Positions 1 through 50,298 of a stretch of 50,298 bases of DNA are shown one piece after another. A model generated the notes under the pieces. It was given only the letters and a program-made list of their open reading frames with translations. It did no database searches and was not told where the DNA came from. The number at the start of each line of letters is the position of its first letter. The first letter of the stretch is position 1. The position numbers and the translations under genes are program-made. The DNA is taken from the NCBI GenBank assembly GCA_017518185.1, contig JAFWWB010000080.1, positions 1-50,298 of the forward strand, read 5' to 3'. The DNA is from Lachnospiraceae bacterium. GTDB lineage: Bacteria; Bacillota; Clostridia; Lachnospirales; Lachnospiraceae.

Positions 1-1217
1 GCTTCCAGCTTATCCTTAACAAGCGCGGAGAAGAGCTTCTCGGACTCGATAAGGGAAACCTGCACGTTGCCGTGAGGATCTCTCTCAAGGAAGAGCTGCT
101 GCTGAACGAACTGGGGAAGTATATCGAAGACCTTGAAGGCCTCGGCGGAAAGTCCCTTCTTGATGAAATCGTACTTTGCGGCCCAGTCGGGAAGAGCGTT
201 GAACTCTTCGGTCTTCTTGCCTGCAAGGAGCTCGTTGATCTCCTTGATCAGAGCGGAGAACTCGGGAACGAATTCCACGATGCCTTCGGGGATGATGGCA
301 ACACCGAAGTTCTCGCCGTTTGCTGCTCTCTTCTCAACGGAATCTGCAATGTAATCTGCTATTGCGGAAAGAGACATCTTCTTTGCAGCCACTTCCTCAC
401 CGATGAGGCAGATGTTAGGCTGGGTCTCAAGGGCACACTCAAGGGCAACATGGGAAGCGCTGCGGCCCATGACCTTGATGAAGTGCCAGTACTTCTTTGC
501 GGAGTTGGCGTCACGCTCGATGTTTCCGATGACCTCCGAATAGGTCTTGGTTGCGGTATCAAAACCGAAGGAAGCCTCGATATCCTCATTCTTCAGGTCG
601 CCGTCGATGGTCTTGGGGCAGCCGATGACCTGGACGCCGGTGTTGTTGGCAGCCATGTACTCTGCCAGCACTGCAGCGTTGGTGTTGGAATCGTCGCCGC
701 CGATGATGACGATAGCGGTAAGACCGTGCTTCTTAGCCACCTCGGTAACTATCTTGAACTGCTCCTCGGTCTCCAGCTTGGTACGGCCGGAACCGATGAT
801 ATCGAAACCGCCGGTGTTGCGGTATGCGTTGATATACTCGTCGTCAAACTCGATGAAATCGTCATCGATAAGTCCGCTGGGACCGCCCTTGAAGCCAAGG
901 AGCACATTGCTCTTGTCGGTAGCCTTTATAGCGTCATACAGGCCGCAGATGACGTTGTGTCCGCCGGGTGCCTGGCCGCCGGAAAGGATAACGCCCACAA
1001 CCTGCTTCTTTGCAGCGGAGGTGTTTGCGCCCTTCTGGAAGGTGATCTCATTCTTTCCGTAGGTGTTGGGGAAGAGGGCCTTGATCTTGTCCTGGTCCGC
1101 AACGCTCTCGGTAGCGGCGCCGTCCTTAACACAGATCTCGGCGATACCGCCCCTCAGCATTCCCGGAAGCTTGGGACTATATGCGTATCTTGCTTTCTGA
1201 AGAGGTGAAAGATTCAT
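1..1217 (-). CDS. pfp: PPi-dependent 6-phosphofructokinase (long type), 3'-truncated by window edge
   Basis: This glycolytic enzyme uses pyrophosphate to phosphorylate fructose 6-phosphate reversibly in the cytoplasm. The first 405 residues are visible and the reading frame runs off the left edge. [10 protein letters not shown] (79-88), SGRTKLET (143-150), GGDDSNT (173-179), PKTIDGD (201-207) and MGRSASH (250-256) are PFK motifs. The GGDD plus PKTIDGD pattern is the one associated with PPi rather than ATP use, and the length fits the long family (about 550 residues). The start is the ATG at 1217, preceded by AAGGAGAAGC. It is unrelated to the glycan genes upstream and separated from them by a palindrome. 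The whole-length open frame on the opposite strand is a shadow of this codon-biased gene. Confidence 0.95.
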
Positions 1218-1263
1218 GATGCTTCTCCTTTTTATATTATTGTCTCAAAAACGAGCAAAGATA

Positions 1264-1294
1264 CTATAGCATATTTTCTTTGAATATGCTATAG
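1264..1294. terminator. 12-bp perfect inverted repeat between the MATE gene and pfp
   Basis: CTATAGCATATT and its exact complement are separated by 7 nt, just after the MATE stop codon. Read on the minus strand it is followed by a loose T-rich stretch (TATCTTTGCTCGTTTTTG), so it could end the manC-MATE transcript. The T tract is imperfect, so an operator for pfp is also possible. Confidence 0.5.
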
Positions 1295-1310
1295 GAATTT
1301 TTCCCCATCT

Positions 1311-2681
1311 TCAGGCTGACGCCTGCTTCATATGCTTCTTTGCGGGCCGTATGACCAGCACTGCGAAGAGCATGAGCACCGCAGTGGCGGCAAGGCTTAT
1401 GGGGTAGACCAGCATAACGTTCTTAAAGCTGGGATCCTTCGGGAAGACCAGGTAGATCCAGCTTATACGGGTGCCGCAGATGCAGAGCATGGTGATGATG
1501 GCCGGGACCACGGATATCCCGAAGCCTCTGAGGTAACCCGAGAGCACCTCGTAGCTCATTGAGAAGAAGTAGGCTGAAAAGATTATCACCAGCCTCTGGT
1601 AGCCCACCTCGATGACAGCCGGGTCCGGATTGAAAACGGAGAGTATATCCCTTCCGAAGAAGAGTATGAGAAGGATGGTGGCTCCAAGGCAGATGCTCCC
1701 CTCCACCATGCAGAGGGCCATGGTTCTCCTGCAGCGGTCGATCCTGCCGGCGCCGTAATTCTGTCCCACGAAGGTGGTACAGGCCTGGCTGAAGCTGTTG
1801 AAGACATCATAGGCAAAAATCTCGATATTGAAGGCCGCGCTCGAAGCGGCCATGACCACGGTGCCAAGACTGTTGATGGCCGCCTGGATGATTATATTCG
1901 CAAAGGAGAATACCGCGGACTGCACTCCTGCCGGTATACCTATGGCCAGTATCTTTTTCAGCACCTGGCCGTCGATACCCAGGGACTTAAGCTCAAGCCT
2001 GACCGGCGGCTCCGCCTTCATAAGCTTAACAAAGAGCAGCACGGCGCTGATGCAGCTTGAAATGACGGTGGCTGCCGCCACTCCGTCCACAGTCCTTTTC
2101 AGGCCCAGCACGAAGATGAGGTTCAGCACAACATTAAGGCTCCCGGAGATCACCAGCACCACAAGGGGCGTGCGGGTATCTCCCGAGGCCCTGAATACCG
2201 CTGCCAGGAAGTTATAGAGCAGCACCACTGGGATTCCCGTCATGTAGACCCTGAAGTAAAGCACCGCCATGGGGAGCACGTCCTCCGGCACCTTCTGGCT
2301 TCCGAGGATGCGCTCCGCAAAAAGCTCGCCTCCAAGGGCCAGGAATATGCCTCCGATGACCGCTATCACCACGGAAGTATGAAGTGCCTTCCCCGTGGTC
2401 TTTCTGTCACCGCGGCCTATGGCATTTGCGATCACCACGTTGGTCCCGAGGGATATGCCCACAAAGGCATTGACGATAAGGCCTATTATGGGACTGTTTG
2501 CGCCTACTGCCGCCATGGCGCCCTGCCCGGCCTCACCGGTGCAGCGTCCCACCACCGCTATATCCGCAGCATTGAAAAGCTGCTGCAGTATACCGGTGGC
2601 CGCCAGCGGAAGCGCAAAGGAGAAGAGCTTGTCCCACAGGCTCCCCTCAGTCATATTTTTTTTTGCAGCTTCTCTGTCCAT
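1311..2681 (-). CDS. MATE family multidrug/cation efflux transporter
   Basis: A 456-residue, 12-helix inner-membrane antiporter of the MATE fold (NorM/DinF type), normally exchanging Na+ or H+ for organic cations. The N-terminal half begins with LWDKLFSFALPLAATGILQ, carries FRASGDTRTP at 163-172, and the second half has FVGQNYGAGR at 304-313, both typical of the family. Its ATG follows directly on the TAA of the mannose-1-phosphate guanylyltransferase gene (TAA at 2682-2684, ATG at 2679-2681), so the two are translationally coupled. Because the neighbour is a glycan gene, a role in exporting a lipid-linked sugar (MATE and Wzx flippases share a superfamily) is conceivable. The sequence looks like a drug-type MATE rather than a Wzx. 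Confidence 0.9.
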   Translation of the reverse strand: MDREAAKKNMTEGSLWDKLFSFALPLAATGILQQLFNAADIAVVGRCTGEAGQGAMAAVGANSPIIGLIVNAFVGISLGTNVVIANAIGRGDRKTTGKALHTSVVIAVIGGIFLALGGELFAERILGSQKVPEDVLPMAVLYFRVYMTGIPVVLLYNFLAAVFRASGDTRTPLVVLVISGSLNVVLNLIFVLGLKRTVDGVAAATVISSCISAVLLFVKLMKAEPPVRLELKSLGIDGQVLKKILAIGIPAGVQSAVFSFANIIIQAAINSLGTVVMAASSAAFNIEIFAYDVFNSFSQACTTFVGQNYGAGRIDRCRRTMALCMVEGSICLGATILLILFFGRDILSVFNPDPAVIEVGYQRLVIIFSAYFFSMSYEVLSGYLRGFGISVVPAIITMLCICGTRISWIYLVFPKDPSFKNVMLVYPISLAATAVLMLFAVLVIRPAKKHMKQASA

Positions 2682-3752
2682 TTACAGGTATTGCTCTCTG
2701 TTACAGATCTTGAGGTTCTCCACTATCTTGCGTATGTCCTGGGTGCTGTCCTTACCGCAGATCAGGGTCGCGTCCTCGGTATCGACTATGATGAGGTCCC
2801 TGATGCCCACCGCCGCGATGAGCTTATCGGTGCCTTCTATGATGCAGTTCTTCACGTTTACGGTAAGCGCATTGCCGTCAACCACGTTGCCTGCATCGTT
2901 AAGGGGCTTCATGCGCTCCACGGAAAGCCAGCTTCCCACATCATCCCAGCCGAAGGTGCCGGGGATGACATAGATATTGTCCTCCTTTTCAAGGATACCG
3001 TAATCTATGGACTCCGAAGGGATAACATCAAACACGCCCCTGAGTATGCTCTCTTCATCCTCGCTGCCTATGGCTTCCTCAATCCGCTTGAGTCCGTTAT
3101 AGATCTCGGGCAGATGTTTTTCTATGGAAGAGAGTATAGTGGAAGTCTTCCAGGCGAACATTCCGGAATTCCAGAGATACTCCTCCGATTCCAGATAGCT
3201 CTTTGCCGTTGCCGCATCCGGCTTTTCCACAAAACAGTCCACCCTGAAGGCATCATCATAGACCTCTTCGGGGGTGAATTTAATATAGCCGTAGCCGGTC
3301 TCCGGGGCAGTGGGAGTAATGCCTATGGTGACAAGGTTCTCCCCCTGTTCGGCTGCGTTTATGGCATCCTTCAGCACGTTGGTGAACATGCCTTTATACT
3401 TTATCTGATGGTCACTGGGCAGCACCAGCATCACGGCATCACCGTATTTTCGGCGCATATGCACTGCTCCGAGACCTATGCCCGGAGCGGTGTTGCGGCC
3501 CACGGGCTCGCAGAGTATGTTCTCCGCCGGGATCTCGGGCAGCTGCTCCAGCACCAGCTTTTTATAGTTCTCGTTGGTGGCGATGTAGATATCCTCTATG
3601 TTCACTATGCTGAGGATACGGTCGACTGTCTGCTGTATCATGGTCCTGCCGTCGCCGGTAAGGCTTAAGAACTGCTTGGGATTGTTCTTGCGGCTCCTGG
3701 GCCAGAAGCGCTCGCCCTTGCCGCCTGCCAGTATCAGTGCTGCTGTTTTCAT
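2682..3752 (-). CDS. manC: mannose-1-phosphate guanylyltransferase
   Basis: Makes GDP-mannose from mannose 1-phosphate and GTP in the cytoplasm. The 356 residues form the nucleotidyltransferase domain only, without the C-terminal phosphomannose isomerase domain of bifunctional ManC. The signature LAGGKGERFWPRSR is at 8-21; LPSDHQI, FVEKPDAATA and NSGMFAW follow in the expected order. The start has a strong GGAGG 7 nt upstream. It supplies the precursor for Gmd and Rmd (5676-7647), and so GDP-D-rhamnose, as well as GDP-mannose for mannosyltransferases such as the divergent GT2 at 3928. No phosphomannomutase gene is in the window. Confidence 0.93.
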   Translation of the reverse strand: MKTAALILAGGKGERFWPRSRKNNPKQFLSLTGDGRTMIQQTVDRILSIVNIEDIYIATNENYKKLVLEQLPEIPAENILCEPVGRNTAPGIGLGAVHMRRKYGDAVMLVLPSDHQIKYKGMFTNVLKDAINAAEQGENLVTIGITPTAPETGYGYIKFTPEEVYDDAFRVDCFVEKPDAATAKSYLESEEYLWNSGMFAWKTSTILSSIEKHLPEIYNGLKRIEEAIGSEDEESILRGVFDVIPSESIDYGILEKEDNIYVIPGTFGWDDVGSWLSVERMKPLNDAGNVVDGNALTVNVKNCIIEGTDKLIAAVGIRDLIIVDTEDATLICGKDSTQDIRKIVENLKICNREQYL

Positions 3753-3803
3753 CTGTGTACCTCCGTTGATATATTCTGAGATTTATGTTATTATTACAGT
3801 CGT

Positions 3804-3901
3804 AAGATCCCTGCCTCAGCATAAGTTCGGCGACGAAGATCAAAGATCTTCTGCCTCACTTATCGACTACGGTCGCTGCGCGACCTCCGCTCGGGATGAC
3901 A
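3804..3901. repeat. dispersed hairpin repeat, copy R1 (98 bp)
   Basis: Runs from AAGATCCC to CGGGATGACA and fills most of the gap between manC and the divergent GT2 gene. The first 65 nt match copy R2 at 5576-5669 with a single difference. Inside is a long hairpin: ATAAGT pairs with ACTTAT and encloses GAAGATC-AAA-GATCTTC. It is one of a family with conserved ends and variable, stem-rich centres. Confidence 0.9.
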
Positions 3902-3927
3902 GATAACTTTCCCAAAAGGAGTAAACC

Positions 3928-4689
3928 ATGCTTTCTATCGTAGTACCTACCTATAATGAAAAGGACAATGTGCGGCCTCTTCTGGACCGTATCGACAAAG
4001 CCCTTACAGGCATTCCCTGGGAGCTGATCTTCGTGGACGACTCCACGGACGAGACCCCCGAGGTCATAAAGGAGATACAGGAGAGCGGCAAGCGTGTCCG
4101 CCTGCATCACCGCGATACGGAAAAGGGTCTGGCAACCGCGGTCGTAAAAGGCTTTGAACTCGCGGAGGGCGATTTCGTCGCCTGCATGGATGCGGATCTC
4201 CAGCATCCGCCCGAGGTGCTCCGGGATATGTATGCCGCCATGCTCGCACACGCCGATATGGCCATACCCAGCCGTTTTATTCCCGGCGGCAGTGACGGCG
4301 GCCTGGACTTCATCCGGAAGGTGATCTCCGGCACCGCCAGATATATGGGCAAGATCATGCTGCCCTGCCTCAGGCTCATCTCGGATCCCACCAGCGGGCT
4401 CTTCATGCTGCGCCGTGAGCTCCTTGACGGAGTAAAGCTCGATCCCACGGGCTGGAAGATCATGGTGGAAGTGCTTGCCATGTGTCCCGTGAAGAACGTC
4501 CTGGAAACGCCCTACGCCTTCCACGACAGGGAGAGCGGCGAATCCAAGCTCTCAACGAAGGTAAGCCTTCAGTATATCCAGCAGCTCTGCAAGCTGCGCT
4601 TTACCGCAAAGAACAAGGGCCGTGACATGCGCGTGGTGCGCTGGAGTCCCGAAAAGCTGGAAGCAAGGCGGAACAAGCTTATCCCTTGA
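3928..4689 (+). CDS. GT2 glycosyltransferase, polyprenyl-phosphate mannose/hexose synthase-like
   Basis: A 253-residue GT-A protein resembling dolichyl/polyprenyl-phosphate mannose synthases, which move a hexose from GDP-mannose or a UDP-hexose onto polyprenyl phosphate at the cytoplasmic face. VVPTYNEKD opens the fold (5-13), FVDDSTDE is at 35-42 and the metal-binding DAD is at 88-90 within CMDADLQHPPE. There are no C-terminal membrane helices, as in soluble DPM1-type enzymes. The RBS AAAAGGAG precedes the ATG. It is the only forward-strand gene of the glycan locus. Its 3' end overlaps the convergent AraC gene by 11 bp, and the pair is bracketed by repeats R1 and R2. The product could feed the membrane GT-C-like proteins at 24488 and 30427; that link is inference. 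Confidence 0.85.
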   Translation: MLSIVVPTYNEKDNVRPLLDRIDKALTGIPWELIFVDDSTDETPEVIKEIQESGKRVRLHHRDTEKGLATAVVKGFELAEGDFVACMDADLQHPPEVLRDMYAAMLAHADMAIPSRFIPGGSDGGLDFIRKVISGTARYMGKIMLPCLRLISDPTSGLFMLRRELLDGVKLDPTGWKIMVEVLAMCPVKNVLETPYAFHDRESGESKLSTKVSLQYIQQLCKLRFTAKNKGRDMRVVRWSPEKLEARRNKLIP

Positions 4690-5557
4690 TCCACTGGGCC
4701 CATTTCTTACGATAATCCTCAGGGGACATCTGCTCCTTCTCATTGAAGATGCGGCGGAAGTCCTCTTCTGTTCCCAGGCCTGACTGCGCTATGACCTCGT
4801 CCATCTGGAGGATGGTAAAGCGCAGCAGCTCCTTGGCCTTGTTCAGCATCCTGTTGGTCACATAGGCGTCCAGCCCTATGCCGTAACGGCCGGAGAAGCC
4901 TGCATCCAGGGCCGCGTTATCGCAGCCGTATTCCTCACGCAGTACCTTCATAAGAGCATCCCTTCCGTCTCCTGCCTCCAGGCGGCGGTTGATGAGCTCC
5001 CTTATGCCTTCAAGATCCGCGGCGGCATTCTCGGCCCCCGCATGCTCCATAACAAACAAAAGTATATTACCTATCACGGCATCCGAGCGGATCTCGGCTT
5101 CCATGCTGTTTTCTCCCTTGGCGTCCATCAGCTCTCTGACCAGATGGGTGGCTTCGCGCTCATCGCGGCCAAGATGGAGTCTGGGACTTCCTTCATTTGC
5201 TTTAAGGAACAGAGGATAAAGAGCCTCTGCCTTGGCTCCGTCAAAATGGGTCCAGGCCAGTTCCCAGGGATCATCCTCGCTGGAGGTATGGCGGTAACTG
5301 GTACGGCAGTCCAGAAGCACCGCATCCCCTTTCTTCATCTCCAGTTCCTCATCGCCGTATACTATCTTCCCGCGGCCGTAATTCACTACGATGAAAAGGA
5401 AAGAGTCTAATCCGTCCCTTGCCGAAGTGTGGGGCTTAAGGCACTTTAGTGTGCCCGCCTCCTGCACATAGCAGAGGTGCTTCCTCGCAAAGGATGAAGG
5501 GGTATAAAGATAGCGCTCGCTGCTCGTCACCGCTTCGCTGTCAAACATTCTCTCCAT
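4679..5557 (-). CDS. AraC family transcriptional regulator
   Basis: A 292-residue regulator. The N-terminal half (about 20-150) has a cupin-like sensor with GKIVYGDEELEMKKGDAVLLD. The C-terminal 100 residues form the double helix-turn-helix, ending in the typical second-HTH pattern (IAQSGLGTEEDFRRIFNEKE, then SPEDYRKKW). AraC proteins of this layout usually sense a sugar or glycan fragment and activate neighbouring genes. The ATG has GGAGG 7 nt upstream. It is the last minus-strand gene of the main cluster, separated from rmd by repeat R2, and overlaps the convergent GT2 tail to tail. Whether it controls the glycan locus cannot be told from sequence. Confidence 0.88.
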   Translation of the reverse strand: MERMFDSEAVTSSERYLYTPSSFARKHLCYVQEAGTLKCLKPHTSARDGLDSFLFIVVNYGRGKIVYGDEELEMKKGDAVLLDCRTSYRHTSSEDDPWELAWTHFDGAKAEALYPLFLKANEGSPRLHLGRDEREATHLVRELMDAKGENSMEAEIRSDAVIGNILLFVMEHAGAENAAADLEGIRELINRRLEAGDGRDALMKVLREEYGCDNAALDAGFSGRYGIGLDAYVTNRMLNKAKELLRFTILQMDEVIAQSGLGTEEDFRRIFNEKEQMSPEDYRKKWAQWIKG

Positions 5558-5575
5558 CTTGGTTCCTCCAGTAAT

Positions 5576-5669
5576 AAGATCCCTGCTTCAGCATAAGTTC
5601 GGCGACGAAGATCAAAGATCTTCTGCCTCACTTATCGACTCCGCCCTCCGGGCTTCGCTTGGGATGACA
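5576..5669. repeat. dispersed hairpin repeat, copy R2 (94 bp)
   Basis: Same orientation and nearly the same first 65 nt as R1 (one difference), then a shorter stem (CCGCCCTCCGGG) and the end GGGATGACA. It occupies nearly the whole gap between rmd and the AraC gene. Confidence 0.9.
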
Positions 5670-5675
5670 TACGGC

Positions 5676-7776
<2,101 letters not shown>

Positions 7777-7823
7777 AATTCATCGCTTTGGATGACATAG
7801 TATACCACATTTAGTGTCATCTG

Positions 7824-8924
7824 TCACCCTTCATGCATACTATCTATCAGTTTCTTCGCGCTCTCACGCCAGGAGAAGCGCTCAAGGTTCTTCTTTACGG
7901 CTCCGGGGCCGGGGCCTTCGTATCCTGCCAGAGCCTTCAGGGCCTGCTTCAGGGAGCCCCTGTCATTATTCTTAAAGAACAGGGCCGTATCCCCAAGCAC
8001 CTCCGTCAGGGCCTCCGCATCGGAACTCAGCACCTTCTTCACTCCCGCTGCCTGTGCCTCCAGAGGCGGCATGCCGAAGCCCTCATACAGGGAAGGAAAG
8101 ATGAATGCCTCCGCTCCCGCGTAGAGGGCGGGCAGATCCGCATCATCCACAAAGCCGGTAAAGATAACGCTGCCCTCCTCCTTTGCCTTAAGCAGGGCGG
8201 GATCCATAAGCCAGCCCTCTCTGCCCGCGAGCACCAGTCCGGGCAGCTCTTCTCCTTCAGCCTTCAGTTCCAGATATGCATCCGTAAGGAGCTTCAGGTT
8301 CTTTCTGGGCTCCACGGTGGAGAGGCTTAAGTAATACTTCCCGGGCAGTGAGTACTTCTCACGGACACGGATCTGCCGCTCTTTCGAAGCCGCTCCTTCA
8401 GGAGGGAGATTTATGCCGCAGTATAAGAGCTGCATGTCATCTGCCTGTTTATGCAGAAGCTTTTCTATCCTGCCCTTTGAAAACTCCGATATGGTGAGGG
8501 TCTTTCTGCTGATCCCGGCCGTATGCTTCGCCCCTTCCCTGAAGAACAGCACCTGCTTCTTCTTCATGGTCTGCGGGCAGTCATAACAGCCCAGATCGGC
8601 TATCATTCCGTAAGTGTCCTTTTTATTGAACAGCAGCGGAACGGGAAAAGCCGGGAACAGATAGGCGTCCGCTTTGATCCGCGACATGGTAAGGGGAAGT
8701 GTCAGCTGGTTTGCCACAAGCTTATTTTTCCCCTTTATCCGGCAGAAGCGTACATTGGAAAGCCTTCCGAAGGGCTTAAGCATCCCCGGCACTTCGTTCT
8801 TTATCACCAGTATGAACTCATCCTCCGGCGCCTCATCAAGCATAGCCTTCGTAAGCTCGAAGGCCATCCGCTCAAGACCGGAGAAATTATCCGAAAGGCT
8901 TGTCAGGTCAATTGCCGTCCTCAC
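7824..8924 (-). CDS. GT4 family glycosyltransferase
   Basis: A 366-residue GT-B protein. The C-terminal donor-binding half has the retaining E-x7-E motif in EGFGMPPLE (281-289), preceded by LSLSTVEPRKNLK. The N-terminus, with IDLTSLSDNFSGLERMAFEL, resembles mannosyl/rhamnosyltransferases of O-antigen clusters. It acts at the cytoplasmic face, adding one sugar to the lipid-linked glycan. Its start overlaps the VanZ-GT26 gene by 17 bp. Because gmd and rmd lie immediately downstream, a GDP-D-rhamnose or GDP-mannose donor is plausible, but this is inference. Confidence 0.88.
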   Translation of the reverse strand: MRTAIDLTSLSDNFSGLERMAFELTKAMLDEAPEDEFILVIKNEVPGMLKPFGRLSNVRFCRIKGKNKLVANQLTLPLTMSRIKADAYLFPAFPVPLLFNKKDTYGMIADLGCYDCPQTMKKKQVLFFREGAKHTAGISRKTLTISEFSKGRIEKLLHKQADDMQLLYCGINLPPEGAASKERQIRVREKYSLPGKYYLSLSTVEPRKNLKLLTDAYLELKAEGEELPGLVLAGREGWLMDPALLKAKEEGSVIFTGFVDDADLPALYAGAEAFIFPSLYEGFGMPPLEAQAAGVKKVLSSDAEALTEVLGDTALFFKNNDRGSLKQALKALAGYEGPGPGAVKKNLERFSWRESAKKLIDSMHEG

Positions 8925-10161
8925 CCTTATACCCCCTTATCACTACGTCCCTGTACTTAAGCGCCAGGAAAAATATCTTCATATCATCCACGAAATAGCG
9001 TTTGAACATACGTCCGGGCTCCTGAAGAAAACGGTAGAACCATTCCAGTCCTAAACGTCTCATCCACAGAGGCGCCCTCTTCTGGTCTCCTGTGGCAAAA
9101 GCCAGGGCCGCCCCCACGGGAAGGGCCACGCCCACGTCAAGTCTCTGCCTGTTCCTGTAGATGAACTTCTCTGATTTGGGCGCTCCCACTCCCACCACCA
9201 GTATATCCGGAGCCGCTTCGTTTATCTTCGCAACGGCCTTGTCTACTTCCTCCTTCTTCTCTCCGAAACCCATGGGAGGAACATAGCCGCCGAGTATCTT
9301 TATTCCGGGATAGTCCTGTTCAAGCCTGGGAATGGCATTCTCCAGGAGCTCGTTGCTGGCCGCCAGGAAGAACATGCTCCTGCCTTCTTTTGCCGCCCTG
9401 TCACAGACTGCAGGGAGCAGATCCGCCCCAGTCACCCTCTCGGTTATAGGACAGTTAAAGGAATCCGCTATCCAGAGCAGAGGTGTCCCATCCGTGGTTA
9501 TAAGGTCCGCGTGGGCATATACCTCCCGGAATTCGGCATCCTTTTCCAGTTTTATCACATGGTCCGCATTCGGTGTCACCAGCATGCGGCATTTATGCTC
9601 TCCGCCGGCATATCCCATTATCCGGTCCAGAGCCTCATCAAAGGTCACATCATCTATCTCACAGTTCAGGAATTCCCTTCTTTTGCCTTTTCTGCCCTCG
9701 TTCCTGGGAAGGGCCCTTGTCTTCCTCAGCTTCAGCACCACAGCCGCGGTGATCACCACTCCTGCCATATCCACCACGACATCCCTCGGGTCGCCGTACC
9801 GCATGGGCACAAAGATCTGGACAAACTCATCCAGAAGGGATATGAAAAGACACACCCCGTACATGTAGACCGCCCGGAGATGCCGCCTGATACCGTTGCG
9901 TGTGGAGGCATAGGCCATAGCCACAGCCAGCATGCAGTATTCCGCAAAGTGGGCCAGGATACGTATCACGTTGTTTATTAACAGAAAAACCTCAGGCGAG
10001 ACCTCAATCCCAAGAAAGGTGTTGGTGATGCTGCCGGTGACATTTATGCTGGTCTGGTCCGATACCTCGCCCGGCTGAAGGGAAAAATAAAAGATCAGCA
10101 CCACGCAGAGCAGTGCCGGAAAGAGGCTCAGTATATTCCATTTCATGCGTGGCGCTTTCAT
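8908..10161 (-). CDS. VanZ-like membrane domain fused to a WecG/TagA/CpsF (GT26) glycosyltransferase
   Basis: A two-domain protein of 417 residues. Residues 8-147 are VanZ-like: about four membrane helices with HFAEY (71-75), LLDEFVQIF (109-117) and R121 followed by D127/D131. Residues 164-417 are a complete GT26 enzyme with TPNAD (196-200), the aspartate region TTDGTP (222-227), GAPKSEKF (326-333) and the membrane-targeting tail LGLEWFYRFLQEPGR (370-384). GT26 enzymes add N-acetylmannosamine or a related sugar to the first sugar of a polyprenyl-linked glycan. VanZ gives teicoplanin resistance by an unknown mechanism. The ATG lies 3 nt after the uxs stop; MKW at 10146 is an alternative start. 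A second stand-alone GT26 is at 13368. Confidence 0.85.
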   Translation of the reverse strand: MKAPRMKWNILSLFPALLCVVLIFYFSLQPGEVSDQTSINVTGSITNTFLGIEVSPEVFLLINNVIRILAHFAEYCMLAVAMAYASTRNGIRRHLRAVYMYGVCLFISLLDEFVQIFVPMRYGDPRDVVVDMAGVVITAAVVLKLRKTRALPRNEGRKGKRREFLNCEIDDVTFDEALDRIMGYAGGEHKCRMLVTPNADHVIKLEKDAEFREVYAHADLITTDGTPLLWIADSFNCPITERVTGADLLPAVCDRAAKEGRSMFFLAASNELLENAIPRLEQDYPGIKILGGYVPPMGFGEKKEEVDKAVAKINEAAPDILVVGVGAPKSEKFIYRNRQRLDVGVALPVGAALAFATGDQKRAPLWMRRLGLEWFYRFLQEPGRMFKRYFVDDMKIFFLALKYRDVVIRGYKGEDGN

Positions 10162-10164
10162 TAC

Positions 10165-11094
10165 TTACACTATGGTCTTGAAGTACTCGATAGTCTTTTT
10201 AAGGCCCTCCTCCAGGGGGATGGTGGGCTCCCAGCCCAGTTCCTTCCTTGCGAGGTCGATGACAGGCTTTCTCTGCAGGGGGTCATCGGAAGGCAGCGGC
10301 TCGTATACGATCTTTGAGTCCGTACCGGTGAGTTCGATCACCTTTTCGGCAAGCTGCTTTATGGTGAACTCCCCGGGATTGCCGATGTTTACGGGGCCTG
10401 TAAAGCCATCTCTGGAATTCATGAGGCGCACCATGCCCTCGATAAGGTCATCCACATAGCAGAAGCTCCTGGTCTGGGAGCCGTCGCCGTAAACGGTGAT
10501 GTCCTGTCCCTTCAGGGCCTGTACGATAAAATTGCTTACCACACGGCCGTCTGCGGGATGCATGTTGGGGCCGTAGGTATTGAATATACGCATCACCTTT
10601 ATGTCCACCTTGTTCATCCTGTGGTAATCGAAGAACAGGGTCTCGGCCACGCGCTTACCCTCATCGTAGCAGGAGCGTATGCCTATGGTGTTTACACAGC
10701 CCCTGTAGCTTTCGGGCTGGGGATGGATCTCGGGATCGCCGTAGACCTCGGATGTGGAAGCCTGGAGTATCCTGGCATGGACCCTCTTGGCCAGTCCCAG
10801 CATGTTCATGGCGCCGAGGACGCTGGTCTTGGTGGTCTTGATGGGATTGTACTGGTAATGCACAGGGCTTGCCGGGCAGGCCAGGTTGTAGATCTGGTCC
10901 ACCTCGAGCTGTATGGGCTCCGTCACATCATGACGGATGAACTCAAAATAGGGATGGCCCAGCAGATGCCGTATGTTGTTCTTGTTTCCCGTAAAAAGGT
11001 TGTCAAGGCAGATGACATCGTTGCCCTCCGCGATGAGCCTGTCACATAAGTGGGAGCCCAGGAAGCCGGCTCCTCCGGTCACGAGTATTCGCAT
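10165..11094 (-). CDS. uxs: UDP-glucuronate decarboxylase (UDP-xylose synthase)
   Basis: Converts UDP-glucuronate to UDP-xylose with bound NAD. In 309 residues it has [10 protein letters not shown] (7-16), the family hallmark [10 protein letters not shown] (72-81), STSEVYGD (113-120) and the catalytic pair Y143/K147 in SCYDEGKR. Further along are RIFNTYGP and [13 protein letters not shown] lies upstream of the ATG. No UDP-glucose dehydrogenase is in the window, so the UDP-glucuronate must be made elsewhere. It implies xylose or a xylose-derived sugar in the glycan. Confidence 0.94.
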
Positions 11095-11119
11095 GGTAGT
11101 CTCCTTTTTTATTCGAATC

Positions 11120-11953
11120 TTATTTTCCCAACAGTATCCTCACGTAAGGCGTTACGCTGTGGTACAGGGCCGCCGGAAGACTGTAATTCTTGTGTACGAA
11201 GTGGAACCAGTCCGCAGCGGGAAGCCCCCCCGGACTTTCTTTCTTCTTAAGCCGTTCGGTCCGCGTCAGGCCCGTGTCACGCCAGCTGCCCTTCACATCA
11301 TTGTCATCGCAGACTCCCGAGTGGGCGGCGGCATTGACCACTATACGCCCCTTTGCCTTCATGCGCAAGCCATAATCGTAATCTCCCATGCTGTGGACGT
11401 ACCGCCTGTCCAGATTTCCCATGGCTATAAAGCATTCCATGGTCACCAGCAGGCAGTTACAGTTAAAGGTATCGCACAGGACCGGCTCCTCCGATGGCGG
11501 GATCAGTTCAAATCTCGCCAGATACTTTGAGCTCTTCTTAACGCCTCCGTAGCTCTGCCTTCCGTCATGCCATACCGTTGAACCCGCCACCGCATCGGCT
11601 TTTATGTCCTCCAGACGCTTTATGAGAGCCTCCAGGGCTCCCGGGTAGAATTCCACATCATCGTTCACCAGCAGCACGTAGTCATAAAGCTTCCTGCGCT
11701 TCGCGGCGTGGCTCATGGCCACTCTCATGCCCCCGTTCCAGAAGAGCTTTCCGCTGACGTGTATCAGAATGATCTTTCCCGCTGGATTCTTATACTCCTT
11801 CAGCATATCCGGAGTGCCGTCATCGGAGTCGGAATCCGCCGCTATGACATCTGCCCGTATCTCCGGCCCCAGGTCCGTAAGCAGCGTATCCAGGCATCTT
11901 TTTGTCTTCTCCCGCCTGTTATGACAGGTAAGGAGCATCGCAACTCTTTTCAT
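11120..11953 (-). CDS. GT2 family glycosyltransferase
   Basis: A 277-residue GT-A enzyme. [18 protein letters not shown] starts the fold (7-24), SDSDDGT (41-47) binds nucleotide, and VNDDVEF (96-102) holds the metal-binding acids. The mid-part FWNGGMR and C-terminal [16 protein letters not shown] resemble rhamnosyltransferase-like GT2 proteins. It follows the upstream GT2 stop by one base, so translation is coupled. Donor and acceptor are unknown. Confidence 0.85.
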
Positions 11954-11954
11954 C

Positions 11955-12779
11955 TCAGAAGCAGACCAGCCTCCTTCCGCTCAGATGGAACACTATCCTG
12001 CAGAGCAGGTCCAGCATTTCCTTGCGCTTATCGTCACCTCTGTCCTCGGCCTTTTTGTATGCCTTGTAGATAAAGCGGCACCACTCGATGTTGAGCCTGC
12101 TGTCACCAAGCTCCTTCTGGAGCCTGTAGATCTCGAACTTACGCTTCGCGTTGTTCTGTCCCGTCTTGTTGTCGCCGTACATGCGGTACAGAGCCAGGGG
12201 CTTTCTTATGTAACAGGGTGTTCCCTCATCGAAGAGTCCGGTGAAAAACTTCCAGTCGAAAACGTAATGGTACTTCTCGTCAAGCAGCCTCCCCTTATTA
12301 CGCCAGAAGGCCGCCGGCTGCACTATATAGTACCAGCGTCTTATCATGCCGTCGTAGCCCTTTCTGAAGGAGGCATTATATTCCGTAAGCCTCTTCTCCC
12401 TGTCGCAGTACCAGGCATCTCCTATCACCAGCGTGCTCTCCGGCTTCTTTTCGAAAGCCGCAGCCACCTTCTCCAGCACATGCTCATCCTTATAGCAGTC
12501 GTCGCTGTTGATCCACGCCACGTATTTTCCCGCAGCTCTCTTAAGGCCTTTATTTATGGCTTCAGCCTGTCCGTGATCCTTCTCCCGGATGTAGATGATA
12601 CGCTTATCTTTTTCACAGTAGCCCCGGACTATCTCTTCCGTACCATCATCGGAGCAGTTATCCACTATGATGTACTCAAAGTCACCGAGGCTCTGGCATA
12701 GCACCGAATCTATGGTATCCCCTATGAACTCCGCCTGCTGCCAGGTGGGTGTTATTATGGTAAATAAGGGCTCAGCCAT
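11955..12779 (-). CDS. GT2 family glycosyltransferase
   Basis: A 274-residue GT-A enzyme beginning MAEPLFTIITPTWQQAEFI. The frame is open further upstream to 12893, but that stretch is arginine/serine-rich and antisense-like, and it lies inside the KdsC-like gene. The ATG at 12779 with GGAGG at 7 nt (GGAGGAAGCCC ATG) is the sensible start. VDNCSDDGTEE and INSDDCY (90-96, metal site SDD) are typical. It overlaps the phosphatase gene by 8 bp. The C-terminal third is helical and basic, suiting membrane-surface work on a lipid-linked acceptor. Confidence 0.85.
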   Translation of the reverse strand: MAEPLFTIITPTWQQAEFIGDTIDSVLCQSLGDFEYIIVDNCSDDGTEEIVRGYCEKDKRIIYIREKDHGQAEAINKGLKRAAGKYVAWINSDDCYKDEHVLEKVAAAFEKKPESTLVIGDAWYCDREKRLTEYNASFRKGYDGMIRRWYYIVQPAAFWRNKGRLLDEKYHYVFDWKFFTGLFDEGTPCYIRKPLALYRMYGDNKTGQNNAKRKFEIYRLQKELGDSRLNIEWCRFIYKAYKKAEDRGDDKRKEMLDLLCRIVFHLSGRRLVCF

Positions 12780-13242
12780 GGGCTTCCTCCGAAAGAATCC
12801 TGGCCAGCTCCCGCACCACGCCGAAGCCCCCGTTCTTCGAGGAGACCCAGTCGGCGATCTCAAGGATCTCAGGCTCCGCATCCGCAGGCGCACCCTTGAT
12901 GCCGCAGAGACTCATGGCTGCCATATCGTTCACATCGTTGCCTATATACATCACTTCCGATGCTTCAAAACCACTGTCCGATAAATATCCCACCAAAGCC
13001 TCCGCCTTATCCGGGACGTTATGTATCACCGGTATGCCCAGCTTTTCTCCCCTGCGAGCCACTATGGCCACTCTTTCCGTGGAGAGTATGAGCTGGGATA
13101 TGCCCAGCTTTTTTATGATGCCCACACCAAGGCCGTCGCCTCTGTGGACACAGGCCACCTCCCGGCCTTCGCTGTCTATGTAGGCGCGGTTGTCGGTCAT
13201 CACGCCGTCAAAATCGTATACTATAAGTTTGGGTTTATTCAT
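12772..13242 (-). CDS. HAD phosphatase, KdsC-like (3-deoxy-ulosonate 8-phosphate phosphatase family)
   Basis: A 156-residue HAD subfamily C0 phosphatase. The nucleophile motif is YDFDGVMTDN (9-18, D10 and D12), motif II is in LSTE, and motif IV is GNDVNDMAAM (101-110). KdsC-type enzymes dephosphorylate Kdo-8-P; relatives act on sialic-acid-type 9-phosphates. No KdsA, KdsB, NeuB or NeuA is in the window, so the substrate is unknown. The open frame continues to 13296 through repeat R4 (MQKCHPERSRGIF...), but MNKPKL at 13242 is the native N-terminus by family length. The upstream GGTGAAACTT is a weak RBS. Confidence 0.82.
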   Translation of the reverse strand: MNKPKLIVYDFDGVMTDNRAYIDSEGREVACVHRGDGLGVGIIKKLGISQLILSTERVAIVARRGEKLGIPVIHNVPDKAEALVGYLSDSGFEASEVMYIGNDVNDMAAMSLCGIKGAPADAEPEILEIADWVSSKNGGFGVVRELARILSEEAHG

Positions 13243-13258
13243 AAGTTTCACCGTTTCA

Positions 13259-13429
13259 AAGATCCCTCGACTGCGCTCGGGATGACATTTTTGCATAACT
13301 GCGCTCGGGATGACATTGTGCGTACACGTGTTCTCTTGTCATTCCGGGCGGGCAGCTCCTTTTTTTGTCATTCCGAGCGAGCAAAGCGAGTCGAGGAATC
13401 TTTTTCCCGTTCACTGCGCTCGGATAACA
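13259..13429. repeat. dispersed hairpin repeat cluster R4 (several partial units)
   Basis: A compound of at least four units. There is a minimal 29-bp copy at 13259-13287, a partial end (ACTGCGCTCGGGATGACA) at 13298-13315, and inverted starts (TGTCATTCCG) at 13337 and 13366. The latter runs to GAGGAATCTT at 13402, and a degenerate end (CACTGCGCTCGGATAACA) sits at 13412-13429. The inverted unit is translated as the C-terminus of the GT26 gene, including its stop codon. Confidence 0.85.
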
Positions 13430-14189
13430 TTCTGCTTATCATGCGGTGTCCGAGATAAAACGGCATCAGCGCCGCAAACTCCGTATTGGTGACAAGGTAG
13501 CGCTTCCACAGCCGTCCCGGATCCTGCAGCAGCCGGTAGAGCCACTCAAGTCCCAGGGAACGCATCCACTCGGGAGCCCTCTCCACAGTGCCCGCATGAA
13601 AATCAAAGGCTGCTCCCACACCAAGCATGACTCCCTCCGCAAACTTTGCGTTTCTCTGCATGAAGTACTCCTGCTTGGGGGCTCCCAGCCCTATCCATAT
13701 ATAATCGGCCCGGGCTTCGTTCATCCTGTCAACCGCAGCCCGTTCCTCTTCCTCTTCCAGCTTTCTGAAAGGAGGCGCCTCCATCCCGGCCACCACCGTT
13801 TGCGGATAACGCTCCCTCACCACGTTCTCAAGTTTCTCCAGTGTCTCCGGCGAAGCGCCGTAAAAATAATGGCGTCCGCCCTTCTCCAGCATCCTGCGCA
13901 TGAAATCAGGCCCCGCCACCTGGCAGGCATCGCCGTGGCCCCTCTTCTTAAGGCACCAGGCCAGCGGTTTTCCATCGGGCATGACCACGCAGGCCTCCTG
14001 CTGGGCGGCCCTGTAATCCGGATCCTTACGGAGCGTCATGAGGGTATGGACATTGCAGAAGGTAATGTACTTTCCCTTCCGTCCTTCTTTTTCCGCTGCC
14101 AGCCTCTCCGCCGCCTCTTCCGGTGAAGTCACTGCCACTGCGGTACCCAGCAGCTTTACTCTTTTTATGCCGAGATGCTTTTCCGTCAT
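13368..14189 (-). CDS. WecG/TagA/CpsF family (GT26) glycosyltransferase with repeat-derived tail
   Basis: A 273-residue GT26 enzyme, expected to add an N-acetylmannosamine-type sugar to a polyprenyl-diphosphate-linked monosaccharide. MPDGKP (70-75), GASPETLEKL (111-120), GAPKQE (169-174) and the membrane-targeting LGLEWLYRLLQDPGRLWKRY (212-231) are conserved. The family normally ends shortly after this appendage. Here residues about 256-273 (SERSEREKDSSTRFARSE) are encoded by repeat R4, and the stop is the TGA of the repeat's GGAATGACA end. It overlaps the next glycosyltransferase gene by 4 bp (ATGA). It sits just downstream of the initiating phosphotransferase, so it may add the second sugar. 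Confidence 0.88.
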   Translation of the reverse strand: MTEKHLGIKRVKLLGTAVAVTSPEEAAERLAAEKEGRKGKYITFCNVHTLMTLRKDPDYRAAQQEACVVMPDGKPLAWCLKKRGHGDACQVAGPDFMRRMLEKGGRHYFYGASPETLEKLENVVRERYPQTVVAGMEAPPFRKLEEEEERAAVDRMNEARADYIWIGLGAPKQEYFMQRNAKFAEGVMLGVGAAFDFHAGTVERAPEWMRSLGLEWLYRLLQDPGRLWKRYLVTNTEFAALMPFYLGHRMISRMLSERSEREKDSSTRFARSE

Positions 14190-15085
14190 TTTTTACCCAG
14201 CCTCTTCTTTATAAAGGCTATGGCCTTGTTCACCCCGTAATACTTTCTGATATAGGCCCTGTCGTAATCCGTATCCCGCTTCACGCTCTTTATCACGGGC
14301 AGTGGGAACTCCATGCTGCCTCTGGAAAAATCCTCGCTGCTGCTCCACTTGGTGTGGGTAGCGTCTTCCCGGTCAAAGCCTATGTTCTCGATGAGGTTCA
14401 CCGCCGGGACTATCCCCAGGCCCCTGTTCTTGTGCCTGCAGTAATCCCACTGTATGTCCCAGGTGTCCTTTTTTTTTGTATAGACACTCATTATATCACG
14501 TTTTGCGTAGAAATATGAACTGCCGTATATCCCCCTGAAACTACCGCTCCGGTCGATCTCCGGCCAGTCCGTAACATCCGGATCGTACAGGCTCCAGGCC
14601 CTGCGCCAGGTAGCCCAGCCCCAGATGCTTGAAAAACAGGAGAAGCAGTAAGGTCCGTTTATCTTATGATCCCTTACGAGATTCGTGCCGGAGATCATCA
14701 TCACCCGCCTGTCGTTCTTATAGGCTTCCAGCATGTCCCTGCAGTAGGTAAAGAAATCCGGCACCGGCACCACGTCGTCCTCCAGGATTATGGTACACTC
14801 CTCCTTCTCCAGAACGGCGCTTATGCCCGTGTGCACCCGCTCCTTGCAGCCCATATTGGCGGCGGCGTAGATCTTCTCAACCTTACATGGCCAGTCCACG
14901 TTCTCCGCCAGCTGCCGGCAGGCTATCACCTTTCCTATATCGTCGGGCCTGTCCGCCCTGGGGCCGTCGCATACCAGATAGAGTTTTTCCGGCCTGGCCT
15001 CCCTCACGGCTTCGAACACCTTTTCCAGAGTGTCGGGCCTGTTAAAGAATATCAGTGTTACGGGCACATCCAGCTTTGTACTCAT
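14186..15085 (-). CDS. GT-A glycosyltransferase (GT2/GNT-I-like)
   Basis: 299 residues. VPVTLIFFNRPDTLEKVFEA opens the fold, YLVCDGPR (36-43) replaces the usual GT2 DDGS, and LEDDVVPVPDFF (101-112) is the metal and donor site. FSSIWGWATWRRAW is characteristic of bacterial relatives of N-acetylglucosaminyltransferase I found in polysaccharide clusters. ATGA overlaps on both sides (14186-14189 and 15082-15085) show tight co-translation between the GT26 and the phosphotransferase genes. The specific sugar is unknown. Confidence 0.8.
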   Translation of the reverse strand: MSTKLDVPVTLIFFNRPDTLEKVFEAVREARPEKLYLVCDGPRADRPDDIGKVIACRQLAENVDWPCKVEKIYAAANMGCKERVHTGISAVLEKEECTIILEDDVVPVPDFFTYCRDMLEAYKNDRRVMMISGTNLVRDHKINGPYCFSCFSSIWGWATWRRAWSLYDPDVTDWPEIDRSGSFRGIYGSSYFYAKRDIMSVYTKKKDTWDIQWDYCRHKNRGLGIVPAVNLIENIGFDREDATHTKWSSSEDFSRGSMEFPLPVIKSVKRDTDYDRAYIRKYYGVNKAIAFIKKRLGKK

Positions 15086-16500
15086 TTTGACCCCTTTCCG
15101 AAGATCACCACTCCAACTGTCTGGAGCAGGAGCTTAACATCCAGCATCAGCGACCAGCTGTCGATATACTCAAGATCCAGCCGCACCACCTCGTCGAAAT
15201 CCGTGATGTCGCTGCGGCCGCTGACCTGCCACATACCCGTAAGTCCCGGGGTTATGGAAAGCCTTCTTCTGTAATGCACGTTATACTGCTCGAATTCCGC
15301 CACCGTGGGAGGTCTGGTCCCCACCAGGCTCATATCCCCTTTGAGTACGTTCCAGAACTGGGGAAACTCATCCAGACTGGTCTTCCTTATGAAACGTCCC
15401 ACCTTTGTGATGCGGGGATCGTTCTCCATCTTGAACATCAGCCCCTTCATCTCGTTCTTTTCCATGAGCTCCTGCTTCCGCTTCTCCGCATCCTTATACA
15501 TGGAACGGAATTTATAAAGCTTGAAGCGCCGCCCGTTCTTGCCTATGCGTTCCTGGGCAAAGATCACGGGCCCCCTGGATTCGATCTTGATGGCCAGGGC
15601 GATAAAAGGGAAGATCACGGCCGTGATGAGAAGACCTATGATGCTCCCTATGATATCAAAGAATCGCTTGATGAGCAGGCGCCTGTAATCCATGTTCTGA
15701 AGGGAGAAGGAGAGCACGGAATAGCCGGCGAAATCCCCGGCCTCCTTGCCTTCCAGGTTCAGCTCCTCCACGTCTATATCGTAATGGCAGAGTATGCCCA
15801 TGGCTTCGAAATCCAGGATCATATCCCTGACCTTTTCGATGTCCTCATGGGGCAGGGATATGAAGACCCTGTCCAGTATATCCTGTATGGCCACATCGAT
15901 AAGGTCGTCGGCGCAGGCCACTACAGGTATGTCATCTATGTATCCGCCCCTGAGATCCTCGTCCATAATGGCCACGGATTTCATCTCATAGTTCCAGGCG
16001 TTTTCTTCCTTTATGTGGGCGATGATCTCCGGCGCCCTCTCCTTTGTGGTGATCACCATGAGCTTGTCGCTGTTGGTGCTCCACTTGTAATGCCGGAGCA
16101 TGTATTCCTTGAAGGCCAGGTGGGCGCCGTAGGTCAGTATCTGGTTCAGCACGGCAAAGATGCCGAAGACCAGTCGGGAAAGCTGCCCAACATTGTTGCT
16201 GATATACATGAATATCATGCTGCCCACGGTGATGATCACTGTATAGCGGGCGATGGCCATGAACTCCTTGAAAAATCCGCGGATGAAGAAATCCCTGTTC
16301 CAGTCGGTGAGTATGGAATACATCAGCGACATGATGAGCAGGAAAAGTCCGAAGAAGGTGTGGGTGCGGAAATCCCAGCCGTCGCCGCCGTAAAAGCGGA
16401 TGAACATGGCCGCGGCAAAGGAAAGGGCCGTCATCAGCAGCTCTATCAGCACCAGCACGTATGTTTTTATGACCCGGCTCTTCCGGTATATCTTATTCAT
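15082..16500 (-). CDS. polyprenyl-phosphate sugar-1-phosphate transferase (initiating enzyme)
   Basis: Starts the glycan by moving a sugar 1-phosphate from a UDP-sugar to undecaprenyl phosphate. In 472 residues there are four or five N-terminal membrane helices (about 13-150), a central nucleotide-binding-like domain (about 150-270), then the bacterial sugar transferase domain. The latter starts KRFFDIIGSIIGLLI and contains GPVIFAQERIGKNG, KFRSM, KTSLDEFPQFWNVLKG, LVGTRPP and TPGLTGMWQVSGR. This is the WbaP/WcaJ-like large form. It has ATGA overlaps with both neighbours. As the only such enzyme in the window, it marks the locus as making a lipid-linked glycan. Confidence 0.95.
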   Translation of the reverse strand: MNKIYRKSRVIKTYVLVLIELLMTALSFAAAMFIRFYGGDGWDFRTHTFFGLFLLIMSLMYSILTDWNRDFFIRGFFKEFMAIARYTVIITVGSMIFMYISNNVGQLSRLVFGIFAVLNQILTYGAHLAFKEYMLRHYKWSTNSDKLMVITTKERAPEIIAHIKEENAWNYEMKSVAIMDEDLRGGYIDDIPVVACADDLIDVAIQDILDRVFISLPHEDIEKVRDMILDFEAMGILCHYDIDVEELNLEGKEAGDFAGYSVLSFSLQNMDYRRLLIKRFFDIIGSIIGLLITAVIFPFIALAIKIESRGPVIFAQERIGKNGRRFKLYKFRSMYKDAEKRKQELMEKNEMKGLMFKMENDPRITKVGRFIRKTSLDEFPQFWNVLKGDMSLVGTRPPTVAEFEQYNVHYRRRLSITPGLTGMWQVSGRSDITDFDEVVRLDLEYIDSWSLMLDVKLLLQTVGVVIFGKGSK

Positions 16501-17480
16501 CGCAGTCTATTATACACCCCTTCAAAGGCGCTGACAAATCTGTACAGACCGTAGGATATGTCAAAGGCCTTCATCCTGATGCGCTTGCCCGCATCCCATT
16601 TGATCGTTTTGAAATGATCCCTGTAAAAACGCTTGAAATACCGTTTTATCTTTTTTCTGTCTTCTCTTCCTGCCGCTGCCCCGTAATATTCGATGGTCTT
16701 GTACATGGAGTAGTTCACTTCCCGGCGGTAGAGCTCCTTCTCACCCTTCGTCCTGTAGAATTCCATCTTCTCAAGGCTTACGGCAAAGGCATCCCTGTAA
16801 TTCTTTCCTCCGTGGGCCTTCATAAGGCCTCCCTGCCAGAAGCGGTATTCGTAAAGGGGCTCGTTCACCACCGCAGCCCTGCCGGACTTCCATATGAGAC
16901 GGTAGGTCACGCTGGCATCCTCGAATATCCTGCCCTTCGGATAGCGTATCTTCTCGCCTTCCTTAAAGAGGCTCAGGTCGTAGAGCTTGTTCCAGGCCAC
17001 CACCCAGCCCATCATCCTGCCGGGCTCGTAGGAATCCAGCTCCGCCTCCCTTGCCTCATAAATGCTGAGCTTTTCCACGGGCATCTTTTCAGGTTCCGTA
17101 AGCTTCCCCTCGGGATCCATCTCCGTATAGCCGCAGCGCACAAAGCGCGCTCCCGTCTCTTCAGCAGCCTTTACCAGCTTTTCGACGGTATCCGCTGCCA
17201 GCCTGTCATCCGCATCCACATAGGTGAGCCACCGGCCCGCAGCCGCTTCTATACCCACGTTACGGGTCTCCGCCAGTCCCTTGTTCTCCTGGTGTATGAC
17301 CCTGACCCGGCTGTCAGCCTCAGCGTAAGCATCCAGTATGCCCGGAGTTGAGTCCTTTGAGCCGTCGTCGATCAGTATCACTTCCAGTGCCCCGTATGTC
17401 TGGCCCAGGATGCTGTCCACGCATTCCCTTATATAGTTTTCGGCCTGATAGGCCGGTACGACTACAGAGACCTTATCCAT
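16497..17480 (-). CDS. GT2 family glycosyltransferase
   Basis: A 327-residue GT-A enzyme. VVVPAYQAENYIRECVDSIL (6-25), LIDDGSKDSTP (36-46) and YVDADDR (87-93, metal site D89/D91) are standard GT2. The segment GRIFEDASVTYRL in the second half matches EpsJ/capsular GT2 enzymes. The basic C-terminus likely contacts the membrane. Its ATG shares one base with the stop of the preceding GT2 gene (TGATG). Confidence 0.88.
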   Translation of the reverse strand: MDKVSVVVPAYQAENYIRECVDSILGQTYGALEVILIDDGSKDSTPGILDAYAEADSRVRVIHQENKGLAETRNVGIEAAAGRWLTYVDADDRLAADTVEKLVKAAEETGARFVRCGYTEMDPEGKLTEPEKMPVEKLSIYEAREAELDSYEPGRMMGWVVAWNKLYDLSLFKEGEKIRYPKGRIFEDASVTYRLIWKSGRAAVVNEPLYEYRFWQGGLMKAHGGKNYRDAFAVSLEKMEFYRTKGEKELYRREVNYSMYKTIEYYGAAAGREDRKKIKRYFKRFYRDHFKTIKWDAGKRIRMKAFDISYGLYRFVSAFEGVYNRLR

Positions 17481-18481
17481 CAGTACTTCCCCGTCAGCTT
17501 CATGGCTGCGCGTCCTGCCCTGGCAGCCGCATATTCCAGGCCTCCCGCCATCAGCTGCTTTCTTATCCTTTCGGAATCCTCACATTCCTCCTCCAGGGCG
17601 CTGTAGATACGCAGCGCAAAGGTCAGTTTATTTTCAAGCGCCGTGGTATAAAAAGGCTCCAGATCCGCTGCAGTAAAGGTCCCCCTTCTGTCATAGAGGT
17701 ATTTCAGGTCCTTTACATGTCTGATGGCGCTCAGTCTGTGTTTATCCGGCATGAGATATCTCTCCACCGACCAGCCTATCATATTGGAGGCGCTCTGCTT
17801 CAGCAGGTCTATGGCATTCCAGGAGGAACCCGTAACCTGCCGGTAAGCTCCGAGGGTGTCCGGAATATAGTACATCTTCCCGTGACGCAGCAGCCAGCAG
17901 GTCATGTTGTTATCATCAAAGACTGCTGCCAGCGGTCCTTTGGGCGTATCCTCCTTATAGATGTTTCTGAACATCATGGCGTTGGCCTGCAGAAACATCA
18001 GCGGCCAGTATTCTTCAAGACTTATCTTCCTCTCGCATTTTGCCCGGCTGAGCGGCATGCTGTGTCCGTCCTCCCAGACCAGCGAGAGATTGGAGGCGGC
18101 GCAGATGCAGTCGGAATCAGCCTCATCCTCAAGCGCCTCAGCCAGCCTTGAGAGCCTGTCCTCGGATATGTAATAATCGTCCCCGTCCAGAAAGCTTATG
18201 TATTCCCCCTTTGCCTCCTTAAGTATGGCCAGGCGGTTAGCTGCGGAACGGCTTACACGGTTGTACTCCCTGTCCTTATCCCGTGGCTGCCTTACCAGTC
18301 TTATCTTTCCGGGATGCTTTGCGGCGTATATATTCAGCAGCTCCCAGGTGCCGTCATCGGAGCCGTCGTCACCGACAATGATCTCATAGTCAAAGGCCGT
18401 CTTCTGCATAAGGACGGAATCCAGACATTCCGCGATGTAGTCCTTTATGTTATATGCGGTTATCAGAACACTGATCTTCAA
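17480..18481 (-). CDS. GT2 family glycosyltransferase (TTG start)
   Basis: A 333-residue GT-A enzyme: ISVLITAYNIKDYIAECLDS (3-22), VGDDGSDDGTWELL (36-49) and FLDGDDYY (97-104, metal site). The start is a TTG at 18481 placed immediately after the TAG of the fucosyltransferase-like gene; no ATG fits the fold. Downstream, the stop overlaps the next gene by one base. The family uses many donors; none can be assigned here. Confidence 0.85.
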   Translation of the reverse strand: MKISVLITAYNIKDYIAECLDSVLMQKTAFDYEIIVGDDGSDDGTWELLNIYAAKHPGKIRLVRQPRDKDREYNRVSRSAANRLAILKEAKGEYISFLDGDDYYISEDRLSRLAEALEDEADSDCICAASNLSLVWEDGHSMPLSRAKCERKISLEEYWPLMFLQANAMMFRNIYKEDTPKGPLAAVFDDNNMTCWLLRHGKMYYIPDTLGAYRQVTGSSWNAIDLLKQSASNMIGWSVERYLMPDKHRLSAIRHVKDLKYLYDRRGTFTAADLEPFYTTALENKLTFALRIYSALEEECEDSERIRKQLMAGGLEYAAARAGRAAMKLTGKY

Positions 18482-19513
18482 CTAGATCTCTCCTTTCTTC
18501 CTGGAGGTTCCTGTCATACCTATCTTCTTCGAAAGGATCTGGGCCCTGGTCTTCTTGTACATATGCATGGGAGCCTTGAACACGTTAAGCGCCTTCTTAA
18601 GCTTCGCCGCATCCTTAAGGCGCTTCTGGTAATCCCGGCCTATGTAGACCATGCTGCGGCGTATTGCCTCTTCCTTATCCTGCTCAAAAATATTTAAGAG
18701 AAAGCTCTCGGCGTAGTCCGGATCCAGATATTTCGCCGCAAGGAAACCCTCCGGCGCCATAGGCGCCTTCATCATCTTGAGATAACGCTCGTCATCCTCC
18801 CATATCTCCCTTATGGCTTCCACTGCCGTGGGGATGTCGGGATAATCCGCGCAGTCTATGAAGGACTCGGGATTGAACTCCTCCTTTATGCTCCTGCTGC
18901 CCCAATAGATGGGAACAGTATCTCCGGCAAAGGCCTGGAAGATCTTCTCCGTGGTGTAGCCGTTGGTAGAGCAGTTCTCGAAGGCCAGGGTGAAGCGGTA
19001 CTGGCGCTCGAATGCTATCTTATCCTTTACGGGTCCTCCCACGTTATTGCGGTAGCGTCCGCCGGAATCCACGCCCAGCGCGGCATCCAGTGCCTTGTAC
19101 ATCTCGTCCCTTTTGCCTGCGGCATAGGGATTGGAGACAACCCTGTTGCAGAACTTCTTTCTGGAAAGGTAATATTCGTCGTCATGGGTATGCTTTGCCA
19201 GAGCCAGGGGTATGTCCTTTTCGTAAAGTGCATACAGGGGAAGGCGAAGATACCTGTCCTCGAAATCGATGAAATGAAAGCCCATGGCGTAATCGTAAAG
19301 GTTGAAATCGGGAATGATGTTCTCTCCGGTGAAGAAGATCTTCACGCAGTCCTGATAATTAAAATGCTTTTCCCCGAAGCAGGAGCAGAAGACATAGTCC
19401 GGCTTATCGGATATCTCCACCTCGTAATGCTTCTTCAGTATGTTGTAAAAAAGGTTGTCGGTCTTCTTTAAGTCATTCCAGAAATCGACATATGCTATCT
19501 TTATCTTCTTCAT
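18482..19513 (-). CDS. GT10 family alpha-1,3/4-fucosyltransferase-like enzyme
   Basis: 343 residues. The acceptor half has FTGENIIPDF (61-70) and YAMGFHFID. The donor half carries the GT10 signature FENCSTNGYTTEK (178-190) and VPIYWGS (200-206), where family members bind GDP-fucose. The basic C-terminal tail after the GT-B fold resembles the membrane-associating tail of Helicobacter FucTs. The donor is unclear: the locus makes GDP-4-keto-6-deoxymannose but shows only the D-rhamnose reductase. A GDP-fucose synthase elsewhere in the genome, or use of another GDP-6-deoxyhexose, would be needed. Confidence 0.9.
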   Translation of the reverse strand: MKKIKIAYVDFWNDLKKTDNLFYNILKKHYEVEISDKPDYVFCSCFGEKHFNYQDCVKIFFTGENIIPDFNLYDYAMGFHFIDFEDRYLRLPLYALYEKDIPLALAKHTHDDEYYLSRKKFCNRVVSNPYAAGKRDEMYKALDAALGVDSGGRYRNNVGGPVKDKIAFERQYRFTLAFENCSTNGYTTEKIFQAFAGDTVPIYWGSRSIKEEFNPESFIDCADYPDIPTAVEAIREIWEDDERYLKMMKAPMAPEGFLAAKYLDPDYAESFLLNIFEQDKEEAIRRSMVYIGRDYQKRLKDAAKLKKALNVFKAPMHMYKKTRAQILSKKIGMTGTSRKKGEI

Positions 19514-19522
19514 ATCATTCTC

Positions 19523-20467
19523 TCACCAGTAACAACCGTTCTCTATATCCTTCACGCCTCTGGACAGTCCCTCCGCCGCGGCGGGCCTGGTCCAGCTTTC
19601 ATTCACATAGGGCTTAAGCTCCGCCATGTTCTCCCAGCGGCCTCCCATGATGCCGAAGAGGAGCTGCAGAGACCCTCCCCAGTGGACCGCGCATCTGCCG
19701 GCTTTCCTGAGCCTTGCTCCCAGAGGCAGTCCGTAGGCTCCGCAGGCTATGAGAGCCACATCGAAGTCCTCCTTCATGGCCTCCTCATACATATGATCCA
19801 GTGCATCAAACCAGCTTTCAAATCTTCCCAGTTCTTCATCCAGCATGGTCTGCACTGCTTTTACTACTCTCAGTTCGAATTCCGGAAGTATCTCCGTTCC
19901 CGGAAAGATACTGTCCCTTTTATCGTACTGTTTTATTATGCTCTCTGCAAAGGGATGTATCACGCATACCTTCTTTCCCTTAAGAGCCGCGGTCCAGGGC
20001 TTTTCCGGGCAGTACCAGGGCTCCAGTCCCTCCAGGCGTCCGTACTTCATCTCCGGATTCCCGTAATGCTTCAGTATGTAATCCTCCATCTGGTTGAACC
20101 AGACACCGCAGAGATCCACATACTGCAGGCTCTCCTCCATAAGGCGGCCGTACTTTGCATAATCCTCCATGGTGCCGAAGAAGCCGGCCAGTGTACGGAG
20201 GTTGTCGTAGTTAAGCTTCCTCTCCGACGCGTTTTTGAACTCCTTCTGGAGTGAGACCATGGCCTTGAGCTCATTGCCGCCTATCCTGGCTGCGCAGAAA
20301 GGCTCTGCTGCAGAGACACGGCCGTACAGCTCAGCAGCCGTGGCGGGAATATCCATTATGGGCTTACCGTAATACTTTTTTTTCGCTATGGGAAAGCCCA
20401 TGTGGTTGTGGAGATACATCCCCGCTTTCCAGCTTATGCGTTTTGATATCCATTCAGGGTTGATCAT
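19523..20467 (-). CDS. probable GT-D fold glycosyltransferase, polysaccharide-cluster protein
   Basis: 314 residues without membrane helices. I recognise the general pattern rather than a specific enzyme. The N-terminal FCAARIGGNELKAM (57-70) resembles the RxGxxE region of GT-D (DUF1792-like) glycosyltransferases. The C-terminal ACGAYGLPLGARLRKAG, then HWGGSLQLLFGIMGGRW, is typical of uncharacterised proteins found in capsule and exopolysaccharide loci. A role as a sugar transferase is inferred from this and from location. It overlaps the polymerase gene by 14 bp and ends 9 bp before the GT10 gene. Confidence 0.6.
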   Translation of the reverse strand: MINPEWISKRISWKAGMYLHNHMGFPIAKKKYYGKPIMDIPATAAELYGRVSAAEPFCAARIGGNELKAMVSLQKEFKNASERKLNYDNLRTLAGFFGTMEDYAKYGRLMEESLQYVDLCGVWFNQMEDYILKHYGNPEMKYGRLEGLEPWYCPEKPWTAALKGKKVCVIHPFAESIIKQYDKRDSIFPGTEILPEFELRVVKAVQTMLDEELGRFESWFDALDHMYEEAMKEDFDVALIACGAYGLPLGARLRKAGRCAVHWGGSLQLLFGIMGGRWENMAELKPYVNESWTRPAAAEGLSRGVKDIENGCYW

Positions 20468-21596
20468 GGTTATTATCTTTCCGGGTCCCGGGCATCATAA
20501 ATCCCGGCAGTCCCGCTATCATAAGAAGCCACATGGGATTCTTGTTAAAGTATGGCAGGAAGGATTCCGCCGCCAGATAAAGGAGCGTTACCGTGAGCAG
20601 TATCATCCCGGCCCCGTCCTTTTCCCTGTAGAGTCTCTTTATCAGGAAGAAGGCCAGCAGGAAAAAGAGTACTATAAATATCACACCTTCTTTATACAGG
20701 CTGTTGACGTAGCTTACTTCCGTTCCGTCCGCAACCTCCCTTAGCCCCAGTATGGGCACAGGATTGTTTACCAGCGCTCTCCTTGCGTGGGAAAGCCTTC
20801 CCGTTGTCACCACGTTCATCACATCCCAGAGGTTCTTTGCATCGCCCACATTCTCCTCCGGATAGGGGAAGAGCCCCAATGTGTAGATAAACGCCGGAAG
20901 GAACAGACCAAGGAAACTGAGGATCAGATAGGCTGTTTTTAAGAACAGCTCCCTGTGTATGAACTTCCAGGCAAAGGTAGCTGCCAGCAGGAAAAGGTAT
21001 ATCGCTATACCCGCCTTTGAGCGGGACATTATGAGAGGTACCACTCCAAGTATCCCCGCTGCCGTAAGGACCAGCGGAGGCAGGCTTTCAACAAACAGAT
21101 AAGCCCCCAGCGCCGCCAGCCTTATCCAGAAGAGTGAGAAACCGTTGGTATGTATGAAGCCGAAGCAATAGCGTCTTTCCGTCACATGCCTGAAGCTCTG
21201 CTCCATATAAAGAGGATTGGCTTCGTATCCCATAAGCGAAACTATAAAAGCTGCCAGCATTATGCCTGCCGTTGCAAAGAACATAAAGGCCGCAGCCTTT
21301 CTCCGGTCTATCCTTCGGCCTGCCATCAGCGCCAGTGCCAGTCTCAGGATCAGGGCCGAATTCTGGAAATAATAACATATCAACGCAAAGCCGAAAAGCA
21401 GGGCGCAGCGGGGTACATCCTTCCACAGCTCCAGGGAACAGAGCAGGGATAAGGAAAAAAAGCAGAGCCCAGCCATGATGAAGGCGTTCTCATGATAGCC
21501 TCCCCATATGTAACCCGTTGGGGAGACGCAGAGTTCGCAGAAGAGCCCGAGCCAGAAAAAAACCTCAGACACCTTCCTCAAAATGTCATTCCCCAT
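20454..21596 (-). CDS. Wzy-like O-antigen/exopolysaccharide polymerase
   Basis: 380 residues with about ten predicted membrane helices. The large outer loop region with FGFIHTNGFSLFWIRLAALG and later TTGRLSHARRALVNNPVPILG resembles bacterial Wzy polymerases, which join flipped repeat units. Sequence conservation in this class is poor, so the call rests on topology, the loop motifs and context. It starts two bases after the GT4 stop. Its presence argues that at least part of the product is a polymer rather than a fixed oligosaccharide. Confidence 0.75.
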   Translation of the reverse strand: MGNDILRKVSEVFFWLGLFCELCVSPTGYIWGGYHENAFIMAGLCFFSLSLLCSLELWKDVPRCALLFGFALICYYFQNSALILRLALALMAGRRIDRRKAAAFMFFATAGIMLAAFIVSLMGYEANPLYMEQSFRHVTERRYCFGFIHTNGFSLFWIRLAALGAYLFVESLPPLVLTAAGILGVVPLIMSRSKAGIAIYLFLLAATFAWKFIHRELFLKTAYLILSFLGLFLPAFIYTLGLFPYPEENVGDAKNLWDVMNVVTTGRLSHARRALVNNPVPILGLREVADGTEVSYVNSLYKEGVIFIVLFFLLAFFLIKRLYREKDGAGMILLTVTLLYLAAESFLPYFNKNPMWLLMIAGLPGFMMPGTRKDNNHDQP

Positions 21597-21597
21597 A

Positions 21598-22725
21598 CTA
21601 TCGTCCTCCGATGCTGCGGTACAGCTCCAGCACCGCAGACACGTTTATCTCCGAAGTAAAGCACTTCATGGCTCTTTCATAGCCGGCATCACCCATACTG
21701 TGCGCCAGTTCCTTATCCTTCATCAGCATGTCCATTTTATCGGACAGTTCTTTCAGGTCCGTACAGAGAAGTCCCGTCTCGCTGTCCCTCACTATCTCCG
21801 GCGTGGCACCCGAGGTATAGCCTATCACCGGAAGTCCGGCCCGCATATATTCCACTGTTGCCAGGCCGAAGCCCTCGTGATCGGATATCATTATCCCGGC
21901 ATCGCATTCCGTAAGCAGCGCCGGTATATCATTCACATATCCCATAAACTCCGCTTCCTTCAGGCCGTGCTTTGCGGCATAAGCCTTAAGCTTTTTCTCA
22001 TAGGCCTTATCCCCTCCGCCTGCAAAAATGATACGGAAATCTTTATATCCCTTCTTCTTAAGCTCCGCCGCCGCCTTCAAAAGCTCAAGCTGCTGCTTTG
22101 CGGGGAAGAGGTATGAGATGTAGATAAAGTTCCTTACCTCCCTCAGCGGCCGTTCCGGCTTTTCGGCCTTTTCTATGCCGTCATAGATGCGCACCACATT
22201 TGCGGAAGGGTATTTCTCCCTCATGTAGTCCTTTATGGCATCCGATATGGCTATGAGGCAGTCGGCGCTCTCGTAATATCTCTTTACGGTCTCCTCAGGA
22301 TAAAAGTATTCGCAGCCGTAGTGCTCATGGGCGAATTCCCTGATATGCCAGAAGTGCCTGCAGCCCAGCTTTTCAGCCAGCATCGCCCCGGTGCCTATCA
22401 CAGAGGAATTGGAATGCACGGCATCGATACCCCTGTCCTTAAAATGCTCATAGAGCATGGTCACCTCGGCATCCATTGCCTTCCGGCGCTTTGCGCTCTT
22501 TACCGCAAAGCTTACCGGCTCACGCCAGATGGCCTGCCACTGGGTAACGCCGCAGACATACACCTCAATGCCGGCACTACGCATAGTTTCCGCGAACATA
22601 CCATCCGCAGGGAGCACCAGTATGGCCTCGTGGGTGCCCTCGGCCTTTATCCTGATGAGCAGCTCCTTCAATGCCATATTGGCGCCGTACATATTGTCAT
22701 AGTGGGTGATGAAAACTATCCTCAT
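21598..22725 (-). CDS. GT4 family glycosyltransferase
   Basis: A 375-residue GT-B enzyme. The N-terminal FITHYDNMYGANMALKEL (5-22) is the acceptor half with the glycine-containing loop. The donor half has FIYISYLFPAKQQ and the E-x7-E motif in DHEGFGLATVEYMRAGLP. It overlaps the ABC flippase gene by 4 bp (ATGA). It adds one sugar at the cytoplasmic face; donor unknown. Confidence 0.88.
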   Translation of the reverse strand: MRIVFITHYDNMYGANMALKELLIRIKAEGTHEAILVLPADGMFAETMRSAGIEVYVCGVTQWQAIWREPVSFAVKSAKRRKAMDAEVTMLYEHFKDRGIDAVHSNSSVIGTGAMLAEKLGCRHFWHIREFAHEHYGCEYFYPEETVKRYYESADCLIAISDAIKDYMREKYPSANVVRIYDGIEKAEKPERPLREVRNFIYISYLFPAKQQLELLKAAAELKKKGYKDFRIIFAGGGDKAYEKKLKAYAAKHGLKEAEFMGYVNDIPALLTECDAGIMISDHEGFGLATVEYMRAGLPVIGYTSGATPEIVRDSETGLLCTDLKELSDKMDMLMKDKELAHSMGDAGYERAMKCFTSEINVSAVLELYRSIGGR

Positions 22726-24491
22726 CCCAGCACTTCTTCCTTACTCTTTATCGCAGCCTTTCCGTCGGAGATCTCGTAGATCAGGTCGCAGTTCCTTATG
22801 GTGCTCAGACGGTGCGCGACTATTATCAGCGTCTTGCTGCCGCGGAGATGGTCTATGGACTCCATCACCGCAGTCTCGGTCTCATTGTCAAGGGCGCTGG
22901 TAGCCTCATCCAGCACCAGTATCTCAGGCTCGGAATAAAGGGCCCTGGCTATGGCTATACGCTGTCTCTGTCCGCCGGAAAGAGCAACGCCGCGCTCTCC
23001 CGCCATGGTATCCAGGCCGTGCTCCAGACCGCGGACAAAATCCGCCAGCTGTGCATCCTCCAGGGCCTTCCAGACCCTCTCCTCATCCACATCTTCTTCA
23101 TTTATACCGAAGGCCACGTTCCTTCTTATGGTATCGTCAGTAAGATAGACCGACTGGGGCACGTAGCCTATGAGCCGCGACCAGCCCGCCAGGTTTTCGT
23201 ACACGTCCTGTCCGTCCAGAAGTATATGCCCCTTCTGCGGCCTGAGAAGTCCCAGGATAACGTCCGCCAGGGTTGTCTTCCCTGCTCCCGACGGACCGAT
23301 AAGGGCCACGGACTGCCCCCGCTTTACGGAGAAGTTCAGGTCTTTCAGAACATCGTCCCTTGATGCGGGATATTTAAAGCTTACGTTCTCTGCCTTAAGC
23401 TCCGACGTGAACTTCATAGGCTCCGCGCTCTCCACGTCTATGAGAGGCCGGCGTCCCAGGGTATCTTCGTTTATCTCTTTCAGCATGCCGTAAATGGTAT
23501 CCAGCCTGTTGCGGTTATAGGTTATGGCGTTGAGGTTCGTGGTAAGCCTGCCCACGGAGGGGAATAGACGGAAGGCCGCCACCGCAACGGTCGCAAGTTT
23601 GGTAAGGAAGCCCGCCACGTCATCCGTCATATGAAGGCGTATCATCACCATTCCGATAAGACCGCCTATGCACACCACCTCGTAGATATTTGCGGGGATG
23701 GCGTTCAGAAAATGGTTCCTCTTCTGGGCCCTTGAGCTTTCCCTGCAGGCATCCTCGAAGGAGCGGGAGAAATACTTCTGACGGTTCATGACCATTATCT
23801 CCTTGATGCCTCCGAAGGCTTCGCTCAGATACTGCAGCGACCTGCTCTCGCATTCCTGTCCTATGCGGCCTATGGCCCTTATCAGCTTCTTAAGTCCCAG
23901 GAATAGCAGAAGCATGCAGCTTCCCAGTACTACGACCAGAGACAGGGCCAGCAGCGGATCAAGAGTGATGATATAAATGCTTATGGCTGTTATCGTAAAG
24001 ACCTCGGCGATGACCCTGAAGAGATAAAAGAACACGCCGAAGACACCCACCACATCCTGGGTGATGGCGCGGATCAGCACCGATGAGTTCATGGTTATAT
24101 GGTAAAGATAGGATGAGCTCAGGCAGGTCTGTGCCATCTTGATGGACAGATCCCGCTGGACCCCGGTTGAATACCAGGCCTGGACATAGGAGGAGAACAT
24201 AAGGTACAGGTTCTTCACCAGGTAAAGCAGTATGATGAAGAGTCCCAGTATGGTCATGATCTCCTTCGGATCCTCGGCGCTGAAATACTTTATCACAAGC
24301 CCCGTATACCAGCGCTCCTCCGCGATCTCCGGCGTCATGATGGTCTCAATGAAGGGCAGCACTGCCGCGACGCCCAGGAGCTCCCACATGGAGCCGATGA
24401 AGGCGATGATCGTTACGAAAACATACTGGCGTTTCTGTTTCGCCGTCAGTATATATCTCAGTTTCCTGACTATATCTCCAAAGCTTCTCAT
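22722..24491 (-). CDS. ABC transporter, PglK/MsbA-type lipid-linked glycan flippase
   Basis: A 589-residue half-transporter: six membrane helices in the first 320 residues, then an ATPase domain with Walker A GPSGAGKTT (399-407), signature LSGGQ (504-508), Walker B LVLDEATS with D528/E529 and switch H560. PglK-like proteins flip polyprenyl-diphosphate-linked oligosaccharides, and the context (initiating transferase, GTs, Wzy) supports that use. A second, clearly related copy is at 33614. The gene overlaps both neighbours by 4 bp. Confidence 0.85.
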   Translation of the reverse strand: MRSFGDIVRKLRYILTAKQKRQYVFVTIIAFIGSMWELLGVAAVLPFIETIMTPEIAEERWYTGLVIKYFSAEDPKEIMTILGLFIILLYLVKNLYLMFSSYVQAWYSTGVQRDLSIKMAQTCLSSSYLYHITMNSSVLIRAITQDVVGVFGVFFYLFRVIAEVFTITAISIYIITLDPLLALSLVVVLGSCMLLLFLGLKKLIRAIGRIGQECESRSLQYLSEAFGGIKEIMVMNRQKYFSRSFEDACRESSRAQKRNHFLNAIPANIYEVVCIGGLIGMVMIRLHMTDDVAGFLTKLATVAVAAFRLFPSVGRLTTNLNAITYNRNRLDTIYGMLKEINEDTLGRRPLIDVESAEPMKFTSELKAENVSFKYPASRDDVLKDLNFSVKRGQSVALIGPSGAGKTTLADVILGLLRPQKGHILLDGQDVYENLAGWSRLIGYVPQSVYLTDDTIRRNVAFGINEEDVDEERVWKALEDAQLADFVRGLEHGLDTMAGERGVALSGGQRQRIAIARALYSEPEILVLDEATSALDNETETAVMESIDHLRGSKTLIIVAHRLSTIRNCDLIYEISDGKAAIKSKEEVLG

Positions 24492-25834
24492 CTCTTTTTC
24501 GCTCTCCCGGTGATCAGCGCATCCAGCATCGAAAGCCCCGCCATGTAGAACAGGGGCATGTTGTAGATCATGTATCTGGTCTGGCAGAAGATCAGTGCCG
24601 CTGTGACTCCGGTATTTGCCAGTATTGCCATGAGCACGCAGAGTCCGAAACGTCCGGCGCTCATCCCCTTTGCAAGGCAGCTCCCCATAAGTACCAGATA
24701 GACCGCGATAATGGCCACAGCATATATATCAAGCAGGCTGTTTCGCTTCGCCACGGTGTTCACGCAGCCGTTCAAAAAGTTTGCGGCGTAGATCCTTATA
24801 TATTTCGGCAGGTTATCCTTAATGAGGCTCTTCACTATCACTTTGCTGTAGCGGTCTGCCTCCTGCTCGGCCTCAAAGCCTTCCTGCATGCCCTGCCCTA
24901 CGGCGTATTCCACAAAGAGATCCTTTGTGGTATCGATGGTTATCATATCATAGTGCTCCTCGTAATGCTCCTCCAGCTCCCTTAAGCTGTCCCCGGCGAA
25001 ACGGATATTGCTCCCGCTCTCCTCAAGCCTGTCCATGGTCTGAAGGAAGAGCTCCCGGACCCGTTCCTCTTCTATGAGATCCGCATCCTCACGGTCAGCC
25101 ACGTAAAGGCTGGTGGTGAGCACCAGGTTCATATCCCGGGTATTTGCGGCGAAATCCCCCCGCAGCACGCTGTTGTAGATCCTTGTCCCCATAAGGGCCG
25201 CAAAAATGCTGACGATGCAGAGAGCCAGGGTGATATAAAGCCTTCTGAACCAGCTCTTCTTATCGTCCCTGCCCAGGCGTCCGAAGAACACGGACATCAT
25301 GAGCGCTATCCAGGACACAGCCAGCTGCTTTCTGATATCCGTCATCACGGCTGCCAGTATCAGCGCTCCGAGAAGACTGTACAGATCGCAGTCCTCAACG
25401 ACCCTGAACACAAGGTACATATAGATGAGCCAGAGTGAAAGGGCTATGCCCTCCGTCAGTATGCTGTTGGAATATACTGCCCCGCGCTCCGATAAAAACT
25501 GGCATATGAGCGCCACTCCCGCATGCACGGCATAAAAGCCGTATACCGTATACTTCCCGGTGCAGCAGCTTTTCGCTATCCTCTCACTTATCAGCCAGGC
25601 GGAAAAGCCTGCAAGCATAGCCTGGAAGATTATCACCGCAAAGAGATAACCCTCCCGGAACACCAAACGGAAAAGTGCCAGGAACAGCGGATACACCGGC
25701 TCCCTGGCAGAGATCATGTTGATATATCCCGCGGAATCCGACCTCTCCTGCACTCCGAAGACGAAGCAGAAGATCAGGTAAAAACATATGGCCGCCGCCA
25801 GCCGGATAAGGCTTTGTCTTTTTTCCTTCTTTAT
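24488..25834 (-). CDS. polytopic membrane protein, GT-C-like glycosyltransferase candidate (unusual ATA start)
   Basis: About 448 residues and ten or more membrane helices, with a hydrophilic loop in mid-protein (about 240-310, from DMNLVLTTSLYVADREDADL on). The start codons in reach are a GTG at 25753, which would remove the first helix, or an ATA at 25834. The ATA forms the same 4-bp stop/start overlap (ATAA at 25831-25834) that other genes here make as ATGA. The ATA start gives a good N-terminus: a basic stretch KKEKRQSLIR, then helix LAAAICFYLIFCFVFG. A CTG at 25840 is another option. By topology it may be a GT-C enzyme using polyprenyl-phosphate sugars outside the membrane, but I do not recognise a catalytic motif with certainty. 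Confidence 0.65.
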   Translation of the reverse strand: MKKEKRQSLIRLAAAICFYLIFCFVFGVQERSDSAGYINMISAREPVYPLFLALFRLVFREGYLFAVIIFQAMLAGFSAWLISERIAKSCCTGKYTVYGFYAVHAGVALICQFLSERGAVYSNSILTEGIALSLWLIYMYLVFRVVEDCDLYSLLGALILAAVMTDIRKQLAVSWIALMMSVFFGRLGRDDKKSWFRRLYITLALCIVSIFAALMGTRIYNSVLRGDFAANTRDMNLVLTTSLYVADREDADLIEEERVRELFLQTMDRLEESGSNIRFAGDSLRELEEHYEEHYDMITIDTTKDLFVEYAVGQGMQEGFEAEQEADRYSKVIVKSLIKDNLPKYIRIYAANFLNGCVNTVAKRNSLLDIYAVAIIAVYLVLMGSCLAKGMSAGRFGLCVLMAILANTGVTAALIFCQTRYMIYNMPLFYMAGLSMLDALITGRAKKR

Positions 25835-26778
25835 TTCCAGAGCCTTTCTCCCTTCGGCTTCTTAGCCAGCATGTACTTTGCCGTGGCTATGAACATATTG
25901 AGGAGGTGGCCGTCGTGGTAGCTGCTTAAGGCTATATCCTTAAGGCTCAGGTAATCTTTATAGCGCTCCCACCTTATCTTCGGGTTCTTCTCCCGGAATT
26001 CCTTAGCCACAAAAGGATACAGATCCTTATGTCTGTCCCACTGGTGCACAAGGGCGGGGATGTTGACTCCTCCTGCCGGAGTCTTCAGCTTATCGCCCTC
26101 CACGCTGTAATCCCCGTCGTTACCTATGGTCGCAACCCTGCCGTACTTTAAAGTGCTGTATGCCACCTTGCCCTTTTCAGGCACCATCCCCTTGTATATC
26201 ATGTACTGCCAGGAGGTCTGGTCGTTGATATCGATATAGTTGTACTGCGGATCTGCCAGTACCTCCAGCATCTTCCTGCAGAAGGAGCTGATGACCTCCG
26301 TACTGCCCCAGATGGTACCGGCGCAGAGCACCTGGCGTTCTTTCAGTTCCTCGTAAGCCTCTTCTCCGAAACGCTCACGCATCCAGCGGCTGTTCCAGTC
26401 GTCGTCACAGATACGGCCGCTCTCCACTGCGGCTCCCAGATATTCCTCCGCGGCATCCTCCTTAAACATCGCATCCTGGAAGAACACGTCCCTGGTATCG
26501 CAGAAGAGCACCTGGTCATAATCCCCGCCCTTTTTCTTCAGCATCTCTATGTAAAGGCCGTAGCGGTAATCGATAGGGCCTTCCTTTTCGTAATGATCCG
26601 GTATCTCCACACAATGGATGTGGTATTCCTTAAGCTTGTCCCTGGTATAGCGGGACAGATCCTTCGTAAAAGCCACTATATCGCAGTTACCGCCGTTAAA
26701 GCGGCTGCAGGAAACATAATAGGGCTCTATCTTATACCACCAGTAGTGCTTGACCACTCCCATTATAAGCTTTTTCAC
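25831..26778 (-). CDS. GT-A-type glycosyltransferase-like protein (GTG start)
   Basis: 315 residues without membrane segments. VLFCDTRDVFFQ carries a D-x-R-D acidic motif like the metal site of GT-A enzymes. VLCAGTIWGSTEVISSFCRKML and the late HQWDRHKDL resemble a group of hypothetical glycosyltransferases in capsule loci. The GTG at 26778 has GGAGG 7 nt upstream and forms a 4-bp overlap (GTGA) with the preceding GT2 gene. The last bases overlap the ATA start of the membrane protein. Sugar specificity unknown. Confidence 0.7.
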   Translation of the reverse strand: MKKLIMGVVKHYWWYKIEPYYVSCSRFNGGNCDIVAFTKDLSRYTRDKLKEYHIHCVEIPDHYEKEGPIDYRYGLYIEMLKKKGGDYDQVLFCDTRDVFFQDAMFKEDAAEEYLGAAVESGRICDDDWNSRWMRERFGEEAYEELKERQVLCAGTIWGSTEVISSFCRKMLEVLADPQYNYIDINDQTSWQYMIYKGMVPEKGKVAYSTLKYGRVATIGNDGDYSVEGDKLKTPAGGVNIPALVHQWDRHKDLYPFVAKEFREKNPKIRWERYKDYLSLKDIALSSYHDGHLLNMFIATAKYMLAKKPKGERLWK

Positions 26779-27725
26779 AGTCCCGCCTCCTTTCGAAGCC
26801 TCCGTTTTTCTATGCTTATGTCATTTAGTCTCAGTTCAAAATCCCGCCGGTTCCTGGTCACCATGTCCGACAGCACCAGGCCGTTGAAGAAGGCCATGAT
26901 CGCTGCCAGGGCTATGAAGCCGCTGACGGTAAGAGTAGGCAGATTCTCCACCAGATGGGTGCTTAAGAATCTTGCAAACACCCAGAAGAACATGGCTGCC
27001 GCCACCAGGAGCATCAGCGCCGCTATCAGAGAGAAGAAGCCCAGGGGCTTGTAGTTCTTGTAAAGCCTGACTATGGTGCTCAATACCCTGCTGCCGTCTG
27101 ATACGGTGTTCAGCTTGGATTCGCTGCCCGCCGGACGGTCCCGGTATTCCACAACCACGTTCCTTATGTCCATCTCGTTGAACACTGCGTGGATGGTCAT
27201 CTCCGTCTCTATCTCGAAGCCCCGGCTGAGTACCGGGTAGCTCTTTACGAATTCATAGGACATGGCCCTGAAGCCCGTCATTATGTCCTTTATATCGGTC
27301 CTGAAAAGCCGGTTTATGGTAAGCCGCACCATGCTGTTTCCGAAATTATGGAAGGGCCGCTTGTTCTCCTTAAAATATGTTGAGGAGAGCCTGTCCCCCA
27401 CCACCATGTCGGCACCGTCCTCCAGCACCAGCTTCGCCATCTCCGCAGCGGAATCCATCGGATAGGTGTCGTCCCCGTCTACGCAGATATAGCAGAGGGC
27501 GTCGATCTCCCTGAACATGCGGCGCAGCACAAAGCCCTTGCCCTGGCGGCGTTCCCTGCGTACCACGGCACCGGCCTCCGCAGCCAGCTCCGCAGTCCTG
27601 TCGGTGGAATTGTTGTCATAGACATACACCACAGCCTCAGGCAGCGCCGCCTTCGCGTCCCGCACCACCTTCGCCACGGTCTGTTCCTCATTATAGCAGG
27701 GTATGAGTACCGCTATCCTGTCCAA
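26775..27725 (-). CDS. GT2 glycosyltransferase with two C-terminal membrane helices, polyprenyl-phosphate sugar synthase-like (TTG start)
   Basis: About 316 residues. IAVLIPCYNEEQTVAKVV starts the GT-A fold, VYDNNSTDRT is the nucleotide site and CVDGDDTYP the metal site. DRLSSTYF and MTGFRAMSYEFVKSYPVLSRGFE are typical of polyprenyl-phosphate glucose/mannose synthases. The C-terminus has two membrane helices (about 225-250 and 260-285), as in GtrB/ArnC-like enzymes. The TTG at 27725 sits 9 nt after AAAGGA. A TTG at 27743 is also in frame but lacks an RBS. The likely product is a polyprenyl-phosphate hexose used outside the membrane by a GT-C enzyme, such as the next-but-one gene. Confidence 0.82.
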   Translation of the reverse strand: MDRIAVLIPCYNEEQTVAKVVRDAKAALPEAVVYVYDNNSTDRTAELAAEAGAVVRRERRQGKGFVLRRMFREIDALCYICVDGDDTYPMDSAAEMAKLVLEDGADMVVGDRLSSTYFKENKRPFHNFGNSMVRLTINRLFRTDIKDIMTGFRAMSYEFVKSYPVLSRGFEIETEMTIHAVFNEMDIRNVVVEYRDRPAGSESKLNTVSDGSRVLSTIVRLYKNYKPLGFFSLIAALMLLVAAAMFFWVFARFLSTHLVENLPTLTVSGFIALAAIMAFFNGLVLSDMVTRNRRDFELRLNDISIEKRRLRKEAGL

Positions 27726-27768
27726 TGTACGATGTCCTTTCAATAAAATAATTCCGACTCAAAGTCTT

Positions 27769-27846
27769 TGTCATTCCGAGCGAAGCATCCCGTAAGATCC
27801 CTCGACTTCGCTCGGGATGACACGGGATGCGCAGTCGAGGAATCTT
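27769..27846. repeat. dispersed hairpin repeat, composite copy R5 (78 bp)
   Basis: A nested structure. A minimal 29-bp unit (AAGATCCCTCGACTTCGCTC to GGGATGACA) sits inside an inverted outer unit (TGTCATTCCGAGCGAAG ... CAGTCGAGGAATCTT). The arms GCATCCCG and CGGGATGC can pair around the inner unit. It differs from R6b at 28379-28456 by only 3 of 78 bases and lies in the same orientation. Its last bases overlap the fdtA-like stop codon. Confidence 0.9.
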
Positions 27847-28243
27847 ATTTTCCCACGAACTTCAGGAATTCATCGTAATCCCTTATATAGTCATTCTCGT
27901 CATAATACTTCGATGCGAAGACCATGAGTACCGCGCCCTCGGAAAAGTCCCTCATTTCCCGCCACATGTTGTTGGCGATGTAAAGGCCCTCGTAGGGATT
28001 ATCCAGGACGACCTCCTTCTTCTCGCTGCCGTCGTCCAGGAGCACGGTGACCCTGCCGTGGACGCATACCAGCAGCTGTTCCAGGGACTTATGGGCGTGC
28101 ATGCCCCTTACGATGCCGGGTCTTGTGTCAAACATATAGTAAACCCTTTTTATCTCAAAGGGTACGTCTATCATCTCTTCCAGGGCTACCAGGTGTCCCC
28201 TCTCATCCCCGTGCTGCTGCAGTTTGTATTTTACTATTTCCAT
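27845..28243 (-). CDS. FdtA/WxcM-like sugar 3,4-ketoisomerase (cupin)
   Basis: A 132-residue single-domain cupin. DERGHLVALE (13-22), RGMHAHKSLEQLLVCVHGRV (46-65) and LYIANNMWREMRDFS match dTDP-4-keto-6-deoxyglucose 3,4-ketoisomerases (FdtA, QdtA, TylM3). These isomerise the keto sugar before a PLP aminotransferase makes a 3-amino-3,6-dideoxyhexose. No matching aminotransferase, acetyltransferase or dTDP-glucose enzymes are in the window, so the pathway is incomplete here. The gene is flanked by near-identical 78-bp direct repeats, and its TAA overlaps the edge of R5. Confidence 0.85.
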   Translation of the reverse strand: MEIVKYKLQQHGDERGHLVALEEMIDVPFEIKRVYYMFDTRPGIVRGMHAHKSLEQLLVCVHGRVTVLLDDGSEKKEVVLDNPYEGLYIANNMWREMRDFSEGAVLMVFASKYYDENDYIRDYDEFLKFVGK

Positions 28244-28256
28244 ATTTTCTTCCTGT

Positions 28257-28303
28257 AAGATCCCTCGACTTCGCTCACTTCGTTCGCTGCGCTCGGGATG
28301 ACA
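28257..28303. repeat. dispersed hairpin repeat, copy R6a (47 bp)
   Basis: AAGATCCCTCGACTTCGCTC followed by CACTTCGTTCGCTGCG and the end CTCGGGATGACA. It lies directly upstream of the fdtA-like start. Between it and R6b are further fragments with GCTCACTTCGTTC (about 28313-28360), probably decayed units. Confidence 0.85.
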
Positions 28304-28378
28304 TTATGTGGTCACTTCGTTCTATGGTTTCGGTAGCATTATACGCTCACTTCGTTCGGGGCACAGTGTTGCTTCTTT

Positions 28379-28456
28379 TGTCATTCCGAGCGGAGCATCC
28401 CGTAAGATCCCTAGACTTCGCTCGGGATGACACGGGATGCGGAGTCGAGGAATCTT
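28379..28456. repeat. dispersed hairpin repeat, composite copy R6b (78 bp)
   Basis: Same nested 78-bp element and orientation as R5 with three base differences. It starts 15 bp beyond the stop codon of the GIY-YIG nuclease gene on the minus strand, so the nuclease message would carry it as its 3' hairpin. Confidence 0.9.
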
Positions 28457-28471
28457 TCTCTTCTCCAACAC

Positions 28472-28753
28472 TCATTGCAATTCTATTTCTTCCCATTGTG
28501 GATTGACACTTTCAACCAATGCCCTTTTCTTTTCTCTTCTCCACTTTTTTAACTGTTTTTCTCTTTCTATAGCAGCATTCACATTGTTTGTTTCTTCAAC
28601 GTACACCAGTTTATCAACATTGTACTTTTTTGTGAATCCGTCTATCATTTTGTTTTTATGTTCATACAAACGTCTTTTAATATCATTTGTCATTCCCACA
28701 TATAATACATTATTATTCCAATTCGAAAGTATATAAACATAGTAATGATTCAT
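28472..28753 (-). CDS. GIY-YIG nuclease domain protein, AT-rich
   Basis: A 93-residue single-domain GIY-YIG endonuclease. YVYIL (5-9) and LYVGMT (17-22) form the GIY-YIG core, NDIKRRLYEHKN (23-34) supplies the catalytic Arg helix, and VEETNNVNAAIEREKQLKKW the family C-terminus. Members of this small-protein group (YhbQ/UPF0213 and relatives) have mostly unproven roles. The gene is strikingly AT-rich compared with its GC-rich neighbours, pointing to recent transfer. Its start overlaps the upstream GT2 stop by 4 bp (ATGA), and repeat R6b follows its stop at once. It has no evident role in glycan synthesis, and its location among the repeats suggests a link to their movement. Confidence 0.93.
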   Translation of the reverse strand: MNHYYVYILSNWNNNVLYVGMTNDIKRRLYEHKNKMIDGFTKKYNVDKLVYVEETNNVNAAIEREKQLKKWRREKKRALVESVNPQWEEIELQ

Positions 28754-29499
28754 CTTACCGCCATTATTTCCCGCATAATTTCAATATCCTTTAGGACCTG
28801 CGGGCTGACGCTGCTGCCGGAAACGCCGCCCATGCCGTGTTCTATCACCTTCAGCGGCGAGAAGCCTATCCTTTCGCCCTTCAGCAGAAGCTTTACGAAG
28901 CAGGGGTAATCCTCCACCAGCCTTAAGCGTTCATCGTGCAGTCCGTATTTTTCATAGAGCTTTCTTGTGGTAAAGGTGCAGCATCCGCTTAAGTAGTTCT
29001 TTGTCCGGAGCATCTTTTCCCCGAACTTCTTCGGTGCGAAGAGAAGTGCCGCTCCCACCCATATGCCGGGCCTTGCCTTACGATTTCCGTCACTGTACAC
29101 ATCGATGCGCCTGAAGGCCGTGGCCATGGCGCCGTTACTTTTCATGGTCCTCACTATGCTGCCCAGGGAGGACGCTGAAACAAAGCGGTCTCCGGCGCAG
29201 CAGCTCACGAAATACTCACCCTTTGCCATCCCTATGACCCTGTTGATATGGGCCACGGTACCGAGGTTCTGCTCATTCACGTTCACCAGCACCTCGGGGA
29301 ACTTCATCCTCAGCACATCCGCAGCCTTCTCGAGGATCTCCCTGTCGAGCCCGGGGGTGCCGTCATCGCTTATGATCACCTGCGCATCCGTGAAATCCTG
29401 CTCCAGCACCGAGGCTATAGTGCGGTCAAGCTCCTTTTCGTTCCTGTATATCAATATCCACAGCGTCGCCGACGGTGTATCCTTTTCCCGGATTGTCAT
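28750..29499 (-). CDS. GT2 family glycosyltransferase, short, with long upstream overlap
   Basis: 249 residues. LWILIYRNEKELDRTIASVL starts the fold, ISDDGTPGLDRE is the nucleotide site, and CCAGDRFV replaces the usual DxD-type motif. WVGAALLFAPKKF and a late RLVEDYPCFVKLLL are typical GT2 positions. Its ATG at 29499 lies 74 bp inside the preceding gene, which is unusual here. No later start keeps the first strand. The C-terminus ends soon after the fold, where the AT-rich GIY-YIG gene begins, so it may have lost a tail. Confidence 0.75.
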   Translation of the reverse strand: MTIREKDTPSATLWILIYRNEKELDRTIASVLEQDFTDAQVIISDDGTPGLDREILEKAADVLRMKFPEVLVNVNEQNLGTVAHINRVIGMAKGEYFVSCCAGDRFVSASSLGSIVRTMKSNGAMATAFRRIDVYSDGNRKARPGIWVGAALLFAPKKFGEKMLRTKNYLSGCCTFTTRKLYEKYGLHDERLRLVEDYPCFVKLLLKGERIGFSPLKVIEHGMGGVSGSSVSPQVLKDIEIMREIMAVR

Positions 29500-30430
29500 A
29501 TGCCATCTTCCTTACGTTATACTGTACATCCTCGAGTATCTTTCTGTTGGCGCTTATCACATCCGCCAGCATACCGATTATAAAGGTCATGAAACCGATT
29601 ATCATAAGGGTACAGGCAAGTATCAGGGACTGTATATGACCGGCGCTCTGCCCCTTTACTATGAACACGATAAAGCGCACGCCTATTCCGAAGCCCACGG
29701 CGAAGGGTATGAATCCCAGTGCCGTCAGCACCGCCAGCGGCCTGTACATGAGCAGTGCCCTGAGTATGGTCAGCATGGACTTCTTTATATAGCCTGCCAT
29801 GCTGCTGAAAAGCCTGGATTTCCTGAGCTCCGGATTTGTCCTTACGGGAACGGAGGTTATGGCCATCTTGTTACGGCCTGCCTGCACTATGGTCTCCAGT
29901 GTGTAGGTGTACTCGTTCACCACGTTAATATGCATGGCCGCTTCCCTGGAAAAGGCCCTGAAGCCCGAGGGCGCATCCGGAATGCCCGTTCTTGATGCCT
30001 TCCTGACCACCCAGCTGCCGAAGTGCTGCAGCTTTTTCTTTATCCAGGAGAAATGGGGGATGTCATCTATTGGACGCTCGCCCACCACTATGTCCGCGGT
30101 GCCGTCAAGTATAGGCTGCACCAGTTTCGCTATATCTTCTCCGCAGTACTGGTTATCCGCATCGGTGTTCACGATTATATCGGCGCCGTAAGCCAGGCAG
30201 GCCTCGATACCCGCCATAAAACCTTTTGCCAGCCCCTTGTTCCTGGTGAAGTTCACCACATGGTGAACCCCCCAGTTCACGGCTACCTCCACAGTCTTGT
30301 CCGTGCTTCCGTCATTCACTATGAGATATTCGATCTCGTCTATACCCTCTATCTTCTTCGGCAGGTCGTTCAGCGCTATCTCCAGCGTTTCCGCCTCATT
30401 GTAGCAGGGTATCTGTATTATAAGCTTCAT
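29426..30430 (-). CDS. GT2 glycosyltransferase with two membrane helices, polyprenyl-phosphate sugar synthase-like
   Basis: A 334-residue GtrB/DPM1-like protein: IIQIPCYNEAETLEIALNDL (4-23), LIVNDGSTDKT (35-45), VNTDADNQY (86-94) and PSGFRAFSREAA define the catalytic domain. Two C-terminal helices (about 235-260 and 270-295) anchor it. It overlaps the large GT-C-like gene by 4 bp, which fits a pair in which this enzyme makes polyprenyl-phosphate sugar and the membrane protein uses it outside. The 3' end overlaps the next gene by 74 bp. Confidence 0.85.
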   Translation of the reverse strand: MKLIIQIPCYNEAETLEIALNDLPKKIEGIDEIEYLIVNDGSTDKTVEVAVNWGVHHVVNFTRNKGLAKGFMAGIEACLAYGADIIVNTDADNQYCGEDIAKLVQPILDGTADIVVGERPIDDIPHFSWIKKKLQHFGSWVVRKASRTGIPDAPSGFRAFSREAAMHINVVNEYTYTLETIVQAGRNKMAITSVPVRTNPELRKSRLFSSMAGYIKKSMLTILRALLMYRPLAVLTALGFIPFAVGFGIGVRFIVFIVKGQSAGHIQSLILACTLMIIGFMTFIIGMLADVISANRKILEDVQYNVRKMAYDNPGKGYTVGDAVDIDIQERKGA

Positions 30431-32499
30431 TTATCGTCCCTTTCAGCCAGCTTCAGTACCAGCGGCGTTTCCAGCTCCATGGCCTTCTTCGGATAGGGCA
30501 CAAGGCCGTCCTCCGCAGGCTCATAGACGCTGCCCTTTATCACTGTCTTGTAGATATCGGTGTAGCCTTCATCGTAGCGCTCTGCCTCTCCAAGGTCAAA
30601 GGACAGGAGAAAGACGTTCTGATACATGGCGCCGTAATAATCCAGCTGCCGTTCGATCCTGTCCCTGTTCACAAAATAGATATCCGCATCCGTAAGGGCC
30701 CGCAGGGGCAGGGTAAAGTATTTGTTTATCTGATAGCCCTGTTCGTTTATGAGCACGCAGTCGTTCTCTCCCAGACAGGAGGCCACATCCTTGATGATGC
30801 GGTATTCCACCATGCTGTTGTCCTCTTTGAGATAGAGTATACGGCTCTGGAACATCATGAGTGCCGTTGCGATGATACCCGCCGGCAGCATGAGCCGCAT
30901 GGGCAGGTGCTTCAGCATTATCCCTGCTGCCAGGAGCGGCAGGAAGATGAAGGGCGTCAGGTATCTGGCGTAATAAAAATAGCTGTTCACTATCCACCAG
31001 ATGCATTCGATGTACACCCACATTATATAATAAAGCGACACGCATATCAGCATGAAATTCCTGTTCTTGAGGACCCTGTCCCCCCTGATGGCGAAGACCG
31101 CCAGTGAAAGGGGCAGGCAGGCAAAGCCCGTCATGATCATATATGCGTAGAGGAACAGATGTGTTATCTGCTCGGGGCTGTCCTTAAGCTTCCCTATGTT
31201 CATCACCACAAGGAATATGGTGAAGAGGGCTGCAGCCCCGCATACGATCTTCATTATCTTTCCGGCCTTCGGGCTCTTTTCAAGGGCCTCCGAAAGCCTG
31301 CAGGCAAAAGCTTTCTTACCTCTCAGTATCATCAGGACGCACAGTGCGGCGCAGACTGTCACAGCTCCCCAGACGAAGATCCCGATGTTCTTCTCGTTTA
31401 TCAGGCCCCCGGTCCTTCCGTAGAGATTGGCATAATTGGCCGAGGTGTAATACTCCGCCGTCTTCATCATCATCTCGTAGCCGGTGCCGAAGGATGCCAG
31501 CACGAGGATCAGCGCCAGGGGGAAGCTGCGTCTTCCTGTACGTATGAAGGCCAGGAAGTAGAGTATCACTATCATGGGCATCACGGTGACGCACATCATA
31601 TGGGTCATGCAATAGGCCGCCAGCGGAAGCGCTCCCAGCACCTGCTTCTTTCCGTCGCCTCCGGTGAGTATGGCAAACCACAGGGTGATGAACATGGCCA
31701 GCGCCACCTCGGTAAGGCTGTTCTCGGAAGACCAGAGCACTATGGGCGCAGCGGCGTACATAAGCGCTGCCAGGTCCGCATGGCTCTTCCTGAAACGGAG
31801 GTTCCTGCAGATCAGCCAGACATTGGCGATGGACAGAAGATAACAGAGTGTCTGTATGCCGCACATCTTCTCAAGGCCGAAGAGCTTCCCCCACAGGGCC
31901 AGCAGAGCCGGGAAGGTGCCTACGCCGTGGATAACGCCGTTAATGTCCTCGGGTATATCCGAGGTGTCCTCCGAGCCTCCCCGCTCGTAGCCCTCGATGT
32001 AATAGCCCCGCATATCCTTAAGTTCAAGGTAGTAGTGGGAACGCTCCCACTTTTCATGTATGTGCTTATACTCGGGGAAGCCCACGTTCTCATCGTATTT
32101 GCCGTTTATGAAGAACATGGCCCGGGACTGGTAAAGTCCCTGGTCCTGGCCGGTGCCGAAATAGCCCCCGGTCTTTCCCCCTGATATCAATGCAGCGATC
32201 AGCAGCAATATTGCAAGGCCGAAATACAGCCCTGCCTTGAAGCGCAGCTTCGGCAGCTTCATGCCGTTATAAAGGAACTCCACCACATTTACCGCAAGCA
32301 GTCCGAAAAAGGCCAGGGCCGCCGCGCCTTCGATGGTGAAGGCCGACACCAGCATAAGGAGCGCTGTGGAAACTGCATACGCAGAGATATAGGAGCCCAG
32401 CCCCAGGATCACCATCCTGCCGGTCTCCCCTTTCTTATGCGCCTGTGCGATCATGAAGCAGGATAATACAGCCCCTGCCAGCACAAGGAACATCAGCAT
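30427..32499 (-). CDS. large polytopic membrane protein, GT-C-like glycosyltransferase candidate
   Basis: 690 residues with about twelve or more membrane helices. The first outer loop after helix 3-4 has GTGQDQGLYQSRAMFFINGK (near residue 115) with acidic residues where GT-C enzymes place their catalytic Asp. LWSSENSLTEVALAMFI and a soluble C-terminal tail (about 580-690) also fit a GT39/GT83-like architecture. Such proteins transfer sugars from polyprenyl-phosphate carriers at the outer face. The neighbouring polyprenyl-phosphate sugar synthase-like gene supports this. Exact family not certain. Confidence 0.7.
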   Translation of the reverse strand: MLMFLVLAGAVLSCFMIAQAHKKGETGRMVILGLGSYISAYAVSTALLMLVSAFTIEGAAALAFFGLLAVNVVEFLYNGMKLPKLRFKAGLYFGLAILLLIAALISGGKTGGYFGTGQDQGLYQSRAMFFINGKYDENVGFPEYKHIHEKWERSHYYLELKDMRGYYIEGYERGGSEDTSDIPEDINGVIHGVGTFPALLALWGKLFGLEKMCGIQTLCYLLSIANVWLICRNLRFRKSHADLAALMYAAAPIVLWSSENSLTEVALAMFITLWFAILTGGDGKKQVLGALPLAAYCMTHMMCVTVMPMIVILYFLAFIRTGRRSFPLALILVLASFGTGYEMMMKTAEYYTSANYANLYGRTGGLINEKNIGIFVWGAVTVCAALCVLMILRGKKAFACRLSEALEKSPKAGKIMKIVCGAAALFTIFLVVMNIGKLKDSPEQITHLFLYAYMIMTGFACLPLSLAVFAIRGDRVLKNRNFMLICVSLYYIMWVYIECIWWIVNSYFYYARYLTPFIFLPLLAAGIMLKHLPMRLMLPAGIIATALMMFQSRILYLKEDNSMVEYRIIKDVASCLGENDCVLINEQGYQINKYFTLPLRALTDADIYFVNRDRIERQLDYYGAMYQNVFLLSFDLGEAERYDEGYTDIYKTVIKGSVYEPAEDGLVPYPKKAMELETPLVLKLAERDDK

Positions 32500-33617
32500 C
32501 CGCTTATCTCCCTGTAGATCTCTTCCAGTCCTCCCACCATAGTCTCCTTCGTAAATCTCTTCTCCGCCACATCCTCAAAAGCATCCGGCAGACCCTTTGC
32601 CGCCGCCAGCAGCTTATCCGCCAGATCCTTTGCATCCCTGTTCTTAAACGCGCGGCAGTGTCCGAAGGCAACCTCGGGCAGCGAACCTCCATCACTGTAG
32701 ATGAGCGGCCTGCCGCACTGGCAGCTCTCCAGCGCGCTGAAGCCGAAGCCCTCGGTAAGAGAGGGTACCACCACCCAGTCCGCCTGCTTTATGCACTCCT
32801 GAAGATCCTCCCTGGCTATGGAGGGTCTTACACGGACAAGGCCCTTGAGCCCGTCCCTGCGCATTTTTGTGAGCAGCTCCTTACGGGGCTCCTCAGGCTC
32901 CTTCCCGAGCAGGAAGCAGAATTTCACATCCTTTGGAAGCCTGCCACTGTCCTTAAGGCGCTTTATGGCCTCCTCCAGGACGAACACTCCCTTGGTCCTG
33001 CCGGGGCGTCCGTAATATAAGAACACCCTGGAGCGGCCGGTATTGAAGTATTCCTTCAGTGAAAAGCTGCTCTTCTCCGCAGCCTTCCCCAGGTCATTTG
33101 CCAGATATACTCTTCGGACATCGCGTCTGCCGATGAATTTCAGGTAATCCCTCTTTGTAGCGTCGGAGATGGCGTGATAGGCGTCAAAAGGCATCCTGCA
33201 GCAGAACTGCTCCACCATCCAGTATATCACGGCCCTGTAGACCACGTCTGACCAGAACCACTTATTCCCCCTTACTTCATACACTGTAAGTATGGAAGGC
33301 TTTTTGTGCTTCTTCGCCAGGAAGCTGACCACCGGAGAAGTGGTGAATATGGAGGTATGTACCACATCGCACCAGCGGATGTGCTCCTCTATGTCCTTAA
33401 AGAGCGGGATGGGATGGCCGAAGGCGCTCTTCCAGGGGCAGTACCATATGTCCAGCCCTTCCACCTTCTTATGTCCCAGATACTCGTCGCCCACATTCCT
33501 GGCAACCACCCGCACCTCGTGTCCCTTTGCCGCCATGCCCCGCGCCACGTCGAAGAACATGGTCTCGCCGCCGCCGACGTAGGGGTAGAAATGGGGAAGT
33601 ACGTAGAGTATTTTCAT
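32493..33617 (-). CDS. GT4 family glycosyltransferase
   Basis: A 374-residue GT-B enzyme. VLPHFYPYVGGGETMFFDVARG gives the N-terminal glycine-rich acceptor loop (about 5-26), VFLYYGRPGRTKGVFVLEEA starts the donor half, and the E-x7-E motif is in TEGFGFSALESCQCGRPLI. It overlaps both neighbours (7 and 4 bp). Cytoplasmic; donor unknown. Confidence 0.9.
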   Translation of the reverse strand: MKILYVLPHFYPYVGGGETMFFDVARGMAAKGHEVRVVARNVGDEYLGHKKVEGLDIWYCPWKSAFGHPIPLFKDIEEHIRWCDVVHTSIFTTSPVVSFLAKKHKKPSILTVYEVRGNKWFWSDVVYRAVIYWMVEQFCCRMPFDAYHAISDATKRDYLKFIGRRDVRRVYLANDLGKAAEKSSFSLKEYFNTGRSRVFLYYGRPGRTKGVFVLEEAIKRLKDSGRLPKDVKFCFLLGKEPEEPRKELLTKMRRDGLKGLVRVRPSIAREDLQECIKQADWVVVPSLTEGFGFSALESCQCGRPLIYSDGGSLPEVAFGHCRAFKNRDAKDLADKLLAAAKGLPDAFEDVAEKRFTKETMVGGLEEIYREISGC

Positions 33618-35350
33618 AGCGAGCTCTCCGTTATCTTTTTATTCTCAACCTTGTATATGATATCGCAGTTCTCAATGGTCTTCAGCCTGTGGGCTATGAT
33701 GAGCATGGTCTTCCTTCCCTTCAGGGAATTCACCGCCTCCATGACCGCAGCCTCTGTCTCGTTATCCAGGGCGGAGGTGGCCTCATCGAAGACCAGCAGC
33801 TCCGGATCGTGGTAAAGCGCCCTGGCGATGCCTATACGCTGCCGCTGTCCGCCCGAGATGCGTATGCCCTTGTCTCCGGTATAGGTATCCAGCCCGTCGG
33901 GCAGCCCCTTCACGAAATCCTCCATCTGGGCCTCTCTCAGCACTTCCCAGACTCTCTCATCGTCTATATCCTCATCGTTCATGCCGAAGGCCACATTCCG
34001 TCTTATGGTATTGTCCAGCATATACATGTTCTGGGCAATATAGCCCACATTATAGAGCCAGCCGGGAGAAGTGGGATCCACCTCCCTGCCGTCCGCAAAG
34101 ACCCTGCCCTCCTGGGGACGAAGAAGCCCCAGCAGTATATCCGCGATGGTGGTCTTTCCCGCACCGGAAGGGCCCATGACGCCCACGGAGCTTCCCACGG
34201 GTATCCTCATCTCCGCCCTGTCGAATATCTGCTTATCCGAATTCGGATAGTGATAGCAGATGTCCTTCAGCACTATCTCTTTTTCAAAGCTTATCTTCTC
34301 CGTATCCTGACGGCCCTTCCCGGCTTCCTTAAGGGAAGCCACGTCCAGATTATCGGCGATGACATTCAGGGAAGGCTCGTAGTAAGTGATGGCGGAAACA
34401 TGGGAAGACATGCGGTTCACCGAAGGCATGAGCCTCACCGCCGCCATTGCAAAGGCTGTCAGCGTGGGGAACATGGACATAAGATCCGCCCCTCTCATCA
34501 CCAGTATGAACATGTACATCAGCATCCCCGCGATACACACGGTCTCTATCACCAGCCTGGGGGCCGCGTTCAGCACCGTATAGCGCCTTCCGCTGGCAGC
34601 CAGTCTCCTGTAATCCTTCTCGAAGCCCTCCACGAAATGCTGCTCCCTGGCGCTTACCTTCACATCCTTGATGCCGCCGATGCTCTCCTGCATCCACTTC
34701 ATGGTCTTGCTCTGCTGGGATACGCGTTCGTTGCCGAGCCTTGAAAGGGTCGGCTTCATGAGCTTTATTATGACCAGCACCATCACCGCCAGCAAAAGGG
34801 CTATGGCCATGGTCATCTTAAAGTCCACTATCATCAGAAAGATGCAGATGCAGATTGACACCACCACCTCGCTGGCCAGCAGCATAAGTTCCTTCAACAA
34901 TTCGAAAACATGGGGGATATCGCTGTGGAAGGTGCGCATGATATCGCTGGATTCCGCATTGAGATAATACTCATAGGGACGGTTCAGGCAGTCATAGATC
35001 AGCCGCACCGAGGTCTCGCTCTGGGCGTTGGCCACGAAACGGGCCTGGATACCCGTCATCCAGAGGAGATAAACATTCTTTAATACAAAAACCGCAAGAG
35101 TTGCTATCAGCATGATCCGGACAAAGAGATCCCTTGAAAGCTCCGTTATGCCCAGCTTTGACATGATCTCTATCACGATTTCGTTTCCCAGTATGGAATC
35201 CGGATCCACCAGAACGGAGATCAGCGGTATGATTATGCCCACTCCGAGAGTCTCGAACAACGCCCCGATGAAGATCAGAACGACCAGTATCAAGACCCTG
35301 CTCTTCTGCCTGCGGCTGAGCACAAATTTTAGCCTGCGCAATACGTTCAT
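33614..35350 (-). CDS. ABC transporter, PglK/MsbA-type flippase (first gene of the glycan operon)
   Basis: A 578-residue half-transporter with six helices, then Walker A GPSGAGKTT (393-401), signature ISGGQ (498-502), Walker B with D522/E523 and switch H554. It is closely related in layout and sequence to the transporter at 22722 (both have LGLLRPQ-G and TIRRNVAFG-NxED). It is the first gene after the strong promoter at 35407-35436. Likely flips a polyprenyl-linked glycan. Two such flippases in one locus suggest two lipid-linked products or a partial duplication. Confidence 0.85.
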   Translation of the reverse strand: MNVLRRLKFVLSRRQKSRVLILVVLIFIGALFETLGVGIIIPLISVLVDPDSILGNEIVIEIMSKLGITELSRDLFVRIMLIATLAVFVLKNVYLLWMTGIQARFVANAQSETSVRLIYDCLNRPYEYYLNAESSDIMRTFHSDIPHVFELLKELMLLASEVVVSICICIFLMIVDFKMTMAIALLLAVMVLVIIKLMKPTLSRLGNERVSQQSKTMKWMQESIGGIKDVKVSAREQHFVEGFEKDYRRLAASGRRYTVLNAAPRLVIETVCIAGMLMYMFILVMRGADLMSMFPTLTAFAMAAVRLMPSVNRMSSHVSAITYYEPSLNVIADNLDVASLKEAGKGRQDTEKISFEKEIVLKDICYHYPNSDKQIFDRAEMRIPVGSSVGVMGPSGAGKTTIADILLGLLRPQEGRVFADGREVDPTSPGWLYNVGYIAQNMYMLDNTIRRNVAFGMNDEDIDDERVWEVLREAQMEDFVKGLPDGLDTYTGDKGIRISGGQRQRIGIARALYHDPELLVFDEATSALDNETEAAVMEAVNSLKGRKTMLIIAHRLKTIENCDIIYKVENKKITESSL

Positions 35351-35406
35351 GAAAAGCCCCGCTGCCCTGTATATACAGGGATCCCATAGGTTTACATAAT
35401 CGTATA

Positions 35407-35436
35407 ATTATACCCTTGCGAAGCGGTTATTGTCAA
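35407..35436 (-). promoter_or_regulatory. sigma-70-type promoter of the glycan operon
   Basis: On the minus strand TTGACA (35431-35436), an 18-bp spacer, then TATAAT (35407-35412), both perfect consensus boxes. It lies about 57 bp before the first flippase gene. It is the only clear promoter found for the run of genes from 35350 towards 7824. Confidence 0.85.
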
Positions 35437-35448
35437 GAAGACATAAAG

Positions 35449-35484
35449 ATGCCGGCGGCGGACACACAGGCCTGCTGCCGGCAT
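35449..35484 (-). terminator. probable terminator of cysK
   Basis: ATGCCGGC pairs with GCCGGCAT, the arms extended by GC on each side of a bulge, around a GC-rich loop. On the minus strand it is followed by CTTTATGTCTTCTT. It separates cysK from the glycan promoter. Confidence 0.65.
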
Positions 35485-35511
35485 TTGTCAGCTTCTTATA
35501 ACGTTCAGAGC

Positions 35512-36444
35512 TTACGCAGTAAACAGGGCGGTTGAGTAATACCTGTCTCCGCTGTCGGGAAGGAGGGCCACGATGACCTTTCCTTCATTCTCGGGCCTCT
35601 TTGCCAGCTGTATTGCTCCGAAGAGAGCCGCGCCGGAGGATATACCCACGGAAATGCCTTCCTTGCGCGCCAGCAGCTTTGCGGTCTCAAAAGCGTCGTC
35701 GTTGGAAGCCCTGAAGACCTCATCATAGACCTTGGTGTTCAGCACATCGGGCACGAAGCCTGCGCCTATTCCCTGGATCTTGTGGGCGCCTGCCCTGCCC
35801 TCAGAGAGCACCGGTGAATCATCGGGCTCAAGGGCCACAACCTTTACATTGCTGTTCTGGCTCTTCAGATACTCGCCTACACCTGTAACAGTTCCGCCGG
35901 TACCCACGCCCGCGATGAAGATGTCGACCTTTCCGTCGGTATCCTTCCAGATCTCGGGGCCGGTAGTCTCACGGTGCATCTTCGGATTTGCGGGATTAAC
36001 GAACTGCCCGGGGATAAAGCTTCCCTCTATCTCCTTTGAAAGCTCCTCAGCCTTTGCGATAGCTCCCTTCATGCCCTTGGAGCCCTCGGTGAGAACTATC
36101 TCGGCGCCATAGCTCTTCAGTATGCTGCGGCGCTCAACGCTCATGGTCTCGGGCATGGTGAGTATGATGCGGTAGCCCTTTGCAGCGGCGATGGCTGCCA
36201 GGCCAATGCCGGTATTACCGGAGGTGGGCTCTATGATCACGGAGCCTTCCTTCAGAAGTCCCCTCTCCTCCGCATCCTCTATCATCGCCTTTGCGATCCT
36301 GTCCTTAACGCTCCCTGCGGGATTGAAGTACTCAAGCTTGGCAAGGACAGTAGCCTTGAGCCCAAGCTCCTTTTCAATATTGGTCACCTCCACCAGAGGG
36401 GTGTTTCCCACAAGTCCGAGCGTTCCTTTGTATATGTTTCCCAT
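35512..36444 (-). CDS. cysK: cysteine synthase A (O-acetylserine sulfhydrylase)
   Basis: Makes cysteine from O-acetylserine and sulfide with PLP. In 310 residues: NTPLVEV (14-20), the PLP lysine K47 in AGSVKDR, phosphate/substrate loop TSGNTG (74-79), [12 protein letters not shown] for PLP phosphate binding, and late [10 protein letters not shown]. The start is the ATG at 36444 with GGAGG 8 nt upstream. The frame is open to 36537 but that is leader. The leader holds a hairpin element shared with the adjacent Rrf2 gene, and a clear promoter lies at 36528-36556. The Rrf2 regulator next door is the likely controller. Confidence 0.96.
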
Positions 36445-36465
36445 AACTGTTACCTCCTTATATCT

Positions 36466-36504
36466 GGCATGAGCTGTTTCCGCAGTATATGCAGCACTGA
36501 TGCC
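36466..36504 (-). promoter_or_regulatory. 39-nt conserved leader hairpin upstream of cysK
   Basis: Minus strand reads GGCATCAG, 11 nt, CTGCGGA, 5 nt, CTCATGCC. The two outer 8-mers pair with one mismatch. The same 39-nt layout is found upstream of the Rrf2 gene at 36993-37031. The terminal ATGCC opens a six-codon uORF (MPDIRR) ending in the cysK Shine-Dalgarno. Confidence 0.6.
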
Positions 36505-36527
36505 TGTCGTTTGTTTTGATGTATCAG

Positions 36528-36556
36528 AGGATAACACTTATTACCTACTATGTCAA
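36528..36556 (-). promoter_or_regulatory. cysK promoter
   Basis: TTGACA (36551-36556), 17-bp spacer, TATCCT (36528-36533) on the minus strand. An ACCTA...TAGGT inverted repeat overlaps the -35 box and could be an Rrf2-family operator. Confidence 0.8.
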
Positions 36557-36563
36557 TAGGTTT

Positions 36564-36971
36564 TTATATATTTGTCTCCATAAGGTCCGTAAGCTTCTTT
36601 CCGTAGAAGAAATCATGGACCATTTTGTCAAATTCCGTCCACATCGGCAGTGTCCTGCATATGCCCCTGCGGCTGCACTCATAGTCCGGATCCGCCAGAC
36701 AGGCCACTGAGGACAGGGTCCCTTCCGTCTTTTCCAGGATCTCTCCCACGGTATATTCCTCCGCGGGACGTTTGAGCCTGTAACCGCCGCCCCTGCCGCT
36801 GGCTGCCGCCAGGAGACCGCCGCTGACCATGTCCTTTACGATTATCTCCAGATACTTCTTTGAGAGCTCCTGTCTTTCGGCTATGTCCTTTAAAGGGACA
36901 AATTCGTCGCTGTTCTGCTCCGCTATGTCCAGCATGACCCGCAGGGCATATCTGCCTTTGGTTGATATCAT
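36564..36971 (-). CDS. Rrf2 family transcriptional regulator (IscR/CymR-like)
   Basis: A 135-residue winged-helix regulator. MISTKGRYALRVMLDIA (1-17), VPLKDIAERQELSKKYLE (25-42, recognition helix) and GRGGGYRLKRP (59-69, wing) are classic Rrf2. Three cysteines, C91, C99 and C105, have a spacing like the Fe-S ligands of IscR, so it may sense Fe-S or thiol status. Next to cysK this suggests control of cysteine supply. The ATG at 36971 with GAGGGGG upstream is chosen over a GTG one codon earlier. Its leader carries the same 39-nt element as cysK. Confidence 0.9.
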   Translation of the reverse strand: MISTKGRYALRVMLDIAEQNSDEFVPLKDIAERQELSKKYLEIIVKDMVSGGLLAAASGRGGGYRLKRPAEEYTVGEILEKTEGTLSSVACLADPDYECSRRGICRTLPMWTEFDKMVHDFFYGKKLTDLMETNI

Positions 36972-36992
36972 CACAACACCCCCTCATAATTC

Positions 36993-37031
36993 GGCATGAG
37001 GTAGCTCCGCAGGAGCCGGAGCCCTGATGCC
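36993..37031 (-). promoter_or_regulatory. 39-nt conserved leader hairpin upstream of the Rrf2 gene
   Basis: GGCATCAG, 11 nt, CTGCGGA, 5 nt, CTCATGCC on the minus strand, with identical spacing to the cysK element. Inner GCTCC and GGAGC can extend the stem. The terminal ATG opens an 8-codon uORF (MPNYEGVL) whose TGA overlaps the Rrf2 ATG (TGATG). Confidence 0.6.
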
Positions 37032-37059
37032 ATTTTTGCTTTACATTATCTGATCCTGA

Positions 37060-37839
37060 CTATAATACTACCGCCGCTGCATCAAATACAGGGCCTTCGG
37101 TACAGACCCTTGCGTTGTTCACCTTTGTATGTTCATCCTTTTCCACGGTCTTCACCATGCAGCCGAGACATGCCCCCACGCCGCAGGCCATGCGTTCCTC
37201 AAGGGAGATATATGCCTTCATGCCGAAGTCCGCCGCGTATTCCTTCACCGCCTTCAGCATCGGAAGGGGACCGCAGGCGCAGACCGTGTCAGCTGAGATG
37301 AGATTTTCATTCAGGGCGTCTATCACCGTGCCCTTTGTGCCTATGCTGCCGTCCATGGATGCCGTATAGGTGCGGCACACATCGTCAAATTCATTCTTGA
37401 GGAAGGCGTTCTTATCGGCATAGCCCAGCACAGCCGTCACATCATTGCCGGCATCCGTCAGCTTCTTAGCCAGCAGCAGCATGGGAGGTATGCCTATCCC
37501 TCCGCCAAGGAGCAGCAGCTTCCTGCCCTTCAGGGCTTCAGTATCATAGCCGTTTCCGAGTATCCCCAGGATCTCCACCGTCTCCCCTGCCGCAAGTCGG
37601 GACAGGCCGATGGTACCTCCGCCGGCAGCACGGTACACAAGACGTATGCTGCTCTCCTCCGTATCGGCATCGCAGATGCTTATGGGGCGCATGAGCAGCT
37701 TTGAGGCATCCTTTGTGTAAAGGCCCACGAACTGCCCCGGCCCTGCCTCTGCCGTGAGGTCTGTCTTCAGCGTCATGGAATAGATGCCCTGGCACAGCCT
37801 CCGCTGTTCAAGTATAAGTGCGGTTGTTTTTCTTTTCAT
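37060..37839 (-). CDS. pyrK: dihydroorotate dehydrogenase B, electron transfer subunit
   Basis: The FAD and [2Fe-2S] subunit that passes electrons from PyrD to NAD in pyrimidine synthesis. In 259 residues: FAD motif MRPISIC (50-56), YRAAGGGT (69-76), NAD-binding GGGIGIPPML (112-121), and cluster cysteines C219, C224, C227 and C246 in CGVGACLGC and ARVC. The start is the ATG at 37839 with GAGG 6 nt upstream. No pyrD, pyrF or other pyr gene is adjacent in the window, which is unusual. It could also serve another flavoprotein of the family. Confidence 0.88.
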   Translation of the reverse strand: MKRKTTALILEQRRLCQGIYSMTLKTDLTAEAGPGQFVGLYTKDASKLLMRPISICDADTEESSIRLVYRAAGGGTIGLSRLAAGETVEILGILGNGYDTEALKGRKLLLLGGGIGIPPMLLLAKKLTDAGNDVTAVLGYADKNAFLKNEFDDVCRTYTASMDGSIGTKGTVIDALNENLISADTVCACGPLPMLKAVKEYAADFGMKAYISLEERMACGVGACLGCMVKTVEKDEHTKVNNARVCTEGPVFDAAAVVL

Positions 37840-37868
37840 TATATACCTCATCTATCATGCTTCCAGTG

Positions 37869-39443
37869 TTACAGCGTAAACTCTTCTATCCTGCACTCGT
37901 GCGTCTTTTCTTTCTCGTCGTAGTTCACGCCCACGAAGAGCAGGCCGCCTTTATAATTCTTAAGTGGCTCGAAATACTGCTTACCACGTATCTGATCGAT
38001 GGCGCTCTCCGCACACTTATTGTGCTTAAGCTCAATGATCAAAGCGGGAATGTCCTGTTTAAAAGGGACAAACACCACATCCGCAAAGCCCCTCCCTGCC
38101 GTGACCTCTTTAAATATATAATACCAGTTCAAAGCATAGATATATGCAAGGTAGATGGCTGAAGCAAGCGCATCCTCATTGTTGTAGCTTCTGTTACTTG
38201 TCACATGTATATGACTCTCATTCAAAGCCGCGGCCACCGCCGCTTCATTTTTTTTGAGGGTTTCGGAAAGCAGTTCCTTGGATGCCTTGATTATATTATC
38301 CGTTGTCTCATAATCGTTCATGGTCGCTATAGCCATGGCCCATTCTCTGCTTATCTCAAGATTCGGTATCCTGCAACTCTCGTCCTCCTCATCATAGGCA
38401 AGATAGCCTATATGTATAAGGTAGGTCAATGCATCATCCAAAGTCGAGAAGCTGTCCATAGTATTAAGATATTGCAATACATTGACAGACACGTTCTCAC
38501 CTGCCAGCATCCGTATCACGGCATCCTTTGTTCCCTTAAAATTTGCCTCCACACGATCATTTATCACACGATAGGACGAAGTCTTGCCCCAATAATTGGA
38601 GTATTTATGATCCGTCATACTCTGTACAACAGACTCCGGATTGTATATCTCATATCCATGCTGCGTATATCCGTCATACCAACGCCTGCACTCCTCGAAA
38701 TCCATGTTCCATTCTTTGCAAAGCTCCTCCACTTCTTCCGGCAGAAAGCCAACAAAAGGAGCAAGTTCTCTTGCATCAAGTATGGTATACTCCCTGAAAT
38801 TGTTCAGTTTGCTCTGGATCTTGTCCCTCACTATGGGCAGTATCCCCGTGAGATAAGCCAGTGAAATAGCCGGACGGACAGTATCACTTTTGAAAAGTCC
38901 ATTAAGGAAACCCAGATACTCATTAAATAGTGGGGGCGGAACCTGCTCCCTCACCAGCACGTCGTACTCGTCAATAATGATGATAAAGGTCTCTCCGGTT
39001 TTTGAATGTATGTGGAGAAGACACTGTGCCAATGAGTCATCGCTTTCAAAGTTTATACCAGGATATTGTTCCCTCATCTCTTCCCGGATCTCAGAGGTAA
39101 GCCTTGTGAGCATCTTCTCCTTTTTTAGAGTATTCTGGTATTCGCTGTTCAGATCGATCTTGATCACGTTGTACTTATTCAGCTTATCCGCATATCCTTC
39201 TGCCGTCGATATCTTAAGCCCCTTGAACAATGCGGATGAATCACAGCCCTTCGAGTAATAGGCCGCTATCATATTCTGGGCTATGGTCTTCCCGAAACGC
39301 CTAGGTCTGGAAACACAGATATACTTGTTTTCCTTATCGATATATGAATTCAGTACCTCCAGCATCATTGTTTTATCAACGTAAACATCCGCTTTCAGCG
39401 TCCCCGCAAAGTTCTCATTTTTCGGATTCAGATAGATTCCCAT
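37869..39443 (-). CDS. AAA-ATPase-like / PD-(D/E)XK nuclease superfamily protein
   Basis: 524 residues. The N-terminal ATPase-like domain has a degenerate P-loop SRPRRFGKT (45-53) and Walker B FIIIIDEYDVLV (about 153-164). The C-terminal 110 residues hold a PD-(D/E)XK-type core: GFADVVFVP followed by ALIIELKHNK. This pair (AAA-ATPase-like plus PD-(D/E)XK superfamily 9) is very common in multiple copies in gut anaerobes, with no established function; defence or mobile-element origin has been proposed. It has its own promoter at 39487-39515 and AAGAGG before the ATG. pyrK starts 29 bp after it. Confidence 0.88.
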   Translation of the reverse strand: MGIYLNPKNENFAGTLKADVYVDKTMMLEVLNSYIDKENKYICVSRPRRFGKTIAQNMIAAYYSKGCDSSALFKGLKISTAEGYADKLNKYNVIKIDLNSEYQNTLKKEKMLTRLTSEIREEMREQYPGINFESDDSLAQCLLHIHSKTGETFIIIIDEYDVLVREQVPPPLFNEYLGFLNGLFKSDTVRPAISLAYLTGILPIVRDKIQSKLNNFREYTILDARELAPFVGFLPEEVEELCKEWNMDFEECRRWYDGYTQHGYEIYNPESVVQSMTDHKYSNYWGKTSSYRVINDRVEANFKGTKDAVIRMLAGENVSVNVLQYLNTMDSFSTLDDALTYLIHIGYLAYDEEDESCRIPNLEISREWAMAIATMNDYETTDNIIKASKELLSETLKKNEAAVAAALNESHIHVTSNRSYNNEDALASAIYLAYIYALNWYYIFKEVTAGRGFADVVFVPFKQDIPALIIELKHNKCAESAIDQIRGKQYFEPLKNYKGGLLFVGVNYDEKEKTHECRIEEFTL

Positions 39444-39486
39444 TCTTTACCTCTTATTTATTTCCCGCCAAAAACACACCGACTTT

Positions 39487-39515
39487 ATTATACATCATGG
39501 GAAATCAGATTTCAA
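39487..39515 (-). promoter_or_regulatory. promoter of the AAA-ATPase-like gene
   Basis: TTGAAA (39510-39515), 17-bp spacer, TATAAT (39487-39492) on the minus strand, about 43 bp before the start codon. Confidence 0.75.
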
Positions 39516-39552
39516 ACTTATGAAGAACGAAGATATCCATGAAAATACGCAA

Positions 39553-39576
39553 CAGGACTCCCAAAACGGAGCCCTG
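39553..39576 (-). terminator. probable terminator of the small gene at 39655
   Basis: CAGGGCTCC, loop GTTTTG, GGAGTCCTG on the minus strand gives a 9-bp stem with one G-U pair, followed by TTGCGTATTTTC. It lies about 80 bp after the stop codon. Confidence 0.6.
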
Positions 39577-39654
39577 AATGATCAACAAATATGGATTTTT
39601 CAGAATACCAACTGTTATTCTACCACTCTCATCATTTACCGCCAAATATCCGCT

Positions 39655-40014
39655 TTACAGTTCCGTCTTTATCATCCTGTCAAAATTTTTTAGTGAATAT
39701 GCTTTGTACTCGTAGAATTTTGTTTCCTGCCTGTCAAAGATATGTATGATGTTCCTGTCGGAAAGATTAAATATACTTGCATGATTTCCCCTTGAAACTG
39801 TTAATTCAAAGTTTCCATCGGGAGCTGTCATCTTTGTATCACGTATGAGACTGCCCTTAAGCACTTTTTTCAATTCATCCTTACCCGAAGCATCCATTCG
39901 GTCATAAAACAATTCTTTGATTTTTTTAATCATTTGCTCCTCAGTCAGCGTTACCGTTTCTACGTGTGTACCTGTCACTGCACTGAGTATTTTATCTGAT
40001 ACAGACTGTCCCAT
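39655..40014 (-). CDS. hypothetical protein, XRE-module member
   Basis: 119 residues, not recognised. It is soluble, with an acidic helical N-terminal half (TLTEEQMIKKIKELFYDRMD) and a C-terminal half that looks like beta strands (FELTVSRGNHASIFNLSDRN). It could be a small PH-like or cupin-like fold; this is only an impression. The ATG at 40014 has GGAGG 7 nt upstream. The frame is open to 40056, but that part (MQCISF...) is leader shared with the promoter of the zinc-ribbon gene. Its promoter-operator is the twin of the one at 41735-41776, so it probably belongs to the same XRE regulon. Confidence 0.7.
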   Translation of the reverse strand: MGQSVSDKILSAVTGTHVETVTLTEEQMIKKIKELFYDRMDASGKDELKKVLKGSLIRDTKMTAPDGNFELTVSRGNHASIFNLSDRNIIHIFDRQETKFYEYKAYSLKNFDRMIKTEL

Positions 40015-40048
40015 ATTTACACCTCCAAAAATTATTTTAAAACTTATG

Positions 40049-40105
40049 CATTGCATTCGCCTTATTATAACCCGGCAAGCTATTTATTGCAATGCATTCA
40101 TTGCA
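40049..40105 (-). promoter_or_regulatory. promoter with palindromic operator (copy 1)
   Basis: Minus strand: TTGCAA (40087-40092), 17-bp spacer, TATAAT (40064-40069). The 18-bp palindrome TGCAATG-CATT-CATTGCA (40088-40105) overlaps the -35, and a further TGCAATG half-site lies in the early transcript (40049-40055). Same spacing as copy 2. Confidence 0.75.
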
Positions 40106-40122
40106 CGGAATAACAGTGATCG

Positions 40123-40875
40123 TCAGATATTTTTGATGTTCAGATAATTGTCAGCTCTCGTTCTCGCTACAAGCTGTATTATCTTCATAACGATCCATGG
40201 AATGATCAGCAAAGAATACGGGATACATAAAAGAACTATCACTACTTCAGGAAGGGACGGAATAAACACTAATACTGTGATAGATACGAGTATTATCCAT
40301 CCAAACACCCTGTTTACTACTATATATGCCGGTTCCTTCCTTCCAACCTTTTCTCTGAGCTGTGATAATCTTATTCTCTGGCTTTCCGAAAAAATCTCTG
40401 TCTGGAACTCTGCCATCATCTTCTGTCTTTTTTTCTGGTTCTTCGTGGACATAAGATTATTCTTAAGTGCATCCACTGCCATCCGCTCCATAGGCTCAAG
40501 CTGTGTCTGTAATGTCATAGATTCAAGCTGCCTCGCCGCCCGTTCATCGGCTTTCTCGGCTTCTATCTTTGCCCTCGCTTCCGATTCGATCCTCAGGCGA
40601 CGCTCTGCATCCTCACGCCTTAACTGATCTTCACGCTCCTGTTGTCTCCTGCGCTCCTGTATCTCAGCTTCAGCTTTCGCCTTTGCCTCAGCCTCCACTC
40701 TGATACGTAGTTCTTTTTCTTCTCTTATACGCTTTTCCTCTGCTGCTCTCTCCATCTCTGCGACAGCAGCTTCACGTCTTCTTAGTTCGGGATCCTCCTG
40801 TTTTCTGCCACATTCATTGCAGAACATAGCATCATCCTCCAGCCCAAAACCACAGTATATACATTTTTTGGCCAT
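40123..40875 (-). CDS. zinc-ribbon, coiled-coil, C-terminally anchored membrane protein
   Basis: 250 residues. CIYCGFGLEDDAMFCNECG (4-22) is a zinc ribbon with two CxxC pairs. Residues about 28-120 are a highly charged Arg/Glu/Ala coiled coil, followed by a basic stretch and two hydrophobic segments near 190-235. The protein is probably cytoplasmic with a C-terminal membrane anchor. No enzymatic domain is recognisable. It lies 24 bp after the zinc-ribbon/OB-fold gene with AGGAGG before its ATG, so the two form an operon. Function unknown; a membrane stress sensor or scaffold is speculative. Confidence 0.8.
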   Translation of the reverse strand: MAKKCIYCGFGLEDDAMFCNECGRKQEDPELRRREAAVAEMERAAEEKRIREEKELRIRVEAEAKAKAEAEIQERRRQQEREDQLRREDAERRLRIESEARAKIEAEKADERAARQLESMTLQTQLEPMERMAVDALKNNLMSTKNQKKRQKMMAEFQTEIFSESQRIRLSQLREKVGRKEPAYIVVNRVFGWIILVSITVLVFIPSLPEVVIVLLCIPYSLLIIPWIVMKIIQLVARTRADNYLNIKNI

Positions 40876-40899
40876 TATATTCCTCCTTAGAATCCTACA

Positions 40900-41646
40900 T
40901 CACCTGGCTACAGATATATCTTCTACGTCCATGGAATATCCCATGATCTCACCAACATCTGTTATCCTTCCGGTTACCAATATAAGATCCCCCTTCTGAA
41001 AACCGGATAATTTATCAAGAAGACGCTGATCTTTATGTATACTGCAATGTATGCTATCAAATGACCACTCTTCATAGGGATCGTTGATCGAGAAATAATC
41101 ACCACTTGAATCTATGATATATAACCCGCCTGTGATCACTACATATTCACCTTTATGGTTCTGTGCCGCATTATATGCATTTACTTCCAGCTCATTAAAC
41201 AGTTCCCTTGCCGTATAGCTTGTATGATGTATGGGTGTGGGTGTAGACGTAGGGGCAGAAGTTGCTGTCGGAGTCTTAGTTGCCGTTGCTCTTGAGCCAC
41301 CGTCAGAAGCGTTGCTGCCGGTATTACCCACGTTTTCAGACGTTCCGTCCGAATTACAGGCATTGAATAAGATCACTGCTGCGATAATACCTATAACGAT
41401 CTTCAATATGCCGAAAAAAACACCTCCGGTGGATCCATCAGCTGCCTGCCCGCTTCCTGTCTGCGGCCGCTGAGGCTCCACTCCCCGGTACACAGTTTCC
41501 GGTGGGGGAGGTGTTTCCGGTGGCAGTGTATTCTGTCTCCACGGTTCTTTAACCATCTCTCCACCAAGGATGCCCGTGCTTGTTCCACATCCCGGACAGA
41601 ATTTTGAACTTTCGCTCATTAGTTTGCCACACTTTTTACAATACAT
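40900..41646 (-). CDS. zinc-ribbon membrane protein with C-terminal OB-fold (tRNA_anti-like) domain
   Basis: 248 residues. A zinc ribbon with C3, C6, C17 and C20 (YCKKCGK ... FCPGCG), a Pro-rich linker, one membrane helix (about 77-96, GILKIVIGIIAAVILFNAC), a Thr/Ser/Pro linker (about 120-145) and a C-terminal domain (about 150-248). That domain contains YVVITGGLYIIDSSGDYFSI and KGDLILVTGRITDVGE, matching the tRNA_anti-like OB-fold of exported proteins. The OB-fold is probably outside the membrane. The ATG at 41646 with GGAGGGG is chosen; the frame is open to 41727. It is transcribed from the operator-bearing promoter shared with the divergent XRE gene. Confidence 0.78.
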   Translation of the reverse strand: MYCKKCGKLMSESSKFCPGCGTSTGILGGEMVKEPWRQNTLPPETPPPPETVYRGVEPQRPQTGSGQAADGSTGGVFFGILKIVIGIIAAVILFNACNSDGTSENVGNTGSNASDGGSRATATKTPTATSAPTSTPTPIHHTSYTARELFNELEVNAYNAAQNHKGEYVVITGGLYIIDSSGDYFSINDPYEEWSFDSIHCSIHKDQRLLDKLSGFQKGDLILVTGRITDVGEIMGYSMDVEDISVAR

Positions 41647-41719
41647 ATCCCCTCCGTAAATACCCGACATCAACTCCATCGACTTATGCTTTACCATAAA
41701 TACCGTTTTGCAACTTATA

Positions 41720-41776
41720 CATTGCATCAGAATAATTATAATTCAGTAAAATGTTTTTTGCAATATATTTATTGCA
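41720..41776. promoter_or_regulatory. divergent promoter region with palindromic operator (copy 2)
   Basis: For the minus-strand gene: TTGCAA (41758-41763), 17-bp spacer, TATAAT (41735-41740). The 18-bp palindrome TGCAATA-TATT-TATTGCA (41759-41776) overlaps the -35, and a TGCAATG half-site is at 41720-41726. Spacing is identical to copy 1 at 40049-40105. The palindrome also sits about 30 bp before the forward XRE gene, next to a TATAAT at 41779-41784, so it could serve autoregulation. Confidence 0.75.
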
Positions 41777-41806
41777 TATATAATATTTATGTGGGGATTT
41801 GTAAGA

Positions 41807-42061
41807 ATGCCTCAAAAGATCCGACAGGATATAAGATTAGGGAAGAATATCCGAAGCCTTCGAAAAAAGGCCGGATTGACTCAGGATCAGGTTGCTTCAA
41901 AACTGCAGCTTGCAGGCTGTGACATCTCCCGGAGTATATACTCCCAGATAGAATGCGGTACATATAATATTAAAGTCTCAGAACTGCTGGAACTTGCAAA
42001 AATATTTTGCTGTGATATGAATACTATCTTTGGATTTGATGATCTCAGCTACCCAATGTAA
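41807..42061 (+). CDS. XRE family helix-turn-helix transcriptional regulator
   Basis: 84 residues, essentially one Cro/CI-type HTH domain. LGKNIRSLRKKAGLTQDQVASKL gives helices 1-2, SRSIYSQIECGTYNIKVSELLELAKIF the recognition helix and the rest of the fold. The start is the ATG at 41807 with GGGGA 9 nt upstream; an ATG at 41789 is also in frame. It is divergent from the zinc-ribbon operon, and the palindrome between them is the likely operator. As a single-domain repressor without a sensor it may be controlled by a partner protein. The module is lower in GC than the flanking housekeeping genes. Confidence 0.9.
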   Translation: MPQKIRQDIRLGKNIRSLRKKAGLTQDQVASKLQLAGCDISRSIYSQIECGTYNIKVSELLELAKIFCCDMNTIFGFDDLSYPM

Positions 42062-42140
42062 ATAAAAATATAGAACTCTGCAGGCAAGGTGATCTGCGAT
42101 CCGCTTTTTCATTGCGTTCTCCTGTGAATGGTTATCCCTC

Positions 42141-45100
42141 TCACCGTCCCAGATGCCTGCCCGAAGGAGGTCGGTAGGTGACCCGTACGTTTCCTTCTCC
42201 GAGAAGCTTTGTCAGCTTTTCAACGAGCTCCGTATCCGCATTCACGCATACATTGTGGGGGAGCTCAAACACCTGCTTGTCCGAGGTATAGTAAAATCTC
42301 ACATAATTAAGACCGTCGGAGGCCTCGAGTATCTTCCTTACGTCTTCCCACAGCCTGTCCTTTTCCGCTTCGTCGGTAAACTGAAGCCATAAAGTCCTGG
42401 GTATGTCCTCAAAGGGCGTGACCGCCTGTGCGATGAGCTTGCCGTTCTTATCCTCCTCCAGGCTCACCCTTCCTTCTATCATGATCTTCGCGCCGTCGCT
42501 TATGACATTCTGGTACTGCTTCCAGGTCTTGGGGAAGACTATCACCTCTGCCTGTCCCACCAGATCCTCTATGGTCACGAAGGCCATGACCTCGTTGCGC
42601 TTGGTGAATTTCAGCTTCACCTCCTGCACCAGTCCGCCCAGGGAAATGCTCTCCCCGTCCCGGACCGCCGGTTCCTCCTCGCCCTGCCCTTCTTCAGGGA
42701 CCTTCAGCACCAGGTCTCCGGAGACGTTGCTGATCACCCTCTCCCAGAGGCCGCTGTACTCATCCAGTGGATGGCCGCTTACGTAGATCCCCAGCATCTC
42801 CTTTTCGAAATCCAGGAGCATCTCACGGGAGAATTCTCCCATATTCTCCGGTATCTTTATCCTGAAGCTGTCCTTTTCCTCGCCTTCGGCCAGGTCAAAG
42901 AGGCTCAGCTGGCCGCTCATGGACTGCTTGAGATCCTTCTGGGCATTGTCCATAAGCTGCATGTATACCGCCATGAGCTGCTTCCTCGTATGTCCGAAGC
43001 AGTCCAGGGCACCGGCCTTTATCAGGTTCTCCACCTGTCTCTTGTTCATTTCCAGAGGTGCACAGCGCTCGATGAAGTCATAAAAGCTCTCAAAGAGGCC
43101 GTTGCGGCTCCGTTCCTCTACTATATCCGCCACGATGCCCTTACCTATGCCGCGTATGGCGCTGAGGGAGTATATTATCTCATCCCGGGGGGGATCCTTC
43201 GACTCCGTGCCTTCGGCACTCCGCTCAGGATGACCTGTAAGTGCTTCGGCACTCCGCTCAGGATGACATGTAAGTGCTTCAGCACTCCGCTCAGGATGAC
43301 ATGTTGGCGCCCCTACTGTAAAGCCCACATCCCCTATATTGATGTCGGGAGGCAGGAGCTTTAAGCCCATCTGCCTTGCGATAAGGTTATACTCCGCCAC
43401 CTTCCCGGCGTTATCCAGCACCGAGGTCATGAGGGCGGCCATGTATTCCGCAGGATAGTAATATTTCAGCCAGGCAGTCTGGTAAGCCACCACTGCATAG
43501 CAGGCAGCGTGGGATTTATTGAAGCCGTACTTGGCGAAATCTATCATCATGTCGTAGACCTGTTCCGCCACCGCTGCGTCTATGCCTTTACGCACGCAGC
43601 CCGGAACGGGCCTGGGCCATTTTTCTTCGGGCAGGCCATCCTTCTTTGCCTTTTCTATCTCGGCGTCGTTGCCGTTAACGAAGATGTCACGCTCATAGGC
43701 CATGACCTCGCCTTTTTTCTTGCTCATTGCCCGGCGCACGTTGTCGGAACGGCCAAGGGAGAAGCCCGCAAGATCACGGACTATCTGCATGACCTGCTCC
43801 TGATAGACTATGCAGCCGTAGGTAGGGGAGAGAATGGGGCGCAGCTCCTCGCAGGCATAGCTGATGTGCTCCTCGTTCTCCTTGCTGTCGATATATTTCG
43901 GGATCATGTCCATGGGACCCGGCCGGTAAAGGGAGATGCCGGCGATGACATCCTCCAGGCTCCTGGGCTTAAGCTCCTTCATGAAGCTCTTCATGCCTGC
44001 GCTCTCCAGCTGGAATATGCCCTCGCAGCGTCCCGTTCCTATATAGTGAAAGACCTTGGGGTCGTTGTAATCTATCTTTGACGGATCTATATCCTTTCCG
44101 CAGCTCTTTTTTATGTTCTCCACCGCGGACTGTATGACCTCCAGGTTCCGAAGCCCCAGAAAGTCCATCTTGAGAAGCCCCAGCCTCTCCAGAGTGGTCA
44201 TGGTGAACTGCGTTGTTATCGGACCGTCGCCGCTGCAGCTTAAGGGCACGAATTCATCCGCCGCCTCGGGACAGATGACCACGCCGGCCGCATGCATGGA
44301 GGTATGCCTGGGAAGACCCTCCAGCCTCATGCACATATCCAGCATGTAATGCACTTCTTCGTCATCGTCGTAGAGCGCCTTGAGCTCCGGGTTCATCTCC
44401 AGAGCCGCCTTGAGCGTTATCCCCAGCTCCGCCGGCACCATCTTTGCCAGCATATCGCAGCGTCCGTAGGGTATGTCCATGGCCCGTCCCACGTCCCGGA
44501 TGACGCCCTTTGCCTGCAGGGTTCCGAAGGTGACTATCTGAACCACCTTTTCCCTGCCGTATTTTTCCGCCACATACTCTATGACCTCCTGGCGGCGCTC
44601 CGGCCCGAAATCCACGTCTATATCGGGCATGGACACGCGCTCGGGATTCAGAAAACGCTCAAACAGCAGGCTGTAGCGTATGGGATCTATATCGGTTATC
44701 TTTAAACAGTAGGATACTATGCTGCCCGCGGCGCTGCCTCTTCCGGGTCCCACGGGTATGCCGTTCTCCTTGGCATAATTTATGAAGTCCGCAACGATGA
44801 GGAAGTAATCCACGAAGCCCATACGCTCTATGACGGAGAGCTCGTACTCCAGCCTATCCTTAAGCTCCTGCGTCACAGGCTCATAGCGCTCCTCAAGCCC
44901 TTTTTCGCAGAGCATACGGAGATACGACTTCGCGTCATAGCCTTCGGGCACATCAAAACGCGGCAGATGGCTTTCACCGAAGCCTATGGTTACGTTGCAG
45001 CGCTCCGCTATCTTCTGCGTATTCTCCAGCGCCTCCGGCACATAGGGGAATAGCGTCCTCATCTCCTCTTCGCTCTTCACATAGAACTGGCCCCCTTCGT

Positions 45101-45812
45101 AACGCATGCGCTCCTTATCCTGGACCTTGGCGCCGGTCTGTATGCATAGCAGGATATCGTGGGCTTCCGCATCGGAAGCATAGGTATAGTGAGCGTCGTT
45201 TGTCACCACAAGGGGAATGCCCAGCTCGCGGCTCATGGCCACCAGCTCCATGTTTACCTTTGCCTGGGCCGGGATGCCGTGATCCTGGAGCTCCAGGAAA
45301 TAGTTTCCCTCGCCGAAGGTATCCCTGTACCACAGGGCCTCCTCCCTGGCTTCCTGTGTCTGCCCCCTCATTATCATCCTGGGCAGCGCACCCGCCAGAC
45401 AGGCGGACAGACAGATAAGGCCCCGGTGATACTTCGCAAGGACCTCCTTATCTACGCGGGGCCGGTAATAGAAGCCTTCGGTAAAACCGATGGAGACTAT
45501 CTTCATGAGGTTCTTATAGCCCTCATTGTTCTCCGCCAGCAGGATCAGATGGTTATAGCGCTCATCCCCGCCGGTGGCCTCTTTATCGAAGCGGGAGCCG
45601 GGAGCCACGTACACCTCGCAGCCCAGGACAGGCTTGATGCCTTCCTTCAGGGCAGCCTCGTAGAAGTCCACGACCCCGTACATGACTCCGTGATCGGTGA
45701 TGGCGGCTGCCGTCATCCCCAGCTCCTTCACCCGCTTAACATATTCTTTTATCTTATTTGAACCGTCCAGCAGGCTGTATTCCGTGTGGACGTGCAGATG
45801 AACAAATGACAA
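42141..45812 (-). CDS. dnaE: DNA polymerase III alpha subunit with in-frame repeat insertion (TTG start)
   Basis: A 1223-residue replicative polymerase of the DnaE type. The PHP domain starts HLHVHTEYSLLDG (5-17). The polymerase has GPGRGSAAGS (355-364) and the catalytic PDIDVDF (396-402). The helix-hairpin-helix region begins LSAIRGIGKG near 881, and a C-terminal OB-fold has ISLGGLVQEVKLKF. Residues 837-876 are an extra segment made of three 11-residue units (TCHPERSAEAL twice, TGHPERSAEGT) plus ESKDPPR, encoded by a DNA repeat. The start is a TTG at 45812 with AAGGGGG 7 nt upstream. It lies 31 bp after metK with no visible terminator, so it is probably co-transcribed from the SAM-controlled promoter. 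Confidence 0.96.
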   Translation of the reverse strand: MSFVHLHVHTEYSLLDGSNKIKEYVKRVKELGMTAAAITDHGVMYGVVDFYEAALKEGIKPVLGCEVYVAPGSRFDKEATGGDERYNHLILLAENNEGYKNLMKIVSIGFTEGFYYRPRVDKEVLAKYHRGLICLSACLAGALPRMIMRGQTQEAREEALWYRDTFGEGNYFLELQDHGIPAQAKVNMELVAMSRELGIPLVVTNDAHYTYASDAEAHDILLCIQTGAKVQDKERMRYEGGQFYVKSEEEMRTLFPYVPEALENTQKIAERCNVTIGFGESHLPRFDVPEGYDAKSYLRMLCEKGLEERYEPVTQELKDRLEYELSVIERMGFVDYFLIVADFINYAKENGIPVGPGRGSAAGSIVSYCLKITDIDPIRYSLLFERFLNPERVSMPDIDVDFGPERRQEVIEYVAEKYGREKVVQIVTFGTLQAKGVIRDVGRAMDIPYGRCDMLAKMVPAELGITLKAALEMNPELKALYDDDEEVHYMLDMCMRLEGLPRHTSMHAAGVVICPEAADEFVPLSCSGDGPITTQFTMTTLERLGLLKMDFLGLRNLEVIQSAVENIKKSCGKDIDPSKIDYNDPKVFHYIGTGRCEGIFQLESAGMKSFMKELKPRSLEDVIAGISLYRPGPMDMIPKYIDSKENEEHISYACEELRPILSPTYGCIVYQEQVMQIVRDLAGFSLGRSDNVRRAMSKKKGEVMAYERDIFVNGNDAEIEKAKKDGLPEEKWPRPVPGCVRKGIDAAVAEQVYDMMIDFAKYGFNKSHAACYAVVAYQTAWLKYYYPAEYMAALMTSVLDNAGKVAEYNLIARQMGLKLLPPDINIGDVGFTVGAPTCHPERSAEALTCHPERSAEALTGHPERSAEGTESKDPPRDEIIYSLSAIRGIGKGIVADIVEERSRNGLFESFYDFIERCAPLEMNKRQVENLIKAGALDCFGHTRKQLMAVYMQLMDNAQKDLKQSMSGQLSLFDLAEGEEKDSFRIKIPENMGEFSREMLLDFEKEMLGIYVSGHPLDEYSGLWERVISNVSGDLVLKVPEEGQGEEEPAVRDGESISLGGLVQEVKLKFTKRNEVMAFVTIEDLVGQAEVIVFPKTWKQYQNVISDGAKIMIEGRVSLEEDKNGKLIAQAVTPFEDIPRTLWLQFTDEAEKDRLWEDVRKILEASDGLNYVRFYYTSDKQVFELPHNVCVNADTELVEKLTKLLGEGNVRVTYRPPSGRHLGR
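43185..43304. repeat. intragenic tandem repeat in dnaE, copy R7
   Basis: Three 33-bp units (43206-43238, 43239-43271, 43272-43304) plus a 21-bp remainder. Each unit contains GCACTCCGCTCAGGATGAC. The first has the hairpin GTGCC-TTC-GGCAC and a start like GATCCTTCGACTCCG, parallel to GATCCCTCGACTTCG of the intergenic family. The unit length is a multiple of three, so the dnaE frame is kept. There are no spacers, so this is not a CRISPR. Confidence 0.92.
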
Positions 45813-45843
45813 TCAGTAACCCCCTTTGTATCACTGCCTATGA

Positions 45844-47031
45844 TCATAAGTATTTCTTCAGTGCTTCCGCCTTATCGGTCTTCTCCCATGGCAGATCCAG
45901 ATCATTCCTTCCAAAATGTCCGTAAGCCGCGGTCTGCTTATAGATGGGCCTTCTGAGATCCAGCATCTTTATTATGCCGGCGGGACGCAGGTCGAAATTG
46001 TCCCTGATGATCTCCAGAAGCTTTTCATCCGAAAGCTTTCCGGTGCCGAAGGTATCCACCCTTACAGAGGTGGGATGAGCCACGCCTATGGCGTATGAAA
46101 CCTGTATCTCGCACTTGTCTGCCAGCCCGGCAGCGACTATGTTCTTTGCCACATAACGGGCCGCATATGCAGCCGAACGGTCTACCTTTGTGCAGTCCTT
46201 GCCGGAGAATGCTCCGCCGCCGTGGCGCGCATATCCGCCGTAGGTGTCAACGATGATCTTTCTGCCGGTAAGACCGGAATCGCCGTTAGGACCGCCAATC
46301 ACGAAACGTCCCGTGGGGTTGATGAACACCTTCGTGTCCGCATCCACCATATCGGCGGGGAGCACGGGGTCCATCACGTACTTCTTTATGTCCGCGTGTA
46401 TCTGCTCCTGGCTCACATCGGCAGCATGCTGGGTGCTCACCACCACGGCCTCCAGTCGCTTAGGCCTTCCGTTCTCATCATATTCCACGGAAACCTGGCT
46501 CTTACCGTCGGGACGGAGATAAGGCAGGGTTCCGTCCTTACGTACCTTTGTAAGCTGTCTCGTAAGCTTGTGCGCAAGTGAGATCGGATAAGGCATGAAC
46601 TCCTCCGTCTCGTTTGAAGCGAAACCGAACATCATACCCTGGTCGCCGGCGCCTATGAGATCCAGCTCGGGATCGCTCATGTGAGCCTCCCTTACCTCGA
46701 TGGCCTTGTCCACGCCCATTGCGATATCGGCGCTCTGCTTGTCCAGAGCCACCATGACGCCGCAGGTATTGCCGTCAAAGCCCTTATCGGAATGATCATA
46801 ACCTATCTCGCAGATGGTATCCCGCACTATCTTCTGGATGTCCACCTGTGCCTTTGAGGTGACCTCACCCATTACCAGCACAAGTCCGGTGGTGATAGCA
46901 GTCTCACAGGCCACGCGGCTCATGGGATCCTGTGCCATCATCGCGTCCAGCACTGCGTCGGAGATGTTGTCGCAGATCTTGTCGGGATGCCCTTCCGTCA
47001 CCGACTCGGATGTAAAAAGTATTTTTTCCAT
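45844..47031 (-). CDS. metK: S-adenosylmethionine synthetase
   Basis: Makes SAM from methionine and ATP; tetrameric cytoplasmic enzyme. In 395 residues: [13 protein letters not shown] (9-21), the signature [10 protein letters not shown] (117-126) and the P-loop-like GGGAFSGKD with the following KVDRSAAY. The ATG has GGAGGAGG upstream. A SAM-I riboswitch with a terminator lies in the leader (47082-47240), so expression falls when SAM is plentiful. dnaE follows 31 bp downstream. Confidence 0.98.
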
Positions 47032-47081
47032 TCTGTCCTCCTCCCCTGTGTGGTGTTGTTTCGAAGTCCTCCGGTCGGGAT

Positions 47082-47121
47082 AATATAGAAAGACCCGCTT
47101 TACCGAAAAGATAAGCGGATC
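47082..47121 (-). terminator. riboswitch-controlled intrinsic terminator of metK
   Basis: Minus strand: GATCCGCTT (47113-47121) pairs over 9 bp with AAGCGGGTC (47092-47100), followed by TTTCTATATT. It lies 12 nt after the SAM aptamer, the normal place for the expression platform. Confidence 0.85.
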
Positions 47122-47133
47122 CCACTGCAGATC

Positions 47134-47240
47134 CTCTTATTGTTCGATCGACTCGCTCAGGTTGGCACCTTCCATTGGTCTCCCTCCGGGGTTGCCGTGG
47201 CTTCACCGGTCCTATGTACCTCCACCACTCTGAATAAGAG
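47134..47240 (-). ncRNA. SAM-I (S-box) riboswitch aptamer
   Basis: P1 is CTCTTATT (47233-47240) with AATAAGAG (47134-47141). Between them are the S-box core elements AGAGTGGTGGAGG, GGTGAAGCCACGGCAACC and AAGGTGCCAACCTGAGCGAG in the right order. SAM binding should favour the downstream terminator and switch off metK, and with it dnaE if the two are co-transcribed. Confidence 0.95.
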
Positions 47241-47272
47241 AACTTCAAAAATATGCTGTTATCGTACCTAAA

Positions 47273-47301
47273 AGAATACGTCAGAGCCGGAAGAATGTCA
47301 A
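47273..47301 (-). promoter_or_regulatory. metK promoter
   Basis: TTGACA (47296-47301), 17-bp spacer, TATTCT (47273-47278) on the minus strand, about 33 nt before the aptamer and only 15 bp after the stop of the GGDEF gene. Confidence 0.85.
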
Positions 47302-47315
47302 GCCGAAAAACCGTT

Positions 47316-48794
47316 TCAGCGCACTATTCCGTTTTTCTTACGGAACTCTTCTTTTACCTCATACATCAGCTTATCAGCACGCGCGTATACAGACTCCACG
47401 CTGTCGCCCTCCGTGTATTCGGACATTCCTGCCGAAGCCGAATAACGCTGCCACTGCTCAAGGTCAGTCCTTGCGTAGGCTTCCTCGAACAGCGAGTTAA
47501 GCTGTGCCATATGCTCCTCACGCTTGTCGAAATCAACATCCATCAGGATAGCCACAAACTCATCGCCCCCCACGCGGTATATTGGCGAATGCTTGAACAC
47601 CTCGCAGATGATGGAGCAGCAGCCCTTTATATAATCATCGCCCGCATTATGCCCGAAATTGTCATTGACGCTCTTGAGGCAGTTTATGTCTATCATGACG
47701 ATGGCAAATTTCGAAAAGCCGGATCTTATCATTTCCTCTATCTCTTCGCACCTGCTGTCAAAGGCATTCTTATTGCTCACGCCTGTCAGCGAATCCCGGA
47801 AAGCTTCCCTGCTGATCCTCCTGAGCTCACGGTTCTTGCTGCGCACCTCAAGCTCCGCCACATCCCTGTCTCTCTGGATGGCAGTAATATCATCGATATA
47901 GTCGATTATACGGATCTGCATGGAACGTATCTCTTCATAGATATCGCCGATCTCGTCCTTTCTCTTCATATCCAGCTCGATGACACCGGCATCGTGATAA
48001 TCCTTCTTCTCCCCGGGCGAAAAACGCTTCATCTCCCTGGTCAGGGCATTAAGGGGATTGATGAGCGCCTTCTTAAGGTAGAAGCCTGCAAGGACGAGGA
48101 CCACAACCGTAAATGCCAGGGATCCCAGCAGCATCAGGATAAGGCTGTTGCGTCTTTCCTCCATTATTTCATCCATGCCGACATCACAGCCCACATGGCA
48201 GATATACGCTCCGTTCTCATCGTAAACAGGCGCATAGCCGGAGCAGAGCCAGCCCCAGTCTCCCGTTGAAATGGTGGGTTCTATCTCGGCGGAAGGATCA
48301 ACGCCTATGAATTCCGGCTCACGCTCCTCATAATAACCTGTCTGGGTGATGGGATTGTCATCATCATCCAGGAGGTACATGTCATACTGTTCGTCCGCGC
48401 CGCCCCAGACTACGATGTAAAGGTATTTGATATCCTCCATGGTGCGGAGATACCTGCACATCTTCGTTCTCTGATCCACGTACCTGTCCCAGAGACCGTG
48501 TTCCTCAAGGTATTCCTGTACCGGAGCCTCTTCCTCCGCGTCTTCGGCGGCATCCCTTATGGCCTGGTATTCCTCGGATTCAGCCACCTCCCGGAGTTCT
48601 TTCATAAAGTCCGCATCCACCATGGTGGCAAAGTTTCTTGCGTTATCTATTGTAAGTGTCTTGAAATAAGCATCGATCTGGCTGACGTTTATGAAATAGG
48701 AAATGATGGTCGCACCGAAAGTCGCGACCAGGATAGCCGCGACCACAAAAATGTACATCTTCTTACCCAATGAAAACCTGTTTTTCTCGTTCAT
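47316..48794 (-). CDS. membrane-bound diguanylate cyclase (GGDEF) with extracytoplasmic sensor
   Basis: 492 residues. One helix at about 13-33, an outer sensor domain (about 35-215) with VGCDVGMDEIM at its end as in Cache-like domains, a second helix (about 218-240), a HAMP-type linker (LKKALINPLNALTREMKRF), coiled coil, and a C-terminal GGDEF domain. The latter has DSLTGVSNKNAF, MIDINCLKSVNDNFGHNAGDDYI and an intact RVGGDEF active site. The RxxD inhibitory site five residues before it is absent, so product inhibition may be weak. It should make cyclic di-GMP in response to an external signal. The ATG follows GGGGGAGAG. No neighbour suggests the signal. Confidence 0.92.
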   Translation of the reverse strand: MNEKNRFSLGKKMYIFVVAAILVATFGATIISYFINVSQIDAYFKTLTIDNARNFATMVDADFMKELREVAESEEYQAIRDAAEDAEEEAPVQEYLEEHGLWDRYVDQRTKMCRYLRTMEDIKYLYIVVWGGADEQYDMYLLDDDDNPITQTGYYEEREPEFIGVDPSAEIEPTISTGDWGWLCSGYAPVYDENGAYICHVGCDVGMDEIMEERRNSLILMLLGSLAFTVVVLVLAGFYLKKALINPLNALTREMKRFSPGEKKDYHDAGVIELDMKRKDEIGDIYEEIRSMQIRIIDYIDDITAIQRDRDVAELEVRSKNRELRRISREAFRDSLTGVSNKNAFDSRCEEIEEMIRSGFSKFAIVMIDINCLKSVNDNFGHNAGDDYIKGCCSIICEVFKHSPIYRVGGDEFVAILMDVDFDKREEHMAQLNSLFEEAYARTDLEQWQRYSASAGMSEYTEGDSVESVYARADKLMYEVKEEFRKKNGIVR

Positions 48795-48877
48795 TCCACG
48801 TTCTCTCCCCCTGCAGTAAAGAAAAAACCTAGCAAATTATTATACAATACCCGTCAAATGCCGACATACATCAACAC

Positions 48878-48896
48878 CGCCCGGGAAACCCGGGCG
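48878..48896. terminator. GC-rich hairpin upstream of the GGDEF gene
   Basis: CGCCCGGG-AAA-CCCGGGCG, an 8-bp perfect stem, about 60 bp after the small gene at 48958 on the minus strand. No T tract follows directly in that direction, so termination is only possible. A TATAAT for the GGDEF gene lies just beyond, around 48838-48845. Confidence 0.45.
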
Positions 48897-48957
48897 ATGA
48901 ATAATATATTACGTCTGTGAATCATATCCCTGTGCAACATCGTAACCATCACAATAC

Positions 48958-49263
48958 TCAACTGATAGCTTTGGTATAGGGATGCCAATACTCCAGGATA
49001 TAATCCTTGCTGACTTCCCCCCTGTAATAACGCTTTATCTCATCTATCTCATCCCAAAGTTCTTTATCTATCCTGAGAGGACGGTTCTTCGGATCATCGA
49101 TCGTCTTCCGGACAAGCCCCTCTATCTTTCCGATATAAAAATCGAAATGATCGGAGGTCTTCTTCCCGGTGAGAAAGTCCTCCCTGGCATCAACAAGCCG
49201 CTTGACCTCACCGTCTATATTTGACAGCTGCTCCATAAGTGTGAGTTCATTCCAGTAATCCAT
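48958..49263 (-). CDS. small conserved-looking hypothetical protein
   Basis: 101 residues, no recognised domain. It is charged and mostly helical: NELTLMEQLSNIDGEVKRL, DHFDFYIGKIEGLVRKTIDD, then KELWDEIDEIKRYYRGEVS and YWHPYTKAIS. No signal or membrane segment. The ATG at 49263 with GAGG 6 nt upstream is preferred over the ATG at 49287, where GGAAGA touches the start codon. It follows a decayed nuclease gene. Confidence 0.6.
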   Translation of the reverse strand: MDYWNELTLMEQLSNIDGEVKRLVDAREDFLTGKKTSDHFDFYIGKIEGLVRKTIDDPKNRPLRIDKELWDEIDEIKRYYRGEVSKDYILEYWHPYTKAIS

Positions 49264-49380
49264 ACGCCACCTCGTTACAGTATCCATTCTTCCAGAATCC
49301 CTGTAAGCTCATCCACAACCTTCTGATCTGTAATACTTCGTCCTGCACCTATCCCCAATTGCCTGTTTCTTGTAAATAAT

Positions 49381-49793
49381 TCAAAACAGGTGTTCTTTTG
49401 AAAACAGAATACACCATCCCATATCTGTAGTCAATAAAGAGATGGTCACCTTAAGCTCTATGTCCGACTTATCCCTAATCGCCTCCGGAAATGCATCGCT
49501 AAGACGCAGCACCATTTCCTCCCTCTCTTTTTCGGTCCCGTTGTAAAACACCACAAAGCGCGGCACCGGAAGCTCTATGAGTCTCGTCCCGTATACATCC
49601 AGATCATCGCTGCCATAAAGCCAGCCGCTCCACAGCGTTCCCAGATACATCAGAAACCTTACAGGCAGGTTGGGATTATAGCTGCTCTGGCGCTCCCGTT
49701 CACCGCGTTGTAAAGGCTCAGGGTCCATTCCCTGTGCTCCGGCCTTCCAAAGATCATCTTGAAAAGCCTGTCCTTGTGTTCTCTGTTGACCAT
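49381..49793 (-). pseudogene. decayed Rpn/PD-(D/E)XK nuclease (transposase-like) gene
   Basis: The intact N-terminus MVNREHKDRLFKMIFGRPEH and SLYNAVNG (RBS AGGAGG, ATG at 49793) runs out of frame near 49690. The sequence continues in another frame with QSSYNPNLPVRFLMYLG, LIELPVPRFVVFYNGT and SDIELKVT, all from the same Rpn-like family. In that family roughly 50 residues with catalytic acids lie between these two parts, so a deletion plus frameshift is inferred. The homology stops again after about 49440. The family (recombination-promoting nucleases, often labelled PD-(D/E)XK nuclease family transposase) is highly repeated in gut Clostridia. Confidence 0.82.
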
Positions 49794-49810
49794 ATACATT
49801 TCCTCCTTCA

Positions 49811-49966
49811 TTAAAACCGGTGCAGGAGAAAATGCATGTCCGGCTCCTCTTCTACTTCCCCTATCTTTCCTCTCGGATCCGCTTCCTCTTTCGCGCATCC
49901 GCCCATCCCGATGCACAGCACCGCCGCCAGCATCAATCCCGATATCTTCAAATTCCGCTTTTTCAT
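49811..49966 (-). CDS. small lipoprotein-like ORF, possibly a remnant
   Basis: 51 residues: a basic start MKKRNLKISG, hydrophobic LMLAAVLCIGM and a lipobox-like MGGC, then an acidic stretch AKEEADPRGKIGEVEEEPD. GAGGGG precedes the ATG by 6 nt. It ends 18 bp before the decayed nuclease gene and was too short for ordinary calling. It may be the 5' end of a longer lipoprotein gene cut by the same rearrangement. Confidence 0.5.
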   Translation of the reverse strand: MKKRNLKISGLMLAAVLCIGMGGCAKEEADPRGKIGEVEEEPDMHFLLHRF

Positions 49967-49985
49967 AATCGTCCCCTCTTCATAC

Positions 49986-50013
49986 GAGGACAGGGGCCTG
50001 ACCCCCTGTCCTC
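49986..50013. repeat. 11-bp perfect hairpin between the Rpn-like gene and the lipoprotein ORF
   Basis: GAGGACAGGGG and its complement CCCCTGTCCTC around a 6-nt loop, 11 bp after the stop of the truncated gene. No T tract follows. GGGGTCAGGCCCC-type palindromes are common REP-like sequences in bacteria; a terminator is possible too. Confidence 0.55.
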
Positions 50014-50024
50014 ATGATCTACCA

Positions 50025-50298
50025 TCAAACTACTTTTAAAGCCAGATCCACTGTATGAGGATCCACTCCCGAAGACAGGATGCTTTCGCTGCTCTCACCT
50101 CCGCGAAGCCGTCCTATCACATCGATCAGCATATCCTGACCTTTTTCTATTCCCTTCTCTATTCCTTTTTCCATGCCCTCTTCCCATGAGTCTTTTGCTA
50201 TCAGCCTCAGTTCCTCTTCTGCATCATATTCCGTAAGCACACTCATCTGCACTTCCTCCTTATTTTCCAGAAGAAAACTCCTGATACGAAAATCTTCC
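50025..50298 (-). CDS. C-terminal part of an Rpn/PD-(D/E)XK nuclease-family protein, cut by window edge
   Basis: The frame is open through the right edge: EDFRIRSFLLENKEEVQMSV, then LTEYDAEEELRLIAKDSWEEG and the Gly-Lys-Glu repeat MEKGIEKGIEKG, ending VDLALKVV. This matches the C-terminal tail of Rpn-like nucleases, whose last 60-80 residues usually carry such EKG repeats before a short helical end. An internal ATG at 50252 has GGAGG upstream but is probably not the true start. It is a separate copy from the decayed gene 230 bp away. Confidence 0.8.
   Translation of the reverse strand, partial: EDFRIRSFLLENKEEVQMSVLTEYDAEEELRLIAKDSWEEGMEKGIEKGIEKGQDMLIDVIGRLRGGESSESILSSGVDPHTVDLALKVV

Follow-up and report, generated by a model that had tools for sequence, protein, structure and literature searches.

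A GIY-YIG nuclease gene next to hairpin repeats

The DNA analyzed here, called the window, is a stretch of 50,298 nucleotides that makes up one whole contig (C60) of the 3.3-Mb genome of a Lachnospiraceae bacterium. It contains a short nuclease gene and several copies of a hairpin repeat, which are located as follows.

28472..28753, minus strand: single-domain, AT-rich GIY-YIG nuclease gene (open reading frame with translation, 93 aa; PF01541, 6.7e-18)
28377..28456, no strand: composite hairpin repeat (R6b), 80 bp, 15 bp beyond the gene stop, with forward tag GTCATTCCGAGCG at 28380 and reverse tag CGCTCGGGATGAC at 28419
about 28256..28303, no strand: single hairpin unit (TAAGATCCCTCGACTTCG ... 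CGCTCGGGATGACA), hairpin-validated
27767..27846, no strand: second composite copy on the far side of an FdtA-like gene, 96% identical to 28377-28456
13258..13402, no strand: cluster of four units of the same repeat family, with tags 13287-, 13315-, 13337+ and 13366+

The gene product matched the GIY-YIG family PF01541 over residues 4-76 with 65.2 bits (cut-off 22.6) and is assigned, on its sequence, to the GIY-YIG nuclease superfamily. The only other Pfam match (E ≤ 0.001), T5orf172, covered the same residues. No match to HUH, RAYT or transposase families was obtained in Pfam at this threshold, and identity as a RAYT/HUH tyrosine transposase was rejected on this ground; nor did Pfam reveal a second DNA-binding domain beside the GIY-YIG domain in the 93 residues. 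In NCBIfam, TIGR01453 (group I intron endonuclease) matched at 2.2e-4, far under its cut-off, and the best PHROG match was phrog_5123, a GIY-YIG homing endonuclease (1.1e-5). The GC content of the gene (29.8%) is below that of the window (52.6%) and of its two neighbors (50.4% and 54.5%). The stop codon of the upstream glycosyltransferase gene overlaps with the ATG of the nuclease gene (ATGA, 28750-28753).

An earlier note on this DNA had described a 93-residue GIY-YIG gene far more AT-rich than its neighbors, in agreement with the open reading frame, the PF01541 match and the GC values given above. It had also called the gene the only one at the locus without a glycan or regulatory role. This statement is not established: Pfam scans of 12 neighbors gave no match at the chosen cut-off for three of them, and one of the 12 encodes a PLP-dependent enzyme. 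The composite repeat ends 15 bp (28457-28471) from the stop codon of the gene, exactly as noted earlier, with a repeat length of 80 bp instead of the 78 bp reported. The further copies that had been announced within 700 bp are also present: the second composite copy lies 610 bp away (start to start), and the single unit at about 28256-28303 lies in between. All repeats near the gene are located downstream and none was found upstream of it.

In total, seven hairpin-validated units were found in the window. Its 20 shuffled versions contained 0.55 on average and never more than 3. The 13-mer CGCTCGGGATGAC occurs in 127 exact copies genome-wide (reversed control 0). The lone DNA fold of 28377-28456 had an energy of -14.6 kcal/mol (z -1.73), and 12 of 200 shuffled sequences folded equally well. 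Since this fold exceeds the shuffled ones only mildly, the case for a hairpin was built on comparison.

Three other repetitive features of the window were recorded. Positions 43211-43309 hold three 33-bp tandem copies bearing CGCTCAGGATGAC, an array of a similar motif. A second repeat family of 75 bp is present in two copies (3797-3871 and 5569-5643, 95% identical), and a 300-bp stretch (22860-23159 and 33737-34036, 71% identity) is common to two ABC transporter genes. Elsewhere in the same genome, two further GIY-YIG matches were found, one within a 622-aa open frame and one as a GC-rich solo gene (L002), whose 3.2-kb locus contains no TGTCATT tag.

Relatives of the nuclease are patchily distributed

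A protein-only search of genome contigs gave at least 573 confirmed relatives, the best 80 of which were analyzed with their surroundings. The 71 loci with a phylum in the tree represent 24 phylum-level groups (by record title). In 54 aligned sequences, Y7, Y18, G20, R28, H32, E65 and N84 are invariant; we take Y7, Y18, R28, E65 and N84 to be the catalytic Tyr, Tyr, Arg, Glu and Asn of GIY-YIG enzymes. The GC content of the gene was below that of its surroundings in all 76 loci with more than 2 kb of flank, by a median of 10.5 points.

Among 60 genomes, own included, a close gene was present only in G000 and G001. Distribution in the phylum was likewise patchy, with 6 carriers in 398 genomes (own included), all with at least 56% identity; two of these, G115 and G154, have the same gene. 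At least two gene matches of ≥ 96 bits were present in 16 of 20 carrier genomes, which had been picked from the 80 loci and mostly have ATTC-type flanks. Carriage by phages was considered and rejected: a single remote match (33%) was found among phage records, and two loci lie in viral contigs, where the gene is located beside or between hairpins of the type described below.

Two individual copies deserve mention. The copy on a Planktothrix plasmid (L181) lies between a gene for an MmeI-type restriction enzyme and the DISARM gene drmA. In Neisseria gonorrhoeae (NZ_CP119142.1; L056:5001-5255), an unannotated GIY-YIG relative with 45% identity is located within a cluster of CGTCATTCCCGC repeats, which are dRS3-like.

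The nuclease genes are bounded by outward-facing hairpin repeats

All 7-mers were ranked by their enrichment about 20-400 bp from the gene, with the expectation taken from parts of these contigs at a distance of more than 3 kb. The top 7-mer was AATGACA/TGTCATT (229 occurrences, 12.3 expected, 18.6-fold), which was present near the gene in 62 of the 80 loci, followed by GAATGAC (147, 10.6 expected). Tag density decreased from about 7 per kb at 20-100 bp from the gene to 0.13-0.46 per kb beyond 400 bp. When the nearest tags within 600 bp were considered, outward orientation on both sides was the commonest arrangement (43/80), followed by FF (11), RF (9), RR (8), a tag on one side (6) and no tag (3). 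In 66 of 80 loci, outward tags flanked the gene on both sides at a distance of up to 400 bp, and the median unit length was 408 bp. Beyond the tag, the two ends of the same element had a run of at least 10 nt in common in 26 of these 66 cases, compared to 3.8% of shuffled pairs.

A structured unit was defined as a [T/C]GTC tag followed by a hairpin that opens with AT and by a C tail. Of the 80 focal genes, 54 had such validated units at both flanks (within 400 bp), compared to a single one of 490 other ORFs from these contigs; a unit at one flank or more was present for 72/80 and 69/490, respectively. The 490 comparison ORFs (≥ 150 aa) were all that qualified and were usable for resampling in 72 of the 80 loci. 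Unit density was 4.05 per kb near the gene, 0.131 per kb beyond 2 kb and 0.011 per kb in shuffled sequence, and the enrichment was still 12.5-fold when only non-ORF bases were counted. Around 30 GIY-YIG genes of a control subfamily, no validated unit was found in 92,399 bp, and the simple tag occurred on one side of 4 and on both sides of none of them. As the genomes of these control genes (Bacillota) mostly seem to be repeat-poor, the comparison with ORFs of the same contigs carries more weight. Flanking DNA was common to just five locus pairs, so that inherited synteny is not the source of the association.

In eight of the 80 loci, the 400 bp on each side of the gene contained no validated unit; two copies with an in-frame stop (L098, L122) were kept in these flank counts. 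Of ten further gene copies in carrier genomes, eight were flanked by at least one unit and five by units on both sides, as recounted by coordinates except for L257, which was parsed as lacking a unit; the frame search had missed 10 of 30 copies. Visual inspection of ten plasmid-borne copies showed GTCAT-type hairpins on both sides of six and variant tags (GTCAC, CGTCG) at three, while the tenth, from Photobacterium, has a distant downstream hairpin only. In seven Bacillota loci, the window's included, a tag was present within 400 bp in six and on both sides in two. In G001, the gene carries repeats on both sides and is located beside the same glycan-locus FdtA-like gene as in the window.

These data establish the association of this GIY-YIG subfamily with these hairpin repeats across phyla. 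The check proposed in the earlier note, whether genes of the subfamily are flanked by the repeat more often than chance, was thus carried out on 80 loci found by protein against ORFs of the same contigs, and the pairing suggested there received strong support, all the more as the control subfamily lacks it.

The hairpin has a conserved architecture and variable stems

A 5-bp stem starting from the AT after GTC was able to form at 118 of 141 gene-proximal tags, compared to a mean of 6.3 and a maximum of 14 after shuffling; the tags were found by GTCAT, which builds the AT into the search, so that its pairing alone was tested. The 118 stems comprised the types ATTC/GAAT (53), ATCC/GGAT (24), ATTG/CAAT (20), ATTT/AAAT (16) and ATCT/AGAT (5). 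This covariation of the stem indicates that the hairpin is kept and not the sequence alone. Judged by its first two bases, the tail was C[CT] in 112 of 118 hairpins (CC 56, CT 56). The base preceding GTC in the 141 tags was T in 116, C in 20, A in 3 and G in 2 cases. The exact CGTC tag was found at the Sphingobium, Neisseria and pNL2 loci; at those of Sphingobium and pNL2 the AT opening is absent (CGTCACC, CGTCGCC).

The rhizobial copies L231, L222 and L182 (Sinorhizobium and Rhizobium plasmids) have nearby palindromes that open with CTCATCC or CTCATTCC and not with GTCATTC. The repeats beside or around these copies look like RIME elements.

Gene and repeats can be absent together

Comparison of orthologous sites revealed two from which the gene and the repeats are missing together, as one block, in relatives. 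Between sufB and sufC, Azospirillum lipoferum 4B has the gene with a REP dimer on each side, whereas A. ramasamyi, A. oryzae and strain B510 have neither the gene nor the REPs at this site. Similarly, G457 lacks the gene and the repeats at a site where G367 has both, with flanks that are 69% identical. At the fnrL locus of Sphingobium three states were found: in some plasmids the gene lies between a CGTC-hairpin and a hairpin-GACG, TomTYG64 and TomTYG74 contain a CGTC...GACG palindrome without the gene, and TomTYG72 and TomTYG65 are without a tagged hairpin.

Eight clean units showed no target-site duplication (adjacent repeat lengths 0, 0, 2, 0, 0, 1, 0 and 0), and a plain IS with target duplication was rejected for this reason. 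Some IS families have no target-site duplication. Among the places listed, outward hairpin pairs without a gene recurred with a constant length, which was 87 bp for G463 and 67 bp for G465. The left and right ends of these pairs are two different hairpins, as in MITE-like units. In G367 (L187, around 3900), a repeat seems to provide the stop codon (TGTCATTCTGA) for the gene upstream of it, as though it had inserted into the 3' end of that gene.

Other comparisons were less informative. A search for gene-less sites in Rhizobium gave eight records with the whole stretch including the gene and otherwise, among the matches listed, part of one flank. In relatives of Shinella without the gene, the spacers had diverged and no clean junction was found. 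In Sinorhizobium M103, the gene region is present and one adjacent repeat block is absent.

Repeat number follows the gene only loosely

The earlier note had proposed to test whether repeat copy number tracks the presence of the gene, which turned out to be true in part. Among the 60 genomes, own included, the two carriers had the highest repeat counts (G000 194, G001 343). Genomes without a close gene, however, also contained repeats (G020 85, G031 77, G021 54, G026 13). In the 398 phylum genomes, the pattern TGTCATTCYSRS was frequent in the carriers G219 (156) and G000 (67), but also in G265 (252) and G229 (32), which have no close gene. It was rare in the carriers G136 (10), G115 (8), G154 (6) and G367 (6) (reversed controls 1, 3, 3 and 4), the last three of which were near background. 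This pattern provides a weak test of copy number because it misses other stem types. A strict coupling of repeat number to the gene was rejected, as six genomes without a close gene (G020, G021, G026, G031, G229, G265) hold 13-252 motif copies. Repeat-rich genomes lacking the gene had been named in the earlier note as an observation that would remove the association, and these six correspond to them in part. By analogy to REP and RAYT, repeats in genomes without a close gene may be relics. In the 20 chosen carriers, dispersed repeats summed up to 795 compared to 10 in the controls, with a range of 2-162; G464 (5), G468 (3) and G477 (2) had few repeats by the patterns used.

The hairpin type follows the nuclease phylogeny

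To compare proteins and repeats, stem types were mapped on the protein tree for 76 of the 80 loci, leaving out loci without a tag as well as L098 and L122. The fourth stem base required 11 changes, compared to 25.0 after shuffling and 22.1 after shuffling within phyla (0 of 300 as low), and the stem trinucleotide required 29 changes compared to 50.8 and 44.5, on a tree built from few columns and with many unresolved forks. In the 69 loci with a named phylum, the nearest relative from another phylum had the same stem trinucleotide in 23 cases (8.8 expected). The repeat type thus agrees with the phylogeny of the enzyme, also between phyla. Part of this congruence is explained by co-transfer of linked DNA, and a mobile unit predicts the same.

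The agreement extends to repeats away from the gene: of 112 repeats at a distance of more than 2 kb (29 loci), 83 were of the type found beside the gene, compared to a mean of 28.1 and a maximum of 62 when partners were shuffled. Moreover, gene copies within one genome can have different hairpins, as in G469 (CCTGCG and ATTACG types), G479 (CCCCGA/CCCGTG and ATTGCG), G475 (CCCGCG and CTGAAC) and G471 (CCTGCG and ATTGCG). In the other five of the nine genomes compared, hairpins were mixed or similar, or one copy was without a unit.

Relation to known repeat systems

According to the available part of Di Nocera et al. (2013; PMC3733652), REPs of the CGTC superfamily are short palindromes that carry an unpaired tag on one of their ends; the first two stem positions are almost always complementary A and T, and the tails mostly fit CCA. 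They are mostly found as HH dimers (tags outside), in many bacteria of several phyla, and include Neisseria dRS3 as CGTC-1; the superfamily is described as apparently lacking a dedicated transposase. The hairpins flanking the nuclease genes resemble them in their AT-opening stem, C[C/T] tail, outward tags and many dispersed copies. Their tag is [T/C]GTC, with a first base that is mostly T (116/141), and they cover a wider range of stem types and phyla.

The architecture also corresponds to REPtrons of RAYT enzymes, in which inverted REPs flank the enzyme gene, partners are repeat-specific, repeats outnumber genes and gene-less dimers are dispersed. In contrast to REPtrons, the enzyme is a single-domain GIY-YIG protein without a HUH or transposase match, and the tag is [T/C]GTC rather than the GTAG of RAYT-associated REPs. 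The comparison with RAYTs drawn in the earlier note is thus justified for the architecture and for the repeat-specific partners, as seen from tree congruence and from differing copies within genomes. A unit that carries a gene between inverted ends, together with derivatives that lack the gene and have a constant length, is likewise reminiscent of a MITE and its parent IS; here, however, the ends are themselves palindromic, a transposase match is lacking and the clean units show no target duplication. With free-standing GIY-YIG homing endonucleases of group I intron and phage types the protein has the catalytic domain and weak similarity (TIGR01453, phrog_5123) in common. It differs from them by its 93 aa without an added DNA-binding domain, by its REP-hairpin boundaries and by the lack of an intron or phage context at the loci read.

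A pairing of a GIY-YIG protein with REPs was not found among the literature matches listed (judged by titles or the openings of abstracts); this set leaves subscription papers and preprints mostly outside, and a report among those is possible. The string GIY has no match in PMC3733652 and is absent from PMC12306157, PMC5896051 and PMC6006769. In the available part of the phylogenomic study of GIY-YIG proteins (PMC1564403), COG2827 gave no match and such repeats are unmentioned. One gene table in the part of PMC9465073 that was available names a GIY-YIG endonuclease and RayT, without drawing a link.

A proposed REPtron-like element

The gene and its hairpins very likely form a unit. We think it likely that the GIY-YIG gene is the enzyme gene of an autonomous, REPtron-like element of about 0.4 kb whose nuclease processes the element's own hairpins. 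The element would have the layout [T/C]GTC-hairpin, gene, hairpin-GAC[A/G], with the two outward-tagged REP hairpins as bounds. In the proposed mechanism, the nuclease would recognize its own hairpins when these are extruded on single-stranded or cruciform DNA and would nick at the junction of tag and stem, after which host repair or replication would copy the unit to other sites. Dispersed gene-less hairpin dimers, such as the 80-bp copies of the window, could then be non-autonomous derivatives moved in trans. The element would work like REP and RAYT, but with an unrelated enzyme. Cutting of the hairpins and mobilization by the nuclease are our best inference from the sequence comparisons and probably correct. 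The window copy, which has hairpins downstream only, probably represents a decayed or rearranged unit. Its one-sidedness counts against the proposed element, and so do the repeat-rich genomes without a close gene, the carriers with few repeats, the lack of target duplication in the clean units and the loci without a validated unit nearby.

An alternative is a free-standing homing-type endonuclease that cleaves existing REP palindromes or DNA close to them; copying of its gene into the break would leave the gene flanked by repeat halves, without mobilization of the repeats. The gene-less CGTC...GACG palindromes of TomTYG64 and TomTYG74, located where others hold repeat-gene-repeat, would fit such a history, as would the repeat-rich genomes without a close gene and the NCBIfam (far under the cut-off) and best PHROG matches to homing enzymes. 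The flanking hairpins of the loci inspected by eye are, however, whole REP units and not halves, and most tags (118 of 141) close a 5-bp stem. Furthermore, the gene-less sites of Azospirillum and of the G367/G457 comparison lack such a repeat, and the 93 residues offer no second DNA-binding domain. We consider this alternative unlikely.

Less probable still, at roughly one chance in ten or slightly below, is a structure-specific nuclease that serves the host by trimming or resolving hairpins extruded by REPs and that came to lie near repeats through regulation or joint travel. Invariant catalytic residues and a stem type that tracks the nuclease clade are compatible with this role, but several features look selfish rather than housekeeping: patchy presence (6/398 phylum genomes, own included), an AT content above that of the surroundings in 76/76 loci, multiple gene matches in most of the selected carriers (16/20), and the finding that one genome can hold gene copies whose repeats differ. 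Finally, a mere gathering of alien AT-rich genes and repeats in permissive intergenic regions, which would suit intergenic-type cargo and a gene of low GC content, is very improbable and already disfavored by the tree, the control subfamily (no gene with repeats on both sides) and the same-contig ORFs (1/490 bounded on both sides), and also by the 12.5-fold enrichment in non-ORF bases and the outward orientation of the tags.

With respect to the REPtron-like element, we lean towards regarding it as a new class of prokaryotic mobile element, which would be among the smallest, with one GIY-YIG domain between two REP hairpins and with many hairpin specificities co-evolving with the enzyme. It would then be the missing mobilizer of the superfamily of [T/C]GTC REPs, with Neisseria dRS3 and the TGTCATTC-type repeats found in many phyla among them. 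The nuclease may thus be the long-missing enzyme that spreads one common family of bacterial DNA repeats, and since its clade predicts the hairpin stem across phyla, CGTC-type REPs now have a named enzyme candidate. If the nuclease cuts these hairpins, this would be a new enzymatic route of REP spread and would provide a set of small hairpin-specific nucleases.
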